Source of the DNA: Altibacter sp.
GTDB lineage: Bacteria; Bacteroidota; Bacteroidia; Flavobacteriales; Flavobacteriaceae
Length of the DNA: 64,000 bases
Reading direction: 5' to 3'
NCBI GenBank assembly: GCA_002696485.1
Contig: NZTP01000009.1
Location: forward strand, 1 to 64,000
Every line of letters starts with the position of its first letter. Position 1 is the first letter of the stretch. The notes under the pieces are model-generated. The model did no database searches. It was given only the letters and a program-made list of their open reading frames with translations, and was not told the origin of the DNA. A program made the translations under genes and the position numbers. Shown one piece after another: positions 1 through 64,000 of the stretch.

Positions 1-59
1 ACGGTATGGCTTCAGTAGCAAAAAATGCTCCCGGTGCAGATGTAAAAATAGTAGAGTAA
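1..59 (+). CDS. C-terminal end of a gene entering from the left edge
   Basis: An open frame runs from base 3 to a TAA stop at 57-59 and encodes 18 residues ending in DVKIVE. Everything upstream lies outside the window, so neither family nor function can be stated. The visible tail is unremarkable: no sorting signal, no cysteines and no transmembrane segment. It is convergent with the amidohydrolase-like gene that ends at 148. The 88-nt gap has no strong terminator, only a short TCCCA/TGGGA inverted repeat near 102-114. Confidence 0.5.
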   Translation, partial: GMASVAKNAPGADVKIVE

Positions 60-147
60 ACTGAGTATACTGCTCATAATTAAAAAATTGCTGCCAAGGT
101 GTCCCATTTTGGGATATTTCACTCGAGTTGCTTTATTATTTTGCCGG

Positions 148-1440
148 TTATTGTCTGGAATACTTTTCAGAATAGCGCTTCCAAAGTTCGGTTTGATGTG
201 TTTCTAAGGAGATCTGTCTTCCGTCGATAAATGCATGGGTAAGTTTATTGGTTCTCATATCCAGTGCATCTCCTTCAGAAATAAAGAAGGTAGCACTTTT
301 TCCGGGTGCCAACATTCCGTAGGTATCATCTATTCCTAATATCTTGGCTGTGTTGGACGTGATCAACTGCAGTGCGATTTCTTTATCCATGCCTTGCCCT
401 ACCAATTGTCCGGCATAAAACGGAAGGTTTCGGGTTTGAAAGTTCGCTGCATCCGAATTCTGTATCGCTACCAATAAACCGCCATCGACCAGCAACTTGG
501 GTAATTTGTATGGAAAATCGTAATCATCATCTTCCATGAAAGGCAGGGAATGTGTATGACGCACCAAAACAGCTACATCGTTTTGTTTTAAAAACGGAAT
601 GATCTTATGTGCCTGATAGCCACCCACGATCACAACATGCTGTATACCGCTCTCCTTAGCAGTAGAGACAGCGTCGATCATTTCTTTTTCTCCATTGGCA
701 TAGACATATAGCTTCTGAGTTCCGTTAAAGAGTCCTTGCATATTCTTAAATCCTTCATTTTCATAGGAAGCATCACTGTTTCCATAAGCTTTTGCATTCG
801 CAATGAACCCTTTTAACGTGTTGATATCTTCCAAATACTCTTTATTTGGACTCCAACCGCGGTCCTCGCCCATCCACCAACGTCCGCGCCGGAAACTGCT
901 GGGCCAATTGAGGTGTACGCCATCGTCTACCTTTATAGCCGCATCTTCCCAATTCCAAGCATCAAACTGCACAATCGAAGAGGTTCCCGAGATCATGCCG
1001 CCCTGTGGCGCAATCTGGCCAAGCAATACGCCATTTGGGCGCATGCTTTCCACCACTTTGCTTTCGGCATTATATGCTATAATACTTCGAATGTTAGGGA
1101 TGTAATCTCCCAACTCATCTTGATCGTTCGTGGCGCGTACTGCATCAACTTCAACCAAACCCAACGATTTTGCCGGAGCGATGAAACCGGGATAAAGGTG
1201 CTTTCCCTGAGCGTTAATGATGGTTCCTTTTGGCGGACTGCTAGGTCCGCCAACCATCGTGATCTTACCGTCTTCAAAAGTGATCACGCTGTTCTCCAGA
1301 ACAGTTCCATTCCCGAGATGCGCAGTGGCTCCGGTTATTGTGATCGTTTCGGTTTGAGCAGGAGCAGGGGTTTGTTGAGCTGATGCGTTCAACCCTATAC
1401 TCAATGCCATTAGCATGCCTAATTTCTGTAATGTTTTCAT
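148..1440 (-). CDS. Amidohydrolase-like secreted protein lacking the HxH metal motif
   Basis: 430 aa with an N-terminal signal peptide ending near ASAQ (residue 22), so probably exported to the periplasm. The fold signature is that of the imidazolonepropionase-like amidohydrolases: an N-terminal beta region with 'FEDGKITMVGG', a 'GKHLYPGFI' strand near residue 85, a 'NSDAAN' segment near 333 and the C-terminal 'LAPGKSATFFI'. In active family members the strand after PGFID carries HxH, which binds the metals; here it reads APAKSLG, so those two ligands are missing. The gene follows the 988-aa paralogue at 1447-4413 with a 6-nt gap and is surely cotranscribed with it. It may be a non-catalytic partner subunit or a substrate-binding pseudoenzyme. 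Family assignment is firm; function is open. Confidence 0.85.
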   Translation of the reverse strand: MKTLQKLGMLMALSIGLNASAQQTPAPAQTETITITGATAHLGNGTVLENSVITFEDGKITMVGGPSSPPKGTIINAQGKHLYPGFIAPAKSLGLVEVDAVRATNDQDELGDYIPNIRSIIAYNAESKVVESMRPNGVLLGQIAPQGGMISGTSSIVQFDAWNWEDAAIKVDDGVHLNWPSSFRRGRWWMGEDRGWSPNKEYLEDINTLKGFIANAKAYGNSDASYENEGFKNMQGLFNGTQKLYVYANGEKEMIDAVSTAKESGIQHVVIVGGYQAHKIIPFLKQNDVAVLVRHTHSLPFMEDDDYDFPYKLPKLLVDGGLLVAIQNSDAANFQTRNLPFYAGQLVGQGMDKEIALQLITSNTAKILGIDDTYGMLAPGKSATFFISEGDALDMRTNKLTHAFIDGRQISLETHQTELWKRYSEKYSRQ

Positions 1441-1446
1441 TTTCGT

Positions 1447-4413
1447 TTAGTTTAGGGTTTCACATTCAAATTGGATATTTTCTTTTCGTTGGGGCGGACG
1501 GGTCTTTCCCCCACCTTCCTTTTCGGTGAGCATCATTTTAATCAATTTGTTTCGTTCTTTAGCGATCGCTTCACGTTTGGCCTTATCTTGGGCCATATCG
1601 AAATATACTGTACCTTCTATGATTGTTTTTTCGGCTTTGGCATATACCGATAACGGGTGATCTGTCCATAGTACAAGATCGGCGTCCTTACCTTCCTTTA
1701 TACTTCCAACACGATCGTCCAGATGTAATAATTTAGCAGGGTTGAGCGTGACCATCTTCCACGCTTCTTCTTCGCTCATTCCACCGTACTTCACAGTCTT
1801 TGCTGCTTCTTGATTCAATCTTCGGGACATCTCGGCATCATCGCTGTTGATGGCTACGGTAACCCCTTGGTTACTCATAATAGCAGCGTTGTAGGGGATC
1901 GCATCATTCACTTCAAACTTATAGGCCCACCAATCACTAAAGGTTGAGCCACCCACACCGTGCTCCCTCATTTTGTCGGCTACCTTATATCCTTCTAAAA
2001 TGTGCGTAAAGGTATTCACCCGAAATCCAAATCGTTCGGCAACCTTCATGAGCATATTGATCTCACTTTGAACGTAGGAATGTGAACTAATAAACCGTTC
2101 TCCGTTTAAGATCTCTGCAATGACCTCCATTTCTTCGTCATAGCGATAGGGTTGCCCGCTCTTCTTTTTGGCATCGTATTCTTTTGCGCGATTAAAGTAG
2201 TTTACAAATAATTGTTCCACCCCCATACGCGTTTGTGGAAAACGTTCAAAACTTTGCCAATTGGATTGCTTTACATTCTCCCCTAAAGCGAATTTTATAA
2301 ATTTCGGACTGTTGTCATAGATAAGTTCATCGGCATTCTCGCCCCATTTTAGTTTGATTATGGCAGAGCGACCGCCTATGGGGTTCGCCGAACCATGAAG
2401 TATCTGAATGGAAGTCACACCCCCGGCAAGGTTGCGATAGATATCGATATCTTCGGGATCTACAACATCTTCAATGGTCACTTCGGCCGAAGAATTATGT
2501 CCTCCTTCATTGATCGCCAGTGCGGCGATATGTGAATGCTCATCGATCACACCGGCTGTTAGGTGTTTTCCTGTAGCATCAATGACGGTGGCGCCTCCCG
2601 CCGAAAGGTTCTTTCCAACCTTTACGATTTTTCCGTTCTTTACCAGCACATCTGTGTTGTCCAAGACACCTTCGGCTTCACCTGTCCACACGGTAGCATT
2701 CTTGAACAACATATCCTGTTGGCGGGGTTTGGTCTCAAAACCGTAACCAACGTTTGGATAGGTCACCGGAACGATCTCCGGAGCGTTATCTTTGTTTTTC
2801 TCTTTCTTTTCTTTGTCGTTTGCTTCGGAAGCATCGCCGGTTCTAACAGCGGTAAAATTAGTTTCATTCCCGTTGGGAAGTATTAGCTTACCCGTAAAAG
2901 GGGCTCTTTCCGAAGTGATCAAAGAAGACGTCATATAGCTCTCTTTGGTGGCCTCATCGGTGAAAGAAAGAGTGACCCAATTGCCGGAATAGTCCAATTT
3001 TGAAGGGTACGTTGTTTCACCCAATTTTACTTCCGATTTTGGTTTAGATGCTTCTCCCGAGATGGTCAACGTAAAGTTCTTTCCGTTGGCAGCCAAACTA
3101 TAGCTACCACGAATGTCCTTTTGGTCCATATCGTTGATCACATTTTTCTGCCCTTGCACCCAATTCTCGTAAAGTGTGGTTTCTTTTTCGAAGATTGGTC
3201 CTGAGGTTATCAGAAAATTGGCATAGCGTCCGGGCTGTAAGGATCCTATTTTATCACTTTGCCCTAAGAGGGACGCCGGAATAATGGTAAGTGCCTCCAG
3301 TGCCTTGGTCTTGTTAAGTCCGTAGTCGAATGCCTTGTTCAGTTTTTCACTAAATTCTGAAGGCTTTTTAAGCTCGTGCGTGGTAAGTGCGTAGACAATA
3401 CCATTGTCTGAAAGTACTTTCGGATTCATGGGCTCCTGATTCCAAGCACGCATGTCTTCCAAAGAAATATAATTGGCCAAATAGGGGTTGCTAACATCAA
3501 AGGCATCGGGGAAATTCACCGGAATTATATATTTTGAGTTGGTTGCTTTAATGTCCTCTATGAGCTCGTACTCGTCCCCGCCCCCGACGATCACATAATT
3601 GATATTGAAGAGATCACCAATTTTATCGGCACGTAGGTTATTGTACTTACTACCTGCTTCAAAGAAAGAAACTAGGTTCTTGTTTTCGATCAGTGCCTCC
3701 AAAGAGCGGTCCTTGGTAGGCGCATTTCCCTTTGAATACCAATCGGCGTCGTGATACATTTGTCGTAATAATGCCATGGAGCCCATAAGAGATCCGGGAT
3801 ACGATTGTCTGCTGGTAACACTTTTTTCGAATGAAAAGAAATTTCCTGAAGCATCTTCAATGATGCGGTTGGCATCACCTTGAGTATCATTAAGAGCAAC
3901 GAGAACACCCGTTCCTCGAGCAATGCCGTCCATAATATGTGTATTAACCACACCAAAACCTGCCTTCCGAAATTCATCAGCTTCCTTACTATCATACTTA
4001 AATTTTGAGATCGCAGCGTTTTCGGGCATCACGTGGTCGTTCCAATAATAACCTTCCCTGCTTGCTTCATACTGCGGGGAACGGCCGTTTCCTTCGGCTC
4101 TTTTTGGTTTTTCTATTCCGAAGCCGGTATACGGATCAATAAACGAAGGATAGACATACTTCCCGTCAAGATCCACAATAACCGAATTTTTTGGGATGTT
4201 CACCGATTTTCCAACAGCGATCACTTTTCCGTTCTGAATTAATAAGGTCCCGTTCTTGATCACTTCGGCAGGAGTAACAAATACGGTAGCATTTGTAAAT
4301 GCCGTATAATTGTTGTTCTTTTCCTTAAGACCGTCGTTTTCAGGAAAATAGACCTGTGCTGTAAGCAGCGATGTAAAAAAGAATGCGAGGAGAATACTAG
4401 AGCTTTTTTTCAT
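1447..4413 (-). CDS. Tandem two-domain amidohydrolase, secreted
   Basis: 988 aa with a signal peptide (KKSSSILLAFFFTSLLTAQ). Two amidohydrolase-like units are joined by a linker region near residues 440-560. The first unit (about 40-430) resembles the 430-aa neighbour and also lacks HxH: after 'KYVYPSFID' it reads PYTGFG. The second unit (about 565-955) has DEHSH, then SHSY, NTFTH and INSDDAE, which is the expected set for a metal-dependent hydrolase of the imidazolonase/prolidase-like group, and ends with 'VGSIKEGKDADLVLW'. So one half looks catalytic and the other degenerate. It is the first gene of a two-gene minus-strand operon with the 430-aa protein. The substrate is unknown; a peptide or cyclic amide released outside the cell is plausible but not shown. 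Confidence 0.88.
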   Translation of the reverse strand: MKKSSSILLAFFFTSLLTAQVYFPENDGLKEKNNNYTAFTNATVFVTPAEVIKNGTLLIQNGKVIAVGKSVNIPKNSVIVDLDGKYVYPSFIDPYTGFGIEKPKRAEGNGRSPQYEASREGYYWNDHVMPENAAISKFKYDSKEADEFRKAGFGVVNTHIMDGIARGTGVLVALNDTQGDANRIIEDASGNFFSFEKSVTSRQSYPGSLMGSMALLRQMYHDADWYSKGNAPTKDRSLEALIENKNLVSFFEAGSKYNNLRADKIGDLFNINYVIVGGGDEYELIEDIKATNSKYIIPVNFPDAFDVSNPYLANYISLEDMRAWNQEPMNPKVLSDNGIVYALTTHELKKPSEFSEKLNKAFDYGLNKTKALEALTIIPASLLGQSDKIGSLQPGRYANFLITSGPIFEKETTLYENWVQGQKNVINDMDQKDIRGSYSLAANGKNFTLTISGEASKPKSEVKLGETTYPSKLDYSGNWVTLSFTDEATKESYMTSSLITSERAPFTGKLILPNGNETNFTAVRTGDASEANDKEKKEKNKDNAPEIVPVTYPNVGYGFETKPRQQDMLFKNATVWTGEAEGVLDNTDVLVKNGKIVKVGKNLSAGGATVIDATGKHLTAGVIDEHSHIAALAINEGGHNSSAEVTIEDVVDPEDIDIYRNLAGGVTSIQILHGSANPIGGRSAIIKLKWGENADELIYDNSPKFIKFALGENVKQSNWQSFERFPQTRMGVEQLFVNYFNRAKEYDAKKKSGQPYRYDEEMEVIAEILNGERFISSHSYVQSEINMLMKVAERFGFRVNTFTHILEGYKVADKMREHGVGGSTFSDWWAYKFEVNDAIPYNAAIMSNQGVTVAINSDDAEMSRRLNQEAAKTVKYGGMSEEEAWKMVTLNPAKLLHLDDRVGSIKEGKDADLVLWTDHPLSVYAKAEKTIIEGTVYFDMAQDKAKREAIAKERNKLIKMMLTEKEGGGKTRPPQRKENIQFECETLN

Positions 4414-4428
4414 TTGAAGGATTTAATT

Positions 4429-4501
4429 TTAAGAAGTTTTAAATATAGGAAGCTCAACTAAGTTTACGGCATAGCTGAGACCGGTTTTAACAACTTCTTA
4501 A
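4429..4501. repeat. Nested inverted repeat in an intergenic gap
   Basis: A perfect 10-nt inverted repeat (TTAAGAAGTT at 4429-4438, AACTTCTTAA at 4492-4501) encloses a second imperfect one (CTCAACTA at 4453-4460 with TAGCTGAG at 4472-4479, one mismatch). It fills the gap between the end of the DUF3810 gene and the start of the amidohydrolase operon, both on the minus strand. It could be a terminator-like structure or an operator. There is no clean T tract. Confidence 0.4.
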
Positions 4502-4512
4502 GAATTTTAACA

Positions 4513-5607
4513 TTATAAAGGTTTGTCTTCGAAATAATTCACGACCAAGGCGACCATATAGCTATAACTCATGATACCCTGCGATTGATTGTTGGCTTTT
4601 AAAAATTGATCCCAAAAGGTTTTTGAAAAGGTTTCAAACGGATTTTGATAGCTTGCCCAGAACTCTCTCATCTCTTTATAGCTTTCTAAAATCCCCGGAT
4701 TTACAGTAAGTAAAATGGCGTCGTAAGTTTCAATATCTCTTCTGGCGATCTCATTTATACAGTACCTCAGTGCAAAGATATATCCGGCGTATTGAATATA
4801 GGGATCCTCATTGTGCAGTGTTGCTAATGTCGCAATAAAATTTGCTTCATTTTCTCGTGCATAACCTATTTGGTGCGCTTCTTCGTGACAACTCACCACA
4901 GGAAACTTATAGGTCTTTATAAGGTTATTCACCTGTGCCTCTCCCGAAAAAGGGTTGTAATAACCACTGTAACCCATATATGTTAGCCCCAAACTCCACC
5001 CGCTTTTTTTAATACTTTTAGGAGCATACGCGAGGTTTGGAAATTCTTTTTCCAATCGTTTATAGCCATTCACCGATTTTTCGAACATCTCATTTTGGGT
5101 ATATGGAAGCTCGATCTTAATACTGTCGGCATAGCCTAATTCACGATGCAATTGGTTAGATCTTGCAATAAGGCGCTTTGTAGTATGTATAAGTTCCTCG
5201 GTCGTGTAATCACTACTAAGCTCCAAAGTGGTGTGAAGCGGAAGCCGATAATAGTTTAGCCCCCAAACCATAGTAAATACAAAATAGATGATGGATAAGG
5301 TCGCCGTTATATCTACAAAGAACCAAACAGGTTCACGCCACAATCTATGATAGTTCTTATAGATCCAGCGCAAGGCCAAGATGATCAATAATAGATAAAA
5401 TACATCTCCAATTGAAAAAGGGATCCATCCGAAAAGGTATCTGGGAATCTTTGATAAGATAGGATAAATACCTTGACTGTAATACATTTCAACGGCATGA
5501 GGGTAATGTCTCAATATTTGCAGACAAATGATTTGCACAGGTAGTAAAAGGGCCAATAATAACTTCGGATTTCGAAATGAAAATTTTCCTCGAGGTATCT
5601 TATTCAA
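4513..5607 (-). CDS. DUF3810 family membrane protein, putative zinc peptidase
   Basis: 364 aa. The N-terminus has about three hydrophobic segments (near residues 15-35, 60-80 and 95-115), so the protein is anchored in the inner membrane. The C-terminal two thirds are soluble. Near residue 241 it has SCHEEAHQIGYARENEANF, an HExxH motif followed by a downstream glutamate (ENEAN). This matches the zinc-metallopeptidase-like arrangement of DUF3810, a family largely restricted to Bacteroidota. Peptidase activity is an inference from the motif. The gene overlaps the stop of the serine hydrolase gene upstream (5600-7099) by 8 nt, so the two are translationally coupled. Confidence 0.85.
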   Translation of the reverse strand: MNKIPRGKFSFRNPKLLLALLLPVQIICLQILRHYPHAVEMYYSQGIYPILSKIPRYLFGWIPFSIGDVFYLLLIILALRWIYKNYHRLWREPVWFFVDITATLSIIYFVFTMVWGLNYYRLPLHTTLELSSDYTTEELIHTTKRLIARSNQLHRELGYADSIKIELPYTQNEMFEKSVNGYKRLEKEFPNLAYAPKSIKKSGWSLGLTYMGYSGYYNPFSGEAQVNNLIKTYKFPVVSCHEEAHQIGYARENEANFIATLATLHNEDPYIQYAGYIFALRYCINEIARRDIETYDAILLTVNPGILESYKEMREFWASYQNPFETFSKTFWDQFLKANNQSQGIMSYSYMVALVVNYFEDKPL

Positions 5608-7099
5608 TGAGTATCTTTTTAGTGATGAAAGTTTCGTGATTCATAAAGGACAAAAAATAGATGCCGGAAGCGAGTGTTGATATGTCGTATACCCGGCCGG
5701 TCGTGTGTGTGGAATATGGAACCTGCACAGGGTGTCCAAGCGCATTTGTGATTGTAATTTTTTCTACTTGCTGAAAATTGGACAATTCAAGGGTCAGTGT
5801 TTCCGAAGCAGGGTTCGGATACACGCTAAGAGTGTCGGTTAGGAGGTCTGTGATGAATAATTGCTCATTTATGTGATCACACAGTGCCGAAAACACTGCC
5901 TCTTCCACCGTATAAAAGGATGATACCGCCCCGGCTTGATATCCGTTCCAACTTCCATTAATAAGGAGCGAAAATGAAACATTATACTCTTCAAGAAAAT
6001 AGGCATCACTTATCAATCCATACGCTTCACCGGGGTGTCCCAAGAACGAGGAGAAATTACCAAACTCACATATCGCATCGTTTGGAGTGATATTTGCGTG
6101 GTGCAATCCGAGTCCCCAACGATTAAAAAGACCTGAATACATATCGCCGTTGGTTCCGTTATAATCCCATTGTAAGGATTTCATTAATATTAATGTATCT
6201 TCTGAAATTTGCAAATTAGAAGCACCTCCATTGGTTGCCAAATACCGAAGAAATTTTCCCGTATCGGAAGCTGAAATGCGCAATCCTCCTTGGGGAGCGA
6301 AATAAACCCCGTTGGTTCCGGGGACATAACTCCCCAGATTCGGAGGTGGGGGCATGTTCCCTTGATAGTTGTCGTATTGAGGTTGCCATCCACCCTGATT
6401 GCGATATAATACGGCCACATCATTAATATCCGGGAGGTCCTGAATATTGAAACTACCCGAAATCCCTAAGGGGACAAGAATCTCATTCTTCATAAAAGTA
6501 TCGAATCTTACTCCGCTTATTTTCTCTATAAGAGTTCCTAAAACACCATAATTCAAATTGCTGTAAGCAAAAAAGGTCCCCGGCGATTCACTGCGCCACA
6601 TATTGGAGGAAAAATAGACCCCTCCCGGAATAAGTACCTCAGCAATGCTTGGAATTGGGTCTTGCGAATAGGTAGCCGCCAAAAAAGGGGCATATCCGCT
6701 TCCATCCTGCAAACTACTAGTATGCGAAAGAAGCATTCGAAAAGTGATGGGAAGCCCGGGGTGGGAAGGATTTTCAACCATATACCCAAGATATGGCGAA
6801 ATTGCATCATCCATCTCGAACGCACCTTGGTCGTAAAGTTTTAAAATTCCCAAGGCCGTAAAAGCTTTTGAGACGGAGGCAATACGGTAATGTGTTTGCG
6901 GAGTGATTAGCAAGGAGCGGTCAAAATCTCGAAGCCCAAAATGATACTCTGTTTCTTTATTATCAACCGAGAGCCAAACAGACATTCCCATCAGTTCAAA
7001 ATCTGAAAATACAATGTCGAGTTCCTGAGAGAGGTTTTGCGTAGCAACTTGCACCGAAATACAACATAGAAGAATCCCCGTTAAAAAGTTTTTAGTCAT
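5600..7099 (-). CDS. Serine hydrolase (beta-lactamase class C fold) with T9SS sorting tail
   Basis: 499 aa. The start is placed at 7099 (MTKNFLTGILLCC), which gives a signal peptide and leaves room for the divergent pepD promoter; an in-frame start at 7360 would run inside pepD. The catalytic set of the class C beta-lactamase/DD-peptidase/esterase family is present: SVSK near residue 75 (Ser nucleophile and Lys), YSN within 'AYSNLNYG', and GHPG in place of the KTG triad. The last 80 residues form a Por-secretion-type sorting domain (VYPNPASETLTLEL ... ASGIYFLSF ... KKILIE), so the protein should leave the cell through the type IX secretion system. The actual substrate (D-amino-acid peptide, ester or other) cannot be read. 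The 3' end overlaps the DUF3810 gene by 8 nt. Confidence 0.88.
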   Translation of the reverse strand: MTKNFLTGILLCCISVQVATQNLSQELDIVFSDFELMGMSVWLSVDNKETEYHFGLRDFDRSLLITPQTHYRIASVSKAFTALGILKLYDQGAFEMDDAISPYLGYMVENPSHPGLPITFRMLLSHTSSLQDGSGYAPFLAATYSQDPIPSIAEVLIPGGVYFSSNMWRSESPGTFFAYSNLNYGVLGTLIEKISGVRFDTFMKNEILVPLGISGSFNIQDLPDINDVAVLYRNQGGWQPQYDNYQGNMPPPPNLGSYVPGTNGVYFAPQGGLRISASDTGKFLRYLATNGGASNLQISEDTLILMKSLQWDYNGTNGDMYSGLFNRWGLGLHHANITPNDAICEFGNFSSFLGHPGEAYGLISDAYFLEEYNVSFSLLINGSWNGYQAGAVSSFYTVEEAVFSALCDHINEQLFITDLLTDTLSVYPNPASETLTLELSNFQQVEKITITNALGHPVQVPYSTHTTGRVYDISTLASGIYFLSFMNHETFITKKILIE

Positions 7100-7135
7100 A
7101 GGTGAAGATCTTGCAACCAATCTATTTTGTGAATC

Positions 7136-7167
7136 TTTTATAAAAGTAATAAAAGCTTGTAACTTTG
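7136..7167 (+). promoter_or_regulatory. Probable pepD promoter
   Basis: TAACTTTG at 7160-7167 matches the Bacteroidota -7 box TAnnTTTG. A TTTT at 7136-7139 lies 20 nt upstream, where TTTG is expected. The start codon follows at 7188. Confidence 0.6.
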
Positions 7168-7187
7168 CGTAATATTTTAATAATACT

Positions 7188-8645
7188 ATGAACGAAGCCA
7201 TAAAAAATTTGGAACCCAAAGCTGTTTGGAAAAATTTTGCCGATTTGAATGCAGTGCCGCGCCCTTCAAAAAAAGAAGAACGAGTGATCGCCTTTATGAA
7301 AGAATTCGGTAAACGTGTGAAGCTTGAAACAATAGAAGATGAGGTTGGGAATGTGATCATTCGAAAACCCGCGACACCCGGAATGGAAGACAGAAAAGCG
7401 GTAGTGATGCAATCTCACTTAGACATGGTGCATCAAAAGAACAACGATACCCAATTCGATTTTGATACCCAAGGAATCGATATGTATGTAGATGGGGACT
7501 GGGTACGTGCAAGAGGGACTACCTTAGGAGCCGATAACGGTCTGGGTGTCGCCACCATCATGGCGATTCTTGAAAGTGAAAGCATCGAACATCCTGCACT
7601 GGAAGCATTATTTACGATCGATGAGGAAACCGGAATGACCGGAGCTATGGGATTGAAAGGCGGTTTGTTACAAGGAGATATCCTTTTAAATCTTGATACT
7701 GAAGAGGATGATGAAATTGGCGTTGGATGTGCCGGAGGAGTTGATATTACTGCAACCCGGACGTATGATGAAGTAATGAGTCCCTCAACGGCCGAATCAT
7801 GGACGATTTCGGTAAAGGGATTACAGGGCGGGCATAGCGGGATGGATATTCATAAAGGATTGGGTAATGCAAACAAACTAATGAATCGCTTGCTGTACGC
7901 TACACGAGAATATCTTCATATCCACTCCATACATGGAGGGAGTTTGCGAAATGCTATTCCACGAGAGAGCGAAGCCTTGGTGGTAATCGCTTCCGAAAAC
8001 GAAAAAGATTTCAGATTTGCGTTCAATGCTCAAAAAGAGGCGATACTTTCAGAATACAAACTGTTGGAACCGGGATTGAGCATCACTTTTAAAGCCGCTT
8101 CCGCTTCCGCAGAAAAAGTGATGGATGCGACTCATCAAGAGCAACTTCTCAGGGCTGTGTACGCTGCGCATAACGGGGTGTACCGAATGAGCCCCGCAAT
8201 TGAAGACCTCGTGGAAACCTCAAACAATATTGCAAAGATCACTGTTGCCGCAGGTGCTATCAAAATTGAGTGTTTGACGCGTTCATCTGTCGCCTCTTCA
8301 AAGAACGACATGGCAAATGCTTTAAAGGCTACGTTCGAGTTGGCGGGTTGTGACGTGCAATTTTCAGGTTCCTATCCGGGTTGGGCCCCCAACATGGATA
8401 GCCCTATCTTACAAGTGATGGACGAGCTGTATACAAAGTTGAATGGTGAGAAAGCACACGTCGCCGCTTGTCATGCCGGATTGGAGTGCGGTATCCTTGG
8501 GCAACATTATCCCGATATGGATATGATCTCATTTGGCCCCACCATACGAGGGGCGCATTCACCGGATGAACGTGCGAGTATTTCTTCCACTCAAAAATTT
8601 TGGGAATTTGTATTGGCGATCTTAAAGAATATTCCAAAGAAATAA
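7188..8645 (+). CDS. pepD: Aminoacyl-histidine dipeptidase (cytosol non-specific dipeptidase)
   Basis: 485 aa, the usual length for this M20 metallopeptidase family. It hydrolyses Xaa-His and other dipeptides in the cytoplasm, with two zinc ions. Visible motifs: QSHLDM (His77, Asp79) for the first metal, LGADNGLG (Asp116, bridging), IDEETGMTG (Glu146/147, catalytic base and ligand), LNLDTEEDDEIGVGCAGG, and the dimerisation-domain 'KGLQGGHSGMDIHKG'. No signal peptide is present. It is transcribed divergently from the serine hydrolase and converges on threonine aldolase. It is a single gene with its own promoter and no visible terminator. Confidence 0.95.
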   Translation: MNEAIKNLEPKAVWKNFADLNAVPRPSKKEERVIAFMKEFGKRVKLETIEDEVGNVIIRKPATPGMEDRKAVVMQSHLDMVHQKNNDTQFDFDTQGIDMYVDGDWVRARGTTLGADNGLGVATIMAILESESIEHPALEALFTIDEETGMTGAMGLKGGLLQGDILLNLDTEEDDEIGVGCAGGVDITATRTYDEVMSPSTAESWTISVKGLQGGHSGMDIHKGLGNANKLMNRLLYATREYLHIHSIHGGSLRNAIPRESEALVVIASENEKDFRFAFNAQKEAILSEYKLLEPGLSITFKAASASAEKVMDATHQEQLLRAVYAAHNGVYRMSPAIEDLVETSNNIAKITVAAGAIKIECLTRSSVASSKNDMANALKATFELAGCDVQFSGSYPGWAPNMDSPILQVMDELYTKLNGEKAHVAACHAGLECGILGQHYPDMDMISFGPTIRGAHSPDERASISSTQKFWEFVLAILKNIPKK

Positions 8646-8873
8646 CAGCTATCTCTATATGTGATGTGGTGCCTAAACAATGTGAGTCATTTGTACACGT
8701 TTATCACAATTCAATAATCTGTTGACTTCAACAAGTACGTTAGTAAGCAGTGTTTCTGCAACTTGCGTAATTTTCAGGATGTCATGGACGATATTTTACA
8801 GACCGCAATGTCCCATTACAATACCCAAATATTATGGTTCTCTGTTTGAGGCACTTTAGAAAAGACGTTTTGT
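8646..8873. other. 228-nt convergent intergenic stretch, no gene recognised
   Basis: The gap lies between the ends of pepD (+) and the threonine aldolase gene (-). Both strands were read in all frames; only very short frames exist (for example 26 codons from an ATG near 8779), with no recognisable motif, and no convincing terminator or riboswitch core. It may be decayed sequence. Confidence 0.4.
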
Positions 8874-9896
8874 TTAATTGTAAGTACTCAATACATTCAA
8901 AAAACGGTCATGCATGGCATCGGTATAGTCTAAATGTGTTACAACACGTAGCTTCCCTTGCCCCATATTGCTAATTCTAATGTCCAACTTTGAGAGGTCT
9001 TCCATAAATTTTGTTTCAGAAATCCCTTCGGAAAGATAAAATATTACAATATTGGTCTCGGTAGGCTCAACCTTGTGAACATAATTTTGTGCTTCTAATA
9101 TCGCTGCGATCTGTTTAGCCTTCTTGTGGTCTTCGGCTAGGCGCTCAACATGATGATCGAGAGCATACAACCCGGCTCCCGCCATATAACCTATTTGACG
9201 CATCCCTCCGCCCAATACTTTTCGCACACGCATTGCCTTTTGCATGACGGTCTTATTTCCTATCAAAACTGTTCCTAAGGGAGTACCAAGACCTTTGCTG
9301 AGACAAATAGAGATGGTATCGAAGATCGCTCCGTATTTTTTTGGGTCCTCCTTTTTAGCCACAATTGCATTCATTAACCGTGCACCATCCAGATGTAAAC
9401 TCAGACCATTATCTTTTGCAACATGATGAATTTGCAACATCTCGTCAAAATCATAACAGGCTCCCCCTCCCTTGTTTGTGGTGTTTTCCAAACAAACCAA
9501 GGATGTTAACGGACTGTGATAGAAGTCGGGAGGATTGATAGCATCTTTTACCTGTTGGGCCGTGATCATTCCGCGATCACCATCAACGAGCTTGCAGGAA
9601 ACTCCACTGTTAAAAGAAACACCACCGCCCTCATAATTATAGACATGCGCCCACTTGTCGCAGATCAATTGTTCCCCGGGTTGTGTGTGCATTTTAATGG
9701 CCGCTTGATTTGCCATACTGCCTGTTGGAAAGAACAAACCTTCGTCCATATTAAACATTGCTGCAAGCCTTGCTTCCAACTTATTAACCGTGGGGTCTTC
9801 CTTATAAACGTCATCTCCCGTTTCGGCATTGAGAATAGCTTCCATCATGCCTTTGGTAGGCTTGGTCACCGTATCACTTCGTAGGTCAATGATCAT
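8874..9896 (-). CDS. ltaE: Low-specificity L-threonine aldolase
   Basis: 340 aa, the normal length for this PLP enzyme of fold type I, which splits L-threonine or allo-threonine to glycine and acetaldehyde. Signature features: MIIDLRSDTVTKPT at the very N-terminus, GDDVYKEDPTVNKLE near residue 29, the LDGARLMNA strand near 168, and SKGLGTPLG near 200 with the PLP-binding lysine. GGGMRQIGYMAGAG follows. Cytoplasmic, no signal peptide. It starts 3 nt after the stop of the small secreted protein gene upstream and is the last gene of a three-gene minus-strand unit with the metalloprotease. Confidence 0.95.
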   Translation of the reverse strand: MIIDLRSDTVTKPTKGMMEAILNAETGDDVYKEDPTVNKLEARLAAMFNMDEGLFFPTGSMANQAAIKMHTQPGEQLICDKWAHVYNYEGGGVSFNSGVSCKLVDGDRGMITAQQVKDAINPPDFYHSPLTSLVCLENTTNKGGGACYDFDEMLQIHHVAKDNGLSLHLDGARLMNAIVAKKEDPKKYGAIFDTISICLSKGLGTPLGTVLIGNKTVMQKAMRVRKVLGGGMRQIGYMAGAGLYALDHHVERLAEDHKKAKQIAAILEAQNYVHKVEPTETNIVIFYLSEGISETKFMEDLSKLDIRISNMGQGKLRVVTHLDYTDAMHDRFLNVLSTYN

Positions 9897-9899
9897 AGA

Positions 9900-10523
9900 T
9901 TATAAATTTTGTCTTCGAAATTGGGGGTTCATTTTATCTATGATTGCGTCTAATTTTTTATCTAGTTGAACTACTTTCAATGCGTTGTTATAGTCTGCAT
10001 TTAAGTTTGGAGCATCTCGATTGGTTTTTAAATAAAGTAGATTGTATTCTTGACTGCTGACACCTTCTGAATCATAAAAGTGAAAGCCTCTATGACAATT
10101 GGTCACTTCGGTACGTAAGAGTGGGCCGGTTCGTATAGGGCCCGAATCATATCTTTTTACCTTATTGGTTTGTAAGTCCGTAGTATGCTCCTTGTAATAA
10201 TTTATGACCTCAGTTGTGTCCAAAGGAAGACTATAGAACCACCCGCAATTATCAAACTTCTTGATCATGGGTTGGCCCTCCTCTTCCCAAAAAACATAAC
10301 TTTCCAAATAAGTTCCTTGCGAAGTACACCGTGTTCCATCGTCCAAGGTAAACATTTCTACCGTCCCGGTGCAAAACCGTTCATTGATAAAAAATGTAGA
10401 GATCCCTCTCGCCTGCAAGCTTTCAGCAAATTTGGATACCTCAGAGCGGACATAGGCCTCATCGCGTTGCGAGTAACTCACAGTTACGGCTAGTAGCGTG
10501 ATAAAAAGAATAAAATTTTTCAT
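9900..10523 (-). CDS. Small secreted protein of unknown function
   Basis: 207 aa. Start chosen at 10523 (MKNFILFITLLAVTVSYSQ), which gives a clear signal peptide; an upstream in-frame ATG at 10556 would place extra polar residues in front of it and overlap the metalloprotease gene. The mature part has four cysteines (in FCTG, RCTS, NCGW and NCHR) that could form two disulfides in the periplasm. I do not recognise the family. It sits 11 nt downstream of the metalloprotease gene and 3 nt upstream of ltaE, so the three genes are probably cotranscribed. Confidence 0.75.
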   Translation of the reverse strand: MKNFILFITLLAVTVSYSQRDEAYVRSEVSKFAESLQARGISTFFINERFCTGTVEMFTLDDGTRCTSQGTYLESYVFWEEEGQPMIKKFDNCGWFYSLPLDTTEVINYYKEHTTDLQTNKVKRYDSGPIRTGPLLRTEVTNCHRGFHFYDSEGVSSQEYNLLYLKTNRDAPNLNADYNNALKVVQLDKKLDAIIDKMNPQFRRQNL

Positions 10524-10534
10524 TTTTGATGTTT

Positions 10535-12943
10535 TTATGGGTGAATGGTAAAACATTGAAAACTCCCAATGGGACTGCCATCCGGTATCTCCGGCACCAC
10601 CACGGAAGTAAAATTTTCGGGTTTCGTTCTAAAAATAGTAATTTCCCGGCTTAGTTGTTTGCTGAAGGCATCTTCCTTTTTTGAAAGTTCTCTCGCAAGC
10701 CTATCAATGGTCTCGTTTACCATCCCTTTTGTCTGCGGAAGGGCATTCTTGTGAAGTGAGAGTTGCATTAACTGTTGCAATGTTCTATATTGAATGGTGT
10801 TTTGCACCTCCTTTTGATATTGGGTTTTTCCCGAAGGAGAGAAGGTGGCTTTCACCAATTGGTTCAATACGTCTTCCAAGCCTATAGTCTTAGGATCTAG
10901 TGCCTTCTGTTGCACCAGCCTGTTGGCGCGTTCGGGATGTAACAGTAACCCCAATGTCATGTCGCTGGCGGTTGCTGCCGCTCCCAGAGCATCGAATGCA
11001 ACGCCCATATTGCTTTTAAACGACTCTCTGGTTCTCCAATATCCGTACGCACGGGGTGGAAATAAATTCAGTTTGGCTTCAGGGATGGCCAAGGTTTCGG
11101 CATCCAATGTTGTAAGTATTGCACTAAGAGCATTCTGTTGTTCTTCCTTCGGAAGGGTTTTTACAATTGTTTCATCTGTCCCTTTCACCGCATAATCGTA
11201 TTCCAATCCGCCGATCAATTTTACAGCCGCTTCGGTTTGAAACCTATGGTAAAAATACAATGGTACGAAGACATCTTCTAAGACCGAATAAGGTTCCCCG
11301 GCACGAATATTCTCTTCAGAAAAATTAGATATGGCTTTATTCCGAAGCGCTAACACGGCTTCAAGTTCTTCCGAAGCATTCTCTGCGTTATCCCATAGGT
11401 GGGCTCTGGCGTGTGCTCCACCCCTCGCCCGGGCATCACTGTCGGTGATATACCGCAACCCTTGATCGAAGGCGGTTTTCAAAATCGACCTCAAATAGGT
11501 GGTTTCGTCCATTCCGGCAGGGACATCGCCGTAACTGTAAGCTACCGTGACCTTATCCCAGGCACCAATCCCGGTTGCGTAGGCTTCACTAATATCTACG
11601 GTATCATTCTTTAAGCGAAGCATAGGATGCGGATAATCCATAACACTGGCACGCTCGTTGGTACTGGCAGCGAAGTTGTGAGCGAATCCCAAAGTATGTC
11701 CTACTTCATGGGCCGATAGCTGCCGAATGCGGGCCAACGCCATGTCCAGCATTTGTTGATGATTGGTGTCACTTGCCGCAAAAGGCTGATTCATTAAGGC
11801 CTGCGCGATCATAAAATCCTGACGGATCCGCAAACTACCCAAACTCACATGCCCTTTTATGATCTCTCCCGTACGGGGGTCGGAAATGGTCGATCCATAA
11901 CTCCAACCGCGGGTGGAGCGATGTACCCATTGTATCACATTGTACCGTACATCCATGGGGTCGGCATCTTCAGGCAGCATCTTCACTTGAAAAGCATTTA
12001 CGTATCCAATCGCTTCAAAAGCTTCATTCCACCAGCGTGCTCCTTCCAGTAAAGCCGAACGAACGGGCTCCGGGGTTCCTGGATCCAGATAATAGATAAT
12101 GGGTTCTTTGGCTTCACTCAATGCAGCCTTGGGATCTTTTTTTTCCAAACGATGGCGCATAATGAACCGCTTGGTAATAGGTTCCCAAATAGGGGTGCTG
12201 AAATCCATATAGCTCATAGGGTAGGAACCGCTTCGTGGGTCGAACGCCCTTGGCTTGTAATTATTTTTTGGCAGCTCCACGAAACTGTGATGCTGGATCA
12301 CCGAAATTGAAGTTGGATTAGGAACAACGCTTCTTAAGTGTTGTCCCGAAGGTTCTCCGGTAAAGGTCAACATCGCTTCAAACTCCACATTCTTTGGGAA
12401 TGCCTTTGTGCGTTCCATCCAAATAGCATTGCGGTCTTTGTCCAGCTTATACGTGCCTTCTTTGTTGTTTTTTAAAGTTTGGGCTACTTGGTGAGCGTCT
12501 TGAAGCAGGAATGGCGTAAGATCGATGATAAAGGTCGCCTCTTTAGTTTCCTTGATCTCAAAACCGAAAAGGACCGAACGTGCAAAAGCTTCTGAGATGG
12601 AACGTTTTTCAAGTTCATTATCAGTTTCGGCACGAAACTGAAGATTGGGTTGTATAAGTAACAGCTTATTGCCTGCCTTCACGAACTTGACAACCTCACC
12701 GCCCCCCAATTGCCCTCGGTCCAGACCAATATCGTTGGAGCCCAAACCGGTGCGCAAGGAGTGAACATATAAGAATTCGGTATCCAGTTGATCAACCTCC
12801 AGATAGATGTTTCCTTCTGTTTCAGAATAATGGAAATTAAAAAAACCTTCAAACTTTTGGAGCTTTTCTTTTTTTGCTAAAAATTGCCCCGAAACGCTAG
12901 TCATTCCGAAGCAAAAAGCGATACAACAGATCACATATTTCAT
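10535..12943 (-). CDS. Zinc-dependent metalloprotease (DUF5117/DUF4953-type)
   Basis: 802 aa with a signal peptide (KYVICCIAFCFGMTSVSGQ). The N-terminal half has the DUF5118/DUF5117-like pattern ('FNFHYSETEGNIYLEV ... TEFLYVHSLRTGLGSNDIGLDRGQ'). The catalytic region near residue 413 reads SAHEVGHTLGFAHNF, an extended metzincin-type HExxHxxGxxH motif, followed by a possible Met-turn segment 'ASVMDYPHP'. The C-terminal half is mostly helical and matches the DUF4953 region. Such proteins are common in Bacteroidota and are exported; the substrate is not known. It is the first gene of the unit that includes the small secreted protein and ltaE, and is divergent from prfB. Confidence 0.9.
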   Translation of the reverse strand: MKYVICCIAFCFGMTSVSGQFLAKKEKLQKFEGFFNFHYSETEGNIYLEVDQLDTEFLYVHSLRTGLGSNDIGLDRGQLGGGEVVKFVKAGNKLLLIQPNLQFRAETDNELEKRSISEAFARSVLFGFEIKETKEATFIIDLTPFLLQDAHQVAQTLKNNKEGTYKLDKDRNAIWMERTKAFPKNVEFEAMLTFTGEPSGQHLRSVVPNPTSISVIQHHSFVELPKNNYKPRAFDPRSGSYPMSYMDFSTPIWEPITKRFIMRHRLEKKDPKAALSEAKEPIIYYLDPGTPEPVRSALLEGARWWNEAFEAIGYVNAFQVKMLPEDADPMDVRYNVIQWVHRSTRGWSYGSTISDPRTGEIIKGHVSLGSLRIRQDFMIAQALMNQPFAASDTNHQQMLDMALARIRQLSAHEVGHTLGFAHNFAASTNERASVMDYPHPMLRLKNDTVDISEAYATGIGAWDKVTVAYSYGDVPAGMDETTYLRSILKTAFDQGLRYITDSDARARGGAHARAHLWDNAENASEELEAVLALRNKAISNFSEENIRAGEPYSVLEDVFVPLYFYHRFQTEAAVKLIGGLEYDYAVKGTDETIVKTLPKEEQQNALSAILTTLDAETLAIPEAKLNLFPPRAYGYWRTRESFKSNMGVAFDALGAAATASDMTLGLLLHPERANRLVQQKALDPKTIGLEDVLNQLVKATFSPSGKTQYQKEVQNTIQYRTLQQLMQLSLHKNALPQTKGMVNETIDRLARELSKKEDAFSKQLSREITIFRTKPENFTSVVVPEIPDGSPIGSFQCFTIHP

Positions 12944-13075
12944 ACAATTTGATTTCTGACAGCAATTCTCTCCTCTTGCTCCTTGAAAAGGTCGCGTTTA
13001 GAACTACTAAACAATTAGTTAGCCCTAAAACTATAAAATTCGATTGAAATAGTTTCCGTTTGCCGCGGGTATTCC

Positions 13076-13083
13076 TATTTTTG
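13076..13083 (+). promoter_or_regulatory. Probable prfB -7 box
   Basis: TATTTTTG matches TAnnTTTG and lies 14 nt before the prfB ATG at 13098. No well-spaced TTTG is present: the one at 13059-13062 is only 13 nt away, where 19-21 is usual. Confidence 0.5.
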
Positions 13084-13097
13084 TTGAAAACTTAGCT

Positions 13098-14205
13098 ATG
13101 ATTACATACGATCAGCTTAAAGATCTTAGAGATCGCCTGGATGCGTTAAGGAGGTATCTTTGACGTTGCCGGAAAGCGCATAGAAATCACCAACGACGAA
13201 GAAAAGACCTTCGATCCCAACTTTTGGAATAATCCGCAGGAGGCCGAGGCTTTTATGAAAGTCCTTCGGAATAAGAAGAAATGGGTATCCGATTATGAAA
13301 CGGCTGTCACGCTCACAGATGATGCCGAAGTGATCTTTGAATTCTTTAAAGAAGGAGAAGGTACATCCGAAAATGTGGAAGCACGCTACCAAGAAGCCTT
13401 GGAAGCGATCGAAGCGTTGGAGTTCCGCAATATGTTGAGTGAAGAAGGAGACGATCTTAGCGCTGTTTTACAGATTACAGCCGGAGCCGGCGGCACCGAA
13501 AGTTGTGATTGGGCCAACATGCTCATGCGGATGTATCTTATGTGGGCAGAGAAGAACGGTTTTAAAGTAAAAGAACTTAATTATCAAGCCGGGGATGTAG
13601 CCGGGGTTAAAACGGTTACACTCGAGATCGAGGGCGATTATGCTTTTGGTTGGCTAAAAAGTGAGAACGGTGTACACAGGCTGGTGCGTATTTCTCCTTT
13701 CGACAGCAATGCGAAGCGACACACCAGTTTTGCCAGCGTCTATGTATATCCGCTCGCCGATGATTCGATTGAGATCGATATTAATCCTGCCGACATCTCT
13801 TGGGATTTTGCCCGAAGCAGCGGTGCCGGGGGTCAAAATGTGAATAAAGTTGAAACTAAGGCCATACTCACCCACCACCCCAGTGGTATTGTGATCCATA
13901 ACAGCGAAACGCGGTCGCAATTGGAAAATCGTGAAAAGGCCATGCAAATGCTGAAATCTCAGTTATATGAGATCGAACTACGGAAACAACAGGCACAACG
14001 AGCAGAGATAGAGGACAGCAAGATGGCGATCGAATGGGGATCCCAGATTCGAAATTATGTGCTACATCCCTACAAACTAGTAAAAGACGTACGTACCGGT
14101 CATGAAAGCGGGAATACCGATGCAATCTTGGACGGTTATATCGATGGCTTCCTTAAAGCCTATTTGATGATGACAGGACAGGGAGAGAAAAGTGATGAGT
14201 TGTAA
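13098..14205 (+). CDS. prfB: Peptide chain release factor 2, with programmed +1 frameshift
   Basis: RF2 recognises UGA and UAA and releases the finished peptide. The gene is in two frames: 21 codons from ATG 13098 to CTT 13158-13160, then an in-frame TGA at 13161-13163, then the rest in the +1 frame from GAC 13162 to the TAA at 14203-14205, about 368 aa in all, the normal length. The slippery CTT TGA C is preceded by an AGGAGG Shine-Dalgarno-like stimulator (13149-13154), the classic autoregulatory site: low RF2 favours the frameshift. SPF, the stop-recognition tripeptide, is near residue 198 and the catalytic GGQ is near 244 (SGAGGQNVNKV). A start at 13255 would lose the N-terminal 52 residues. 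The 3' end abuts an antisense TPP riboswitch. Confidence 0.96.
13149..13164 (+). promoter_or_regulatory. RF2 programmed frameshift site
   Basis: AGGAGG at 13149-13154, then TAT, then CTT TGA C at 13158-13164. The spacing and heptamer match the conserved bacterial prfB site. Ribosomes pausing at UGA slip +1 on CUU, so RF2 controls its own synthesis. Confidence 0.95.
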
Positions 14206-14248
14206 AAAACAAAGGGAACTTGATTTAAAAACACCAACGTTCCCTTTG
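14203..14248 (-). terminator. Rho-independent terminator, apparent expression platform of the TPP riboswitch
   Basis: Read on the minus strand, CAAAGGGAAC (14248-14239) pairs perfectly with GTTCCCTTTG (14219-14210) across a 19-nt loop and is followed by six T (14209-14204). The T run exists only on the minus strand, so this terminates minus-strand RNA; on the plus strand the hairpin lies behind prfB without a T tract. It begins 4 nt after the P1 helix of the riboswitch. Confidence 0.85.
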
Positions 14249-14251
14249 CAA

Positions 14252-14330
14252 ATCATATTCCTTCAGTTGGCATTACCCGACGAAGTTTTATGGGTATATT
14301 CTCAGCTATAATTTAGCACCCCAATATGAT
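14252..14330 (-). promoter_or_regulatory. TPP (thiamin pyrophosphate) riboswitch aptamer, no downstream gene
   Basis: On the minus strand the THI-element core is complete. P1 is ATCATATT (14330-14323) with AATATGAT (14259-14252), 8 perfect pairs. Next come GGGGTGC, P3 (GCTA/TAGC), CTGAGA (pyrimidine-binding loop), TACCC (pairs with GGGT, P2), P4 (CTTC/GAAG), GGGTAATGCCA (pyrophosphate-binding arm) and GAAGGAA. This order and these strings match the RF00059 consensus. A terminator follows at once. The first thing downstream on this strand is the prfB coding region in antisense; the next minus-strand gene starts at 12943. The aptamer therefore appears orphaned, or controls an antisense RNA. Confidence 0.93.
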
Positions 14331-14345
14331 ATTATAAATATACAA

Positions 14346-14377
14346 CAAAATAATTACCCAGTCATCTCTTTATCAAA
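14346..14377 (-). promoter_or_regulatory. Possible promoter of the orphan TPP riboswitch
   Basis: On the minus strand, TTTG (14377-14374) and TATTTTG (14352-14346, one base short of TAnnTTTG) are 21 nt apart. The predicted start near 14339 is about 9 nt before the aptamer P1 helix, as expected for a riboswitch leader. Confidence 0.5.
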
Positions 14378-14435
14378 TATTTAACACTCTTATTTAAAAG
14401 ATCACTATGGTTTCTTTGAATGCGATTGCAAGCGA

Positions 14436-14951
14436 ATGGCTATATTTGAAGTGAATATAAAAGAATTGAAATCCTTGAAGCCCGCCAGTCTCGCACAATT
14501 AAAGAAAGAATTAAGATACAAATCGGCAGAAGACCTAAAAGCACTTGTTATTAGGTTGACGAAACACAAGACTGAAAACAAAGAGCTGCTCACCTATTTA
14601 CTGTTTGATGTGGAGGACGAACAAGGTTTTATTACAAACACCAAACGTGAGCTGGACCGTCTTTTTTCGGAAATACACCCTACTAATTTTTACTATATCA
14701 AGAAAAGCCTGCGAAAGATCCTTCGCATCCTTAAACGCTACATTCGGTATTCACAAAACAAAGAGACTGAAGTAGAATTGTTACTCTATTTTTGCGAAAA
14801 GATGGCAGCGTTTCGTCCTTCCATTCAAAAGAATAAAGCCATGTTGTATGTGTATGATAAGCAGAAAGAAATGATCGAAAAAAAAATTAAAATGTTACAT
14901 GAAGATTTGCAATATGATTATACTGAGGAATTAAATAAACTCCCATTTTAA
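14436..14951 (+). CDS. DUF6155-like helical cytoplasmic protein
   Basis: 171 aa with no signal peptide and no membrane segment. It is rich in Lys, Glu and Leu and predicted all-helical. The opening 'LKKELRYKSAEDLKALVIRLTKHKTENKELLTYLLF' and the later 'RYSQNKETEVELLLYFCEKM' resemble the DUF6155 family, small Bacteroidota proteins of unknown role. Assignment is by resemblance only. It is monocistronic, between the orphan riboswitch and an 8-nt tandem repeat. Start ATG 14436 gives the full conserved N-terminus. Confidence 0.7.
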   Translation: MAIFEVNIKELKSLKPASLAQLKKELRYKSAEDLKALVIRLTKHKTENKELLTYLLFDVEDEQGFITNTKRELDRLFSEIHPTNFYYIKKSLRKILRILKRYIRYSQNKETEVELLLYFCEKMAAFRPSIQKNKAMLYVYDKQKEMIEKKIKMLHEDLQYDYTEELNKLPF

Positions 14952-14979
14952 GTACCCAACGAATCCCTTGATAAATAAG

Positions 14980-15011
14980 AACTCAATAACTCAATAACTC
15001 AATAACTCAAT
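14980..15011. repeat. Four tandem copies of an 8-nt unit
   Basis: AACTCAAT is repeated four times without error (14980-14987, 14988-14995, 14996-15003, 15004-15011), in the 83-nt gap between the DUF6155-like gene and the ArsC-like gene. It is a short microsatellite in the upstream region of the latter; copy number could vary by slippage. Confidence 0.9.
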
Positions 15012-15034
15012 AAATTAAAACATTAATAGTCCTC

Positions 15035-15376
15035 ATGCTAACAATATACCACAATCCCCGTTGCAGCAAATCCCGAGAATGCAACACCTACCTTTCAACC
15101 TTAGCGGAAAAAGTACAAGTCATCAATTATATGGAAACACCCTTTACCAAAGAGCAGTTAAAGCAAGTGCTTCAAAAATTAGGGATCTCCCCCATAGAAC
15201 TTGTACGCACCAATGAGGCGATCTGGAAGTCCGAGTACAAAGGAAAGGAACTATCCCATTCGGAAATTATTACAGCCATGCTCAAACATCCACGGTTGAT
15301 ACAGCGTCCTATTGTAGTTAAAGGAGATAAAGCGGTCGTTGCCAGACCATTGGAAACGGTAACTTCAATTTTATAA
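15035..15376 (+). CDS. ArsC/Spx-family thioredoxin-fold protein (arsenate reductase-like)
   Basis: 113 aa, the full length of the family. HNPRCSKSRE (Cys10) is the P-loop-like active site of glutaredoxin-coupled arsenate reductases, and 'RPIVVKGDKAVVARP' near residue 90 supplies the conserved RP and arginine. In cells such proteins reduce arsenate to arsenite, or act in redox roles related to Spx. No arsenite pump or ars regulator is nearby, so the physiological substrate is uncertain. It stands alone between a tandem repeat and the outer-membrane receptor gene. Confidence 0.88.
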   Translation: MLTIYHNPRCSKSRECNTYLSTLAEKVQVINYMETPFTKEQLKQVLQKLGISPIELVRTNEAIWKSEYKGKELSHSEIITAMLKHPRLIQRPIVVKGDKAVVARPLETVTSIL

Positions 15377-15429
15377 GGGTACTCAGGTTATTTAACAAAA
15401 TTTTGGCAATACAGGCTTAAACCCGCCTG

Positions 15430-15437
15430 TATTTTCG
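15430..15437 (+). promoter_or_regulatory. Probable -7 box of the outer-membrane receptor gene
   Basis: TATTTTCG, one mismatch to TAnnTTTG, lies 24 nt before the ATG at 15462. A TTTG at 15402-15405 is 24 nt upstream, slightly too far for the usual spacer. Confidence 0.4.
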
Positions 15438-15461
15438 CAGTCGAATGGAGTAAAACCGACT

Positions 15462-17933
15462 ATGAAAAGAATATTTGCCCTGCTACTTTTAGTAGCCACA
15501 GCCACTGTTTTTTCACAACGTGCTGAAAACAAAGCCCCTGTCACCATTTCAGGAAAGATTATTGAGGAAGGAACCAATATTCCCTTGGAGTATGCTACGG
15601 TTGCATTCATTGACCAAAATAATAGTATTGTTACCGGTGGCATAACAGATATCGATGGAAATTACGCCATAGAAGTGGCACCGGGTGTGTATACCGTCCA
15701 ATTTGAATTTATCTCCTACAAGACCAAACAACTTCCCAATCAGCGTTTATTCCAAGATACAACCCTCCCTACAATGACTTTGGCTATAGATGCGGCCAGT
15801 CTCGATGAAGTTGTAATACAGGCAGAGACCACCGAGGTCCAGGTTCGATTGGATAAAAAGATCTACAACATTGGAAAAGACCTGACTACCAGCGGTGCCA
15901 CGGTAAGTGATGCTTTAAACAATGTCCCCTCTGTGAACGTAGATGTTGAAGGCGCAATTAGTTTACGGGGTAATGAGAATGTGCGTATCCTAATCAACGG
16001 GAAGCCTTCGGCCATTGCAGGCTTTGGTTCCACCGATGCCTTGCGGCAATTGCCGGCTGAATCCATTGAACGGGTGGAGGTGATCACCTCTCCTTCGGCG
16101 CGTTATGATGCGGAAGGTACGGCGGGGATAATTAACATTATCCTTCGGAAAGAAAAAACCTTGGGGCTGAATGGTTCTGTACAAACCAATATAGGAATTC
16201 CCATAAGCAGCGGTGTCACCGGAAATATTAATCTGCGTACGGATAAATTCAATATTTTTAATACGACCGGTTTCCGCTACAGTGATGCCCCGGGTAATGC
16301 GTATTTTGAGAATATTTATTTTTCAGATACGCGTGAAAATCCCTTGGTGATCGAGGATCGTGATTACGACCGTTTACGGAAAGGATTCAATACTAATTTA
16401 GGGATCGAATATTTTCTTTCCGATAATTCTTCTATAACGGCAACCGGATTTCTTAGAACCGGAGATAATGAAGATGTTACTACCAATATAACCAACGAAT
16501 TCAACCGAAGCAATGCCTTAGCAATAAGCAGAACTCGAATTGAAACCGAAACCGAAGAAGATGAAAGTTACCAATTCTCGCTTAATTATGTGAATAATTT
16601 CAGTGAGGACGGTCATAAGCTTACTGCCGACTTACAATATGAAAATGATACGGAGACCGAAACCTCTTTTATAGAAGAACGAAACACCTTTCCTAGTACC
16701 CAAGAGCTTTCTGCGGAAGACATTACCACTATAGAAGATCAGCAAGAATACTTGGCACAAATAGATTATGTTTTGCCTATTGGTGAGAATGCGCAATTTG
16801 AAGCGGGATACCGGGGCAATTTTGAAGAAACTGTTACCGATTATCTACTATTGGAAGAAGTGGGAACAAGCGGAAATTTTATAAGAAACGATAGCTTGTC
16901 GAATATCTTCACGTATAACGAGAACGTACACGCGTTGTATTCGCAATATGGCAATAAATTCGGGAAGTTCTCCTTTTTATTGGGCTTGCGAATGGAGAAT
17001 ACACAACTGAAGGGAAAAGTAGATGCCGAAAATGTAGATAACCCGAATAACAGCGATCTGAACATTAATTTTGACAAAAATTATACAGGTCTGTTTCCAA
17101 CAGTGAACCTTATCTACGAATTGGGAGAAAGTGAGAATATAACCTTAGGGTATAACAGGCGTATCAACAGACCGCGCAGTTGGTTTATTAACCCCTTCCC
17201 TTCCCGTTCCAGTGAAGCAAATGTCTTTCAAGGGAATCCGAATTTGGATCCCGCATACGCAAGTGCTTTCGATCTAGGGTATTTAAAGCGTTGGGGTAAG
17301 TTCACGCTTACGTCTTCTATCTATTACCAATATGAAACCGATTCGTTTGAACGTATTCAAGAAGATACCGGAGAATTAACGCCTAACGGAATTCCGATCA
17401 TCCGAACAATCCCTATCAACTTATCTACGAATACGCGATATGGTTTTGAAGCCGGAGCGCTCTACAATCCCTTAAAGTGGCTTCGCCTTAACGGCAGTTT
17501 CAATTTCTTTAAGTTTATTACTGAAGGAGCGTTCAACGGCATTGATTACGGTGCTGAAAATACCAGTTGGTTCGCGCGCGGAAGTGCCAAGGTGACACTA
17601 CCTGGCAAGGTCGATTGGCAGACGAATGCTTTCTATCGCGGACCGAGCAATAACGCTCAAACAGAGACCGAAGGATTGTTATCGGTAGACCTGGCATTAA
17701 GTAAGGATATCATCAATGACAATGCAACATTAGGCTTTAATGTAAGTGATCTGTTCAATACAAGGAGGCGACAATCCCTCACAGAAACAGAAACCTTTAG
17801 AAGTTACAGCGAATTCCAATGGAGACAACGCCAGTTTACATTCTCATTTACCTATAGATTCAACGAACAGAAAAAGCGTCAGCGGGGTCGTGATGGTAAT
17901 GGAGGCGATGACGATTTTGATTTTGAGGGTTAG
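15462..17933 (+). CDS. TonB-dependent receptor-like outer-membrane beta-barrel protein
   Basis: 823 aa. Signal peptide (KRIFALLLLVATATVFSQ), then a CarboxypepD_reg-like domain (about 28-110: 'ISGKIIEEGTNIPLEYATVAFID'), a plug-like domain (about 120-225: 'LRGNENVRILINGKPSA', 'IERVEVITSPSARYDAEGTAGIINI'), and a C-terminal 22-strand-type barrel of the OMP_b-brl_3 group with many aromatic-rich strands ('GLFPTVNLIYELGESENITLGYNRRI'). It probably takes up or binds an unknown ligand with TonB energy. No SusD partner is adjacent, so it is not a classical SusCD system. The C-terminal tail RQRGRDGNGGDDDFDFEG is a charged extension past the last strand. Monocistronic, closed by a strong terminator. Confidence 0.9.
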   Translation: MKRIFALLLLVATATVFSQRAENKAPVTISGKIIEEGTNIPLEYATVAFIDQNNSIVTGGITDIDGNYAIEVAPGVYTVQFEFISYKTKQLPNQRLFQDTTLPTMTLAIDAASLDEVVIQAETTEVQVRLDKKIYNIGKDLTTSGATVSDALNNVPSVNVDVEGAISLRGNENVRILINGKPSAIAGFGSTDALRQLPAESIERVEVITSPSARYDAEGTAGIINIILRKEKTLGLNGSVQTNIGIPISSGVTGNINLRTDKFNIFNTTGFRYSDAPGNAYFENIYFSDTRENPLVIEDRDYDRLRKGFNTNLGIEYFLSDNSSITATGFLRTGDNEDVTTNITNEFNRSNALAISRTRIETETEEDESYQFSLNYVNNFSEDGHKLTADLQYENDTETETSFIEERNTFPSTQELSAEDITTIEDQQEYLAQIDYVLPIGENAQFEAGYRGNFEETVTDYLLLEEVGTSGNFIRNDSLSNIFTYNENVHALYSQYGNKFGKFSFLLGLRMENTQLKGKVDAENVDNPNNSDLNINFDKNYTGLFPTVNLIYELGESENITLGYNRRINRPRSWFINPFPSRSSEANVFQGNPNLDPAYASAFDLGYLKRWGKFTLTSSIYYQYETDSFERIQEDTGELTPNGIPIIRTIPINLSTNTRYGFEAGALYNPLKWLRLNGSFNFFKFITEGAFNGIDYGAENTSWFARGSAKVTLPGKVDWQTNAFYRGPSNNAQTETEGLLSVDLALSKDIINDNATLGFNVSDLFNTRRRQSLTETETFRSYSEFQWRQRQFTFSFTYRFNEQKKRQRGRDGNGGDDDFDFEG

Positions 17934-17963
17934 CACTCAGTCGCAAGTTCAATTTACGGCATA

Positions 17964-17996
17964 AAAAAAAGGAGCTACGATGTAGCTCCTTTTTTT
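17964..17996. terminator. Strong bidirectional terminator
   Basis: GGAGCTAC (17971-17978) and GTAGCTCC (17982-17989) form a perfect stem with a 3-nt loop, flanked by A tracts before and T tracts after. It can serve both the receptor gene (+) and the 56-aa gene (-). Confidence 0.92.
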
Positions 17997-18015
17997 ATAA
18001 ATTATATAGAAGTTA

Positions 18016-18186
18016 TTACGCTTCTCTTTCTTTTCTTTTTGCTTCACGTTTCAGTTTCCAGTTCTCATACAATGCTCCTCCTATCCAGTAAGGAATAAAA
18101 GAAATTAAAAAGATCATCAACCAAAACCCAATGGTTAAGATGGTTAAAAATGCTAAAAATCCTAAGTATTGATCAAATTCGAACAT
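18016..18186 (-). CDS. Small membrane protein, 56 aa
   Basis: The frame runs from ATG 18186-18184 to TAA 18018-18016. The first 12 residues are MFEFDQYLGFLA; one long hydrophobic stretch (about 8-40) could be one or two membrane passes, then a highly basic tail (LKREAKRKEREA) likely faces the cytoplasm. A perfect -7 box (TATCTTTG, 18222-18215) lies 28 nt upstream of the start and a terminator follows, which supports a real gene. I do not recognise the family. Confidence 0.75.
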   Translation of the reverse strand: MFEFDQYLGFLAFLTILTIGFWLMIFLISFIPYWIGGALYENWKLKREAKRKEREA

Positions 18187-18214
18187 AATTAAAACGTGTT
18201 TTTCTAAGACGTTT

Positions 18215-18247
18215 CAAAGATAGTGGGATTTTTTCAGAAAAAACAAT
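18215..18247 (-). promoter_or_regulatory. Promoter of the 56-aa membrane protein gene
   Basis: On the minus strand, ATTG (18247-18244), a 21-nt spacer and TATCTTTG (18222-18215, exact match to TAnnTTTG). It precedes the ATG at 18186. Confidence 0.65.
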
Positions 18248-18288
18248 AAAAAATTCTGAATTATTCACCGGAAATTAACTGCTGCCCG

Positions 18289-18320
18289 GTTGAGTAGGTG
18301 TACCTATTTCAGTACCTTTG
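18289..18320 (+). promoter_or_regulatory. Promoter of fumC
   Basis: GTTG (18289-18292), a 20-nt spacer and TACCTTTG (18313-18320). The box overlaps an in-frame upstream ATG at 18318, which therefore cannot be the real start; the ATG at 18345 is 24 nt downstream. Confidence 0.75.
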
Positions 18321-18344
18321 TACTGCTTTTTGAAAACGTACACT

Positions 18345-19739
18345 ATGGACTATAGAATTGAAAAAGATACCATGGGCGAGGTAAAAGTACCTGCCGATAA
18401 ACTTTGGGGTGCTCAAACCGAACGCTCTCGAAATAATTTTAAAATAGGAAGTCCGGCCTCCATGCCATTAGAGATCATTTATGGTTTCGCTTACCTTAAG
18501 AAAGCTGCCGCATTCACCAATTGCGAATTAGGAGTTCTTTCTGAAGAGAAACGGGATCTCATAGCCAAGGTATGTGATGAGATCTTGGCTGGGAAGCACG
18601 ACGAACAGTTTCCTCTGGTGATCTGGCAAACCGGAAGCGGAACCCAAAGCAATATGAACGTGAATGAGGTGATCGCGAACAGAGCGCACCAGTTAGTCGG
18701 AAATAAGATAGGAGAAGGAGACAAAACGCTTCAACCTAATGATGATGTGAATAAATCGCAGTCTTCAAACGATACCTTTCCTACCGGAATGCATATTGCT
18801 GCTTACAAGAAGCTTATTGAGACCACCATACCGGGAGTGCAACAACTTCATAAGACATTGGTGCAAAAATCGGAAGACTTTAAAAAAGTAGTAAAAATCG
18901 GACGCACCCATTTAATGGATGCGACCCCGTTAACCTTAGGACAAGAGTTTAGTGGCTACGCATCACAACTAGAGCATGGTTTGATCGCGTTACAAAATAC
19001 ACTACCACATCTTGCCCAACTGGCCTTAGGAGGCACGGCGGTGGGTACGGGTATCAATACTCCGGAAGGGTATTCTGAAAATGTGGCCTCTTACATTGCA
19101 AAATTTACAGAACTGCCCTTTATCACGGCAAAAAATAAATTCGAAGCACTGGCAGCACATGATGCTATTGTAGAGTCTCACGGAGCCTTGAAGCAATTGG
19201 CGGTGGCTCTTAATAAAATCGCCAATGATATTAGAATGCTGGCCAGTGGTCCGCGAAGCGGCATTGGAGAGATCATCATTCCGGCAAATGAACCCGGTTC
19301 TTCCATCATGCCCGGAAAGGTAAATCCTACGCAATGCGAGGCACTTACTATGGTATGTGCACAAGTGGTAGGGAACGATATGGCTATTGCCGTAGGTGGC
19401 ATGCAGGGGCATTATGAATTGAACGTGTTCAAGCCGGTGATGGCTGCTAATTTCCTTCAGTCTGCACAATTGCTGGGTGATGCCTGCGTTTCGTTCGACG
19501 TACATTGTGCGCAGGGAATTGAACCTAATTACGAGGTGATCAAGAAACAATTGAATAATTCACTTATGTTGGTCACAGCCCTCAACCCGAAAATCGGCTA
19601 TTACAAAGCTGCAGAAATAGCCAATACTGCCCATAACAATGGTACTACCTTGAAGGAAGAAGCGGTAAACCTGGGATATCTCACTGCTGAAGAGTTTGAC
19701 GCCTGGGTCAAACCTGAGGATATGGTTGGAAAGCCTTAA
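18345..19739 (+). CDS. fumC: Fumarate hydratase class II
   Basis: 464 aa, normal for class II fumarase, the iron-free tetrameric TCA-cycle enzyme interconverting fumarate and (S)-malate. The start is placed at 18345 ([16 protein letters not shown]), because the upstream in-frame ATG at 18318 lies inside the promoter -7 box. Motifs: [12 protein letters not shown] near residue 21, [12 protein letters not shown] near 97, [11 protein letters not shown] near 137, [17 protein letters not shown] near 186, and the superfamily signature [15 protein letters not shown] near 317. Argininosuccinate lyase and aspartase share the signature, but the '[10 protein letters not shown]' loop and overall length fit FumC. 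Monocistronic with its own promoter and terminator. Confidence 0.96.
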
Positions 19740-19765
19740 AACCTACTCAATCAAAAAGATCGTAC

Positions 19766-19797
19766 ATAGCTGGGAATATATCCCAGCTATTTTTTTT
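19766..19797 (+). terminator. Terminator of fumC
   Basis: ATAGCTGGGA (19766-19775) pairs perfectly with TCCCAGCTAT (19781-19790) across a 5-nt loop and is followed by a T8 run. Confidence 0.92.
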
Positions 19798-19884
19798 ATT
19801 AATATATCGATTAAATGCAAATTTATTAGGTGAAATGTATTTTTTATGTATATTCGAATACCCAAATTATTAAAACCTACTTAT

Positions 19885-21207
19885 ATGAGGCTACGATTTT
19901 TACCCCTCGCGTTGTGTCTTGTATTTGCCATTTTTGTAAGTCCGCTTACACTATTTTCGGCAAACAGCACATCCATGAATCGCTCGGAACTCCTTGCTTT
20001 TAAAGCGACTTCAAAAAAATTAATTGAGTTGAAATCACCAGACACACCGGTGGCAACACTCCCTAATGGCAATACCTATGTATCCCCAAAAAGCAGTTTA
20101 GCGTATCACAACACGATCAACACGATCAATACGGCAAGCCTTCAATATTCCTTGATTGAAGAAAATTCTTACAAAAATGGAATGGTTGCGACAGGCAGTT
20201 TAAATAATAATTTTCAAACTACGACGGCTATGACGCCTCTGGCGGCACAAAAATTGGCCCTTTCTTTTAAGAATGGAATGTATTACGGTTTTGCATGCAT
20301 GGTAATCCTGTTGAACATTGTATGCTTTTTCCTTTTTGACGAGAAGATATTCCTACATTATTCTCTGGCGCTTACAGGCTTTATAGCAGCATTCTTCTTC
20401 AATGATGGATTATTTACCTTCTTCGGACTTGACGTAATTTCGAATACTGCTGCCATGCAGTCTACTTTGCTGTTAATAGCTGTAGGTTTTGGTGCTTCAT
20501 TTGCTTCAAAATACCTGAGTCTTAGTGAGCATTTTCCCAAATTGCGATGGGTGACCATGGCACTCTTAAGAGTAACTGCCGTAACAACTACGGTGGCATG
20601 GATCTCACAAACCACGGTTTTAGCGACGATCACCAATACTGTTCTAATGAGCATTATGGCCACTTATTTTGTGGTTGGAGCACTGCTGTTCAGTAAAAAG
20701 AACTATCCCAAATTCTATGTGATCGCTACCTGTATTCCATTATTGTTCGCAATCGATTTCTTTGTGTTAAAAAATCTTGAGAGCGAATTTTTAATGACCG
20801 AAGTCTATCATTTGAAAGCTGCCTTGTTCGTTGAAATGCTGGTCCTAACCTACGCTATTGTATATCGTATGCGTGCCATTAAAGAGGAAAACCAATTACG
20901 CCAAACAGAACTTCGTATCTTTTTAAAGCGTCAAGAGGTGATGAACCGAAAGAATGCTACAAAACTCATGGAGGATGTTTATTTGGAGAATTTGATCATG
21001 CACTACGATCTCGACGGATTGGAGATCAAGCTTCTTCAATACATTTCAGAAGGAAAAGACAATGCAAAAATAGCTCGAAAACTAAATACTACCGAAACTG
21101 ATATAGAGTTTCTAACCAAGGAACTCTATCACAAATTAGAGATAAGTGAACAGATCCAAGAGGATTATCGAATGGTCGATAACCAACCGGACTATATCTA
21201 TAACTAG
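19885..21207 (+). CDS. 7TM sensor-like membrane protein with a LuxR-like C-terminal helix-turn-helix
   Basis: 440 aa from ATG 19885 (MRLRFLPLALCLVFAIFVSP, signal peptide; an in-frame ATG at 19846 would precede it). A short periplasmic region of about 110 residues is followed by seven hydrophobic segments (about 125-335), the layout of 7TMR-DISM receptors. A charged, helical linker (350-370) leads to a C-terminal segment (about 375-425) that reads 'LEIKLLQYISEGKDNAKIARKLNTTETDIEFLTKELYHKLEI' in pieces. This matches the spacing of the GerE/LuxR DNA-binding helices, though the usual basic recognition helix is acidic here. It is therefore either a membrane-tethered regulator or a receptor with a degenerate HTH. 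No histidine kinase domain is present. Confidence 0.8.
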   Translation: MRLRFLPLALCLVFAIFVSPLTLFSANSTSMNRSELLAFKATSKKLIELKSPDTPVATLPNGNTYVSPKSSLAYHNTINTINTASLQYSLIEENSYKNGMVATGSLNNNFQTTTAMTPLAAQKLALSFKNGMYYGFACMVILLNIVCFFLFDEKIFLHYSLALTGFIAAFFFNDGLFTFFGLDVISNTAAMQSTLLLIAVGFGASFASKYLSLSEHFPKLRWVTMALLRVTAVTTTVAWISQTTVLATITNTVLMSIMATYFVVGALLFSKKNYPKFYVIATCIPLLFAIDFFVLKNLESEFLMTEVYHLKAALFVEMLVLTYAIVYRMRAIKEENQLRQTELRIFLKRQEVMNRKNATKLMEDVYLENLIMHYDLDGLEIKLLQYISEGKDNAKIARKLNTTETDIEFLTKELYHKLEISEQIQEDYRMVDNQPDYIYN

Positions 21208-21245
21208 CCCTCCAATATATCCCCAACCTAATACCAACTAATGGC

Positions 21246-21280
21246 AAAAAGGATAAGCTTTTAAGAGCTTATCCTTTTTT
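21246..21280. terminator. Bidirectional terminator between the 7TM gene and ccsBA
   Basis: GGATAAGCT (21251-21259) pairs with AGCTTATCC (21266-21274), flanked by A5 before and T6 after. It overlaps the TAA of ccsBA (21271-21269), so it works for both converging genes. Confidence 0.88.
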
Positions 21281-24200
21281 ATTATAGAATTTCTTAGATC
21301 TAAAATACGCTGCTGTACTAAGTAGCAAGGCGAATATAACAATGTAGTATACAAATGTAGGGGTTGCCGGGGCATCTCCACTCGCATACGAATGTAATCC
21401 GCTTAAATAGAAATTCACCCCAAAGTAGGTCATCATAATGGATGCATAAGCAAAGACGGCCATTACATTAAAGAACCATCGCCCTCGCAGTCCGGGAACT
21501 AAGCGCATGTGAATTACAAACGCGTAGATCATGATGCTGATTAATGCCCATGTTTCTTTCGGATCCCAACCCCAGTATCGTCCCCAACTTTCGTTGGCCC
21601 ATTGCCCACCAAGGAAATTTCCTATGGTCAACATTACAAGCCCAACGGTGAGAGACATTTCTGTAATGATCGTCAGTTCTTTGATGTTGAGATCCATACG
21701 GAGCACATTCTTTTTTGTAGTGAGCAGCATGAGGAGCAACGAAGTCATTCCCAAGATCATCCCCAAAGTGAAAGGTCCATAGCTGGCTACGATCACCGCT
21801 ACGTGTATCATTAGCCAATAGCTATCCAGAACAGGTTGTAAGTTTGCAATAGCAGGATCCAACCAATTCAAATGAGCAGCCCAAAGAATAATAGCAGCAA
21901 CAAATGCAGTTGACGCCACAGTAAGATCACTTTTTCTGCCAAAAGCAAGTCCGAAGAACACGGTTGCCCAACCTACATACACCACAGACTCGTATGCATC
22001 ACTCCATGGCGCATGACCGCTAATATACCACCTAGCCGCCAATCCGAGTGTCATAAGAATAAATGAAATCCAAATAATTACTTTGAACATTTTTATAATC
22101 CCTGTCACTACTTTGGCTTGGGTAAAAATCTGCAAAATGATAAAAAGAAACATCAATGCACCCAATACAGCGTAATATTTATACAGCCGGTTGAACAGAT
22201 CCACCTTATTATACAGGATCTCTGCTTTTATTTTTTCTTCGGAAGGCATTACCTCGCCCCCGTATTTCTTCTGAAATTGCGTAAGTCCGTCCAATATCTG
22301 CTCTGCTTCCGAATAATCTCCGGTAACTCGTGCCTGACGTAGCGTTTGGAAATAGATAGGAAGAATAGTACGTGTCACGGTAGAATCCATGCCTTTGAAA
22401 TTTGCTTCATTCAGTTCGGGATAAGAGACCCATGTATTATTTTCGTCGTCGGGCAACGGAAAGATCTTCAGAATACTTCCACTTAACGCCTGATTCAGCA
22501 CATAGAAATTTTCATAGGCTTTCACCAAATCCTTTTCAAACTGATTTGGATTCGCCTTACTGGTGGCTGATTCGAGATAGGGTTGCAGCTTGAAGTTTGC
22601 CTCGTCATCAAACAGATCCAGTAACGCAATATTTTGTGTTTCTTCGGGCATGCCCAACACATCCCGAATACTATCGTTCCCACGCTTTAAAGCAATGATG
22701 GGGGTTTGAGACCAAAGGGCCGGAAATTCGGTCATAGATAAGAACACTTGATCCGGATTGAGTCCTTCGTAACTGTTCTTACGGCTCACCTTGCGAAGCA
22801 ATTCGCTTGCAAATGTATTTACCGGTTTCATCCTTCCGTTATCCTGAATGATCAATTGCCCGAATCTTGCTGCGTGTTCCTTAGATACAGCATTGGCATG
22901 GATCATGGAATCGATCTGTGTCTTTGTGGCCTTAGTGTGCTTTGGAGTGACTGCGGGCTGCTGTGCATAACCAGCAAGGGTAAAGAACAGCATAGCGATC
23001 ATGGCCATTTTAGACTTTTTCTTCTTTATCTTATCGAGCATCTTCTTTAAAGTGGCAAAACGTGTATTTCTATCGAAAAGGATGGCCATTAACCCCAAAT
23101 AAAGCAGAAAATAACCAATATACGTGATCCAAGTGCCCCACCAATCGTGATTGATAGAAAGAATAGTACCTTTTTCATCGGGATCGAAACCGGACTGAAA
23201 GAAGCGGTAACCTTTATGATCTAGTACATGGTTCATATAGATCTCATAATCAAAATATTCTGTTTCGGAATCATTGACCGTAACCTTACTTTTAAATGCA
23301 GAGTATCCTTTTTCTGTCCCGGGATACTTATCGGCGATAAAATCATTCAGTGTAATGCTAAAAGGCAATTCCCGGGTTTTGCTCCCGTACGTGAGATAGA
23401 CATCCAGTCCTCCTACTTCTACCTTGGTAGGATTCGGTACGCTCCCCTTCCCTCCTAGTAACTCGGCAGTTTTTGTTTCACCTGCTGCCGTAACTTCTAC
23501 GATCAAGGCATCCTTATTGGTCTTCTCGGTCTTGGGAACACGCACAATACCATATTCACCCTTGGTAACCGGTTCCGGTATCACAAAGGCCATCCCTGCC
23601 AATTGATACAACGAACGGAGCATGAGCGGTTGTGTACTGTCTTGCACCACACGCCCCTGCATTTGGTCTGCCATACGCATAAAACTTCCTTCAAAGGGTG
23701 TTTCCAAAGTATAACTTCCATCGGTATGGTACGTAATATTAATGGCACCCTCCGTAGGATTGTTCACAGCAAAGAGTACATTATGGATATTGCTTATACC
23801 GCCTACTTTTATCCAATGGTCATGACGGTTTCCGTCTCCGGCTTCCACGATCTTAAGGTATTCTTCCCCATCTTCGGCAGGTACGAGCCCTTCCTTGGCA
23901 TTCTTAATAAAATCTTTGAAAGAAATGGTAACCGGTATGTTGTTATAATCAGTTGTAAGAGAGAAGTCGTTGTCCAAGCGCTCCGAAAGGTTCAAACGCT
24001 TAGGTGGTACCTTGCGGCGTTGCGGGACTCCGTCTATCACATAATCACCATCGATAAAGGTGGTAAGGTAGGTATGTTCTGAAAGCATGGTATTTTCGGT
24101 AGCTCCCTCACGAATGCTTATAACCCCTTCGTAACCTATATAACGCGTAACAAATGCACCTATAAGAATCAATATAAAGGCTAAGTGTAATGTGAGTGTA

Positions 24201-24442
24201 GCCCACTTTTCTTTCCGCAGCAGATTGTACTTAAAAATGTTTCCTGCAAAATTGATCACAAAAATCACCATGATGGCTTCGAACCACCAAGCGTTATAGA
24301 TCAATTCTCGGGTGTACGGAGTTGGAGAGGTCTCTTCGAAGCGATCCAACCAGGTACCCAGTGCCATAGCGGCCGCAAAAACAAGAAATAAAACAGCAGT
24401 TAAACGTGTGGAAAAGAGGACGGCAGCTATTTTCTTTTGCAT
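21269..24442 (-). CDS. ccsBA: Cytochrome c biogenesis protein, ResB-CcsA fusion
   Basis: 1057 aa. It exports and ligates haem to apocytochromes c in system II. The N-terminal ResB (CcsB) part has membrane segments near 12-30, 52-70, 80-100 and 430-455, with a large periplasmic region in between. A second periplasmic block (about 500-740) precedes the CcsA part, which has about eight membrane segments and the haem-binding WWD-type motif near residue 957 (SWGRYWGWDPKETWAL). Conserved histidines flank it ('WLMIHVAVI' near 875, 'YAFVIHMRL' near 980). Bacteroidota usually have this fused form. It lies next to the truncated haemoglobin gene with an 82-nt gap, same strand; whether they share a transcript is unclear because the globin has its own promoter and is upstream. 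Confidence 0.95.
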   Translation of the reverse strand: MQKKIAAVLFSTRLTAVLFLVFAAAMALGTWLDRFEETSPTPYTRELIYNAWWFEAIMVIFVINFAGNIFKYNLLRKEKWATLTLHLAFILILIGAFVTRYIGYEGVISIREGATENTMLSEHTYLTTFIDGDYVIDGVPQRRKVPPKRLNLSERLDNDFSLTTDYNNIPVTISFKDFIKNAKEGLVPAEDGEEYLKIVEAGDGNRHDHWIKVGGISNIHNVLFAVNNPTEGAINITYHTDGSYTLETPFEGSFMRMADQMQGRVVQDSTQPLMLRSLYQLAGMAFVIPEPVTKGEYGIVRVPKTEKTNKDALIVEVTAAGETKTAELLGGKGSVPNPTKVEVGGLDVYLTYGSKTRELPFSITLNDFIADKYPGTEKGYSAFKSKVTVNDSETEYFDYEIYMNHVLDHKGYRFFQSGFDPDEKGTILSINHDWWGTWITYIGYFLLYLGLMAILFDRNTRFATLKKMLDKIKKKKSKMAMIAMLFFTLAGYAQQPAVTPKHTKATKTQIDSMIHANAVSKEHAARFGQLIIQDNGRMKPVNTFASELLRKVSRKNSYEGLNPDQVFLSMTEFPALWSQTPIIALKRGNDSIRDVLGMPEETQNIALLDLFDDEANFKLQPYLESATSKANPNQFEKDLVKAYENFYVLNQALSGSILKIFPLPDDENNTWVSYPELNEANFKGMDSTVTRTILPIYFQTLRQARVTGDYSEAEQILDGLTQFQKKYGGEVMPSEEKIKAEILYNKVDLFNRLYKYYAVLGALMFLFIILQIFTQAKVVTGIIKMFKVIIWISFILMTLGLAARWYISGHAPWSDAYESVVYVGWATVFFGLAFGRKSDLTVASTAFVAAIILWAAHLNWLDPAIANLQPVLDSYWLMIHVAVIVASYGPFTLGMILGMTSLLLMLLTTKKNVLRMDLNIKELTIITEMSLTVGLVMLTIGNFLGGQWANESWGRYWGWDPKETWALISIMIYAFVIHMRLVPGLRGRWFFNVMAVFAYASIMMTYFGVNFYLSGLHSYASGDAPATPTFVYYIVIFALLLSTAAYFRSKKFYNKKG

Positions 24443-24524
24443 GAGGCGAATTTTGGTGCAAATTTATGAAATTGCAAGCATTTTAACCCCTTAATTTGTA
24501 TACGAAATAAACGATTTAACGTTC

Positions 24525-24911
24525 TCATTTTTTCCGGGCCTCGAACATGCGCAAATGTATGAATGTCGCCATATTTCGAGCCCTGTTTTTAGCAATTTGA
24601 GCTGTTTCTCCTTCATACAAATCGTTTATGGTTTGATGCCATAGGTTGATCCAAGTCCCGAAATGAACTTCGTTTATGCTTCCATGAAAGGCCGCATCGA
24701 CTTTAATATGAGCGGTGATAGGGTTCCCTTTGTAGGATTTTTTAAAGAATAAATTAGTTTCCCAGAAATCCGTTAGCAGTTCGAAGTGCGATTCCCAATG
24801 CGAGATTGTATCATTGAAAATAGGACCCAGCAAGGCATCCCCTTGCACACGACCGTAAAAGGTGCGTACCAGAAGTGCAATGTCTTCGCGCGTAGTGATA
24901 TCCTTTTTCAT
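24525..24911 (-). CDS. Group III truncated haemoglobin
   Basis: 128 aa, the typical size of the 2-on-2 globin fold. 'LVRTFYGRVQGDALLGPIFND' near residue 14 is the B-C-E helix region with Tyr and Phe of the distal pocket, 'WESHFELLTDFWETNLF' follows, then 'ITAHIKV' with the proximal-side His and 'FGTWINLWHQTI' near 83, the family's conserved W. The pattern fits group III rather than group I or II. It probably binds O2 or NO; the physiological role is not established. It sits upstream of ccsBA on the same strand, a haem-related pairing. Divergent from the DUF2520 gene. Confidence 0.9.
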   Translation of the reverse strand: MKKDITTREDIALLVRTFYGRVQGDALLGPIFNDTISHWESHFELLTDFWETNLFFKKSYKGNPITAHIKVDAAFHGSINEVHFGTWINLWHQTINDLYEGETAQIAKNRARNMATFIHLRMFEARKK

Positions 24912-24918
24912 GGTGTTA

Positions 24919-24926
24919 CAAAGTTA
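24919..24926 (-). promoter_or_regulatory. -7 box of the truncated haemoglobin gene
   Basis: TAACTTTG on the minus strand, an exact TAnnTTTG match, ends 7 nt before the start codon (24911). The mRNA may be leaderless or nearly so. Confidence 0.6.
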
Positions 24927-24962
24927 TTGTATAATTTGAAAACAGACTCATTAAAAAGTTTT

Positions 24963-24969
24963 TACTTTG
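24963..24969 (+). promoter_or_regulatory. Possible -7 box of the DUF2520 operon
   Basis: TACTTTG, one base short of TAnnTTTG, ends 4 nt before the ATG at 24974. A TTTG at 24935-24938 lies 24 nt upstream. If used, the transcript would be leaderless. Confidence 0.4.
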
Positions 24970-24973
24970 TGGT

Positions 24974-25738
24974 ATGATCACAGTGACTTTTTTAGGTTTC
25001 GGGAATGTCAATCGTCATTTATGTAGCGCTTTACATGAAATAGATCAAGTATCTATAAAACAGATATATAACAGGAGTGATATTCAGTTGCCTTCGGAAT
25101 TAAAAGACATCCCCTTCACCCGGCAGTTATCGCTATTAGAACCCGCAGACGTTTACATAATTGGCATTCCCGATGATGCCATTGCTTCATTCTCTGAAGC
25201 CCTCCCGGTTCGAGATCAATTGGTCGTCCACACTTCGGGCGGTGTGCCTATGGATTCACTTTCAGAAAAAAACAGGAAAGGCGTCTTTTACCCGCTTCAA
25301 ACCTTTTCAAAACATCGAACTGTAGATTTCAATTCGGTGCCAATTTGTATTGAAGCGAGCAAGGACAGGGATCGTAAGCTCCTTCAACAGCTGGCATCCC
25401 CACTTACTAAACGTGTAGTATCCATTTCTTCCGAAGAACGAGCAAAGCTGCACTTGGCAGCCGTGTTCGTAAATAATTTTGTGAACCACATGTACGCCGT
25501 TGGTGCAGACATAACGTCACGGTCGGGGTTGTCTTTCGAACTCTTAAAGCCGCTTATTGCCGAAACCGCAAGAAAGATAGAAGATCTCGCTCCTTCCGAA
25601 GCACAAACAGGCCCCGCCAAACGGAAGGATCTAAATACTATTGAAAAACATGTACATTTGCTTCAGGACAGCAACTATAAGGAAATATATACATTGCTAA
25701 CGGAATCCATTCAGAAAACCCATGGAAAAAAGCTATAA
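24974..25738 (+). CDS. Rossmann-like protein with DUF2520 domain
   Basis: 254 aa. The N-terminus 'VTFLGFGNVNRHLCSALHE' is a dinucleotide-binding GxGxxN/G fingerprint as in F420/NADP oxidoreductases and ProC. 'ADVYIIGIPDDAIASFS' near residue 58 and 'VHTSGGVPMDSLS' near 88 continue the fold. The C-terminal helical DUF2520 part starts near 130 ('AVFVNNFVNHMYAVG'). It is probably an NAD(P)-dependent dehydrogenase whose substrate is unknown. First gene of a run with kdsC-like, ubiA-like and maf, an order that I recall as common in flavobacteria. It overlaps the kdsC-like gene by 17 nt. Confidence 0.88.
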   Translation: MITVTFLGFGNVNRHLCSALHEIDQVSIKQIYNRSDIQLPSELKDIPFTRQLSLLEPADVYIIGIPDDAIASFSEALPVRDQLVVHTSGGVPMDSLSEKNRKGVFYPLQTFSKHRTVDFNSVPICIEASKDRDRKLLQQLASPLTKRVVSISSEERAKLHLAAVFVNNFVNHMYAVGADITSRSGLSFELLKPLIAETARKIEDLAPSEAQTGPAKRKDLNTIEKHVHLLQDSNYKEIYTLLTESIQKTHGKKL

Positions 25739-26255
25739 GGAATACCTTCAACACATCACTACCTTCGTATTTGACGTGGATGGTGTATTAACCGACGGGA
25801 ACATACTCGTCACTACATCGGGAGAAATGTATCGCAGTATGAATACCAAGGATGGATACGCCTTAAAAACAGCGCTGGAAAGAGGATTTAAAGTGTGTAT
25901 CATTTCGGGAGGAACCAACGAGGGGGTACGAAAACGACTTGAGGGACTTGGTTTGACCGATATCTTCTTAGGAACACATCACAAGACCGAAGCCTTGCAA
26001 ACCTATTTGGAAGCCCACAGTTTAAATCGTGACAATGTACTCTTTATGGGAGATGACCTTCCGGATCTGGAGGTCATGCAATACGTAGGCTTACCGTGCT
26101 GTCCGCAGGATTCCGTGCAGGAGATCAAACAAATCTCAAAATATGTTTCACATAAAAAAGGAGGAAAAGGCTGCGTGCGCGATATCATAGAGCAAGTGCT
26201 TAAAGTTCAAGGTAAGTGGATGAGCAAGAGCCCTTCCAGTGCTAAATACGATTAA
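25722..26255 (+). CDS. KdsC-like HAD phosphatase
   Basis: 177 aa, HAD superfamily type C0 (no cap). Catalytic FDVDGVLTDG at residues 17-26 (nucleophile Asp18, acid/base Asp20), then ISGG near 65 (motif II Ser) and MGDDLPDLEVM near 109 (motif IV metal-binding Asp pair). In KdsC this removes phosphate from KDO-8-phosphate in lipopolysaccharide core synthesis. KDO pathway partners are not in the window, so the exact substrate is inferred from family. It starts inside the 3' end of the DUF2520 gene (17-nt overlap), which implies translational coupling. Confidence 0.9.
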   Translation: MEKSYKEYLQHITTFVFDVDGVLTDGNILVTTSGEMYRSMNTKDGYALKTALERGFKVCIISGGTNEGVRKRLEGLGLTDIFLGTHHKTEALQTYLEAHSLNRDNVLFMGDDLPDLEVMQYVGLPCCPQDSVQEIKQISKYVSHKKGGKGCVRDIIEQVLKVQGKWMSKSPSSAKYD

Positions 26256-26274
26256 CACCAGCTGATTTCACTTC

Positions 26275-27189
26275 ATGAACTTCCTTAGACTCATCCGACC
26301 TGTAAACCTGGTTCTTATCGCATTGGTTCAGCTTGTGGCGAAATACGGACTCTTTCAAAATTTGGAAGCTTCGATGGCATTAGACGGAGTTCATTTTGCA
26401 ATGCTTCTTCTAGCCACGCTATCCATTGCTGCGGGAGGTTATATTATCAATGATATCTATGACGTAGAGATCGACAAGATCAACAAACCAACATCCCGGC
26501 TCATTGGTAAGACGATCTCTGAAAAGTATGCCTTGAGAGCGTACTTCATCTGTACCGTTACAGGTGTAGTACTAGGATTCTATCTTTCCAACAGCATACA
26601 ACGACCGGGATTTGCTGCTCTTTTTATTGTGATCGCAGCGCTCTTATATCTTTACGCCTCTTATTTAAAGGGCGTATTAGTAGTTGGGAATGTAGTAATT
26701 GCAGGGCTGGTAGCCATTAGCCTCTTGATTCTGGGCCTTTTTGACCTGCTTCCGGCGATAACAGTGGACAACCGTGAAACACAAGCCACTGTATTCCGGG
26801 TTTTAATGCATTACAGTCTCTTTGCATTACTATTGAATTTTATTAGAGAATTAGTCAAGGATATCTTAGACATCAACGGTGATAAGAACGGCGGCCTTAG
26901 TACCTTGCCAATAGCCATTGGTCGAAAAAGAACGATCACCATCGTCTTTCTGCTTGGTCTGTTACTTACCTTACTAATCGTAGGCTATATGTACAGCTAT
27001 CTCTATCACGATAAGGTGATGGTCCTGTACTTTTTGTTTCTTATTGTGGCGCCTATGCTCTATTTTTGCGTACGAGCTTGGAATGCCGAACAACCCAAGG
27101 ATTATCTAATGTTATCACGGTTGCTGAAACTTATTATGCTCTTCGGAATTTGCTCCATGGCCTTCTACCCTCGTCTGTTCGAATTGTAA
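26275..27189 (+). CDS. UbiA-family prenyltransferase
   Basis: 304 aa, polytopic inner-membrane protein with eight or nine hydrophobic segments. Both Asp-rich motifs for Mg-prenyl-diphosphate are visible: NDIYDVEIDKINKP near residue 61 and DINGDKNGGLSTLP near 199. The family transfers prenyl groups to acceptors such as 4-hydroxybenzoate, DHNA or glycerol-1-phosphate. The first motif and the operon context (DUF2520, kdsC-like, maf) fit the Bacteroidota group annotated as geranylgeranylglycerol-phosphate geranylgeranyltransferase-like, but the acceptor is not proven. 19 nt after the kdsC-like gene. Confidence 0.88.
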   Translation: MNFLRLIRPVNLVLIALVQLVAKYGLFQNLEASMALDGVHFAMLLLATLSIAAGGYIINDIYDVEIDKINKPTSRLIGKTISEKYALRAYFICTVTGVVLGFYLSNSIQRPGFAALFIVIAALLYLYASYLKGVLVVGNVVIAGLVAISLLILGLFDLLPAITVDNRETQATVFRVLMHYSLFALLLNFIRELVKDILDINGDKNGGLSTLPIAIGRKRTITIVFLLGLLLTLLIVGYMYSYLYHDKVMVLYFLFLIVAPMLYFCVRAWNAEQPKDYLMLSRLLKLIMLFGICSMAFYPRLFEL

Positions 27190-27213
27190 CATGCCTTATG
27201 TAACTGAAACACC

Positions 27214-27798
27214 ATGCTGAAAGAATCCCTAAAAGAATTTAAAATTATCCTCGCTTCGGGATCGCCGCGGCGCCAAAACTTCTTTAAAGAACTGGATCTC
27301 GATTTTACCATAGACGTGCGGCCCGTAGATGAAACTTACCCTAAAGATTTAAAAGGCGCAGCCATTACAGATTATTTATCACAATTAAAAGCCGCTGCCT
27401 TTCAAGATCTTTCAGAAAAAGAACTCGTAATCACGAGCGATACCATTGTTTGGAAAAATGGCGCCATCGAAAAGCCCAAGGATCGTGAAGACGCCAAACG
27501 CATGTTACAACTGCTTAGCGGTGACATGCATGAGGTGATCACCTCTGTATGTTTTTCAGGAAAAGATTTCAGAAAAACCATGCACGACATTACAAAGGTT
27601 TGGTTCAAACCTTTATTGGAAGAAGAGATCGACTACTACTTAGATACCTACCTGCCTTACGATAAGGCCGGAAGTTACGGTATACAGGAATGGATAGGTT
27701 ACATTGGGATCGAGCGCATTGAAGGTTGTTATTTCAACGTAATGGGATTGCCTACCCGACTTGTTTACAAAACGTTAATGGAACTGGGAAAACGTTAG
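27214..27798 (+). CDS. maf: Maf-like nucleoside triphosphate pyrophosphatase
   Basis: 194 aa, the standard length. 'IILASGSPRRQNFF' near residue 11 is the Maf nucleotide-binding signature and 'VITSDTIVW' near 70 carries the catalytic Asp. 'KPKDREDAKRMLQLLSG' and 'YDKAGSYGIQEWIGYIG' are also conserved. Maf proteins hydrolyse dTTP/UTP or modified nucleotides to monophosphates and thereby clean the pool; the older link to septum formation is weak. Cytoplasmic, in an operon with the prenyltransferase (24-nt gap). Confidence 0.94.
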   Translation: MLKESLKEFKIILASGSPRRQNFFKELDLDFTIDVRPVDETYPKDLKGAAITDYLSQLKAAAFQDLSEKELVITSDTIVWKNGAIEKPKDREDAKRMLQLLSGDMHEVITSVCFSGKDFRKTMHDITKVWFKPLLEEEIDYYLDTYLPYDKAGSYGIQEWIGYIGIERIEGCYFNVMGLPTRLVYKTLMELGKR

Positions 27799-27830
27799 AT
27801 TTCCTTTAATTTTGCTGAAAATTCCTGCTC

Positions 27831-28772
27831 ATGAAATTCCCTTCTTTAATCATTTCAATTTTAGTTGTCATCAATTTCTTCCTGTTAGGGTGTAAAAATA
27901 AGGAAGATGAAAACCTTTTGTCAAGCAGTACGACCCATAAAACAGAAGAACAGCAGGAAAAACGCCGAATGCTCACAGAATCATTCAAGGAGTATTGGTT
28001 TTCGGGGGTCGCAGAGATCACCTCCTACCAACTGTCGCAAGAACGTTATGGTGAACTTCGTGAAGGAACAGCAGTAAACATTTTTGTGACCGAGGATTTT
28101 TTACCCGAAGCACAGGTAAAAGCCAATACAGCTTCCGAAGAAACGCTATCGGTTCTAAAGTTGAACAGCACAAAGAAATTTTTGACCGGTATTTACCCCT
28201 ATTCCATCATGACAAGTGTTTTTAGTCCGATAGAAACACAGGGGCATGCTCAAAAAATAAGCCATTCGGTTCAAGAATGGTGCGGACAAGTGTATATGCA
28301 GCTTAATAACCGGAAGAACTTCGAAATGATTTCGCATTCGTATTTTGAAGGAGAAGCCGATCAAGAATTTACAATGGAGCGCACCTGGCTAGAAAATGAG
28401 CTGTGGAATATTATTCGCCTCAACCCCGAAGAATTACCCACCGGTGATGTATCTGTAATACCGTCATTCGAATACCTGCGTCTTCGGCATAAAGAAGCCG
28501 CTGCCCATCCGGCATTTGCGAGTTTAAAGCAAGGAGACTCCCTTACCTCCTATACGGTCAATTATCCAAACCTACAACGACAGATCACCTGGTACTTTAC
28601 AAGCAGGTTCCCCTACGAGATCGAAAAGTGGGAAGAAACCAATGCTACCGACCCCAAGGATACACTCCGCCTTAAAACTACGGCAGTGAAAATGAAACGT
28701 ATTAGGACCCCTTATTGGACACAGAATCGAAATAAAGATCAAGTATTACGTGATTCCTTAGGCTTAAGATAA
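27831..28772 (+). CDS. Predicted lipoprotein of unknown function
   Basis: 313 aa. The N-terminus has a hydrophobic stretch ending in the lipobox LLGC (Cys near residue 21), then a charged linker KNKEDENLLSSSTTHKTEE, so it is lipid-anchored in the cell envelope. The mature body has no recognised catalytic motif; 'SHSVQEWCGQVYMQLNNR' near 145 contains a single later cysteine. Related flavobacterial proteins often sit next to maf and carry misleading 'septum formation inhibitor' names; that name is not supported by the sequence. 32 nt after maf and 5 nt before the MscS gene. Confidence 0.8.
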   Translation: MKFPSLIISILVVINFFLLGCKNKEDENLLSSSTTHKTEEQQEKRRMLTESFKEYWFSGVAEITSYQLSQERYGELREGTAVNIFVTEDFLPEAQVKANTASEETLSVLKLNSTKKFLTGIYPYSIMTSVFSPIETQGHAQKISHSVQEWCGQVYMQLNNRKNFEMISHSYFEGEADQEFTMERTWLENELWNIIRLNPEELPTGDVSVIPSFEYLRLRHKEAAAHPAFASLKQGDSLTSYTVNYPNLQRQITWYFTSRFPYEIEKWEETNATDPKDTLRLKTTAVKMKRIRTPYWTQNRNKDQVLRDSLGLR

Positions 28773-28777
28773 CTACA

Positions 28778-29338
28778 ATGATTTTAGATAATTATTTTAC
28801 ACAACTTATACAAACCGGAGCCCATCTGGTCATTTTCCTAATCATTCGCCTCATATTGGTACGGCTTGTTAAACGCTTTGCCAGGAAATCGGAGCGCGTA
28901 GAACATCGAACAGGTTTAATCATAAAGTACATAGACTTTGCAACGATCTTCCTTATCATCTTGGGATTGATCCTTATTTGGGGTGTGGAATTCAAAGACC
29001 TTGGCTGGGTTATGTCATCCGTTTTCGCCGTGATAGGGATAGGATTTTTCGCTCAATGGTCCATATTAAGCAATATTACAAGCGGTGTGATCATGTTCTT
29101 TACCTTTCCATACAAAATTGGAGACTACATTAAAATTCACGATAAGGACTACGATTACGGCGGAATCATAGAAGATATAAAGGCATTTCATCTCATTATA
29201 CGAACCACACAAGGCGAAATTGTGACCTATCCTAACTCCTTATTATTACAAAAGGGTGTAAGTGTTATAAAACCTGATGAATTAGATAATTTTTTGCTTG
29301 AGGAAGACAAAAATGTTAAAGAACAGCCAATAGATTAA
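28778..29338 (+). CDS. Small MscS-type mechanosensitive channel
   Basis: 186 aa, much shorter than E. coli MscS (286). It keeps two or three membrane helices (about 10-30, 48-68 and 74-98) and the beta domain. The pore-helix/beta junction reads 'GFFAQWSILSNITSGVIMF', then 'FPYKIGDYIKIHDKDYDYGGIIEDI' and 'IRTTQGEIVTYPNSLL'. These are the core MscS_2nd signatures; the C-terminal alpha/beta vestibule is largely missing. It should form a heptameric channel opening under hypo-osmotic stress, inferred from family. The TAA stop shares its final A (29338) with the ATG of the longest frame of the next gene. Confidence 0.88.
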   Translation: MILDNYFTQLIQTGAHLVIFLIIRLILVRLVKRFARKSERVEHRTGLIIKYIDFATIFLIILGLILIWGVEFKDLGWVMSSVFAVIGIGFFAQWSILSNITSGVIMFFTFPYKIGDYIKIHDKDYDYGGIIEDIKAFHLIIRTTQGEIVTYPNSLLLQKGVSVIKPDELDNFLLEEDKNVKEQPID

Positions 29339-29357
29339 TGCCTTTTTCTAATTTGGG

Positions 29358-29365
29358 TATCTTTG
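29358..29365 (+). promoter_or_regulatory. Possible -7 box upstream of the PIG-L gene
   Basis: TATCTTTG, an exact TAnnTTTG match, 29 nt before the ATG at 29395. No clear TTTG at 19-21 nt. It argues for 29395 over 29338 as the start, and for a second promoter inside the operon. Confidence 0.45.
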
Positions 29366-29394
29366 AAAACCTTGTTCATCTCAAAGAAGTTTCC

Positions 29395-31893
29395 ATGCGT
29401 ACACTACTTGCGATCCTGATTGCCTATACCTTTTCAACCTCTTCCTTACTTTCACAACAACCCCTAAAGCCAACAGCTTCAGAGATCTTTCAGAATATTC
29501 AGAAGCTCAACTTTTTAGGGTCTGCACTGTACATTGCGGCACATCCCGACGATGAGAATACCAGACTCATCTCATTCTTATCCAATGACGTAAAAGCCAG
29601 AACGGCATACCTCTCCTTAACACGTGGAGATGGTGGACAAAACCTTATAGGCCCGGAAATTAGAGAATTGTTGGGCGTAATCCGTACACAAGAATTATTG
29701 GCCGCCAGACGTATTGACGGAGGGTTGCAATATTTTACCCGTGCCAATGATTTCGGGTATTCCAAACACCCCGATGAGACACTTGCCATTTGGAACAAAA
29801 ATGAAGTGCTGGCCGATGTCGTGCGGGCCATTAGAAAATTTAAACCCGATGTGATCATCAATCGGTTTGATCACAGAAATCCGGGATCGACGCACGGCCA
29901 CCACACTTCTTCGGCCATGTTGAGTTTTGAAGCTTTTGATCTTGTGAACGATCCTACCAAATATCCCGAGATCGCAACGGCACACGGAACATGGCAGCCC
30001 AAACGCTTATTTTTCAATACTTCTTGGTGGTTCTATGGAAGTAGGGAGAATTTCGAAAAAGCCGATAAAACCAATCTGGTCGAGGTGGAAACCGGAAATT
30101 TTTATCCGTCCTTAGGACTTTCCAATGGAGAGATCGCCTCTTTAAGCCGAAGCATGCACAAATCACAAGGATTTGGAAGTACAGGCTCCAGAGGAAGCGA
30201 AACAGAATACCTCGAATTTTTAAAGGGCGATTTTCCCAAAGACAAAACCAATCTTTTTGATGGTATTGATACATCATGGTCCCGCCTAGAAGGAGGCGCA
30301 CCCATTGGTGCGATCTTGGAACAGGTAGAGAAGAATTTTAATTTTAAGGATCCTTCAGAAAGTATTCCGCAATTGGTACAAGCGTATAAATTGCTCCAAA
30401 ATCTACCGGAAAGCCATTGGAAATCGATCAAGATAGAAGAACTAAAAACTGTGATCGCAGATTGTTCAGGGCTTTTCTTGGAAGCAGTTGCTAACCAAGC
30501 TTCCGTAGCGCCCAAAGGTGCTGTTACAGTCACCGTTGAGGCCGTGAATCGTTCCAACGCCAACATCTTACTTAACGCAGTTACCTCTCCCATAGTTGCT
30601 TTTCCGGCTACATTTGCTCCAACTCCCTTAACTAAGAATCAACGCTATACTCTGGATAGCAGCGAGTATTCCTTTTCTGCTACTTCATATAGCGCTCCCT
30701 ATTGGCTCAAAGAAAAAGGAACGTTGGGAATGTACCGTGTGGAAGACCCTAATTTGATAGGTCTTCCGGAGCAGGGAAACCAATTTCCGGTGAAATTCTT
30801 ACTTACTATTAACGGGGTAGAGATTCCAATGGTCCGCAATATCGTTTATAAATATAATGATCCCGTAGACGGTGAGGTGTACCAACCATTCGAAGTACTT
30901 CCTGAAGTTACCTCGAGCGTCCCTGAAAAAGTACTAATATTCGCTTCTCAAGAAGCAAAAGAAGTACCTGTAATCATTCGAGCCGGTCGCGACAATGTAA
31001 GTGGTACGGCAACCTTACAACACCCGGAAGGATGGACCGTGACTCCGGTACAGCAATTCTTTGAGATCGCAAACAAAGGACAAGAGCAAACCTTATTATT
31101 TACCGTAACACCTCCAAAGAATCAAAGTGAGGGAACCATACGGCCGTTGCTTCAGGTGGGAGATGCTTTCCATGACACCGAATTGATCACGATCGACTAC
31201 GATCATATTCCACTGCAGCGTGTTTTGGTTCCTTCGGAAGCGAAGGTAGTACGTATCGATATTCAGAAAAAAGGATCACACATTGGTTATATCAACGGTG
31301 CCGGAGATGCGATACCGGAAAGCTTGAAACAGATTGGCTATCAAGTGACTACGATACCGCCTTCAGAAATAATCGCAGAGTACTTAAAGAAATTTGACGC
31401 GATAGTCGTTGGGATACGCGCCTACAACACGGTTCCGGAAATGGCTTTCAAACAACAGGAACTCAACAGCTACGTGCAAAATGGAGGCACCCTTATTGTA
31501 CAATACAATACCAGTAGAGGATTGGTGACTGATGCGCTCGCCCCCCTCCCACTGACATTATCCAGAGACAGGGTAACTGATGAAGAGAGTGAGGTACGTA
31601 TTTTGGCTCCTAAACACAAGGTAATGAACTCTCCCAATGTAATTACTACAGAAGATTTTGATAATTGGGTACAGGAACGCGGATTGTATTTCCCAAACGA
31701 ATGGTCGGATGAATTTACACCTGTCTTAGGCATGAACGATAAAGGGGAACCACAAACAAAGGGTTCATTGTTGGTTGCCAGTTATGGAAAAGGATACTAT
31801 ATTTATACCGGACTAAGCTTTTTCAGGGAATTACCGGCAGGTGTTCCGGGAGCTTACAGACTTTTTGCCAACCTGCTTTCAATCGGGAAATAA
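29395..31893 (+). CDS. PIG-L family deacetylase with C-terminal GATase-like domain, secreted
   Basis: 832 aa from ATG 29395, which gives a signal peptide (RTLLAILIAYTFSTSSLLSQ); an in-frame ATG at 29338 adds 19 residues that spoil it. PIG-L/LmbE domain at about 40-250: AAHPDDEN (His50, Asp52 and Asp53, zinc site and base) and STHGHHTSSA near 165 (third zinc His). The middle is beta-rich. The C-terminal ~200 residues ('FDAIVVGIRAYNTVPE', 'YVQNGGTLIVQYN', 'GKGYYIYTGLSFFRELPAGVPGAY') resemble a glutamine amidotransferase/ThuA-like fold. The family removes N-acetyl groups from GlcNAc-type sugars; the substrate here is unknown. The following microprotein and symporter suggest uptake of a product. 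Confidence 0.9.
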   Translation: MRTLLAILIAYTFSTSSLLSQQPLKPTASEIFQNIQKLNFLGSALYIAAHPDDENTRLISFLSNDVKARTAYLSLTRGDGGQNLIGPEIRELLGVIRTQELLAARRIDGGLQYFTRANDFGYSKHPDETLAIWNKNEVLADVVRAIRKFKPDVIINRFDHRNPGSTHGHHTSSAMLSFEAFDLVNDPTKYPEIATAHGTWQPKRLFFNTSWWFYGSRENFEKADKTNLVEVETGNFYPSLGLSNGEIASLSRSMHKSQGFGSTGSRGSETEYLEFLKGDFPKDKTNLFDGIDTSWSRLEGGAPIGAILEQVEKNFNFKDPSESIPQLVQAYKLLQNLPESHWKSIKIEELKTVIADCSGLFLEAVANQASVAPKGAVTVTVEAVNRSNANILLNAVTSPIVAFPATFAPTPLTKNQRYTLDSSEYSFSATSYSAPYWLKEKGTLGMYRVEDPNLIGLPEQGNQFPVKFLLTINGVEIPMVRNIVYKYNDPVDGEVYQPFEVLPEVTSSVPEKVLIFASQEAKEVPVIIRAGRDNVSGTATLQHPEGWTVTPVQQFFEIANKGQEQTLLFTVTPPKNQSEGTIRPLLQVGDAFHDTELITIDYDHIPLQRVLVPSEAKVVRIDIQKKGSHIGYINGAGDAIPESLKQIGYQVTTIPPSEIIAEYLKKFDAIVVGIRAYNTVPEMAFKQQELNSYVQNGGTLIVQYNTSRGLVTDALAPLPLTLSRDRVTDEESEVRILAPKHKVMNSPNVITTEDFDNWVQERGLYFPNEWSDEFTPVLGMNDKGEPQTKGSLLVASYGKGYYIYTGLSFFRELPAGVPGAYRLFANLLSIGK

Positions 31894-31894
31894 T

Positions 31895-32005
31895 ATGAGC
31901 GAAGAACGCGACCCATTTGTATGGAAGTGGAGCTACACCGTGGTTCTGGTTCTCAATGCGATCTACATTTTGTTATTCTATCTTCTAATGCAACACTATA
32001 CATAA
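31895..32005 (+). CDS. 36-aa single-pass membrane microprotein preceding a symporter
   Basis: ATG 31895 to TAA 32003-32005. It begins MSEERDPFVWKWSYTV; a hydrophobic helix spans about residues 15-31, and the tail is LMQHYT. It starts 1 nt after the PIG-L stop (31891-31893) and ends 1 nt before the symporter ATG at 32007, so it is tightly packed in one mRNA. Small membrane proteins paired with sodium:solute symporters are known (for example YjcH/DUF485 with ActP, YhdT/DUF997 with PanF, DUF3311), and this may be a minimal analogue. Homology to those families is not evident. Confidence 0.7.
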   Translation: MSEERDPFVWKWSYTVVLVLNAIYILLFYLLMQHYT

Positions 32006-32006
32006 T

Positions 32007-33698
32007 ATGCAGCAGATAGACTGGATTGTATTGGGAGGCACTTTATTATTCATAGTACTGTACGGTACCTATAAAACACGAGGCAGTAAGAACGTAACCG
32101 ATTATCTTAAAGGGGGTAACGAAGCCCGTTGGTGGACCATTGGTCTAAGCGTCATGGCCACGCAAGCCAGTGCCATTACATTCTTATCTACACCCGGTCA
32201 GGCCTTTCATGACGGCATGGGATTCGTTCAATTCTATTTTGGGCTACCCATTGCAATGGTAGTGATCTGTCTGGTCTTTATACCCATCTATCACAAATTA
32301 AAGGTATTTACCGCCTACGAATATTTGGAATCTCGTTTTGATCGGAAGACACGCACGCTCACAGCGATTCTCTTTCTAGTACAGCGGGGTCTCGCCGCCG
32401 GTATTACCATCTTCGCCCCTGCTATCATCCTCTCGGCTGTACTGGGATGGAACTTGTTGTACCTAAACATAATTATTGGAACCTTGGTGATCATCTACAC
32501 GGTAAGTGGCGGTACCAAAGCCGTAAGTGTCACCCAGAAACAACAAATGGCGGTGATCTTTGGCGGTATGTTCATTGCTTTCTTGTTGATTTTGAATTAT
32601 CTCCCTTTAGACATTAGTTTTACCAAAGCCTTGGACATTGCAGGTGCCGGCGGAAAAATGGATATCTTGGATTTTTCTTTCGATTTTAATAACCGCTACA
32701 CCTTTTGGAGCGGTATCATTGGCGGAAGCTTTCTGGCGCTCTCTTATTTTGGGACAGACCAAAGCCAAGTGCAGCGTTATCTTTCGGGAAAATCGGTGCG
32801 ACAGAGCCAAATGGGCTTGATCTTCAACGGCTTATTAAAGGTACCCATGCAGTTCTTTATATTGTTGGTTGGGGTGATGGTCTTCGTTTTTTATCAGTTT
32901 AACAGTTCTCCTTTACATTTTAATCCCGCTGCGGAAGCTGATGTGCTTGCTTCGGAATACGCTTCAGAATACAAACAACTGCAATCAGAAAAAGAAGCCC
33001 TGGACAGTCAGTTAATAACAAAGCAACTTGAGTTTGCCAGAACTGAAACACCTTCAGAAAAAGAAATGCTACAAGAAGAGATACAGATCATCAACATCAC
33101 CGAAAATGAGTTGCGTGAACAATCCAAAGCTTTGATTCTGAAGGCGAATCCACTTGCCGAAACCAACGATAAGGATTATGTATTTATTCATTTTATATTG
33201 AACAACCTCCCCCGCGGACTTATTGGTCTGCTCCTGGCAGTAATTCTTAGTGCTGCAATGTCCTCTACTGCCTCCGAACTGAATGCATTGGGTTCAACTA
33301 CCACCATCGACCTCTATAAACGGTCTGTCGGGAATAGAGACGAAAAACATTTTGTAAGAGCTTCAAAGTGGTTTACGCTGCTCTGGGGTGTGATCGCAAT
33401 TTTGGTTGCGAGTGTTGCGAACCTGTTCGACAACCTAATACAATTAGTGAATATTATAGGCTCTATTTTCTACGGAAACATTTTGGGCGTGTTCCTTTTG
33501 GCCTTCTTCTTCAAGTATGTAAAGGGCAATGCTGTATTTATAGCAGCACTTATCAATCAACTATTGGTAATTGCCTTATTCCTGCTTGATAAATACGAGA
33601 TGATTAATTTGCCCTACCTATGGCTCAATTTTGTTGGCTGTGTGACTGTGATCGTCATGGCTTTCGGCATACAGCGTCTGAGAGCGACACGCACTTAA
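32007..33698 (+). CDS. Sodium:solute symporter family protein
   Basis: 563 aa with about 13 membrane segments, the SSS (SLC5-like) fold. Near the start 'VTDYLKGGNEARWWTIGLSVMATQASAITFLSTPGQAF' is the TM1-TM2 region with the sodium-site serine/threonines, and 'SYFGTDQSQVQRYLSGKSV' near 250 is the SSS signature. A polar, helical insertion of about 75 residues (near 305-385, 'EYKQLQSEKEALDSQL...') sits in a loop between membrane segments and looks like a coiled coil. The substrate is probably an organic solute such as a sugar or sialic acid-like compound; this is not determined by sequence. Downstream of the PIG-L deacetylase and the 36-aa microprotein. Confidence 0.9.
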   Translation: MQQIDWIVLGGTLLFIVLYGTYKTRGSKNVTDYLKGGNEARWWTIGLSVMATQASAITFLSTPGQAFHDGMGFVQFYFGLPIAMVVICLVFIPIYHKLKVFTAYEYLESRFDRKTRTLTAILFLVQRGLAAGITIFAPAIILSAVLGWNLLYLNIIIGTLVIIYTVSGGTKAVSVTQKQQMAVIFGGMFIAFLLILNYLPLDISFTKALDIAGAGGKMDILDFSFDFNNRYTFWSGIIGGSFLALSYFGTDQSQVQRYLSGKSVRQSQMGLIFNGLLKVPMQFFILLVGVMVFVFYQFNSSPLHFNPAAEADVLASEYASEYKQLQSEKEALDSQLITKQLEFARTETPSEKEMLQEEIQIINITENELREQSKALILKANPLAETNDKDYVFIHFILNNLPRGLIGLLLAVILSAAMSSTASELNALGSTTTIDLYKRSVGNRDEKHFVRASKWFTLLWGVIAILVASVANLFDNLIQLVNIIGSIFYGNILGVFLLAFFFKYVKGNAVFIAALINQLLVIALFLLDKYEMINLPYLWLNFVGCVTVIVMAFGIQRLRATRT

Positions 33699-33717
33699 AT
33701 CTTTGTTTTTCAGAATA

Positions 33718-33740
33718 TTCCTACTTGTAATTCGTAGGAA
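33718..33740 (+). other. Short inverted repeat behind the symporter gene
   Basis: TTCCTAC (33718-33724) and GTAGGAA (33734-33740), 7 bp with a 9-nt loop, no T tract. It could be a weak terminator or a protein-binding site ahead of the next promoter (TATATTCG at 33768-33775). Confidence 0.4.
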
Positions 33741-33825
33741 AGTTCGTATACCGTGACGGAATTTTACTATATTCGTACTACCCCGTCTACCCTTTCATGC
33801 TATGGCGACTCTAAAAAAGGTCATC

Positions 33826-34338
33826 ATGAGAAAAATCTATTGGTTCTTTTTCATATTAACTAATTCGGTTGGCTACGGACAGCATATTGGGAACGATATA
33901 TGCAGCCTCCAGGCAGCGAATAAGGCTTGGATCGCCGAATATAAGAAAGCAGTTACTTTAGATGAAAGAATCGAAATGATCGTGGAAAAGATTATTACCG
34001 ACGACAGGTTTTTTGATGACTATCAAGAAGTGGCGATCCTAAGCAAAGGAACGGATATTAAGAAAGTTCCGTGTTCTGAAAGCTGTTCGATTCGCTTCGG
34101 AATGATCTACTCAAAGAATAAAGGATTGGTATTGGACCTTAAACGCAATCCCGAGTTTGAAGATCTTATTTATGAGTTTGCTTCAGAAAATATTGACCGG
34201 ATCGACCTCAATGAATTTAACGAAAAGGATATTTATAATCCCTACGCATTGAAACGTTCGGGCATAGTGCTGTATACCGAGAACAAAGATCTTAAGAAGA
34301 AGATTCGCGCCGCTCTTAAAGAACACACCAAGTCTTAA
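33826..34338 (+). CDS. Small secreted protein of unknown function
   Basis: 170 aa from ATG 33826 (MRKIYWFFFILTNSVGYGQ, signal peptide); the in-frame ATG at 33802 would add MATLKKVI, which is possible but less likely. The mature part has three cysteines (ICSL, PCSES and CSIR) and many charged residues; no known motif. A near-consensus -7 box (TATATTCG, 33768-33775) lies upstream and a terminator downstream, so it is its own transcription unit. I do not recognise the family. Confidence 0.7.
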   Translation: MRKIYWFFFILTNSVGYGQHIGNDICSLQAANKAWIAEYKKAVTLDERIEMIVEKIITDDRFFDDYQEVAILSKGTDIKKVPCSESCSIRFGMIYSKNKGLVLDLKRNPEFEDLIYEFASENIDRIDLNEFNEKDIYNPYALKRSGIVLYTENKDLKKKIRAALKEHTKS

Positions 34339-34353
34339 ATCGCCTTGCATAAA

Positions 34354-34377
34354 AAAACCCCGCAGATACGGGGTTTT
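34354..34377. terminator. Terminator between the small secreted protein and the DUF2911 gene
   Basis: AAAACCCCG (34354-34362) pairs with CGGGGTTTT (34369-34377) around a 6-nt loop, with extra A on the left and T-rich sequence on the right. It serves the converging genes. Confidence 0.9.
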
Positions 34378-34397
34378 ATTTGTTTTTAATGGTCAGT

Positions 34398-35243
34398 TTA
34401 CATAGCTCCCCATTCTTTCAACGATTTTTGATTCAAGGCGATGTAATCATCGTTTCCGGCTGCTTTCGCTAGTTCCAGTGATTTCTCAGCGGCTTTGATT
34501 GCGCCCTTTTTATCACCTGCTTTCGCATAGATCAACGATTGTTGTCTGTGGTACCAAAACGCAGGTTGTTCACGCAATTCGATCGCTTTGTCGATCCACA
34601 TTTTCGCCTTATTGATATCTTTTCCGGCTTCCAGATAATATACAGCAGCGGCATAGTAATCATTGGCCCCGGGGCCATTCATAACTTTATCAATGCTCGC
34701 ACCTACCATCTTATCGGTATGGAACTTTATGGGAACTCCAACATACGTTTTCTCCCACATAAGACCAAGATTCGCCGAATCATTTGTAATATCATCAAAG
34801 CTCATAGTAAATGATTCTATATCCATAGGTAACGGATATGTGCTTGCTGTTACTTTGGCCGCAACTTTACTGTCATCCCAATTTTGTGGGGTTCCCCAAT
34901 TGTTGGCGTCGCTATAAAAATAGACCTCCCAATTTTGTGCGCCGGGCTTGGTGTATATGGCATAGCTCCCTGCCTTTAAAGTGTTTCCCCCAATCATGAC
35001 ATCATCACTAAAGGTGATCTTTGTATTCGCATTCGCACCTGTACGCCAAACTTTATCGTAAGGAACAAGATCCCCGAATATGGTTCTGCCACGCATGGAC
35101 GGTCTGGAATACTCGAGGGTAACATCGGTCAAGCCTACTTTCTGCTCAATTTTTTGGAACGGACTTGGTGCCGGAGTTTGTATCTGTGCAAAACCGCCGA
35201 AAGCGATAAGAACTGTACAGACAAATAGAAATAATTTTTTCAT
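34398..35243 (-). CDS. DUF2911 family secreted protein with a TPR-like tail
   Basis: 281 aa with a signal peptide ending near FAQ. The DUF2911 core (about 25-170) shows 'ASPFQKIEQKVGLTDVTLEYSRPSMRGR' in parts, 'LVPYDKVWRTGANANTKITFSDDV', 'LKAGSYAIYTKPG' and 'WEVYFYSDANNWG'. The C-terminal 100 residues form three helical pairs of TPR type ('AAAVYYLEAGKDINKAKMWIDKAIEL', 'SLIYAKAGDKKGAIKAAEKSLELAKA'). The function of the family is unknown; it is periplasmic or secreted by its signal. A TAACTTCG -7-like box lies at 35282-35275, 32 nt before the start. Confidence 0.9.
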   Translation of the reverse strand: MKKLFLFVCTVLIAFGGFAQIQTPAPSPFQKIEQKVGLTDVTLEYSRPSMRGRTIFGDLVPYDKVWRTGANANTKITFSDDVMIGGNTLKAGSYAIYTKPGAQNWEVYFYSDANNWGTPQNWDDSKVAAKVTASTYPLPMDIESFTMSFDDITNDSANLGLMWEKTYVGVPIKFHTDKMVGASIDKVMNGPGANDYYAAAVYYLEAGKDINKAKMWIDKAIELREQPAFWYHRQQSLIYAKAGDKKGAIKAAEKSLELAKAAGNDDYIALNQKSLKEWGAM

Positions 35244-35340
35244 TGGATGAGATTTTATGGATTTTTTAGTGCTACGAAGTTACAACATCACTTTCTTTAA
35301 AAAGTTAACAAAACCTTAAATTCAGTTTCCAAAACTAGTG

Positions 35341-35348
35341 TACCTTTG
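35341..35348 (+). promoter_or_regulatory. -7 box of the aquaporin gene, near-leaderless
   Basis: TACCTTTG, an exact TAnnTTTG match, ends only 4 nt before the ATG at 35353. Transcription would begin at or beside the start codon, which also rules out the in-frame ATG at 35338. Confidence 0.6.
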
Positions 35349-35352
35349 CGCT

Positions 35353-36015
35353 ATGAAACGATTTATCGCTGAAACCATTGGCACATTCGGACTTGTTTTT
35401 TGCGGCACCGGATCAATCGTAATTAATGAGGTAACACTAGGGACTGTAACTCATCCCGGAATAGCCGTTACTTTTGGATTGATTGTAATGGCGATGATTT
35501 ATGCGTTTGGCGATATTAGCGGAGCTCACATCAATCCTGCAGTCACCATCGCTTTTGCGTATGCAAAAAAATTTCCTTGGAAAGATGTTCCTTTGTATAT
35601 CCTTGCACAATTACTAGGAGCCCTTCTGGCGAGTGGCTTTATACTCTTGCTTTTTCCCGATAGTGAAACTTTGGGAGCTACCCTGCCGCAAATAGCAGTA
35701 TGGCGTGTCTTTGTTTTTGAGATTTTGTTATCCTTCTTCTTGATGGTCGTTATTATTAATGTCTCTACAGGTTCAAAAGAGATTGGAGTGATCGCCGGTA
35801 TTGCCATAGGCGGTGTGGTACTTTTGGAAGCAATGTTTGCCGGTCCCATAACAGGAGCGAGCATGAATCCGGCACGATCCATAGGTCCTGCAGTGGTGTC
35901 TTGGAATTTACAACATCTTTGGGTTTACATTGTCGCCCCCGTTATAGGATGCTTGCTTGCTGTTGTGAGTTGTAGGTTGGTAAAAGATGATAGCTGCTGT
36001 GACACAAACTGTTAA
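35353..36015 (+). CDS. Aquaporin / MIP-family channel
   Basis: 220 aa from ATG 35353, six membrane helices. The two NPA half-helices are intact: HINPAVTIAFAYA near residue 59 and SMNPARSIGPAVV near 170. The arginine after the second NPA is the selectivity-filter Arg. Helix 1 'ETIGTFGLVFCGTGSIVI' is typical of bacterial MIPs. The C-terminus ends DDSCCDTNC with four closely spaced cysteines, unusual and possibly metal-binding. Water or small polyol/gas (perhaps arsenite) permeation is a family inference. Monocistronic; a small frame and the SRPBCC gene follow. Confidence 0.93.
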   Translation: MKRFIAETIGTFGLVFCGTGSIVINEVTLGTVTHPGIAVTFGLIVMAMIYAFGDISGAHINPAVTIAFAYAKKFPWKDVPLYILAQLLGALLASGFILLLFPDSETLGATLPQIAVWRVFVFEILLSFFLMVVIINVSTGSKEIGVIAGIAIGGVVLLEAMFAGPITGASMNPARSIGPAVVSWNLQHLWVYIVAPVIGCLLAVVSCRLVKDDSCCDTNC

Positions 36016-36078
36016 TCTTTTGTTTAAGTATTAGATTTAATCCTCAAACGGTTTTAACTTTACGAAAAAGTTGAAATC

Positions 36079-36192
36079 ATGTTCGCGTTTCTAAAAAAAT
36101 TTTTCGGAAGAAAGAAAAAAGTCAAGGGCTTTGAAGTGTATCGTTTGGTCCGTATCAACAAGAAATTTTCCTACAGAAATCTGGGAAATTAA
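36079..36192 (+). CDS. Possible 37-aa basic small protein
   Basis: ATG 36079 to TAA 36190-36192. It begins MFAFLKKFFGRKKKVKGFEV and ends SYRNLGN; about one third of residues are Lys or Arg, with an amphipathic N-terminal helix. A TAACTTTA box (36055-36062), one mismatch to TAnnTTTG, ends 16 nt before the ATG. It may be real or chance; no homologue is recognised by eye. It lies 17 nt upstream of the SRPBCC gene. Confidence 0.35.
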   Translation: MFAFLKKFFGRKKKVKGFEVYRLVRINKKFSYRNLGN

Positions 36193-36209
36193 TGCGTTGA
36201 TACGTTTCT

Positions 36210-36671
36210 ATGAAGATATTTACACTACATGCCAAACAACGACTTCCTATCTCAAAGCAAGAGGCTTGGGATTTTCTTTCAAATCCGGCAAATCTAAAGG
36301 TCATCACCCCGGACTATATGGGTTTTCACATCCTGTCCGGAGCAGATCGATCCATGTATGCCGGTCAGATCATCGAGTACATCGTCACCCCTGTTCTTAA
36401 CATAAAGACTAAGTGGGTGACAGAGATTACGCACGTAAAGGATACAAGTTATTTTGTAGACGAGCAGCGCTTTGGACCCTATTCCCTTTGGCAACACAAA
36501 CACTTTATTAAAGAAGTAGAAGGTGGCGTAGAAATGGAGGATATTATTCATTACAAGTTGCCCTTCGGAATTGTTGGCCAATGGCTCCACCCTTTCCTTG
36601 TTAAACCTAAACTAGATGAAATCTTCAGCTATCGCAAAGAAAAGTTAGAAGCGCTCTTCGGAAAATTATAA
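36210..36671 (+). CDS. SRPBCC (START-like) family protein
   Basis: 153 aa, a single helix-grip domain. 'LPISKQEAWDFLSNPANLKVITPDYMGF' near residue 10 is the opening helix typical of polyketide-cyclase/CoxG-type SRPBCC proteins, with 'LWQHKHFIKEVEGGVEMEDIIHYKLPFG' near 90 and a final 'LDEIFSYRKEKLEALF'. It binds hydrophobic ligands by family. It is 3 nt upstream of the SDR gene, which is 1 nt upstream of the photolyase gene. I recall this trio as recurrent in light-exposed marine Bacteroidota, which would suggest a role in photoprotection; this is inference. Confidence 0.9.
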   Translation: MKIFTLHAKQRLPISKQEAWDFLSNPANLKVITPDYMGFHILSGADRSMYAGQIIEYIVTPVLNIKTKWVTEITHVKDTSYFVDEQRFGPYSLWQHKHFIKEVEGGVEMEDIIHYKLPFGIVGQWLHPFLVKPKLDEIFSYRKEKLEALFGKL

Positions 36672-36674
36672 ATT

Positions 36675-37370
36675 ATGAAGAAATCAATACTGCTCATTGG
36701 AGGTTCCTACGGTATAGGAAAGGAAATCGCTCTATTGCTAAAAGATACACACGATGTCCACATTGCTTCTAGGAGTAATGAATCTATTCCTGAAGGAACC
36801 ACGCACCATACCTTCAATGCGCTGGAAGATGATATCACTAAACTCGAGCTCCCGGACGCCCTCCACGGATTGGTATATTGTCCCGGCAGCATCAATCTTA
36901 AGCCCTTTAAGATGCTATCACCAACAGATTTTCAAGAGGATATGTCGGTTAATTTTTTCTCCTTGGTAAGGATAACACATGGACTGCTACCCAAACTAAA
37001 AGCAGCAGAATCTGCCAGCCTCGTCTTCTTTAGTACCGTAGCCGTTAAGGTTGGGATGCCTTTTCACACCAGCGTTGCAGCTGCAAAAGGGGCTATAGAA
37101 GGATTTGCAAAAGCATTGGCTGCAGAATATGCCCCCAATATTCGAGTCAACGTCATCGCCCCGTCGCTCACAGATACACCGCTTGCCAAGCGATTGTTAT
37201 CCAATGCTACTAAAAAGGATACCATGGCGCAGCGCCATCCAATGCAGCGTGTAGGTACGGCCGGAGATATTGCGTCGATGGCTTCGTTTCTGCTGGAAGA
37301 TAGGGCTACCTGGATCACCGGCCAGATTTTTGGTGTAGACGGTGGGATGTCAACATTAAATACGCAATAG
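36675..37370 (+). CDS. Short-chain dehydrogenase/reductase
   Basis: 231 aa, a classical SDR of minimal length. 'LLIGGSYGIGKEIALLL' near residue 5 is the nucleotide-binding TGxxxGIG variant. 'GLVYCPGSI' near 66 is the NAG-equivalent. The catalytic Ser is in 'LVFFSTVAVKVGMPFHTSVAAAKGAIEG', but the Tyr of the usual YxxxK is replaced: the segment reads SVAAAKG, so Lys is kept and Tyr is not. 'GQIFGVDGGMS' at the end is typical. With Tyr missing, activity is uncertain. In an operon with SRPBCC and photolyase genes. Confidence 0.9.
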   Translation: MKKSILLIGGSYGIGKEIALLLKDTHDVHIASRSNESIPEGTTHHTFNALEDDITKLELPDALHGLVYCPGSINLKPFKMLSPTDFQEDMSVNFFSLVRITHGLLPKLKAAESASLVFFSTVAVKVGMPFHTSVAAAKGAIEGFAKALAAEYAPNIRVNVIAPSLTDTPLAKRLLSNATKKDTMAQRHPMQRVGTAGDIASMASFLLEDRATWITGQIFGVDGGMSTLNTQ

Positions 37371-37371
37371 T

Positions 37372-38676
37372 TTGGCAGATCTAGTAAATATTTTCTGGTT
37401 TCGGAGAGATCTTCGCCTAGACGATAATGTAGGGTTTTATAAAGCACTGCATGGCAAGCATCCGGTCCTCCCGATTTTTATTTTTGATACCGAGATCTTG
37501 GATGAACTTCCTAAGGACGATGCGAGGGTTAGTTTTATTTTTAATACGCTTCAGAAGATGCGAAAAGAACTGCAAGAGCATGGAAGCAGCATTGCTTTGT
37601 ATCATGGAACCCCAAAGAAAGTTTTTGAGCATATCCTTTCAGAATTTAATGTCGCAAATGTCATCACCAATCACGATTATGAGCCCTACGCCAGATCAAG
37701 AGATGAAAAAGTGCATAGCTTCCTTTCAGAAAAAGAGATTGGATTCCACACATTTAAGGATCAAGTGATTTTTGAAAAAGATGAGGTTGTTAAAGATGAC
37801 GGGGATCCATATATCGTCTATACACCTTACATGAAAACGTGGAAGGAAAAATTTAAGAATGATTTCGACCTCAACGTCTATTACACGTCTCAACACATGG
37901 ACGCACTCTTGCAGCACTCCCGGCTGCCAAACCTAAGTCTTTCAGACATGGGGTTTGAGCAATCTAAAATAGAGGTGCCCGATTATGATGTAACCCCTAC
38001 CACCATTCAGGATTATGAAGAGAAACGTAATTTTCCCGCAGAGGATGCCACTTCGCATTTAGGACCTCATTTACGTTTTGGCACGGTTAGTATTCGGAAA
38101 ATGATCAAAAAAGCGATTGCCGAAAAGAACGAGACCTTTTGGGAAGAATTGATATGGAGAGAGTTCTTCATGCAGATACTTTGGCATTATCCCGAAACGG
38201 TGAAGAATGCCTTTCGTAAAAAATACGACAGGATTACTTGGCAGAATGACGAAGAGCAGTTTGAAAAATGGAAACAAGGAAAAACAGGATATCCGTTAGT
38301 GGATGCAGGAATGCGACAATTAAAGGAAAGCGGATATATGCACAATCGAGTGCGGATGGTGGTAGCCAGTTTTTTGTGTAAGCACTTGTTGATCGACTGG
38401 CGATGGGGGGAAGCGTACTTTGCCGAAAAATTACTGGATTACGAACAAGCCAGCAATGTAGGTAATTGGCAGTGGGCTGCCGGAAGCGGTGTGGATGCCG
38501 CACCTTATTTCAGGATCTTCAACCCCACCACTCAAATTGAAAAATTTGATAAGCATCATACCTATATAAAAAAGTGGGTAGCAGAGTTTGACACCAATAG
38601 CTATCCAGAAAAGATTGTCGACCATAAAGAAGCTCGCGAAAGAGCATTGTCTACGTATAAAAAAGCAGTGTCCTAA
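37372..38676 (+). CDS. Deoxyribodipyrimidine photolyase / cryptochrome family, TTG start
   Basis: 434 aa. The start is TTG at 37372, 1 nt after the SDR stop; it gives the usual N-terminus before 'VNIFWFRRDLRLDDNVGF'. The antenna-domain alpha/beta region (1-130) is followed by the all-helical FAD domain: 'EELIWREFFMQILWHYP' near 262, 'WKQGKTGYPLVDAGMRQL' near 304, 'HNRVRMVVASFLCKHLLIDWRWGE' near 325 and 'NVGNWQWAAGSG' near 363, all typical of class I CPD photolyases. It repairs cyclobutane pyrimidine dimers with blue light. Length and motifs fit a photolyase more than a signalling cryptochrome. Confidence 0.93.
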   Translation: MADLVNIFWFRRDLRLDDNVGFYKALHGKHPVLPIFIFDTEILDELPKDDARVSFIFNTLQKMRKELQEHGSSIALYHGTPKKVFEHILSEFNVANVITNHDYEPYARSRDEKVHSFLSEKEIGFHTFKDQVIFEKDEVVKDDGDPYIVYTPYMKTWKEKFKNDFDLNVYYTSQHMDALLQHSRLPNLSLSDMGFEQSKIEVPDYDVTPTTIQDYEEKRNFPAEDATSHLGPHLRFGTVSIRKMIKKAIAEKNETFWEELIWREFFMQILWHYPETVKNAFRKKYDRITWQNDEEQFEKWKQGKTGYPLVDAGMRQLKESGYMHNRVRMVVASFLCKHLLIDWRWGEAYFAEKLLDYEQASNVGNWQWAAGSGVDAAPYFRIFNPTTQIEKFDKHHTYIKKWVAEFDTNSYPEKIVDHKEARERALSTYKKAVS

Positions 38677-38779
38677 ACTTTTTGTAGGAATTTTCTAAGA
38701 TTTTTAATTATTTATCCGATTAATTACATATATTTATCGATATAATTGAATATAAGGTAGTTACATAACCCCCAAATGT

Positions 38780-39022
38780 ATGCTTATGGAAACCTATGAC
38801 AATCAATTCACCAACGGTGAGATTACCGTTACTTTCGAACCCAGAAAATGTATCCACGCCGAGAAATGTGCCAAGGGCCTTTCAGAAGTTTTCAGAACCA
38901 CAGTAATACCTTGGATCGATCTGGACGGTGCCGAGACCGAAAAGATCATTTCGCAAATAAAAAAGTGTCCTTCCGGTGCGCTACATTTTTGCTATAACGA
39001 CGCCTTGGTTTCTGTTAAATAA
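38780..39022 (+). CDS. Small (4Fe-4S) mono-cluster binding protein, YjdI-like
   Basis: 80 aa. Four cysteines are visible: PRKCIHAEKCAKG (two) and KKCPSGALHFC (two), the latter with the CP that caps a ferredoxin cluster. The layout is that of the divergent ferredoxin family Fer4_19/YjdI. A shorter start at 38786 (METYDNQF) is equally possible. No redox partner is adjacent. It follows an AT-rich gap with a TATAATTG box near 38740-38750. Confidence 0.85.
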   Translation: MLMETYDNQFTNGEITVTFEPRKCIHAEKCAKGLSEVFRTTVIPWIDLDGAETEKIISQIKKCPSGALHFCYNDALVSVK

Positions 39023-39041
39023 ATTTTAATTAGGGCTTAAT

Positions 39042-39074
39042 TTTGGGTTGTTTAGTACAATTTTTCTACTCTTG
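39042..39074 (+). promoter_or_regulatory. Promoter of the coiled-coil membrane protein gene
   Basis: TTTG (39042-39045), a 21-nt spacer and TACTCTTG (39067-39074, one mismatch). The start codon used is 39113; the in-frame ATG at 39077 sits only 2 nt after the box. Confidence 0.6.
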
Positions 39075-39112
39075 CAGTGTTAAGTAACGATAACAAGCCT
39101 AACACGAAACCT

Positions 39113-39709
39113 ATGAAATTAAAACTAACGACACTTCTCCCCTTTCTTTTTTGTGTCTTTATGATACACGCACAAGAGGAAGCGCAAGAAACACTTACCA
39201 ATTCGTTGGAAGACCAATTTGTGGATGTAGTAGATAATTCTAACAATTATCAGGACTACAAAGTGATCAAAAAAACGAAGATCAACAAATTGCGCGAAAA
39301 TATCATGGATTCCATCGCTGCTCTTGAAACCGAAATTCAAACTTCTGAAACTTCCTTAGATCAACAGAAAAATAAGATTGCGTCCCTAACACAAGAACTT
39401 GCCAAGACGCAGGAAGATCTTGCTCTCTCACGAAAAAAAGAGAATGGGATCGAGCTTTTTGGTATGCTTACTGAAAAATCTACCTACAATACCATCATGT
39501 GGTCTATTATACTAATACTTCTATTGGCGCTAGGCTTCTTTATCTACAAGTACAAGAATAGTAATTCGGTTACCAAAGAGGCGCAGTTAAAACTTGCAGA
39601 AACAGAGATAGAATTTGAGGAACACAGACAGAAGGCCATCGAACAACAACAGCAACTGCGTCGGAAACTTCAAGACGAGATCAACAAGAATCGCAAATCG
39701 AAATCATAA
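39113..39709 (+). CDS. Single-pass membrane protein with coiled coils, unknown function
   Basis: 198 aa from ATG 39113 (MKLKLTTLLPFLFCVFMIHAQ, signal peptide). A periplasmic coiled coil (about 65-125, 'SIAALETEIQTSETSLDQQ', 'IASLTQELAKTQEDLALSRK') leads to one membrane helix (about 137-155, 'TIMWSIILILLLALGFFIY') and a cytoplasmic coiled coil to the end, rich in Glu, Gln and Lys. Flavobacterial relatives are sometimes named tRNA (guanine-N1)-methyltransferase; nothing here supports that. It could be a structural or signalling envelope protein. Ends in a terminator shared with murA. Confidence 0.85.
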   Translation: MKLKLTTLLPFLFCVFMIHAQEEAQETLTNSLEDQFVDVVDNSNNYQDYKVIKKTKINKLRENIMDSIAALETEIQTSETSLDQQKNKIASLTQELAKTQEDLALSRKKENGIELFGMLTEKSTYNTIMWSIILILLLALGFFIYKYKNSNSVTKEAQLKLAETEIEFEEHRQKAIEQQQQLRRKLQDEINKNRKSKS

Positions 39710-39737
39710 AAAAAGCCTCCGATTGGAGGCTTTTTTT
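39708..39737. terminator. Bidirectional terminator between the coiled-coil gene and murA
   Basis: GCCTCC (39715-39720) pairs with GGAGGC (39725-39730) around GATT, with A7 before and T7 after. It overlaps the ends of both converging genes. Confidence 0.92.
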
Positions 39738-41049
39738 AGGCTTCGATCCTGGTGATCTTGGCACCAATGGCTCTGAGGCGGGTATCTATATTTTCATTCC
39801 CCCTATCTATTTGTTCTATGTTATGAATGGTACTCGTTCCTTTCGCAGACAAAGCTGCGATCAATAATGAAATCCCGGCCCGAATATCGGGCGATACCAT
39901 AGTGGTAGCTTTAAGCGTAGAGCTAAAATTGTGTCCAATGACAGTAGCACGGTGTGGGTCGCATAAGATGATCTTAGCTCCCATGTCAATTAATTTATCG
40001 ACAAAGAATAATCTGCTTTCGAACATCTTTTGATGAATGAGAACACTTCCCTTTGCCTGTGTACACACGACCAGTACAATACTCAAGAGATCCGGAGTAA
40101 AGCCGGGCCAAGGCGCATCTGCTACCGTGAGAATGGATCCATCGATATACCCTTGTATCTCGTATTCATCTTGTGAAGGAATGTAAATATCATCTCCTTT
40201 CTTTTCCAGCGTAATACCCAATTTTCTGAAGGTATCCGGGATTAATCCAAGATTTTCCCAGCTTACATCTTTTATTGTGATCTCACTTTGGGTCATTGCC
40301 GCCAGTCCTATCCAACTTCCTATTTCTATCATGTCGGGAAGGATTCTATGCGAGCAACCTCCCAATTTTTCAACACCTTCTATGGTAAGTAGATTAGAGC
40401 CCACACCCTGTATCTTGGCCCCCATCGCATTCAGCATTTTACATAATTGCTGCAAATAAGGTTCACAAGCTGCATTGTATATAGTGGTAGTCCCTTTTGC
40501 AAGAACTGCTGCCATTACGATATTCGCCGTTCCGGTCACCGAAGCCTGATCCAATAACATATAGGTACCTGTAAGTCCGTTAGGCGCCTCTACTCCGTAG
40601 AATCGTTCTTCTTTATTGTACCTAAATTTGGCTCCCAGATTAATGAACCCTTCAAAATGGGTATCCAAGCGGCGACGTCCTATCTTATCACCTCCGGGGC
40701 GCGGGATGTACCCTTTTCCGAAGCGACCCAACAAGGGTCCAACAATCATGATCGAACCGCGAAGTGAACTCCCTTCCTTTTTAAAAAGTTCAGATTCCAA
40801 GTAGTCCAACTTAAGGTCATCTGCTTTAAACGCAAATTTCCCCTTGGCCAGTTTTTGGATCTTAACACCTAAGTTCCCCAAGATGTCTATAAGTTTATTG
40901 ACATCACGAATATCCGGTATATTTTCTATAATTACCTCGTCTGAAGTAAGTAATACGGCACACAAGATCTGCAAGGCTTCATTCTTCGCACCCTGCGGAC
41001 GAATTTCACCTTTTAACTTGTGACCGCCCTCAATTTGAAAAGTTCCCAT
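39736..41049 (-). CDS. murA: UDP-N-acetylglucosamine 1-carboxyvinyltransferase, Asp-type active site
   Basis: 437 aa, normal length. The enzyme transfers enolpyruvate from PEP to UDP-GlcNAc, the first step of peptidoglycan synthesis, in the cytoplasm. Lys22/Asn23 in 'RPQGAKNEAL' are the conserved substrate-binding pair. The active-site loop is 'IPRPGGDKIGRRR', so the position of E. coli Cys115 is Asp121. Natural Asp variants are insensitive to fosfomycin, because the drug alkylates that cysteine; resistance here is inference from this known substitution. Later 'GRTG'-type repeats of the EPT fold ('ADAPWPGFTPDLLSIV', 'DIRAGISLLIAALSAKG') are present. Operon with DUF4290 upstream (18-nt gap). 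Confidence 0.95.
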   Translation of the reverse strand: MGTFQIEGGHKLKGEIRPQGAKNEALQILCAVLLTSDEVIIENIPDIRDVNKLIDILGNLGVKIQKLAKGKFAFKADDLKLDYLESELFKKEGSSLRGSIMIVGPLLGRFGKGYIPRPGGDKIGRRRLDTHFEGFINLGAKFRYNKEERFYGVEAPNGLTGTYMLLDQASVTGTANIVMAAVLAKGTTTIYNAACEPYLQQLCKMLNAMGAKIQGVGSNLLTIEGVEKLGGCSHRILPDMIEIGSWIGLAAMTQSEITIKDVSWENLGLIPDTFRKLGITLEKKGDDIYIPSQDEYEIQGYIDGSILTVADAPWPGFTPDLLSIVLVVCTQAKGSVLIHQKMFESRLFFVDKLIDMGAKIILCDPHRATVIGHNFSSTLKATTMVSPDIRAGISLLIAALSAKGTSTIHNIEQIDRGNENIDTRLRAIGAKITRIEA

Positions 41050-41067
41050 ATGTTGTGCGCGTGCTTT

Positions 41068-41718
41068 TTAGTAACGTTTTCGGTTACGGTTTCCTTTGTA
41101 GTTCTTTTTACCGGAGGTATTTGTATTGCTGGTACTGAATCGTTTCTTGTTCTTCAACAAGTCGTGCGGTTTCGACAAATCCTCATCGCTATTTTTCAAA
41201 TTGATCTTCCCTTCGGAAAGTTCAAAAAGGTGTTGAAAGATCACGTCATCTTCCACAGTATCCTTATTCCAATTTAAAAAACACTTCTTCATATGGTTGG
41301 CAATGGTAAGGATCAATCCTTCTTTCTTATCGCCTTCCTCCCAGCTGTTAGCTACATCGATCATACGTTTGATGTTGTTTCCGTAGAAGCGATACTTAGG
41401 ATGATTTTGCGGATACTTGAGCGGCTGTGGCCGTTCCATCAATTCTTCTCGAGACGGCTTATCGAAGGGAGAGTCCACGTCCAATTTAAAATCGGATATG
41501 ATGAACAATTGGTCCCATAATTTATGCTGAAAATCGGGTACGTCCCGTAAATGCGGATTGAGATTCCCCATCACTGCAATGATGCTTTTGGCCACTTTAT
41601 TGCGTTCTTCTTTGTCCTCTTTTGAAATGGCGTAGTCGACCATTTTTTGGATGTGCCGCCCGTACTCAGGAATGATCAATTGCGGACGATCTGTATTGTA
41701 TTCTAAATTATCTATCAA
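41068..41718 (-). CDS. DUF4290 family protein
   Basis: 216 aa, cytoplasmic. 'LEYNTDRPQLIIPEYGRHIQKMVDYAI' near the N-terminus and 'MGNLNPHLRDVPDFQHKLWDQLFII' near 50 are characteristic of this Bacteroidota family of unknown function. The C-terminal 40 residues are lysine, arginine and asparagine rich (GKKNYKGNRNRKRY), suggesting contact with RNA or DNA. It is encoded directly upstream of murA in the same transcript, an arrangement seen in other flavobacteria as far as I recall. Confidence 0.9.
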   Translation of the reverse strand: MIDNLEYNTDRPQLIIPEYGRHIQKMVDYAISKEDKEERNKVAKSIIAVMGNLNPHLRDVPDFQHKLWDQLFIISDFKLDVDSPFDKPSREELMERPQPLKYPQNHPKYRFYGNNIKRMIDVANSWEEGDKKEGLILTIANHMKKCFLNWNKDTVEDDVIFQHLFELSEGKINLKNSDEDLSKPHDLLKNKKRFSTSNTNTSGKKNYKGNRNRKRY

Positions 41719-41780
41719 AATAGTGTAGTTAAATGGAAAGTTTGTACTCTGAAGTAAATCTTGATTGCAAAATACTAAAT

Positions 41781-42071
41781 TTATAATGAAATAACCCCTT
41801 CGACATTAGAAACTTCAAGATATTTCTCAATCACCGCATCGGGAGATGCCATATTCACTTTAATCGATACGCTGGTGTAGTTCCCTTTGGAAGAATCACG
41901 CGTATGGATCACAGCTTCAGTACCATCGAAGATTGCTTCTATCTCTGCAATTTTTTCCAGTTCGGCAGGGACAATGAACTTAAATAAATATGGGGCCGGC
42001 CATACGGTATCATCGCTGAGTTGCTGTTTTAAACGCTCGTAAAACTCTTGGGTGTTCTTATCTTGTTTCAT
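41781..42071 (-). CDS. DUF493 family protein (YbeD-like)
   Basis: 96 aa, an ACT-like alpha/beta fold. 'WPAPYLFKFIVPAELEKIAEIEAIF' and 'RDSSKGNYTSVSIKVNMASPDAVIEKYLEVS' are typical of DUF493. E. coli YbeD is the family prototype; its role is unclear, perhaps lipoate or ligand related. No signal peptide. It is 62 nt upstream of the DUF4290 gene on the same strand and divergent from the ATPase gene. Confidence 0.9.
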   Translation of the reverse strand: MKQDKNTQEFYERLKQQLSDDTVWPAPYLFKFIVPAELEKIAEIEAIFDGTEAVIHTRDSSKGNYTSVSIKVNMASPDAVIEKYLEVSNVEGVISL

Positions 42072-42153
42072 GGAGTACTTCTAGGGAATGTACCGACAAA
42101 GATACACTTTAGGTCTCAATAATATTTACGTACTTTGTATAAAATTGAAACGA

Positions 42154-42702
42154 TTGAAAACGAAAAGAATTGTGATTTCCGGAGGACCGGGTTCCGGAAA
42201 AACCACCTTAATTAGTCATTTGGAAAATTCCGGCTATGCCTGTCTGCACGAAATTTCAAGAGATGTGATTCGAGAGGCCCAAAAAGAAGGTATTGCGCAG
42301 CTTTTCCTAGAAAACCCTATCCTTTTCAGCAAAAAACTTTTGGAAGGACGTTTAGCGCAGTTCCACAGTGCCAACGAATATGATGCTACACGTTTTTTGT
42401 TCTATGATCGCGGAATGCCCGACGTTACAGCTTATATGGACTATGTGCGATCACATTATCCCGAAAATTTTTCCGAAGTCTGCCAAACACATCGCTACGA
42501 TGCTATTTTTCTTCTACCTCCCTGGGAAGCTATATATGAGCAAGACAATGAACGCTACGAATCGTTTGCAGAAGCCGAAAAGATCTATCGGTTTCTAGTG
42601 GAAGGGTACCAAAAATACGGATATTCCGTGTACGAAGTACCTGTTGGATCTGTCGAAAACCGAAGTGAGTATATACTAAGTCATCTGGAAAATAGCTATT
42701 GA
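42154..42702 (+). CDS. AAA_28-type predicted ATPase/kinase
   Basis: 182 aa from the TTG at 42154 (L/M-KTKRIVISGGPGSGKTT). A longer in-frame start at 42088 exists but would lie upstream of a TACTTTG -7-like box at 42131-42137; TTG 42145 is another option. Walker A GGPGSGKT is at residues 10-17, Walker B-like 'FLFYDRGMPD' near 86, and 'YDAIFLLPPWEAIYEQDNERYES' near 124 fits the AAA_28 family of nucleotide kinase-like ATPases with unknown substrate. The stop overlaps the start of recQ by 4 nt. Confidence 0.85.
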   Translation: MKTKRIVISGGPGSGKTTLISHLENSGYACLHEISRDVIREAQKEGIAQLFLENPILFSKKLLEGRLAQFHSANEYDATRFLFYDRGMPDVTAYMDYVRSHYPENFSEVCQTHRYDAIFLLPPWEAIYEQDNERYESFAEAEKIYRFLVEGYQKYGYSVYEVPVGSVENRSEYILSHLENSY

Positions 42703-44597
42703 GTACACCACATCAAATCCTCGCCACCTATTGGAACTATGTCTCCTTCAAACCCATGCAGGAAGCGATCATTACTTCTGTATTGGATGGCAAGGACACG
42801 GTGGCATTATTGACCACCGGCGGGGGTAAATCCCTATGCTTCCAAGTACCGGCCATGGCCTTGGAGGGAATATGTATAGTGGTCTCTCCTTTGGTTGCTT
42901 TAATGAACGATCAAGTAAAGAACCTGCAAGAAAAAGGAATAAAGGCTTTAAGTATTACGGGCGGTCTTGCTTTCGAGGAGGTTCGCACCCTTCTGGATAA
43001 TGCGATCTACGGAAATTACAAATTCTTATACCTTTCACCGGAACGTTTACAGCAAGAGGTCGTTCAGAACAGTTTACGGCAGATGAACATCAACCTAATT
43101 GCGGTAGATGAAGCACATTGTATTTCACAATGGGGGAATGATTTTCGTCCGGCTTACAGGAATATCACTGTGTTGCGCGAACTGCATCCCTTAGTACCCG
43201 TAATTGCGCTTACGGCAACTGCTACACCGGAGGTTCTGGAAGATACAATTGCACAGTTGCAAATGGAACTTCCTGCCGTGTTTAAAAGTTCTTTTGTTCG
43301 CGAAAATCTTTCGTATCAGGTCTATTTTGAAGAGGATAAACTCTACAGACTGGAGCAACTGTTAAAGAAGAACACCGGATCTGCCATTGTATATGTACGA
43401 AGCAGAAACACTGCCGTTGAAACCGCTACACACCTTCAGAATTTAGGAATCTCCTCATCATTCTATCATGGAGGAATTTCGAAAATCGACCGAGAAGAAC
43501 GCTTGCGTGCCTGGCGAGCGGGTAGTATTAGTACCATGGTGGCAACCAATGCCTTTGGCATGGGAATAGACCATCCCGATGTGCGCTACGTGATTCACAT
43601 ACAACTCCCGGAAAGTTTGGAAAGCTATTTTCAGGAAGCGGGACGCGCAGGACGGGACGGACATTTCGCCAATGCCATTGTATTGTACAGTGAATACGAT
43701 AAAACACTAATTAAGAAACAATTTATAGCCTCCCTTCCTACGCCAAAGGACCTTAAGCAGCTGTATCGCACGCTAAGCAACTATTTTCACGTTTCGTATG
43801 GTGAGGGTGAATTTACACAGCACAATTTCAATTTTACCGAATTTTGTGCTACCTACAGTTTAAATTCCTTGCTTACCTATAATGGCTTGAATACATTGGA
43901 TCGATTGGGCGTGCTTCAATTGTCTAAAGAGTTCGGAAGAAAATCGAAATTACAGTTTTTAGTCCCTTCAGAAAAAGTGCTTGACTACTTTAAGAAGGAC
44001 ATACTTGCCTCGGTGATTGGTAAAACCATTCTACGCCTGTACAGTGGTATTTTCGATACGGCGACCTTTATTAACCTGGAACTGGTCGCTAAGAAATCCG
44101 GACAACCTATTCAAGAAGTGCTTAAAGTGCTCAAGCAATTAGAACGTGATGCCCTTATCGACTTAATGATCTACGAAACCGATGCAACGATCACCTTTCT
44201 TGTGCCCCGAGAAGATGACAAGACCATCAATGTAGTGGCAAAGGACGTTGAAGTGCTTCATGCAAAGAAGCAGGAACAGGTCAAGGCTGTGCTACGGTAT
44301 GTAGAGAACGATAGTCTTTGCCGTAGCATCCAACTGGTTTCCTATTTTGGTGAAGAGACCCTTTCTCCCTGCGGAATTTGTAGCGTATGTGCCTCACAAA
44401 AGACAACAACCAATACCAAAGAAACAAAGGTAATAGCAGCAGCGATCCTTCAATTATTGGAAGAAAATGAGATGAGCTCGCGAGTCATTTCAGAAAAGCT
44501 TACATTCGCTGAAGCAAAAGTACTATCGGTGCTTCAGTTGTTGCTGGATTCAGAAAAAATAAAAATGAACACCAAACACCAATATTTTATAGTGTGA
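42699..44597 (+). CDS. recQ: RecQ-family ATP-dependent DNA helicase, TTG start
   Basis: 632 aa. Start TTG at 42699 overlaps the upstream TGA (TTGA). 3'-5' helicase of superfamily 2: motif I LTTGGGKSLCFQVPA near residue 40, motif II VDEAHCISQWGNDFRP near 135 with the RecQ aromatic-rich loop, motif V/VI 'ATNAFGMGIDHPDVRYVIH' and 'SYFQEAGRAGRDGH' near 305. Zn-binding cysteines (SPCGICSVC) lie near 565, later than in E. coli RecQ, and there is no obvious HRDC domain; the C-terminal part looks like a shortened winged helix. It works in recombination and fork repair. In one transcript with the ATPase and fmt. Confidence 0.92.
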   Translation: MSTPHQILATYWNYVSFKPMQEAIITSVLDGKDTVALLTTGGGKSLCFQVPAMALEGICIVVSPLVALMNDQVKNLQEKGIKALSITGGLAFEEVRTLLDNAIYGNYKFLYLSPERLQQEVVQNSLRQMNINLIAVDEAHCISQWGNDFRPAYRNITVLRELHPLVPVIALTATATPEVLEDTIAQLQMELPAVFKSSFVRENLSYQVYFEEDKLYRLEQLLKKNTGSAIVYVRSRNTAVETATHLQNLGISSSFYHGGISKIDREERLRAWRAGSISTMVATNAFGMGIDHPDVRYVIHIQLPESLESYFQEAGRAGRDGHFANAIVLYSEYDKTLIKKQFIASLPTPKDLKQLYRTLSNYFHVSYGEGEFTQHNFNFTEFCATYSLNSLLTYNGLNTLDRLGVLQLSKEFGRKSKLQFLVPSEKVLDYFKKDILASVIGKTILRLYSGIFDTATFINLELVAKKSGQPIQEVLKVLKQLERDALIDLMIYETDATITFLVPREDDKTINVVAKDVEVLHAKKQEQVKAVLRYVENDSLCRSIQLVSYFGEETLSPCGICSVCASQKTTTNTKETKVIAAAILQLLEENEMSSRVISEKLTFAEAKVLSVLQLLLDSEKIKMNTKHQYFIV

Positions 44598-45544
44598 TGA
44601 AAGACCTTCGGATTGTATTTATGGGAACTCCGGATTTTGCCGTAGGTGTCTTAGAAAAATTACTCGAGGCCGGTTGTACGGTCGTAGGTGTGATCACGGC
44701 GCCCGATAGACCTGCGGGTCGCGGCCGAAAGGTTAGTGAGTCGGCAGTAAAAAGCTTTGCACAATCCCAAGGCTTAAACATTCTACAGCCAACCAATTTG
44801 AAGTCTGAAGATTTCTTAGCCGCATTGACCCAATTAAAAGCCGATCTTCAGATAGTGGTAGCATTTAGAATGCTCCCTAAGGCTGTTTGGTCCATGCCGA
44901 GACTCGGAACATTCAACTTACACGCTTCGCTATTACCACACTATAGGGGTGCCGCTCCCATTAATTGGGCCATCATGAATGGGGAGACAATAACAGGGGT
45001 CACGACCTTTTTCATCGATGAGAAAATTGACACCGGAGCGATAATTGCTTCCGAAGAGATATGCATTTCGCCAAGAGAGACCGCAGGAAGTTTGCACGAT
45101 AGACTCATGGAATTGGGAAGCGCACTTGTGGTAGCTACGGTTGAGAAGATTGCCAAGGGTACGGTACAGACCACACGCCAACCTGAATCATCTTCTTATA
45201 AAGAGGCACCAAAACTAAGTCCTGAGAATACGCGTATCGATTGGAGCTGCAGTGTATCGCAAATTGATGCTTTTATAAGAGGCTTATCTCCTTATCCCGT
45301 GGCTTGGACTCTATTAAACAATAACGGTGAAGAACTGAAGGTGAAGATCTATGAAGCAATGCCCGAAAACATGACGCATGATGATTCACCGGGAAGTATT
45401 CACACAACCAAAAAGGAGCTAAAGGTAGCGACTAAGGACGGCTACCTTATTATTAAAGAATTGCAATTGCCCGGGAAGCGCAGAATGCCTGTAGCAGATC
45501 TTTTAAATGGGTTTCCAATAGCTGAAGACGCTAAAATGATGTGA
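44597..45544 (+). CDS. fmt: Methionyl-tRNA formyltransferase
   Basis: 315 aa from ATG 44597, overlapping the recQ TGA by one base; a GTG at 44594 is also in frame. It formylates initiator Met-tRNA with 10-formyl-THF. 'IVFMGTPDFAVGVLEKL' at the start and 'APDRPAGRGRKVSES' near 36 are typical; 'NLHASLLPHYRGAAPINWAIMNGE' near 106 contains the catalytic Asn/His region, 'TGVTTFFIDEKIDTGAI' follows, and the C-terminal OB-like domain starts near 205. In operon with recQ; the HU gene downstream has its own promoter. Confidence 0.95.
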   Translation: MKDLRIVFMGTPDFAVGVLEKLLEAGCTVVGVITAPDRPAGRGRKVSESAVKSFAQSQGLNILQPTNLKSEDFLAALTQLKADLQIVVAFRMLPKAVWSMPRLGTFNLHASLLPHYRGAAPINWAIMNGETITGVTTFFIDEKIDTGAIIASEEICISPRETAGSLHDRLMELGSALVVATVEKIAKGTVQTTRQPESSSYKEAPKLSPENTRIDWSCSVSQIDAFIRGLSPYPVAWTLLNNNGEELKVKIYEAMPENMTHDDSPGSIHTTKKELKVATKDGYLIIKELQLPGKRRMPVADLLNGFPIAEDAKMM

Positions 45545-45728
45545 AGCCTTGCTGTTATTGCTATCGTTAAATTGATAGAAAATGCACCCTCTTTATTAAC
45601 AAAGGTTCTAAGTTATCAACAAAAACGCGGATTTACCGCGTCATTACTTGCATGGATGGATAATCCGATTAAATTTGTAGAGCAATTAATAGAAGTTTAA
45701 CCAACAATTTTAATTTAAACAGTAAACT
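45545..45728 (+). promoter_or_regulatory. Upstream region and promoter of the HU gene
   Basis: Within this gap, CTTG (45647-45650), a 19-nt spacer and TAAATTTG (45670-45677) form a good promoter. A perfect CGCGG-ATTTA-CCGCG hairpin (45626-45640) lies just upstream and may be a terminator-like or binding structure. The leader before ATG 45729 is about 45 nt and AT rich. Confidence 0.6.
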
Positions 45729-46001
45729 ATGAACAAATCAGATTTAATCGATGCAATGGCAGAAGATGCCGGAATCACAAAAGCAGCCGCTAAAAAAGCC
45801 TTAGAGTCTTTCCTTGGAAACGTTGAAAAGTCCCTAAAAAAAGGAAATAGAGTATCATTAGTAGGTTTTGGATCTTGGTCAGTATCTAAGAGAGCTGCCA
45901 GAGACGGAAGAAACCCACAAACTGGAAAAACTATCAGAATTGCAGCTAAGAAAGTAGTAAAATTCAAAGCAGGTTCTGAACTTGCAAATGCTGTAAACTA
46001 A
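45729..46001 (+). CDS. hup: HU-family DNA-binding protein
   Basis: 90 aa, exactly the family length. 'MNKSDLIDAMAEDAGITKAAAKKAL' is the helical dimerisation half, 'GNRVSLVGFGSWSV' the first strands, and 'RDGRNPQTGKTIRIAAKKVVKFKAG' the DNA-clasping arm with the Pro that intercalates. It compacts the nucleoid. Its codon usage is richer in A/T than its neighbours, as in highly expressed genes here. Flanked by its own promoter and terminator. Confidence 0.96.
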   Translation: MNKSDLIDAMAEDAGITKAAAKKALESFLGNVEKSLKKGNRVSLVGFGSWSVSKRAARDGRNPQTGKTIRIAAKKVVKFKAGSELANAVN

Positions 46002-46023
46002 TTAAAGTACTTTGTATCTATTT

Positions 46024-46065
46024 GAAAACCCTCTGTAGCATTGTTACAGAGGGTTTTCTCTTTTA
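46024..46065 (+). terminator. Terminator of the HU gene
   Basis: GAAAACCCTCTGTA (46024-46037) pairs with TACAGAGGGTTTTC (46045-46058) over a 7-nt loop, followed by a T-rich stretch. Confidence 0.93.
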
Positions 46066-46139
46066 TGTCCCATAGTTTCAAGGGCAGATGTTGTTTATTC
46101 AAAAATTAATACTTAGATTTAAATAACTAAAACCCAAAG

Positions 46140-46700
46140 ATGACATCATTAAAACCAACCAAAGGAGTCCTTCTGGTGGCCGAACCTTCTATTATAGGTG
46201 ACGTTTCCTTCAATCGTTCGGTGGTGCTGCTAGCCGAATACAATGAATCCGGATCTGTTGGGTTTATTCTAAACAAGCCATTGGAGTATCGCTTAAAAGA
46301 TTTTGTGCCAGAGGTGCAATCCAATCTTATGGTATACAATGGGGGGCCTGTAGAACAAGACAATCTGTATTTTATTCATCGTATCCCGGAACTGATACCG
46401 GATAGCATCGAAATCTCCAACGGAATCTATTGGGGCGGTGACTTTAATGCAATAATTGGGATGTTGCAAGAGGATAGGCTGCGCGAAGATCAAATTCGAT
46501 TCTTTTTAGGGTATTCGGGTTGGGACAGCAATCAGTTAGATCAGGAATTGGAAGTGAACAGCTGGGTGGTCGCTCCTAATAACTATAAAAATGATATCAT
46601 TGGAAAATCGTACTCTAATTTTTGGAAAGAGAAAATGATCGAATTTGGAGGAGATTATGTAATTTGGTCTAATGCTCCTGAAAACCCTATCTACAATTAG
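46140..46700 (+). CDS. YqgE/AlgH family protein
   Basis: 186 aa, full length. 'TKGVLLVAEPSIIGDVSFNRSVVLLAEYNESGSVGFILNKPL' at the N-terminus is the family signature, 'YNGGPVEQDNLYFIHRIPE' near 65 follows, then 'YWGGDFNAI' near 100 and 'RFFLGYSGWDSNQLDQEL' near 120. The function is not known, though AlgH was once thought a transcriptional regulator. Cytoplasmic. Its TAG stop (46698-46700) overlaps by 3 nt the TAA of the convergent aminotransferase gene. Confidence 0.94.
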   Translation: MTSLKPTKGVLLVAEPSIIGDVSFNRSVVLLAEYNESGSVGFILNKPLEYRLKDFVPEVQSNLMVYNGGPVEQDNLYFIHRIPELIPDSIEISNGIYWGGDFNAIIGMLQEDRLREDQIRFFLGYSGWDSNQLDQELEVNSWVVAPNNYKNDIIGKSYSNFWKEKMIEFGGDYVIWSNAPENPIYN

Positions 46701-47542
46701 CCTAAGCGCGCTTTTACGTTAAGTTTTGCCAGCAAGTCTTTTGCTACTGAAACACCATATTCCTTTTTTCTATATGCCGAAATAGGCTGAATACCCATGA
46801 TGGTATTTGTGATAAAAATCTCATCGGCTTTTTGCAGCTCGAAGGGAGAAACCGAAGCTTCTTCAAGGATATAGTCGGGCATCTGTGCTACAATGGCCAT
46901 GATCTGCTTTCGAAGAATCCCATTGAGACAACCATCCTCCAAGGGCGGCGTTTTGATCTTATAACCATTCACTAAAAAAATATTGCCATTTAGCGCTTCC
47001 ACTACCTGTTTCTTTTCGTTGAGTAGGAAACAATTGGCATACTCATTTTCTGAAGCATAAATACTACCCAACACATGAATGGTCTTTGCCGTAGTCTTAA
47101 GGGTAGCAAGCAGTCCGGACGTTACATAATGGTCCTTGTATAGTTCGACGGTATAAGGCGCTTCGTTTAGTATATAAAAAGGAGTTGTTAATAGCTTGGC
47201 AACAATAAGATAATCCACGTCATGTGTTTCAGGAGTATATTTCCCTCCTGGTTTTCTCCAAACCAACAATTTAACGCGAAAGGCCGATCCCTGTTCTTTT
47301 TGAGCGGCAATCGTTTTTTGGATCTCATTTTCCAAGAATTCCATTGTAAAATCCATGGGTATCTCCATACGCAGGATGCGCATGGATGCCATCAATCTAA
47401 AATAGTGGTCTTCCCAAAACAGGATCTTTCCGGCAGAGACCTTTATGGTTTCAAATACGGCGTCGGCGTACTGTAATCCCCTGTTGGAGGCAAGCGCATT
47501 CTTTTCGAAAGTATCGTCGATGATTCCGTTAAAATTGATCAT
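46697..47542 (-). CDS. Class IV aminotransferase (PabC/IlvE-like)
   Basis: 281 aa, PLP fold type IV. 'RGLQYADAVFETIKV' near residue 20 opens the domain, 'KTTAKTIHVLGSIYASENEYAN' near 147 contains the PLP lysine, and 'VVEALNGNIFLV' with 'PPLEDGCLNGILRKQIM' near 205 is the cofactor-phosphate region. It is shorter than IlvE (around 300-350) and resembles 4-amino-4-deoxychorismate lyase (folate pathway), but D-alanine transaminase or IlvE cannot be excluded by eye. A promoter and a terminator are packed into the 83 nt upstream. Confidence 0.88.
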   Translation of the reverse strand: MINFNGIIDDTFEKNALASNRGLQYADAVFETIKVSAGKILFWEDHYFRLMASMRILRMEIPMDFTMEFLENEIQKTIAAQKEQGSAFRVKLLVWRKPGGKYTPETHDVDYLIVAKLLTTPFYILNEAPYTVELYKDHYVTSGLLATLKTTAKTIHVLGSIYASENEYANCFLLNEKKQVVEALNGNIFLVNGYKIKTPPLEDGCLNGILRKQIMAIVAQMPDYILEEASVSPFELQKADEIFITNTIMGIQPISAYRKKEYGVSVAKDLLAKLNVKARLG

Positions 47543-47574
47543 AAAAAAGCCGTTTCTTTAAGATTGGAAACGGC
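47543..47574 (-). terminator. Terminator of the START-like gene, directly before the aminotransferase ATG
   Basis: On the minus strand, GCCGTTTC (47574-47567) pairs with GAAACGGC (47556-47549), loop 10 nt, followed by T6 (47548-47543) and at once by the ATG of the aminotransferase gene. Confidence 0.85.
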
Positions 47575-47575
47575 G

Positions 47576-47606
47576 CAAAGATACTATTATTTATCGCGAA
47601 CCTAAA
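47576..47606 (-). promoter_or_regulatory. Promoter of the aminotransferase gene
   Basis: TTTA (47606-47603), a 19-nt spacer and TATCTTTG (47583-47576, exact). The predicted start near 47569 falls inside the first arm of the terminator hairpin. Confidence 0.65.
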
Positions 47607-47625
47607 GCAAGGGCTGAAGGATCTA

Positions 47626-48012
47626 CTAAGCGGAACCTAAAATTTGCTTTAGGTTAGAGATCATATTTTCCCACAACATTTTCCCTTCTTCAATCTCGTC
47701 CTCTTCCGCAAAGTCGGTTACCATCAAAGAAACATCCTTGGTGATCTCATCGACCTGAATGCGCAGTTCGAAATAATAATCGGTTTCCTCATCATCCACC
47801 CATTTGAACTTGATGCGCTCACCACTTTTCTTTCCCAGCAGTCGTGCTTTTTCTTCGCTGCCGGACCAGATAAATGTGAAGTATTCACCTCTGGAATTTA
47901 CATTATCTGCGTACCATTCGCTCATACCGGAAGGCGTTGAAATGTACTGGTATAAAAGAGAAGGCGAAACATGTATAGGAAACTCCATCTCGTATTTAAT
48001 CTTGTCGTCCAT
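47626..48012 (-). CDS. START-like (SRPBCC/Aha1-type) domain protein
   Basis: 128 aa, one helix-grip domain. 'YEMEFPIHVSPSLLYQYISTPSGMSEWYADNVN' gives the N-terminal helix and turn, 'FKWVDDEETDYYFELRIQVDEIT' the strands, and 'EEGKMLWENMISNLKQILGSA' the long C-terminal helix. This is the small START-like protein common in Bacteroidota; the ligand is unknown. Cytoplasmic, acidic. Monocistronic; a terminator follows 52 nt after its stop. Confidence 0.88.
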   Translation of the reverse strand: MDDKIKYEMEFPIHVSPSLLYQYISTPSGMSEWYADNVNSRGEYFTFIWSGSEEKARLLGKKSGERIKFKWVDDEETDYYFELRIQVDEITKDVSLMVTDFAEEDEIEEGKMLWENMISNLKQILGSA

Positions 48013-48114
48013 AGTTTTAGTTAGCTGCTGCCCAATATAAATATTTTAATTTTAACGGATAAATGAAAGCGACATTTTTTTATTGAAATGAAGATCAAAA
48101 AAATGAAACTAAAC

Positions 48115-48145
48115 TTTGCGCCCCATGAATTTGTTTCTATCTTTG
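48115..48145 (+). promoter_or_regulatory. Promoter of tRNA-Met
   Basis: TTTG (48115-48118), a 19-nt spacer and TATCTTTG (48138-48145): full match to the Bacteroidota consensus, 14 nt before the tRNA. Confidence 0.85.
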
Positions 48146-48159
48146 CCGTCGCAAAATAC

Positions 48160-48233
48160 GGCGAGGTAGCTCAGGTGGTTAGAGCGTCGGATTCATAACC
48201 CGGAGGTCACGAGTTCAAGTCTCGTTCTCGCTA
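48160..48233 (+). tRNA. tRNA-Met (anticodon CAU)
   Basis: 74 nt. Acceptor GGCGAGG (48160-48166) pairs with TCTCGCT (48226-48232) with G-U at both ends; discriminator A at 48233. The D arm starts GCTC, the anticodon CAT is at 48194-48196 in loop TTCATAA, and the T arm is ACGAG-TTCAAGT-CTCGT. CCA is not encoded. The CAU anticodon and lack of the C1:A72 mismatch suggest elongator Met; a tRNA-Ile with lysidine is less likely but not excluded. Confidence 0.95.
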
Positions 48234-48234
48234 C

Positions 48235-48268
48235 AAAAAACCCTTCCGTTCGGAAGGGTTTTTTTTTA
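48235..48268. terminator. Bidirectional terminator between tRNA-Met and hisS
   Basis: CCCTTCC (48241-48247) pairs with GGAAGGG (48252-48258) around GTTC, with A6 before and T9 after. It includes the hisS stop codon (48268-48266). Confidence 0.93.
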
Positions 48269-49636
48269 TTTCAGCGCTTTTAAGAGTGCGTCAAAGTCGA
48301 GTTGATCTTGCTCTCCGGACTTCATGTTTTTAAGGGTATACTTTCCATCCTCCATTTCAGTCTCACCTGCCAAGACAACAAACGGAATATCGCGCTTGTC
48401 TGCGTATCCCATTTGTTTCCCCATTTTTGCTTCATCGGGATAGAGTTCAGCTTGTATGCCCTCGGTTCGTAAATGGGTGATAGCTTTCATTGCATATAGT
48501 GCTTCCCGCGGACCAAAGTTTAAAAACAAGACTTTTGTGCCTTCCGAAACTGTTTCAGGAAACAGGTTCAATTCTTCAAGTACGAGATAGATTCTGTCCA
48601 GACCAAAAGAAATGCCTACGCCGCTTACCTCCTTTAATCCAAAAATACCGGTAAGGTCATCGTAACGACCACCGCCACCAATACTGCCCATAGCCACACC
48701 TTGAGGTGCCGATACTTCAAAAATAGCACCGGTGTAATAATTCAATCCTCTTGCCAACGTTACATCTACCTCTAAGGTAGCGGTCTTTAGTTTCAACTCT
48801 GAAACCGTATTGACGATAAACTCCAATTCGAATACTCCTTTTTTTCCTGTTTCTGAAGTACTTAAAAGTTCACTCAGCAGTTTCAGTTTTTCTGAAGCAT
48901 CTCCTTTGGCTTCAAATAGCGGTTGTACTTTCTGTAAGGCCGCTTCCGAAATTCCTTTGGAGCGCATCTCGTCCTTAACGCCTTCTTCACCTATCTTGTC
49001 TAATTTGTCTAACGCTACCGTAAAATCGATGAGCTTATCGGTTTCGCCTATTACTTCAGCAATACCGCTTAATATCTTTCGATTATTGAGTTTAATGGTG
49101 ACGCCCTCCAATTTCAGCTTAGCGAATACGGTATCGTACAATTGAACGAGCTCCACTTCCTGCCACAGCGAATCACTGCCAACAACATCGGCATCACACT
49201 GAAAAAATTCTCTAAAGCGCCCTTTCTGGGGACGATCGGCACGCCAAACCGGCTGTATTTGGTAACGCTTAAAAGGAAAGGTGATCTCGTTTTGATGCTG
49301 AACTACATAGCGTGCAAAAGGCACCGTTAGATCATAGCGCAAGGCTTTCTCTGAAATTTTTGCAGTTATTTTAGTACTGTCTTTTTCAGCATAAAGAGTG
49401 TCATCCACTTTCGCAAGATAATCGCCGCTATTCAAGATCTTAAAGATCAACCGATCCCCTTCCTCTCCATATTTTCCCATAAGCGTTTCGCTGTTCTCGA
49501 AAGAAGGTGTTTCAATAGGCTGAAAACCAAAGGCTGTAAAACTTCCTTTTATGGTGTCCATGATGTAGTGGCGCTTTGCAACTTCTTGGGGAGAAAAATC
49601 CCGGGTTCCTTTAGGTATGGAGGGTTTTTTAGACAC
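48266..49636 (-). CDS. hisS: Histidine--tRNA ligase
   Basis: 456 aa, class II aminoacyl-tRNA synthetase. '[19 protein letters not shown]' is the N-terminal start of the family, '[14 protein letters not shown]' near 100 is the motif 2 approach, '[29 protein letters not shown]' near 120 is motif 2 with its arginine, '[14 protein letters not shown]' near 296 is the histidine A-type loop, and '[18 protein letters not shown]' near 348 is motif 3. The C-terminal anticodon domain follows. Length is a little over the bacterial average (about 420-430), typical for Bacteroidota. Preceded by the divergent ABC permease gene. Confidence 0.96.
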
Positions 49637-49788
49637 TTGTTGAATGATTGGTTTATTGGAGGGATAGATATGCAGATACCTAATGTCCCGAACCAGAAAT
49701 TAATTACCTTGCAAATATCTTAAAATAATGATGAAATTGTAACTTTATGGACATATTATAGTCTAACGAAATACCAAACCTCTTCTTT

Positions 49789-51030
<1,242 letters not shown>

Positions 51031-51076
51031 TGGCGAAACGCCGGTTGAATTGTAGTGACAACGTGGGAGTAAACTC

Positions 51077-51550
51077 TTATTGCTGAAGCAAGTTGCTGAA
51101 AAACGTATAGAGTTCCCCTTTCGTAATGACCGATCCTTGTTGGATCAAGTCAAAGATATCTCCATGCTTGTCGTTCGAATATTCCTTCGAGGCTTGAAGA
51201 AACTCTACAGTATCTGAAGCATAGTTTTGTTGAAGCCAGCGGTATCCTTCGGGCGTTGTAATATCTTTAGTCGTATCGGTTACCTTTACAACGATCAAGC
51301 GCATCTTCGTGGCTTCTAATTTAAATAGGAACAGTTGCTGAGGCGATATGTTCTCCAGATAGCCAGCTTTGGACAACACCCCTTCCCAAATGAGATCGCT
51401 AAAAACGTCCAACTCCTGTTCGGCTACTTCGGGTTGCTTCTCCTTAATAGAGGCCCATTCCTTTGCCGTAATAGATTGTGTTGCCAGGAAGTTGATGAAT
51501 TCGGGATGTAATTCTTCAAACTGTTCTTTTGTAAGTCGGGTATATTTCAT
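51077..51550 (-). CDS. DUF6495-like cytoplasmic protein
   Basis: 157 aa, acidic, no signal peptide. 'MKYTRLTKEQFEELHPEFINFLATQSITAKEW' and 'PEVAEQELDVFSDLIWEGVLSKAGYLE' resemble the DUF6495 family, conserved in flavobacteria without known function. The family name is by memory, not search. It lies downstream of the rplI terminator on the same strand, so it needs its own promoter or read-through. Confidence 0.75.
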   Translation of the reverse strand: MKYTRLTKEQFEELHPEFINFLATQSITAKEWASIKEKQPEVAEQELDVFSDLIWEGVLSKAGYLENISPQQLFLFKLEATKMRLIVVKVTDTTKDITTPEGYRWLQQNYASDTVEFLQASKEYSNDKHGDIFDLIQQGSVITKGELYTFFSNLLQQ

Positions 51551-51560
51551 AGTATGTAAT

Positions 51561-51596
51561 AAAAAAACCCTCCGAAGCTTTCACAGGGAGGGTTTT
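51561..51596 (-). terminator. Terminator of the rpsF-rpsR-rplI operon
   Basis: On the minus strand, AAAACCCTCC (51596-51587) pairs with GGAGGGTTTT (51573-51564) across a 13-nt loop and runs into T7. It lies 20 nt after the rplI stop. Confidence 0.9.
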
Positions 51597-51615
51597 ATAT
51601 GTTTTGGTCAACAAA

Positions 51616-52068
51616 TTACTTTGCTTCCGCTACTACGTCGAATGTGAAGTTTGAGATCACATCTCGGTGGAAGCGAATTGTCGCTTCGTATTGACCGGTA
51701 CGCTTAATGCTACCCCCCAATATTGAAATGTATTTCTTCTCGATAGAAACACCTTCTTTTTCCAAAGCTTCCGCTAGATCGGCATTGGTAACAGATCCAA
51801 ATAATTTGTCACCTTCTCCTGCTTTAGCAGACATTTTTATTTCAAGACCGTTCAATTTATTAGCCTCTTTTTGAGCATCTTCAATAATCTTCTTTTCTTT
51901 GTAAGCACGTTGCTTTAACGTCTCTGCCAACACTTTCTTCGCAGAAGGAGTTGCCAACACAGCGTGCCCGTTAGGAATCAAGAAGTTTCTTCCGTATCCA
52001 CTCTTTACAGTCACTACGTCGTCTGCAAATCCTAGGTTCTCTACGTCGTTCTTTAATATAAGTTCCAT
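51616..52068 (-). CDS. rplI: 50S ribosomal protein L9
   Basis: 150 aa, normal. 'MELILKNDVENLGFADDVVTVKSGYGRNFLIPNGHAV' is the conserved N-terminal domain that binds 23S rRNA, the long central helix and C-terminal domain ('FGSVTNADLAEALEKEGVSIEKK') follow. Last gene of the rpsF-rpsR-rplI unit, 15 nt after rpsR. Confidence 0.97.
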   Translation of the reverse strand: MELILKNDVENLGFADDVVTVKSGYGRNFLIPNGHAVLATPSAKKVLAETLKQRAYKEKKIIEDAQKEANKLNGLEIKMSAKAGEGDKLFGSVTNADLAEALEKEGVSIEKKYISILGGSIKRTGQYEATIRFHRDVISNFTFDVVAEAK

Positions 52069-52083
52069 AATCCTATCTGCTTT

Positions 52084-52380
52084 TTATTTTAATAAATCGG
52101 CCACATATGGCATTAGTGCCAAATGACGCGCTCTCTTAACGGCAACAGCCACTTTGCGTTGGTATTTCAACGAAGTTCCTGTTAAACGCCTTGGTAAGAT
52201 CTTACCTTGTTCGTTCACAAACTTCAATAAGAAATCCGGATCTTTATAATCCACATACTTAATACCAGACTTTTTAAAACGACAGTATTTCTTAGCTTTA
52301 GACGTCTCAATGTTCAAAGGAGTAAGATATCTAATCTCTCCGTCCTTTTTTCCTTTTGCTTGTTGTTGTAAAGTTGCCAT
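52084..52380 (-). CDS. rpsR: 30S ribosomal protein S18
   Basis: 98 aa. '[53 protein letters not shown]' holds the S18 signature and '[20 protein letters not shown]' ends it. S18 pairs with S6 on the 30S platform. 2-nt gap after rpsF. Confidence 0.97.
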
Positions 52381-52382
52381 GA

Positions 52383-52721
52383 TTATGCGGTTTGTTTGTT
52401 ACGGTTTCTTCTCTTCTCTGCCCAAGCGATCGCATGCTTGTCTAAAGTAACGGTAAGATAACGCATGATGCGTTCATCCCTTCTAAACTCAACCTCTAAA
52501 TCGTTGATAGCGTCACCGGGAGCGGTGTGCTCGAACAAATGGTAAAAACCACTCTTTTTGTGTTGAATTGCGTAGGCTAATTTCTTTAACCCCCAATTCT
52601 CTTTTGATATCATCTTAGCACCTTTAGAAACAAGAATATCTTCGTATTTCTTAACTGTTTCCTTTATCTGTTCTTCAGATAAAACGGGATTTAAGATGAA
52701 AACAGTTTCATAATGATTCAT
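52383..52721 (-). CDS. rpsF: 30S ribosomal protein S6
   Basis: 112 aa. '[30 protein letters not shown]' and '[25 protein letters not shown]' are the S6 ferredoxin-like fold signatures. The C-terminal tail [11 protein letters not shown] is basic. First gene of the operon; a consensus promoter and a leader hairpin lie just upstream. S6:S18 autoregulation through the leader is known in other bacteria. Confidence 0.97.
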
Positions 52722-52750
52722 AAAAAATCGTACTTAAAATTATTTATATA

Positions 52751-52771
52751 CTCATGGCGCTTTGCCAAGAG
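52751..52771 (-). promoter_or_regulatory. Leader hairpin of the rpsF operon
   Basis: On the minus strand, CTCTTGGC (52771-52764) pairs with GCCATGAG (52758-52751) with one T-T mismatch, loop AAAGC. It begins at the predicted transcription start and could be an S6:S18 binding site or an mRNA-stabilising 5' hairpin. Confidence 0.5.
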
Positions 52772-52775
52772 CGTG

Positions 52776-52806
52776 CAAAAATACTACATTAATTCTAATT
52801 TTCAAA
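52776..52806 (-). promoter_or_regulatory. Promoter of the rpsF-rpsR-rplI operon
   Basis: TTTG (52806-52803), a 19-nt spacer and TATTTTTG (52783-52776): full consensus on the minus strand, about 55 nt before the rpsF start. Confidence 0.85.
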
Positions 52807-52892
52807 CCCTTATTAAAATACTTTCAAAACATGGTTTTTTTCCTACACAAAAAGATAAAGTGTGTAATTTTCACGACAAATGTTAAAAAAAC

Positions 52893-52923
52893 TTGCCATT
52901 CATCGATTTTTTACTTATAATTG
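52893..52923 (+). promoter_or_regulatory. Probable promoter of the LytTR regulator gene
   Basis: TTG (52893-52895), a 20-nt spacer and TATAATTG (52916-52923, one mismatch). The GTG start codon is 23 nt downstream. Confidence 0.5.
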
Positions 52924-52946
52924 CTGTATTATTAAACTAGCTAACA

Positions 52947-53660
52947 GTGGATAAACCAATACTTAAGTGTGCTATTGTTGACGATTCGACGTTGCAGCGA
53001 CTTTCCATCGTCAAACTTATTGAAAATCATCCATCTCTAAATTTGGTAGCCGAATACAACAACGCTATTGAAGCGAAAATGGGGTTGGCCACTACCGAGA
53101 TCGATCTTATCTTTCTGGATATTGAAATGCCTATTCTGTCCGGTTTTGACCTTTTAGATGACCTTACCCACAAACCACAGATCATCTTTGTGACGGGTAA
53201 GACCAAATACGCTTTTAAAGCGTTCGATTACGATGCTGTCGATTACCTTCGGAAACCGATCTCTAAAGAGCGTTTCCTAAACGCAGTGCACAAAGCGATC
53301 ACCAATTACAAGCTTAAGAATGACGACGGATTTGACGAGGAAGACTTTATTTTTGTGAAGAGCAACCTTAAAAAACGAAAAGTATTCCTTAACGAACTTC
53401 GGTACATCGAAGCTTTGGGTGATTACGTAAAGCTTGTCACCGAACACGATGCGCTTGTAGTCCTCTCTACTATGAAGGCCTTCGAATCCTTATTACCGGA
53501 AGATCGCTTCTTACGTATCCATAAATCGTATATAGTGAATCTGGACAAAGTGGAGCGTTATAACAGTAAGGTGATCGAATTAGATAAAGAGCAGTTGCCG
53601 CTTAGCAGAAACCGAAAAGCTGACTTGGTGGAGGCGCTTGCCGCTAGCATCCGTTCTTAA
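52947..53660 (+). CDS. LytTR-family response regulator, GTG start
   Basis: 237 aa from GTG 52947. Receiver domain (about 6-120): acidic pair VDD at residues 11-13, phosphoacceptor Asp58 in 'IFLDIEMPILSGFDLL', 'FVTGKTKYAFKAFDYDAVDYLRKPI' with the switch Thr and Lys. LytTR DNA-binding domain (about 135-235): 'FIFVKSNLKKRKVFLNELRYIEALGDYVKLVTEHDALVV' and 'DRFLRIHKSYIVNLDKVERY'. It activates or represses target promoters when phosphorylated. No LytS-type histidine kinase is adjacent, so it is an orphan here. The TAA stop overlaps the TAA of the convergent priA gene within TTAA. Confidence 0.93.
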   Translation: MDKPILKCAIVDDSTLQRLSIVKLIENHPSLNLVAEYNNAIEAKMGLATTEIDLIFLDIEMPILSGFDLLDDLTHKPQIIFVTGKTKYAFKAFDYDAVDYLRKPISKERFLNAVHKAITNYKLKNDDGFDEEDFIFVKSNLKKRKVFLNELRYIEALGDYVKLVTEHDALVVLSTMKAFESLLPEDRFLRIHKSYIVNLDKVERYNSKVIELDKEQLPLSRNRKADLVEALAASIRS

Positions 53661-56125
53661 AAGGTATCAACATCTATCAACACGCGTACTGTAGAGAATT
53701 CTTTCAGTGAATTAAAACTTCGCTGCACTCCATCTATATATGCTTTTGTTTTTTTCAAAGAGAGTGTCTTAGGTACTTTCACCAGAATATTGGATATATA
53801 TTTATTCCTAATTCGTGCAACCGGCGGCGCTACGGGGCCTAGCACATGTTCTTCCAACTTTAGCTCCAATGCACGCCCATACCAAGCTGCGGCTTGTTGC
53901 ATCTTATATTGATTCTTATCCTTGAACGTGATTTTTATAAGTCGGTGGAACGGCGGATAATGGTATTGATAACGTTCTTCTATTTGCTGTTTGTACATTC
54001 CTTCATAATCATTCATACTAACCTGCTGCAGGATTTGATGGTACGGATTATAGGTTTGGATCAATACCCTACCGCGTTTTTGTGTACGACCTGCCCTACC
54101 CGAAACCTGTTGTAATAATTGAAAACTTCGCTCATGTGCTCTAAAATCGGGGAAGTTGAGTAGATTATCTGCATTCATCACCCCTACCAGACTCACATTC
54201 CTGAAATCCAGTCCCTTTGCCAACATTTGTGTTCCTACTAATATGTCGATCTCCTGATTTTCCAATGCATCGATCAATTTTGCATAAGCGTATTTCCCTT
54301 TGGTGGTGTCTTGGTCCATTCGGGCAATGCGATGATCGGGGAATAAAACAGAAAGCTCAGATTCTATTTGCTCTGTTCCAAAACCCTTCGTATCCAGCGT
54401 TTCGCTACCGCAGGCCATACAGCTTATGAGCATTATCATGTGATACCCGCAGTAGTGACAGCGTAACTCATTTTTATGTTGATGATAGGTTAAGCTTACA
54501 TCACAATTGGGACATTGAGGTGCTATGCCACAGGTAGTACATTCTACAACAGGAGAGAATCCTCTTCTGTTCTGAAACAACATTACTTGTTCTCCATGAC
54601 CCAATGCTTCGGACATCTCTTTCAATAACTGATCACTAAAATGACCTGTCATTTGTTTTTTTCGATGCTTTTCCTTGATATCAATAAGGGTTATTTCGGG
54701 CATGAGCACATTCCCATAACGTTTCTTTAAAGACACCATACCATATTTATGAGTCTTGGCATTGTGATAGGTTTCTATGGCTGGTGTCGCAGAACCCATA
54801 ATCACTTTGGCGTTATGTAATTGCGCTAAGACAACGGCACTGTCACGACCGTGATAACGAGGGGCGGGACTGTATTGCTTAAAAGAGGGTTCGTGTTCTT
54901 CATCCACGATCACCAATCCTAAATTCTGAAAGGGCAGAAAAAGAGACGAACGTGCACCAATAACGATTTGGACTTTCGGTTTCATATCCAACACATTGTT
55001 CCATACCTCCACCCGCTCATTAATAGAGTGTTTAGAATGATAGACCGACACCCGTTCGCCAAAATAATTTTGAAGCCGGGAGATCAATTGGGTCGTTAAA
55101 GCGATCTCCGGCAACATATACAAAATTTGTCTTCCGCTATCCAGCAGTTCTTCCATAAGGCGCACATAGATTTCTGTCTTGCCACTGGAAGTAACACCGT
55201 GCAATAAGGTAACTTCGTAGGATTCAAAGGAGGTTTTAATATCATTAAACGCCTGCTCTTGTGCAGGATTCAATGTCTTGATGGCCGCTGTATCCGCTCC
55301 GGAATATTCAATTCGGTCTTTTTGAATGTAGAATTCTTCAAGGATTCCTTTGTCAAGCAATGTTCTAAGGACTGCTGCCGAGGCATCACTTTTTTTCTGA
55401 AGTGTGATTGAGTCCACCGGTCGCTTTTGCTGTGACGAAAGCATAAAGAGTGTCATCAATACCGCACGCTGCTTCGGAGCACGGGTTAGAAGGTCCAGCA
55501 ACTCTTTTAAGTTCTCTTCTTCGGAATAATGCGCACTAAGTTTAATGTAGCGCTTTAATTTGGGGGTATACTGCTCGAACACTTCTTCTTGAACTTGGAT
55601 CACCCCTTTCTGAAGCATGGTTTGCAACACTCTTACTACATTGCTTCGGTCCAAGATCGACCGAATATCATTTATATGCAGTGCGGACTGATGCTGCAAT
55701 GCCTCATAAACCAAGAACTCCTCATCAGAAAATCCGGATTCGTCTACTTCCTTTTCCGAAGCTAACATCACTATGGTTTCACTCTCCAGTAAAAATGCAC
55801 TTGGCAAAGCCGCCCGAATTACCTCCCCAAGGGTACACATATAATAATTAGCCATCCACTCCCAATGACGTATTTGAGTCGTTGTAATGATGGGTGACTC
55901 ATCCAAGATCTGGTCAATCGATTTTGTTTCATAACCCGGTGGATTATTGGCATAGACAGCATAAACGATTCCGGTGTATATTTTGGACTTACCGAAGGGT
56001 ACAGCCACCCGCATCCCCTGTTCTAAAAATGCCGCTTCATCTTTGTTCACATGGTATGTGAACGCTTGTTTTAAAGGAATGGGTAATATGACATCTATAA
56101 AATACACAACTTGTAATGGCGGCAC
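53657..56125 (-). CDS. priA: Primosomal replication restart helicase PriA
   Basis: 822 aa. The first codon is a GTG; another GTG a few codons on, just before YFIDVILP, is also possible. Functions: binds stalled forks and loads the replicative helicase. 'VILPIPLKQAFTYHVN' and 'GMRVAVPFGKSKIYTG' form the 3'-DNA-binding domain; Walker A 'LLHGVTSSGKTEIYVRL' near 307, 'LVIVDEEHEPSFKQY' near 405 (DEEH box), and a zinc-binding region with eight cysteines near 530-570 ('CTTCGIAPQCPNCDVSL', 'CHYCGY', 'CMACGSE'). 'VGTQMLAKGLDFRNVSLVGV' near 625 and 'VSGRAGR' near 670 are motifs V and VI. It overlaps the LytTR gene by 4 nt. Confidence 0.95.
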   Translation of the reverse strand: MPPLQVVYFIDVILPIPLKQAFTYHVNKDEAAFLEQGMRVAVPFGKSKIYTGIVYAVYANNPPGYETKSIDQILDESPIITTTQIRHWEWMANYYMCTLGEVIRAALPSAFLLESETIVMLASEKEVDESGFSDEEFLVYEALQHQSALHINDIRSILDRSNVVRVLQTMLQKGVIQVQEEVFEQYTPKLKRYIKLSAHYSEEENLKELLDLLTRAPKQRAVLMTLFMLSSQQKRPVDSITLQKKSDASAAVLRTLLDKGILEEFYIQKDRIEYSGADTAAIKTLNPAQEQAFNDIKTSFESYEVTLLHGVTSSGKTEIYVRLMEELLDSGRQILYMLPEIALTTQLISRLQNYFGERVSVYHSKHSINERVEVWNNVLDMKPKVQIVIGARSSLFLPFQNLGLVIVDEEHEPSFKQYSPAPRYHGRDSAVVLAQLHNAKVIMGSATPAIETYHNAKTHKYGMVSLKKRYGNVLMPEITLIDIKEKHRKKQMTGHFSDQLLKEMSEALGHGEQVMLFQNRRGFSPVVECTTCGIAPQCPNCDVSLTYHQHKNELRCHYCGYHMIMLISCMACGSETLDTKGFGTEQIESELSVLFPDHRIARMDQDTTKGKYAYAKLIDALENQEIDILVGTQMLAKGLDFRNVSLVGVMNADNLLNFPDFRAHERSFQLLQQVSGRAGRTQKRGRVLIQTYNPYHQILQQVSMNDYEGMYKQQIEERYQYHYPPFHRLIKITFKDKNQYKMQQAAAWYGRALELKLEEHVLGPVAPPVARIRNKYISNILVKVPKTLSLKKTKAYIDGVQRSFNSLKEFSTVRVLIDVDTF

Positions 56126-56218
56126 CCTGCCAATTGTTTTGGTTTAAGATTAAAGGTTTCCCGTAATTAAATGATAATTCCTTTGTAAAGCATAGGAGCT
56201 AGAACTATTTTATAAAAT

Positions 56219-56251
56219 TAAAAAAGGCCATCCATTTAATAGACGGCCTTT
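56219..56251 (-). terminator. Terminator behind the DUF2147 gene
   Basis: On the minus strand, AAAGGCC (56251-56245) pairs with GGCCTTT (56229-56223) with a partly paired 15-nt loop, followed by more T. It closes the minus-strand run that ends at 56273. Confidence 0.8.
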
Positions 56252-56272
56252 CTCATTACTTATAAACAAGTA

Positions 56273-56701
56273 TTATTTTACGCGATACCAGAATTGGGAT
56301 CGCCCTAGTAAGGAAAATCCTATATAACCTCTTACTTTTAGCTTATTAGGCGCTTCTAATTCAATATAACATTTGTACAATTTTCCGTTCTCGGGATCTA
56401 AAATGTGTCCGCCGTTGTATTCATCACCATCCTTTTCAAGTCCGCGAATAATAGTTAGACCCAAGATCTTTTTGTTCTTGTCGGCGCCTTCACATTGATC
56501 GCAGACAGCGTCTTGTCTGTCTTTATTCAAGATCTCCACAACTTTTCCATACACCTTTCCGTCTTGTTCGTAGATCTCCACCACCGATTTGGTAATGCCG
56601 GTCTTATCGTCTACTGTCTTCCATTTTCCAAGGACACTTTGGGAGTGCACGCCAGCTGTTACGAAAGCAAGAACAAATACTAAGATCAAATTTTTTATCA
56701 T
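56273..56701 (-). CDS. DUF2147 family secreted protein
   Basis: 142 aa with a signal peptide (IKNLILVFVLAFVTAGVHSQ). 'VLGKWKTVDDKTGITKSVVEIYEQDGKVYGKVVEIL' opens the lipocalin-like beta domain, 'CDQCEGADKNKKILGLTIIRGL' near 70 has a cysteine pair, and 'GGHILDPENGKLYKCYIELEAPNKLKVRGYIGFSLLGRSQFWYRV' ends it. Periplasmic; function unknown. 9 nt after the chalcone-isomerase-like gene. Confidence 0.92.
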   Translation of the reverse strand: MIKNLILVFVLAFVTAGVHSQSVLGKWKTVDDKTGITKSVVEIYEQDGKVYGKVVEILNKDRQDAVCDQCEGADKNKKILGLTIIRGLEKDGDEYNGGHILDPENGKLYKCYIELEAPNKLKVRGYIGFSLLGRSQFWYRVK

Positions 56702-56710
56702 CCTGTTTTC

Positions 56711-57274
56711 TTAGTTACCAAGCATGGCTTTTTTCAACTTGCTATCCACCGGGTCATTCCCCATCCAAATACCAAAAAGTGCTCTTTTGAATTTCATTCC
56801 GGAAATAGTGCCAAGTTCTTTACCATTTTTATACGCGACAACGCCTTTCCCCTTTTGATAGGTAATATCGAAGGTGTCATCTTCTACGATCTCATCATTA
56901 AAGAATTTTATGAACTTTTGTATCTCTGTGTTTAAAGAAGAGGTGTCACCACCCATCGAAGCATCAAATCCTTCTTCCACGGCTTCTTTCATCGCATCGC
57001 TGGATACAAAACTAGAAGTGATGACCAATCGAATGGCCATGGTCTCATCGGCATTCATGATGGATTTGGCGTCGCTTGATTTTTTTGTAAGGTATAATCC
57101 GCCGGAATACAATTTAAGTATCATCGCCTTTTTTCGAATACCGGCGCCATTCAACACCAAATCGTCGCCGCCAAAGCTAAGCGTATTAGGCAAGGTGACA
57201 CTGCCAACCTGGGTTTGTGCCATGGACACATTCACGGTGACCAAAGCAATAATAAGTACAAGTAGATTTTTCAT
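56711..57274 (-). CDS. Chalcone isomerase-like secreted protein
   Basis: 187 aa with a signal peptide (KNLLVLIIALVTVNVSMAQ). 'VGSVTLPNTLSFGGDDLVLNGAGIRKKAMILKLYSGGLYL' is the Chalcone_isomerase-like fold opening, 'AIRLVITSSFVSSDAMKEAVEEGF' near 85 and 'GVVAYKNGKELGTISGMKFKRALFGIWMGNDPVDSKLKKAML' at the end. These bacterial relatives bind hydrophobic ligands and are not expected to isomerise flavonoids. Grouped with the DUF2147 gene; YihY is 31 nt upstream on the same strand. Confidence 0.92.
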   Translation of the reverse strand: MKNLLVLIIALVTVNVSMAQTQVGSVTLPNTLSFGGDDLVLNGAGIRKKAMILKLYSGGLYLTKKSSDAKSIMNADETMAIRLVITSSFVSSDAMKEAVEEGFDASMGGDTSSLNTEIQKFIKFFNDEIVEDDTFDITYQKGKGVVAYKNGKELGTISGMKFKRALFGIWMGNDPVDSKLKKAMLGN

Positions 57275-57305
57275 GAGAGAGTATTTACGTTATTTAGTAT
57301 TAAAA

Positions 57306-58250
57306 TTAATATTTGTCCTTAAGTCGCTGCAGTGAAATATTCAATTCAAATCCTAGCAGCAATAGATTTGCATTGATCCAAATATATAACATCATTATTA
57401 AAAGTGCACCAATGGATCCATACAACTCATTATAATTGGAAAAATTATTAATATAAATTCCAAACAGGTAGGTCGTTAGCATGAACAACAAGGTGGTGAT
57501 CAACGCTCCTATCGAAAAGAATCGAGATTCTTTCCCTTCCTTGGTTCCGTAGTAATAGAGCGTAGAAATGATTACATATACCATGACTACAAATACGATT
57601 AGCTGTAAAGCCGAGATCCAAAAAAGGTCATTCTGTATATATTCATTTCCTTTCAAGCTATTGATAACATATTCACCATACAAGATGACTCCTACCGTAA
57701 TTAACAACAACAATGCCAAAAAGATAGAGACCACCAACGCAACACTGTACTGCCTAAAGAAGCCTCTGTTCATAGTAACGTGAAACGAATATTCAAATGC
57801 ACTGAAAATGGCGTTCACTCCATTCGCCGCTAAAAACAGAGATAAAAAGAATACAAAAGAAAGCAGTCCTCCGCCTCGTGGATTCACCGCAATATCTGCA
57901 ATGGTCGGATAAAAGAACTCGGCTGTTTGCGGTGGTAACAGATCTTCAATAAATATTAGAAAACGGGTTTGAAAGCCTTCGATTGGGACGAGCGGTATTA
58001 AGTTCAGTATAAAAAGCAGAAAAGGAAATAAAGCCACAAAAAAGCTATAAGCAATTGATGTAGCACGTGATGAAAAGGTTCCTTTAATGATCCCCGAACC
58101 ATAAATATCCAAAAGGTGGTACAACGTTAGACCGTGAAAACCGGGAAGTTTAATTTGCTTACTCCTCGCCACCAGTTGATCGATCCTGTGTGTAAACCAT
58201 GATTTCAATTGTTCGAGTAGCGTGGCTTTTCTTCCGGCTTCGGTGCTCAT
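57306..58250 (-). CDS. YihY/BrkB-family inner-membrane protein
   Basis: 314 aa from ATG 58250-58248, which overlaps the nadC TGA by 4 nt (ATGA). Six membrane helices; 'TFSSRATSIAYSFFVALFPFLLFILNLIPLVP' near 75 is the family signature, 'GGGLLSFVFFLSLFLAANGVNAIFSAFEYSFHV' near 140 and 'SNYNELYGSIGALLIMMLYIWINANLLLLGFELN' near 270 are conserved. Once annotated as ribonuclease BN, which is wrong; a transporter or envelope role is likely. A longer frame starting at 58328 lies inside nadC and is rejected. Confidence 0.92.
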   Translation of the reverse strand: MSTEAGRKATLLEQLKSWFTHRIDQLVARSKQIKLPGFHGLTLYHLLDIYGSGIIKGTFSSRATSIAYSFFVALFPFLLFILNLIPLVPIEGFQTRFLIFIEDLLPPQTAEFFYPTIADIAVNPRGGGLLSFVFFLSLFLAANGVNAIFSAFEYSFHVTMNRGFFRQYSVALVVSIFLALLLLITVGVILYGEYVINSLKGNEYIQNDLFWISALQLIVFVVMVYVIISTLYYYGTKEGKESRFFSIGALITTLLFMLTTYLFGIYINNFSNYNELYGSIGALLIMMLYIWINANLLLLGFELNISLQRLKDKY

Positions 58251-59107
58251 TGAACTGCTTTTAGGCTTAGGTCCATGTTGTAAACGGAATGTGTCAAAGC
58301 ACCACTGGAAATGTAATCTACACCACATTCGGCGTATTTTCTCGCAGTTTCTAAAGTGATGCCACCACTGGATTCGGTGAGACAGCGGTCGCCAATCATG
58401 GCAACAGCTTTCTTTGTATCTTCATAATTAAAATTATCAATAAGAATACGGTATACACCGTCGTTCTTTAATATCTCTTCAATTTCTGAAAGGTCACGAG
58501 CTTCGACAATAATCTTCAAGTTCATACTACTCTCACGTAGGTATTCCTTGGTTTTCTCAATGGCTTTCGTAACACCGCCACAAAAATCAATATGATTATC
58601 CTTGAGCATGATCATATCGTACAATGCAAACCGATGGTTCTCGCCACCCCCTATCTTCACCGCCCATTTCTCCAGCGCACGAATCCCTGGAGTGGTTTTT
58701 CGGGTATCCAATATCTTCGTGCCTGTCCCTTCCAAAACCTCTACATACTGACGGGTCTTGGTTGCTATGGCACTCATTCGTTGCATGGCGTTTAATACCA
58801 AGCGTTCGCTTTTTAAGATGGATTGTGACAAACCCGAAATATAAAAGCAAACATCACCATATTTCACAGGGCTTCCGTCGGTAATTCTAATGTCCAGCTC
58901 TAAACCCGGATCTACAAATTCGAAAACCTGACGGGCGAAATCCACACCCGCAATGATCCCATTATCTTTTACCAATAATTTCGCCGTACCTGTTGCATCT
59001 TCAGGGATACAAGCAAGAGAACTGTGATCTCCATCGCCTACATCTTCCCGGATGGCATTGGAAATAATGCGATCCACTTCTTTATTGAATTGCTTTTTTG
59101 AAATCAT
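58247..59107 (-). CDS. nadC: Nicotinate-nucleotide pyrophosphorylase (carboxylating)
   Basis: 286 aa, normal. Quinolinate phosphoribosyltransferase of NAD synthesis. 'AIREDVGDGDHSSLACIPE' near 18, 'NAMQRMSAIATKTRQYVE' near 105, 'DTRKTTPGIRALEKWAVKIGGGENHRFALYDMIMLKDNHI' near 134 holds the substrate-binding Arg and Lys, and 'LTESSGGITLETARKYAECGVDYISSGALTHSV' near 240 the phosphate-binding end. Cytoplasmic. Translationally coupled to the downstream yihY gene by ATGA. Confidence 0.96.
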   Translation of the reverse strand: MISKKQFNKEVDRIISNAIREDVGDGDHSSLACIPEDATGTAKLLVKDNGIIAGVDFARQVFEFVDPGLELDIRITDGSPVKYGDVCFYISGLSQSILKSERLVLNAMQRMSAIATKTRQYVEVLEGTGTKILDTRKTTPGIRALEKWAVKIGGGENHRFALYDMIMLKDNHIDFCGGVTKAIEKTKEYLRESSMNLKIIVEARDLSEIEEILKNDGVYRILIDNFNYEDTKKAVAMIGDRCLTESSGGITLETARKYAECGVDYISSGALTHSVYNMDLSLKAVQ

Positions 59108-59181
59108 AGCGAACCAATTTTTAGCTAAAATAACTTAAAAAGTTTGAAGACCGAAGGGATAGCGGGCAAGACCATTCATTT

Positions 59182-59189
59182 TATCTTTG
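59182..59189 (+). promoter_or_regulatory. -7 box of rlmH
   Basis: TATCTTTG, exact match to TAnnTTTG, ends 27 nt before the ATG. No well-spaced TTTG is visible. Confidence 0.6.
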
Positions 59190-59216
59190 TATTTTTAAAT
59201 TCTGAATGATTTATCC

Positions 59217-59690
59217 ATGAAAATTAGCTTACTTGTTATTGGCAAGACCGACAGTAAACAACTTTCTGCCATGACGGAAGATTACGCAAGGCGCTTGGGA
59301 TTTTATATTCCTTTTTCCATGGAGGTCATTGCCGATATCAAGAATACGAAGCACCTTTCAGTAGAACAACAAAAACAGGCCGAAGGTGAATTGATCCTCA
59401 AACGAATACAAAGCAGTGATACTGTCGTGTTGCTTGACGAAAAAGGCAAAATCCTTTCGTCAGTTGGTTTTTCTGAATTCCTTCAGAAAAAAATGAACAG
59501 CGGACTCAAACAATTGATCTTTGTTATTGGAGGTCCCTATGGTTTTTCCGAAGCAGTGTACCAAAGAGCTAATGGCAAACTGTCCCTGTCTGCCATGACC
59601 TTCTCCCATCAAATGATACGTTTGTTCTTCGTGGAGCAACTTTACCGCGCTTTTACCATCCTAAAAAACGAGCCCTACCATCATCTATAA
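59217..59690 (+). CDS. rlmH: 23S rRNA (pseudouridine1915-N3)-methyltransferase
   Basis: 157 aa, SPOUT fold. 'MKISLLVIGKTDSKQLSAMTEDYARRLGFYIPFSMEVI' at the start, 'LLDEKGKILSSVGFSEFLQKKM' near 75, 'LIFVIGGPYGFSEAVYQRANGKLSLSAMTFSHQMIRLFFVEQLYRAFTILKNEPYHH' ends it in pieces; GGPYG is the SAM knot motif and the final YHH is the family end. It methylates the pseudouridine at 1915 in 23S helix 69. One base separates its stop from the convergent DUF6122 gene. Confidence 0.96.
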   Translation: MKISLLVIGKTDSKQLSAMTEDYARRLGFYIPFSMEVIADIKNTKHLSVEQQKQAEGELILKRIQSSDTVVLLDEKGKILSSVGFSEFLQKKMNSGLKQLIFVIGGPYGFSEAVYQRANGKLSLSAMTFSHQMIRLFFVEQLYRAFTILKNEPYHHL

Positions 59691-59691
59691 G

Positions 59692-60003
59692 CTATCGCAT
59701 CCAGATACAATCAATTCCATCAGTTAACATGTGCAGCAACAGACCAACGGCAATGATACGGGTTCGCTTGAAAAAGAGCAACACCAAGTAAACGCCTATC
59801 GCCGCATAGGAATGCAAGGGGTGGAAATTGATACTGCAACGGTCTTCAGCAAAAATGGGTGTGGCTAAGAGGTGATCCAAGTCGACCAACATCGTCGCCA
59901 GCATGATCGCCCAAGCAAGCTGCCATTGTCGCCTAAAAAAGATCCATGCCAGCAATCCCGGAAACAAGAAGTGCAGACTGTAATGAAGCAGGGTTTGTAG
60001 CAT
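59692..60003 (-). CDS. DUF6122-like small membrane protein
   Basis: 103 aa with three hydrophobic segments (about 8-20, 28-42 and 70-95). 'LLHYSLHFLFPGLLAWIFFRRQWQLAWAIMLATMLVDLDHLLATPIF' in pieces and 'CSINFHPLHSYAAIGVYLVLLFF' fit DUF6122. Histidine and aspartate in DLDHLLATP and FHPLHS resemble YdjM-type metal-dependent hydrolase-like membrane proteins. Function unknown. 13 nt after the aldehyde dehydrogenase gene on the same strand. Confidence 0.85.
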   Translation of the reverse strand: MLQTLLHYSLHFLFPGLLAWIFFRRQWQLAWAIMLATMLVDLDHLLATPIFAEDRCSINFHPLHSYAAIGVYLVLLFFKRTRIIAVGLLLHMLTDGIDCIWMR

Positions 60004-60016
60004 TGACAGGGATTTA

Positions 60017-61378
60017 TTATAACTTCATAAGTCGTTTTAACCAACGAAACTTCGAGGATGAATACGGCGGATACTTTAAAGGCAGCTCCAACCAGGTTGG
60101 CTTTTTTAAAATGCTTTTATAGTGTGAGAATGCTTCAAATCCGGCTTCGCCATGGTAATTCCCTATGCCACTGTTTCCAACACCACCGAATGGCAAATGC
60201 GGATTGCTAATGTGCATCAACGCTTCATTGATTGCACCGCCTCCAAACGACAGTTCTTTTAGGAGCTTCCGCTCTGTCTGCTTATTCCTAGTGAAGATAT
60301 AACAAGATAAAGGTTTTGGCAAGCTTCGTATCTTGTCAATGGCATGATCCAACTTGTCAAAAACTATTACGGGCAATAGGGGTCCAAAGATCTCTTCCTG
60401 CATCACGGCATCTTCAAAAGTGACATTGAACATAAGCGTTGGTTGTATATAACGATTATCCTTATCTGTTTTTCCACCATAGTATATCTTATCTGGATCG
60501 AGCAAACCCACGAGACGATCGAAATTTGATTCATTGATGATCTGCACATAATTATCGTTCTCAAATGCATACTTCGCACTCAGAATCTCTTCTTTAGCAA
60601 GTTTTAAGAATTCTTCTTCAATTGACTCTTCGATCATTACGTAATCCGGAGCGATACAAGTTTGTCCCGAATTTAGAAATTTTGCCCAAATAAGCCGCTT
60701 CACCGTCATTTTTAAATGGGCATCCTTCATAATAATAGCGGGACTCTTGCCGCCCATCTCTAATGTGACAGGTGTAAGATTTTTGGCAGCCGCCTTATAA
60801 ACGATCTTTCCAACTTTCGTGCTCCCGGTAAAAAAAATCTTATCGAATTTTTGATCCAATAACTCTGTAGTTGCTTCGACTCCCCCTTCTACAACTGTAA
60901 AAAAGGCAGGATCGAAATGATCTTTAACCAATGTTGCCATTAAGGAGGACGTGTGTGAAGGCAATTCACTAGGCTTTAACACCACCGTATTTCCTGCAGC
61001 AATGGCAGCGATCACGGGCGCAAACGATAGTTGATACGGGTAGTTCCAGGCGCCTATCACCAAACACACCCCTAATGGCTCCGGATACAAGTAGCTGGCA
61101 GCAGGGAAATTTGCCAGATTGGTAGCTACGCGTTTCTTGCGAGCCCAATAATGAAGGTTGTTCTTGATGTCCTTGATCTCCTTAAGCAACAAGGCTAATT
61201 CTGTGATGTAGTTCTCAATGGGACTTTTTTTAAAATCCTTAAAGATAGCCTCATTAAGCTGCTGTTCATGCGTAGTAAGCACATGTCCCAATTTCTCTAA
61301 CTGTTCCAGTCGAAAGGAAAGCTCTTTGGTTGAATGGGTGTTGAAGAAAGCACGTTGTCGCGAAATGATCTCTTCCAT
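60017..61378 (-). CDS. Aldehyde dehydrogenase (class 3-like)
   Basis: 453 aa, NAD(P)-dependent, shorter than the usual ~490, as in class 3/fatty aldehyde dehydrogenases. 'PLGVCLVIGAWNYPYQLSFAPVIAAIAAGNTVVLKPSELP' near 102 is the cofactor domain, 'FFTGSTKVGKIVYKAAAKNLTPVTLEMGGKSPAI' near 183 contains the general-base Glu, and 'FLNSGQTCIAPDYVMI' holds the nucleophile Cys241. 'HLPFGGVGNSGIGNYHG' near 395 is conserved. A hydrophobic and basic C-terminus (YPPYSSSKFRWLKRLMKL) may touch the membrane. Substrate class inferred only. Confidence 0.94.
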   Translation of the reverse strand: MEEIISRQRAFFNTHSTKELSFRLEQLEKLGHVLTTHEQQLNEAIFKDFKKSPIENYITELALLLKEIKDIKNNLHYWARKKRVATNLANFPAASYLYPEPLGVCLVIGAWNYPYQLSFAPVIAAIAAGNTVVLKPSELPSHTSSLMATLVKDHFDPAFFTVVEGGVEATTELLDQKFDKIFFTGSTKVGKIVYKAAAKNLTPVTLEMGGKSPAIIMKDAHLKMTVKRLIWAKFLNSGQTCIAPDYVMIEESIEEEFLKLAKEEILSAKYAFENDNYVQIINESNFDRLVGLLDPDKIYYGGKTDKDNRYIQPTLMFNVTFEDAVMQEEIFGPLLPVIVFDKLDHAIDKIRSLPKPLSCYIFTRNKQTERKLLKELSFGGGAINEALMHISNPHLPFGGVGNSGIGNYHGEAGFEAFSHYKSILKKPTWLELPLKYPPYSSSKFRWLKRLMKL

Positions 61379-61449
61379 GGTTTATTGGAGATTTGAATTT
61401 CCCTAAAAATACCCTAAAAGAACAACGATTCTGTTAAATAAAATAAAAA

Positions 61450-62226
61450 CTATTTTTTCTTTCGGTTTAACACTTTGTATTCTTCGTAACACTCATTGAT
61501 AGCATCCAAAATCTGAAGGTCATTCGCCGTGCGGATAAAGTCCTTGGAATAGTTACAATTGTTTAGAATTTCGTCAATGTCTACCTTTTCCAACTGAAGC
61601 ACCGCCATGAGGGTTTCTCTGTCGAACTTGCTCTGAAGCAAATTACGTATCTCATCGTCTTCCTTCATTTTCCGAAGCTTTCGCATTTGGGTGGGTCGTT
61701 TTCCAAACACATTGTAGAGGAAATCGGCTGGATTGAAGATCGCACTCAGTACTTTGTTCACTGCGCCGGGCTGTTGGCTCCCTCCTTCGTAACCGGAACC
61801 TACGCCGCTAATGCGGTATCGGTAATTATCGTAAATAGGAATGGTTTTCGCATCTACTTCCACATAACCTGTAAGTTGAATGGGCCGCACCACTACTTCT
61901 TCTAAGGCGATCCCCAGTTCGGTCATCTTGATCTTGATGTCCCCAAACTTTAACCAGTCATTGGTAACTCGCACCCTAATGGATTTGAATCCTAAGTAAC
62001 TAAAATACAAAGTATCGTTCACTACGGCTCGTATCTCAAAATCTCCTTCGGCGTTAGAAGTAGCCCCCACTACACTGTTCAAATTAACAATGTTTACATT
62101 CTCCAAAGGTTGATCATTGGCATCATTGAGCACCTTCCCTTTAATTAAAGGAGGCGTAACGATAGACTCTTGAGCGATCGCACCCACGGATGTAAGGAAA
62201 AATATAAGTAGAAGGAGGTGTTTCAT
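61450..62226 (-). CDS. Secreted protein with a CarboxypepD_reg-like domain
   Basis: 258 aa with a signal peptide (KHLLLLIFFLTSVGAIAQ). An Ig-like regulatory domain at about 28-110 ('IKGKVLNDANDQPLENVNIVNLN', 'VVGATSNAEGDFEIRAVVNDTLYFSYLGFKSI') is followed by an unrelated helical C-terminal half with many charged residues ('NRKKK' at the end). No TonB plug or barrel follows, so it is a stand-alone domain, possibly periplasmic or on the outer membrane. Monocistronic. Confidence 0.88.
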   Translation of the reverse strand: MKHLLLLIFFLTSVGAIAQESIVTPPLIKGKVLNDANDQPLENVNIVNLNSVVGATSNAEGDFEIRAVVNDTLYFSYLGFKSIRVRVTNDWLKFGDIKIKMTELGIALEEVVVRPIQLTGYVEVDAKTIPIYDNYRYRISGVGSGYEGGSQQPGAVNKVLSAIFNPADFLYNVFGKRPTQMRKLRKMKEDDEIRNLLQSKFDRETLMAVLQLEKVDIDEILNNCNYSKDFIRTANDLQILDAINECYEEYKVLNRKKK

Positions 62227-62303
62227 AGCAAGAAAGCATAAAAGTACACAATATAGACGTGTTTTTCCATCGAAAGTTTCAACGAATCTACTATTTTCGG
62301 AAA

Positions 62304-64000
62304 TTATCCTTTACGACGGCGTCTTCCACCGGTACCTGAATTTTGAGGTTTCTCATTCTTCCTCCGGCTTTTACCACTAAATTTGGGTCGATCTCCGCTA
62401 CTTTCGTTCCCGCGCTTTTTAAAGCCTCCTTTTGATCCGCCCTCACTTTTAAAGCTTCCTCGTTTACCATCACCACGACCGCTTCGGCTTCGGTCGCTGC
62501 GACCACGGCCTCCGCCACTTCTTCCTCTTCCGCCGCGATCCTTAGAAACTTCTACCGAAATGTTTCTTCCGTCGAGCTTAAAATCGTTAAAGATACCCAA
62601 TACCATTTCCTCGTGTTTGGTATCGGTATTAAAGAATGAAAAGCTGTCCTTTACGTCTACTTTATAGACATCGTCCTTTTCCAATCCTAACAGATCCCGT
62701 AAAAAATCTTTCAGTGTCATCCAATCGAAGTCATCCTTGGCGCCAATATTTATAAAATAGCGCGTAGAATCCTTGGAATCACTGTCATCATGATCCTTTC
62801 CGCTGCCACCCGGCGCATTGAGATCCTTGGCATTTTTGTAATAATTATAAAAACGAGTAAATTCAACCGAGAACACCTTCTTAATAAGTTCTTCCTTACT
62901 GAAATCGGACAACACTTCGTTAATATTGGGCAGATACATGTCGATCTCATGATTGATCGCAGTATTCTTGATACTGTTTGCTAGGTGGAATAACTGGACT
63001 TCGCAGATCTCCATGCCACCCGGAATATCCTTCTTTTCGAATTTTTTCTGAATGATCTTCTCAATAGCCCCGATCTTTCGTACTTCACTCTTAGAAACAA
63101 TCACCATGGAAACCCCACTCTTACCGGCACGACCTGTTCGACCACTTCGGTGTGTGTATGTTTCGATCTCATCCGGAAGCTGATAATTGATCACATGTGT
63201 AATATCATCTACATCGATTCCTCGAGCTGCCACATCGGTTGCTACTAACATTTGGATCTGCCTGTTTCTGAAGGATTTCATGACCAGATCCCGCTGATTC
63301 TGACTCAAGTCACCGTGCAAAGCTGCGGCATTGTAGCCATCGGTGATAAGTTGTTCTGCTACTTTTTGAGTATCGCGCTTTGTTCTGCAAAAAATCACCG
63401 AAAATATATCGGGATTGGCGTCACAAAGTCGTTTTAGAGCAGCATATCGATCCCGTGTATTTACCAGATAGTACTCATGAGAAACGGCTTCCGTACTCAC
63501 ATTTTTCGATCCGACCGTGATTTCGACAGGCGTATGCATAAATTTTTTCGCAATAGAAGCAACCTCCTTTGGCATGGTAGCACTAAACAACCAAGTACTC
63601 TTGTCTTCGGGGGAATGAGAAAGGATTTCGGTAATGTCTTCATAGAAGCCCATGTTCAGCATTTCATCGGCCTCATCCAAAACACAGTATTCGATCTTTG
63701 AGATATCGATCATTCTTCGGCCGATCATATCCTTCATCCTACCGGGCGTTGCCACAATAACCTGCGCTCCTTTTTTAATCTGTTTGGCTTGTTCTGTAAT
63801 GCTTGCACCACCATAGACCGCAACAACGTTAAGCCCTTTTAGATACTTTCCGTAGTTATTCAACTCATTCGTGATCTGAAGGCACAGCTCGCGTGTTGGA
63901 GAAAGGATCAACCCTTGGGTCGTCCTGCTTTCGGCATTGATCTTCTGAAGCATCGGAAAACCAAATGCGGCGGTCTTTCCGGTACCGGTTTGTGCTAAAG
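62304..64000 (-). CDS. DEAD-box RNA helicase with RG-rich tail, N-terminus cut by the window edge
   Basis: The frame continues to base 64000, so at least 565 aa are visible and the N-terminus lies outside. Motif I AQTGTGKTAAF is encoded at about 63970-63998, motif Ia 'LSPTRELCLQI', motif II VLDEADEM, motif III 'FSATMP', motif V/VI 'ATDVAARGIDVDDITHVINY' and 'HRSGRTGRAG'. After the helicase core comes a DbpA-like RNA-binding fold ('RYFINIGAKDDFDWMTLKDFLRDLLG') and a long Arg/Gly/Ser/Lys-rich C-terminal tail of about 85 residues for RNA contacts. It matches CsdA/DeaD-type helicases used in ribosome assembly and cold adaptation. The gene ends 77 nt after the start of the previous gene. Confidence 0.95.
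   Translation of the reverse strand, partial: LAQTGTGKTAAFGFPMLQKINAESRTTQGLILSPTRELCLQITNELNNYGKYLKGLNVVAVYGGASITEQAKQIKKGAQVIVATPGRMKDMIGRRMIDISKIEYCVLDEADEMLNMGFYEDITEILSHSPEDKSTWLFSATMPKEVASIAKKFMHTPVEITVGSKNVSTEAVSHEYYLVNTRDRYAALKRLCDANPDIFSVIFCRTKRDTQKVAEQLITDGYNAAALHGDLSQNQRDLVMKSFRNRQIQMLVATDVAARGIDVDDITHVINYQLPDEIETYTHRSGRTGRAGKSGVSMVIVSKSEVRKIGAIEKIIQKKFEKKDIPGGMEICEVQLFHLANSIKNTAINHEIDMYLPNINEVLSDFSKEELIKKVFSVEFTRFYNYYKNAKDLNAPGGSGKDHDDSDSKDSTRYFINIGAKDDFDWMTLKDFLRDLLGLEKDDVYKVDVKDSFSFFNTDTKHEEMVLGIFNDFKLDGRNISVEVSKDRGGRGRSGGGRGRSDRSRSGRGDGKRGSFKSEGGSKGGFKKRGNESSGDRPKFSGKSRRKNEKPQNSGTGGRRRRKG

Follow-up and report, generated by a model that had tools for sequence, protein, structure and literature searches.

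A conserved orphan TPP aptamer with its own terminator, a predicted small-RNA gene of Flavobacteriaceae

Described riboswitch RNAs and the orphan aptamer at prfB

SreA and SreB (SAM) and Rli55 (B12) of Listeria, as well as EutX (adenosylcobalamin) of Enterococcus, derive from riboswitches that are tied to a gene or locus fitting the ligand. These trans-acting RNAs (SreA, Rli55, EutX) carry the aptamer on a short RNA, and riboswitch-controlled antisense RNA is also known (PMC8383071; PMC2258182; PMC7266159), including the SAM-I riboswitch antisense RNA of Clostridium acetobutylicum, which lies downstream of and opposite to a gene. In their 2007 survey, Barrick and Breaker reported a handful of high-scoring aptamers away from a fitting gene, and left two options for them: control of trans-acting antisense RNAs, or recent orphaning (PMC2258182). 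A survey of gut Bacteroidetes sought TPP riboswitches adjacent to thiamin-associated genes (PMC5613172), and the map of Bacteroides thetaiotaomicron contains three TPP riboswitches, all in leaders (PMC7366714). No free-standing TPP RNA was recognizable from titles and abstracts, in a search outside which most subscription journals lay. To our knowledge, there is no earlier TPP case of a riboswitch that constitutes its own gene.

The window analyzed here (the whole stretch of 64,000 nt from an Altibacter sp. contig) had been described in a sequence-only reading as carrying a complete TPP aptamer with a P1 of eight pairs on the minus strand, next to prfB. This description proved accurate: positions 14333-14242 of the minus strand match RF00059 over the full model (1-105) at 57.9 bits, above the curated gathering score of 54.3 (E 9.7e-9), and P1 (14330-14323 with 14259-14252, eight pairs) closes an aptamer domain at 14252-14330. 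The perfect 10-bp hairpin and T6 run claimed to follow are likewise present, as an intrinsic terminator at 14204-14249 (minus strand) that is separated from P1 by a linker of 2 nt. Its lower stem (GCAAAGGGAAC/GTTCCCTTTGT; 14249-14239 with 14219-14209) has 11 pairs, ten of them Watson-Crick and one a basal G.U, and is followed by a bulge and five further pairs; the isolated hairpin folds at -20.8 kcal/mol (z -6.2 relative to shuffles), and the T run is at 14209-14204.

The facing gene is prfB (RF2), encoded on the plus strand at 13098-14205 (Pfam PCRF and RF-1 on 13255-14202), the stop codon of which shares two bases with the T run. Because prfB ends at 14205 on the opposite strand, a minus-strand RNA would point antisense to it, as had been proposed. 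The metalloprotease gene placed beyond prfB is also there (10535-12943, matching Pfam DUF4953, Met-zincin). On the other side of the element, the divergent upstream neighbor (14436-14951, plus strand) encodes a conserved 171-aa protein with no Pfam match at E <= 1e-5. As read from the sequence at 13098-13170, prfB contains a +1 programmed frameshift site, AGGAGG followed by CTTTGAC at 13158. Translation starts in this phylum are described as depending on signals other than Shine-Dalgarno (PMC9723704).

The earlier claim of promoter-like boxes stood in part. Sigma-70-like box pairs occur at chance level between 13000 and 15000 (6 sites vs 4.8 in shuffles), and that part of the claim falls; a flavobacterial -7 box, however, is located just upstream of the aptamer. 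The sequence TATATTTA (14342-14335, minus strand) departs only in its final letter from the consensus TAnnTTTG, which a Flavobacterium psychrophilum study places at -12 to -5 (PMC9723704). By this published position, the expected transcription start would be at about 14330, where P1 begins. Promoter box and terminator together predict a free-standing RNA of about 127 nt (14204-14330, minus strand). Among the family copies described below, TAnnTTTA/G is present 17-24 nt before the aptamer GGGG in 28 of 34, compared with a mean of 6.7 and a maximum of 14 in 500 letter shuffles.

In sequence and structure the aptamer is like that of the TPP riboswitch (THI element, RF00059), the window copy scoring as a member, although the orphan copies examined have no thiamin gene downstream and a terminator that is predicted in both states. 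Unlike SreA/SreB, Rli55, and EutX, the orphan RNA is isolated and has a TPP aptamer, and its trans action is a prediction. The C. acetobutylicum SAM-I antisense RNA combines a terminator/antiterminator switch with a fitting gene, whereas no antiterminator is predicted for the orphan and the gene it faces is variable.

Distribution and conservation in Flavobacteriaceae

A covariance model of aptamer plus terminator, built from three Altibacter copies (R1), gave 34 full-length matches (61.5-177 bits) in 32 of 397 Flavobacteriaceae genomes and 22 genera, the genome counts being lower bounds since few candidates were scored per genome. The best match below these scores 55.5 bits; two lower matches that were examined singly (G125; G130 C36) sit at a TonB receptor gene. 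RF00059 alone at E <= 0.001 finds 33 of the 34 copies, the exception being G262 C23. Within the genus of the window, one further genome (G001) has the orphan element at prfB and another (G003) has none, with all candidates scored; in G002 the element faces an alcohol dehydrogenase gene. The element of G232 C27 (L181) is near a TraG-type conjugation gene, which raises the possibility that it may travel on a mobile element.

A second set, of 50 genomes, was also searched; it corresponds to 50 of 79 loci drawn by similarity to the 171-aa neighbor, and is thus biased to the Altibacter-Aequorivita clade. It yielded 15 matches, and 35 genomes were without one. The carriers are Altibacter lentus and 14 of 16 Aequorivita; the other two Aequorivita gave no match, nor did three genomes closely related to the window (L045, L046, and L047). 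In L045 and L046 a gene for a 378-aa protein adjoins the 171-aa gene, lying between the latter and prfB in L046. The element is dispensable over evolution, being missing from G003 and unmatched in L045, L046, L047, and two of the 16 Aequorivita. In one uncultured Aequorivita (L236, 1501-1655) the aptamer core is decayed while the terminator is intact, and at L237 the first half of the aptamer is missing, at what looks like a chimeric contig.

Searches at other scales returned few copies. Applied to the window and the 79 loci around the 171-aa gene, R1 matched strongly only in the window and A. lentus (next 25 bits), with 5-kb flanks that missed the Aequorivita copies. A second model (R2; E <= 1e-12) recovered four known carriers plus one ordinary thiamin-uptake leader from 296 genomes of the order, and no new member outside Flavobacteriaceae, with at most 10 candidates scored per genome, so that misses are likely. 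In 295 genomes of the class, R1 hits at E <= 1e-8 were limited to the window and three sequences scoring about 49 bits, which resemble ordinary leaders.

Within the alignment of the 34 copies, which favors the structure of R1 because it was fitted to that model, 93.5% of the cells are paired and both sides have changed at 31 of 40 pairs. None of 500 shuffles, which ignore relatedness, scored as high on any of five measures, and slid-partner controls were 38-53% paired. P1 has changed on both sides at seven of eight pairs, and P4/P5 covary, while P2 is nearly invariant. In the two terminator helices, 13 of 16 pairs show changes in both strands, which indicates that the terminator belongs to the conserved RNA; at least 6 T among the 9 bases at the stem end are present in 29 of 34 copies. 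A hidden small ORF starting from an ATG in P1 was considered and rejected, as by eye the frame is missing or different in other copies and the stems covary.

Across aptamer and terminator, the window and A. lentus agree at 125 of 129 positions (97%), compared with 55 of 117 fourfold sites (47%) and 185 of 317 third codon positions in prfB. Conservation so far above that of prfB silent sites is not the behavior of a dead relic. This bears on the proposal in the sequence-only reading that the element is the remnant of a thi operon lost by rearrangement, a proposal that would accommodate the lack of a downstream thiamin gene and the occasional absence or decay of the element. It is contradicted by the conservation and covariation of the unit in 22 genera, by its preservation relative to prfB, and by the absence of a thiamin gene behind any copy examined (none among the 24 of 34 downstream proteins scanned with Pfam), and we regard it as barely credible. 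The accompanying remark in that reading, that the aptamer seems too intact for a dead relic, agrees with the same conservation and covariation. The two alternatives in that reading, relic or regulatory antisense RNA, are those of Barrick and Breaker (PMC2258182), and the conservation of aptamer plus terminator across 22 genera speaks strongly against "recently orphaned" for this element.

Conservation of individual letters bears on which part of the RNA does the work. The lower terminator stem is kept in its letters beyond pairing, as CAAAGGGAAC and GTTCCCTTTG with variants. By eye, no conserved single-stranded seed can be named outside the aptamer core in the 34 copies. The RNA might be a functional small RNA in which the aptamer fold is a scaffold or stabilizing cap that binds TPP only incidentally, with the terminator hairpin (CAAAGGGAAC/GTTCCCTTTG) doing the work; the preserved stem letters are consistent with this, as are the 25 of 34 aptamers that do not exceed the RF00059 gathering score (nine do). 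The damaged aptamer and intact terminator of L236 would likewise fit a role of the hairpin alone. However, GGGGTGC, GCTGAGA, ACCC, and TAATGCC in the aptamer core are among the best conserved letters in the 34 copies, and a mere scaffold would not require them. These are presumably the letters that contact the ligand. We accordingly consider an incidental aptamer unlikely. The element is very probably a real free-standing RNA gene.

Gene neighborhood and predicted folding

Of the 34 copies, 26 have a convergent ORF as their nearest downstream neighbor (two-sided binomial p 0.003, with shared settings counted separately), and 21 of these 26 ORFs end within 40 nt of the matched stretch. The identity of the facing gene varies. 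In the family set prfB directly faces the element in four of 34 copies (G000, G001, G027, and G333; Pfam was run on the copy of the window) and lies one gene further on in at least G220, G072, and G052; other facing genes include hisI, a murI-like gene, recG, and genes for a CLC channel, an M28 peptidase, a universal stress protein, and an efflux protein. The conserved opposite-strand gene that a riboswitch-controlled antisense RNA requires downstream is thus lacking in the family set. In the second, clade-biased set, prfB is convergent right behind the element at 15 of 15 loci. The prfB arrangement is hence shared within that clade and not family-wide; in Altibacter-Aequorivita, where the element mostly adjoins prfB, a cis role would fit, and the element may have a clade-specific role at prfB.

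The claim that the aptamer is an orphan with no thiamin gene downstream extends to the family: among the 24 of 34 downstream proteins scanned with Pfam, 20 were named, none as a thiamin protein, and four were without match. The remaining 10 are similar in their first residues to proteins that were scanned. In the copies examined the element is not placed upstream of a same-strand thiamin gene, as a cis TPP riboswitch is. Eight of 34 copies do have a same-strand ORF as the nearest downstream, at 152-628 nt, which would allow a cis riboswitch that controls a co-directional gene through read-through. These ORFs are of different kinds (two fatty acid hydroxylases, three 197-aa proteins without Pfam match, one GHL10 glycosidase, one conjugation-region ORF, and one short ORF), with no thiamin-related name among them, and the 26 copies noted above have their nearest ORF on the opposite strand; such control is very improbable.

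Thermodynamic folding of the 34 copies, without ligand or kinetics, predicted the terminator at a mean pair probability of 0.97 (lowest 0.89), and again at 0.97 when the 5' strand of P1 was kept unpaired. The probability of P1 without ligand has a median of 0.19 and a wide spread, with 0.92 for the window copy and 0.01 for that of A. lentus. On average, nothing upstream pairs strongly with the nascent 5' arm of the terminator (mean 0.28, range 0.04-0.61). An antiterminator was rejected on these two results, the terminator with P1 forbidden and the weak upstream pairing of the nascent arm. Folding provides neither the mutually exclusive expression platform of a cis riboswitch nor the terminator/antiterminator switch of a riboswitch-controlled antisense RNA. 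As the terminator is predicted with or without P1, TPP, if bound, should act on the 5' half of the RNA and leave termination unchanged.

These results bear on the second proposal of the sequence-only reading, a TPP-gated antisense RNA or short sRNA acting on RF2 expression. In its gated form, low TPP would allow antisense transcription through the convergent gene (prfB here) and lower its expression, in agreement with the predominance of convergent neighbors, the 15 of 15 loci facing prfB in the Altibacter-Aequorivita set, and the riboswitch-controlled antisense RNAs described in Clostridium and Listeria. Termination that is indifferent to P1 argues against such read-through over prfB and for an RNA working as such; the pairing of the nascent arm reaches 0.61 only in single copies, and the facing gene varies, prfB being only one of several. 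With no antiterminator predicted by folding, and with prfB facing just four of 34 copies, TPP-gated read-through is disfavored and we judge it improbable. The short-sRNA form of the proposal fares better, given an orphan, intact aptamer with a promoter-like box and terminator, and it extends beyond prfB.

Thiamin uptake and a possible role for the RNA

ThiC is absent from 29 of 32 carriers (two of the 32 genomes, G333 and G352, are less than 90% complete), and is present in 66 of 299 genomes of a family sample. One of 27 carriers has ThiC compared with 65 of 272 others (Fisher p 0.014, kinship uncorrected), a comparison that presumes that the 272 others fall within the 397 genomes searched with R1. 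A relative of the TonB receptor was found at E <= 1e-100 in 33 of 33 genomes (the 32 carriers and G003). ThiC being mostly absent and the TonB receptor present, the RNA would occur mostly in bacteria whose gene content suggests a dependence on imported thiamin, and which appear to possess an uptake riboswitch as well.

The genome of the window has two RF00059 matches at E <= 0.001, the orphan (57.9 bits) and one of 39.6 bits at the thiamin-uptake locus, which precedes a TonB receptor gene together with genes for NMN-transporter-family and AAA_28 proteins and is taken for an ordinary thiamin-uptake riboswitch. The receptor is called "OMthi-like" here, a likeness in name only, after PMC5613172. 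Next to this second riboswitch, too, lies a release-factor-like gene (L008 2899-3303; 134 aa, RF-1 domain); that release-factor-type genes are found at both TPP riboswitches looks like coincidence. In G255 the orphan element is the sole RF00059 match at E <= 0.001, and the TonB receptor match there (C35:19722-21837) is split in two, one part containing an in-frame TAG.

The TonB-receptor riboswitch shares its aptamer class and its genomes with the orphan element, and differs in being an ordinary leader with a start-codon hairpin. All 27 TonB leaders tested match the aptamer pattern. In the leader (L008 3303-3546; L190-L219) a conserved hairpin, GAATAA..CCCCTTTT..TTATTCG, overlaps the second, start-codon hairpin, and its CCCCTTTT loop can pair with the aptamer AAAGGGG; a loose pattern for this arrangement matches 29 of 30 leaders. 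The aptamers of L195 and L198-L202 have a P3 enlarged by long inserts and score only about 28-35 bits with RF00059. Pairing of a terminator arm of the orphan with the TonB leader (the CCCCTTTT loop or AAAGGGG) is possible over 6-8 bp in some genomes, and was rejected since, by eye, the orphan has stem variants (GAG, GGA) for which the leaders of those genomes show no compensating change.

A tree of 34 orphan, 27 TonB-leader, and 24 thi-type aptamers (without L215, L217, and L218 of the 30 TonB loci, and without six of 30 thi-type loci that had no match), which is weak at about 90 sites, groups the TonB leaders (0.88) and the thi-type leaders (0.99) as clades. In this weak tree the orphan copies fall outside the TonB-leader clade and form no clade of their own, the thi clade joining among them.

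On balance, we favor a TPP-responsive RNA that acts mainly in trans, the product of a predicted dedicated TPP-binding small-RNA gene. This would be a Flavobacteriaceae gene with its own promoter, a TPP aptamer at or near the first base, a short linker, and a constitutive terminator, and it would be transcribed as an RNA of about 127 nt. TPP would stabilize P1 while the 3' terminator hairpin stays formed, such that the ligand state may change the stability of the RNA or the availability of its 5' half, but not read-through, and the RNA could thereby regulate an mRNA or a protein in trans. The most likely role would be a low-TPP response in bacteria that must import thiamin. A more specific version, a family-wide TPP-sparing regulator with no cis role in Flavobacteriaceae unable to make thiamin, is unlikely as it stands; if true, the RNA would open when TPP is scarce and repress TPP-consuming enzymes or release a bound protein, in parallel with the iron sparing achieved by iron-starvation RNAs.

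The conserved unit gives a defined RNA to test. Since related copies are found in many Flavobacteriaceae without a thiamin gene behind them, the element may encode an RNA that senses the vitamin and acts away from its own locus, and a riboswitch forming a gene by itself would broaden the functions of riboswitches.
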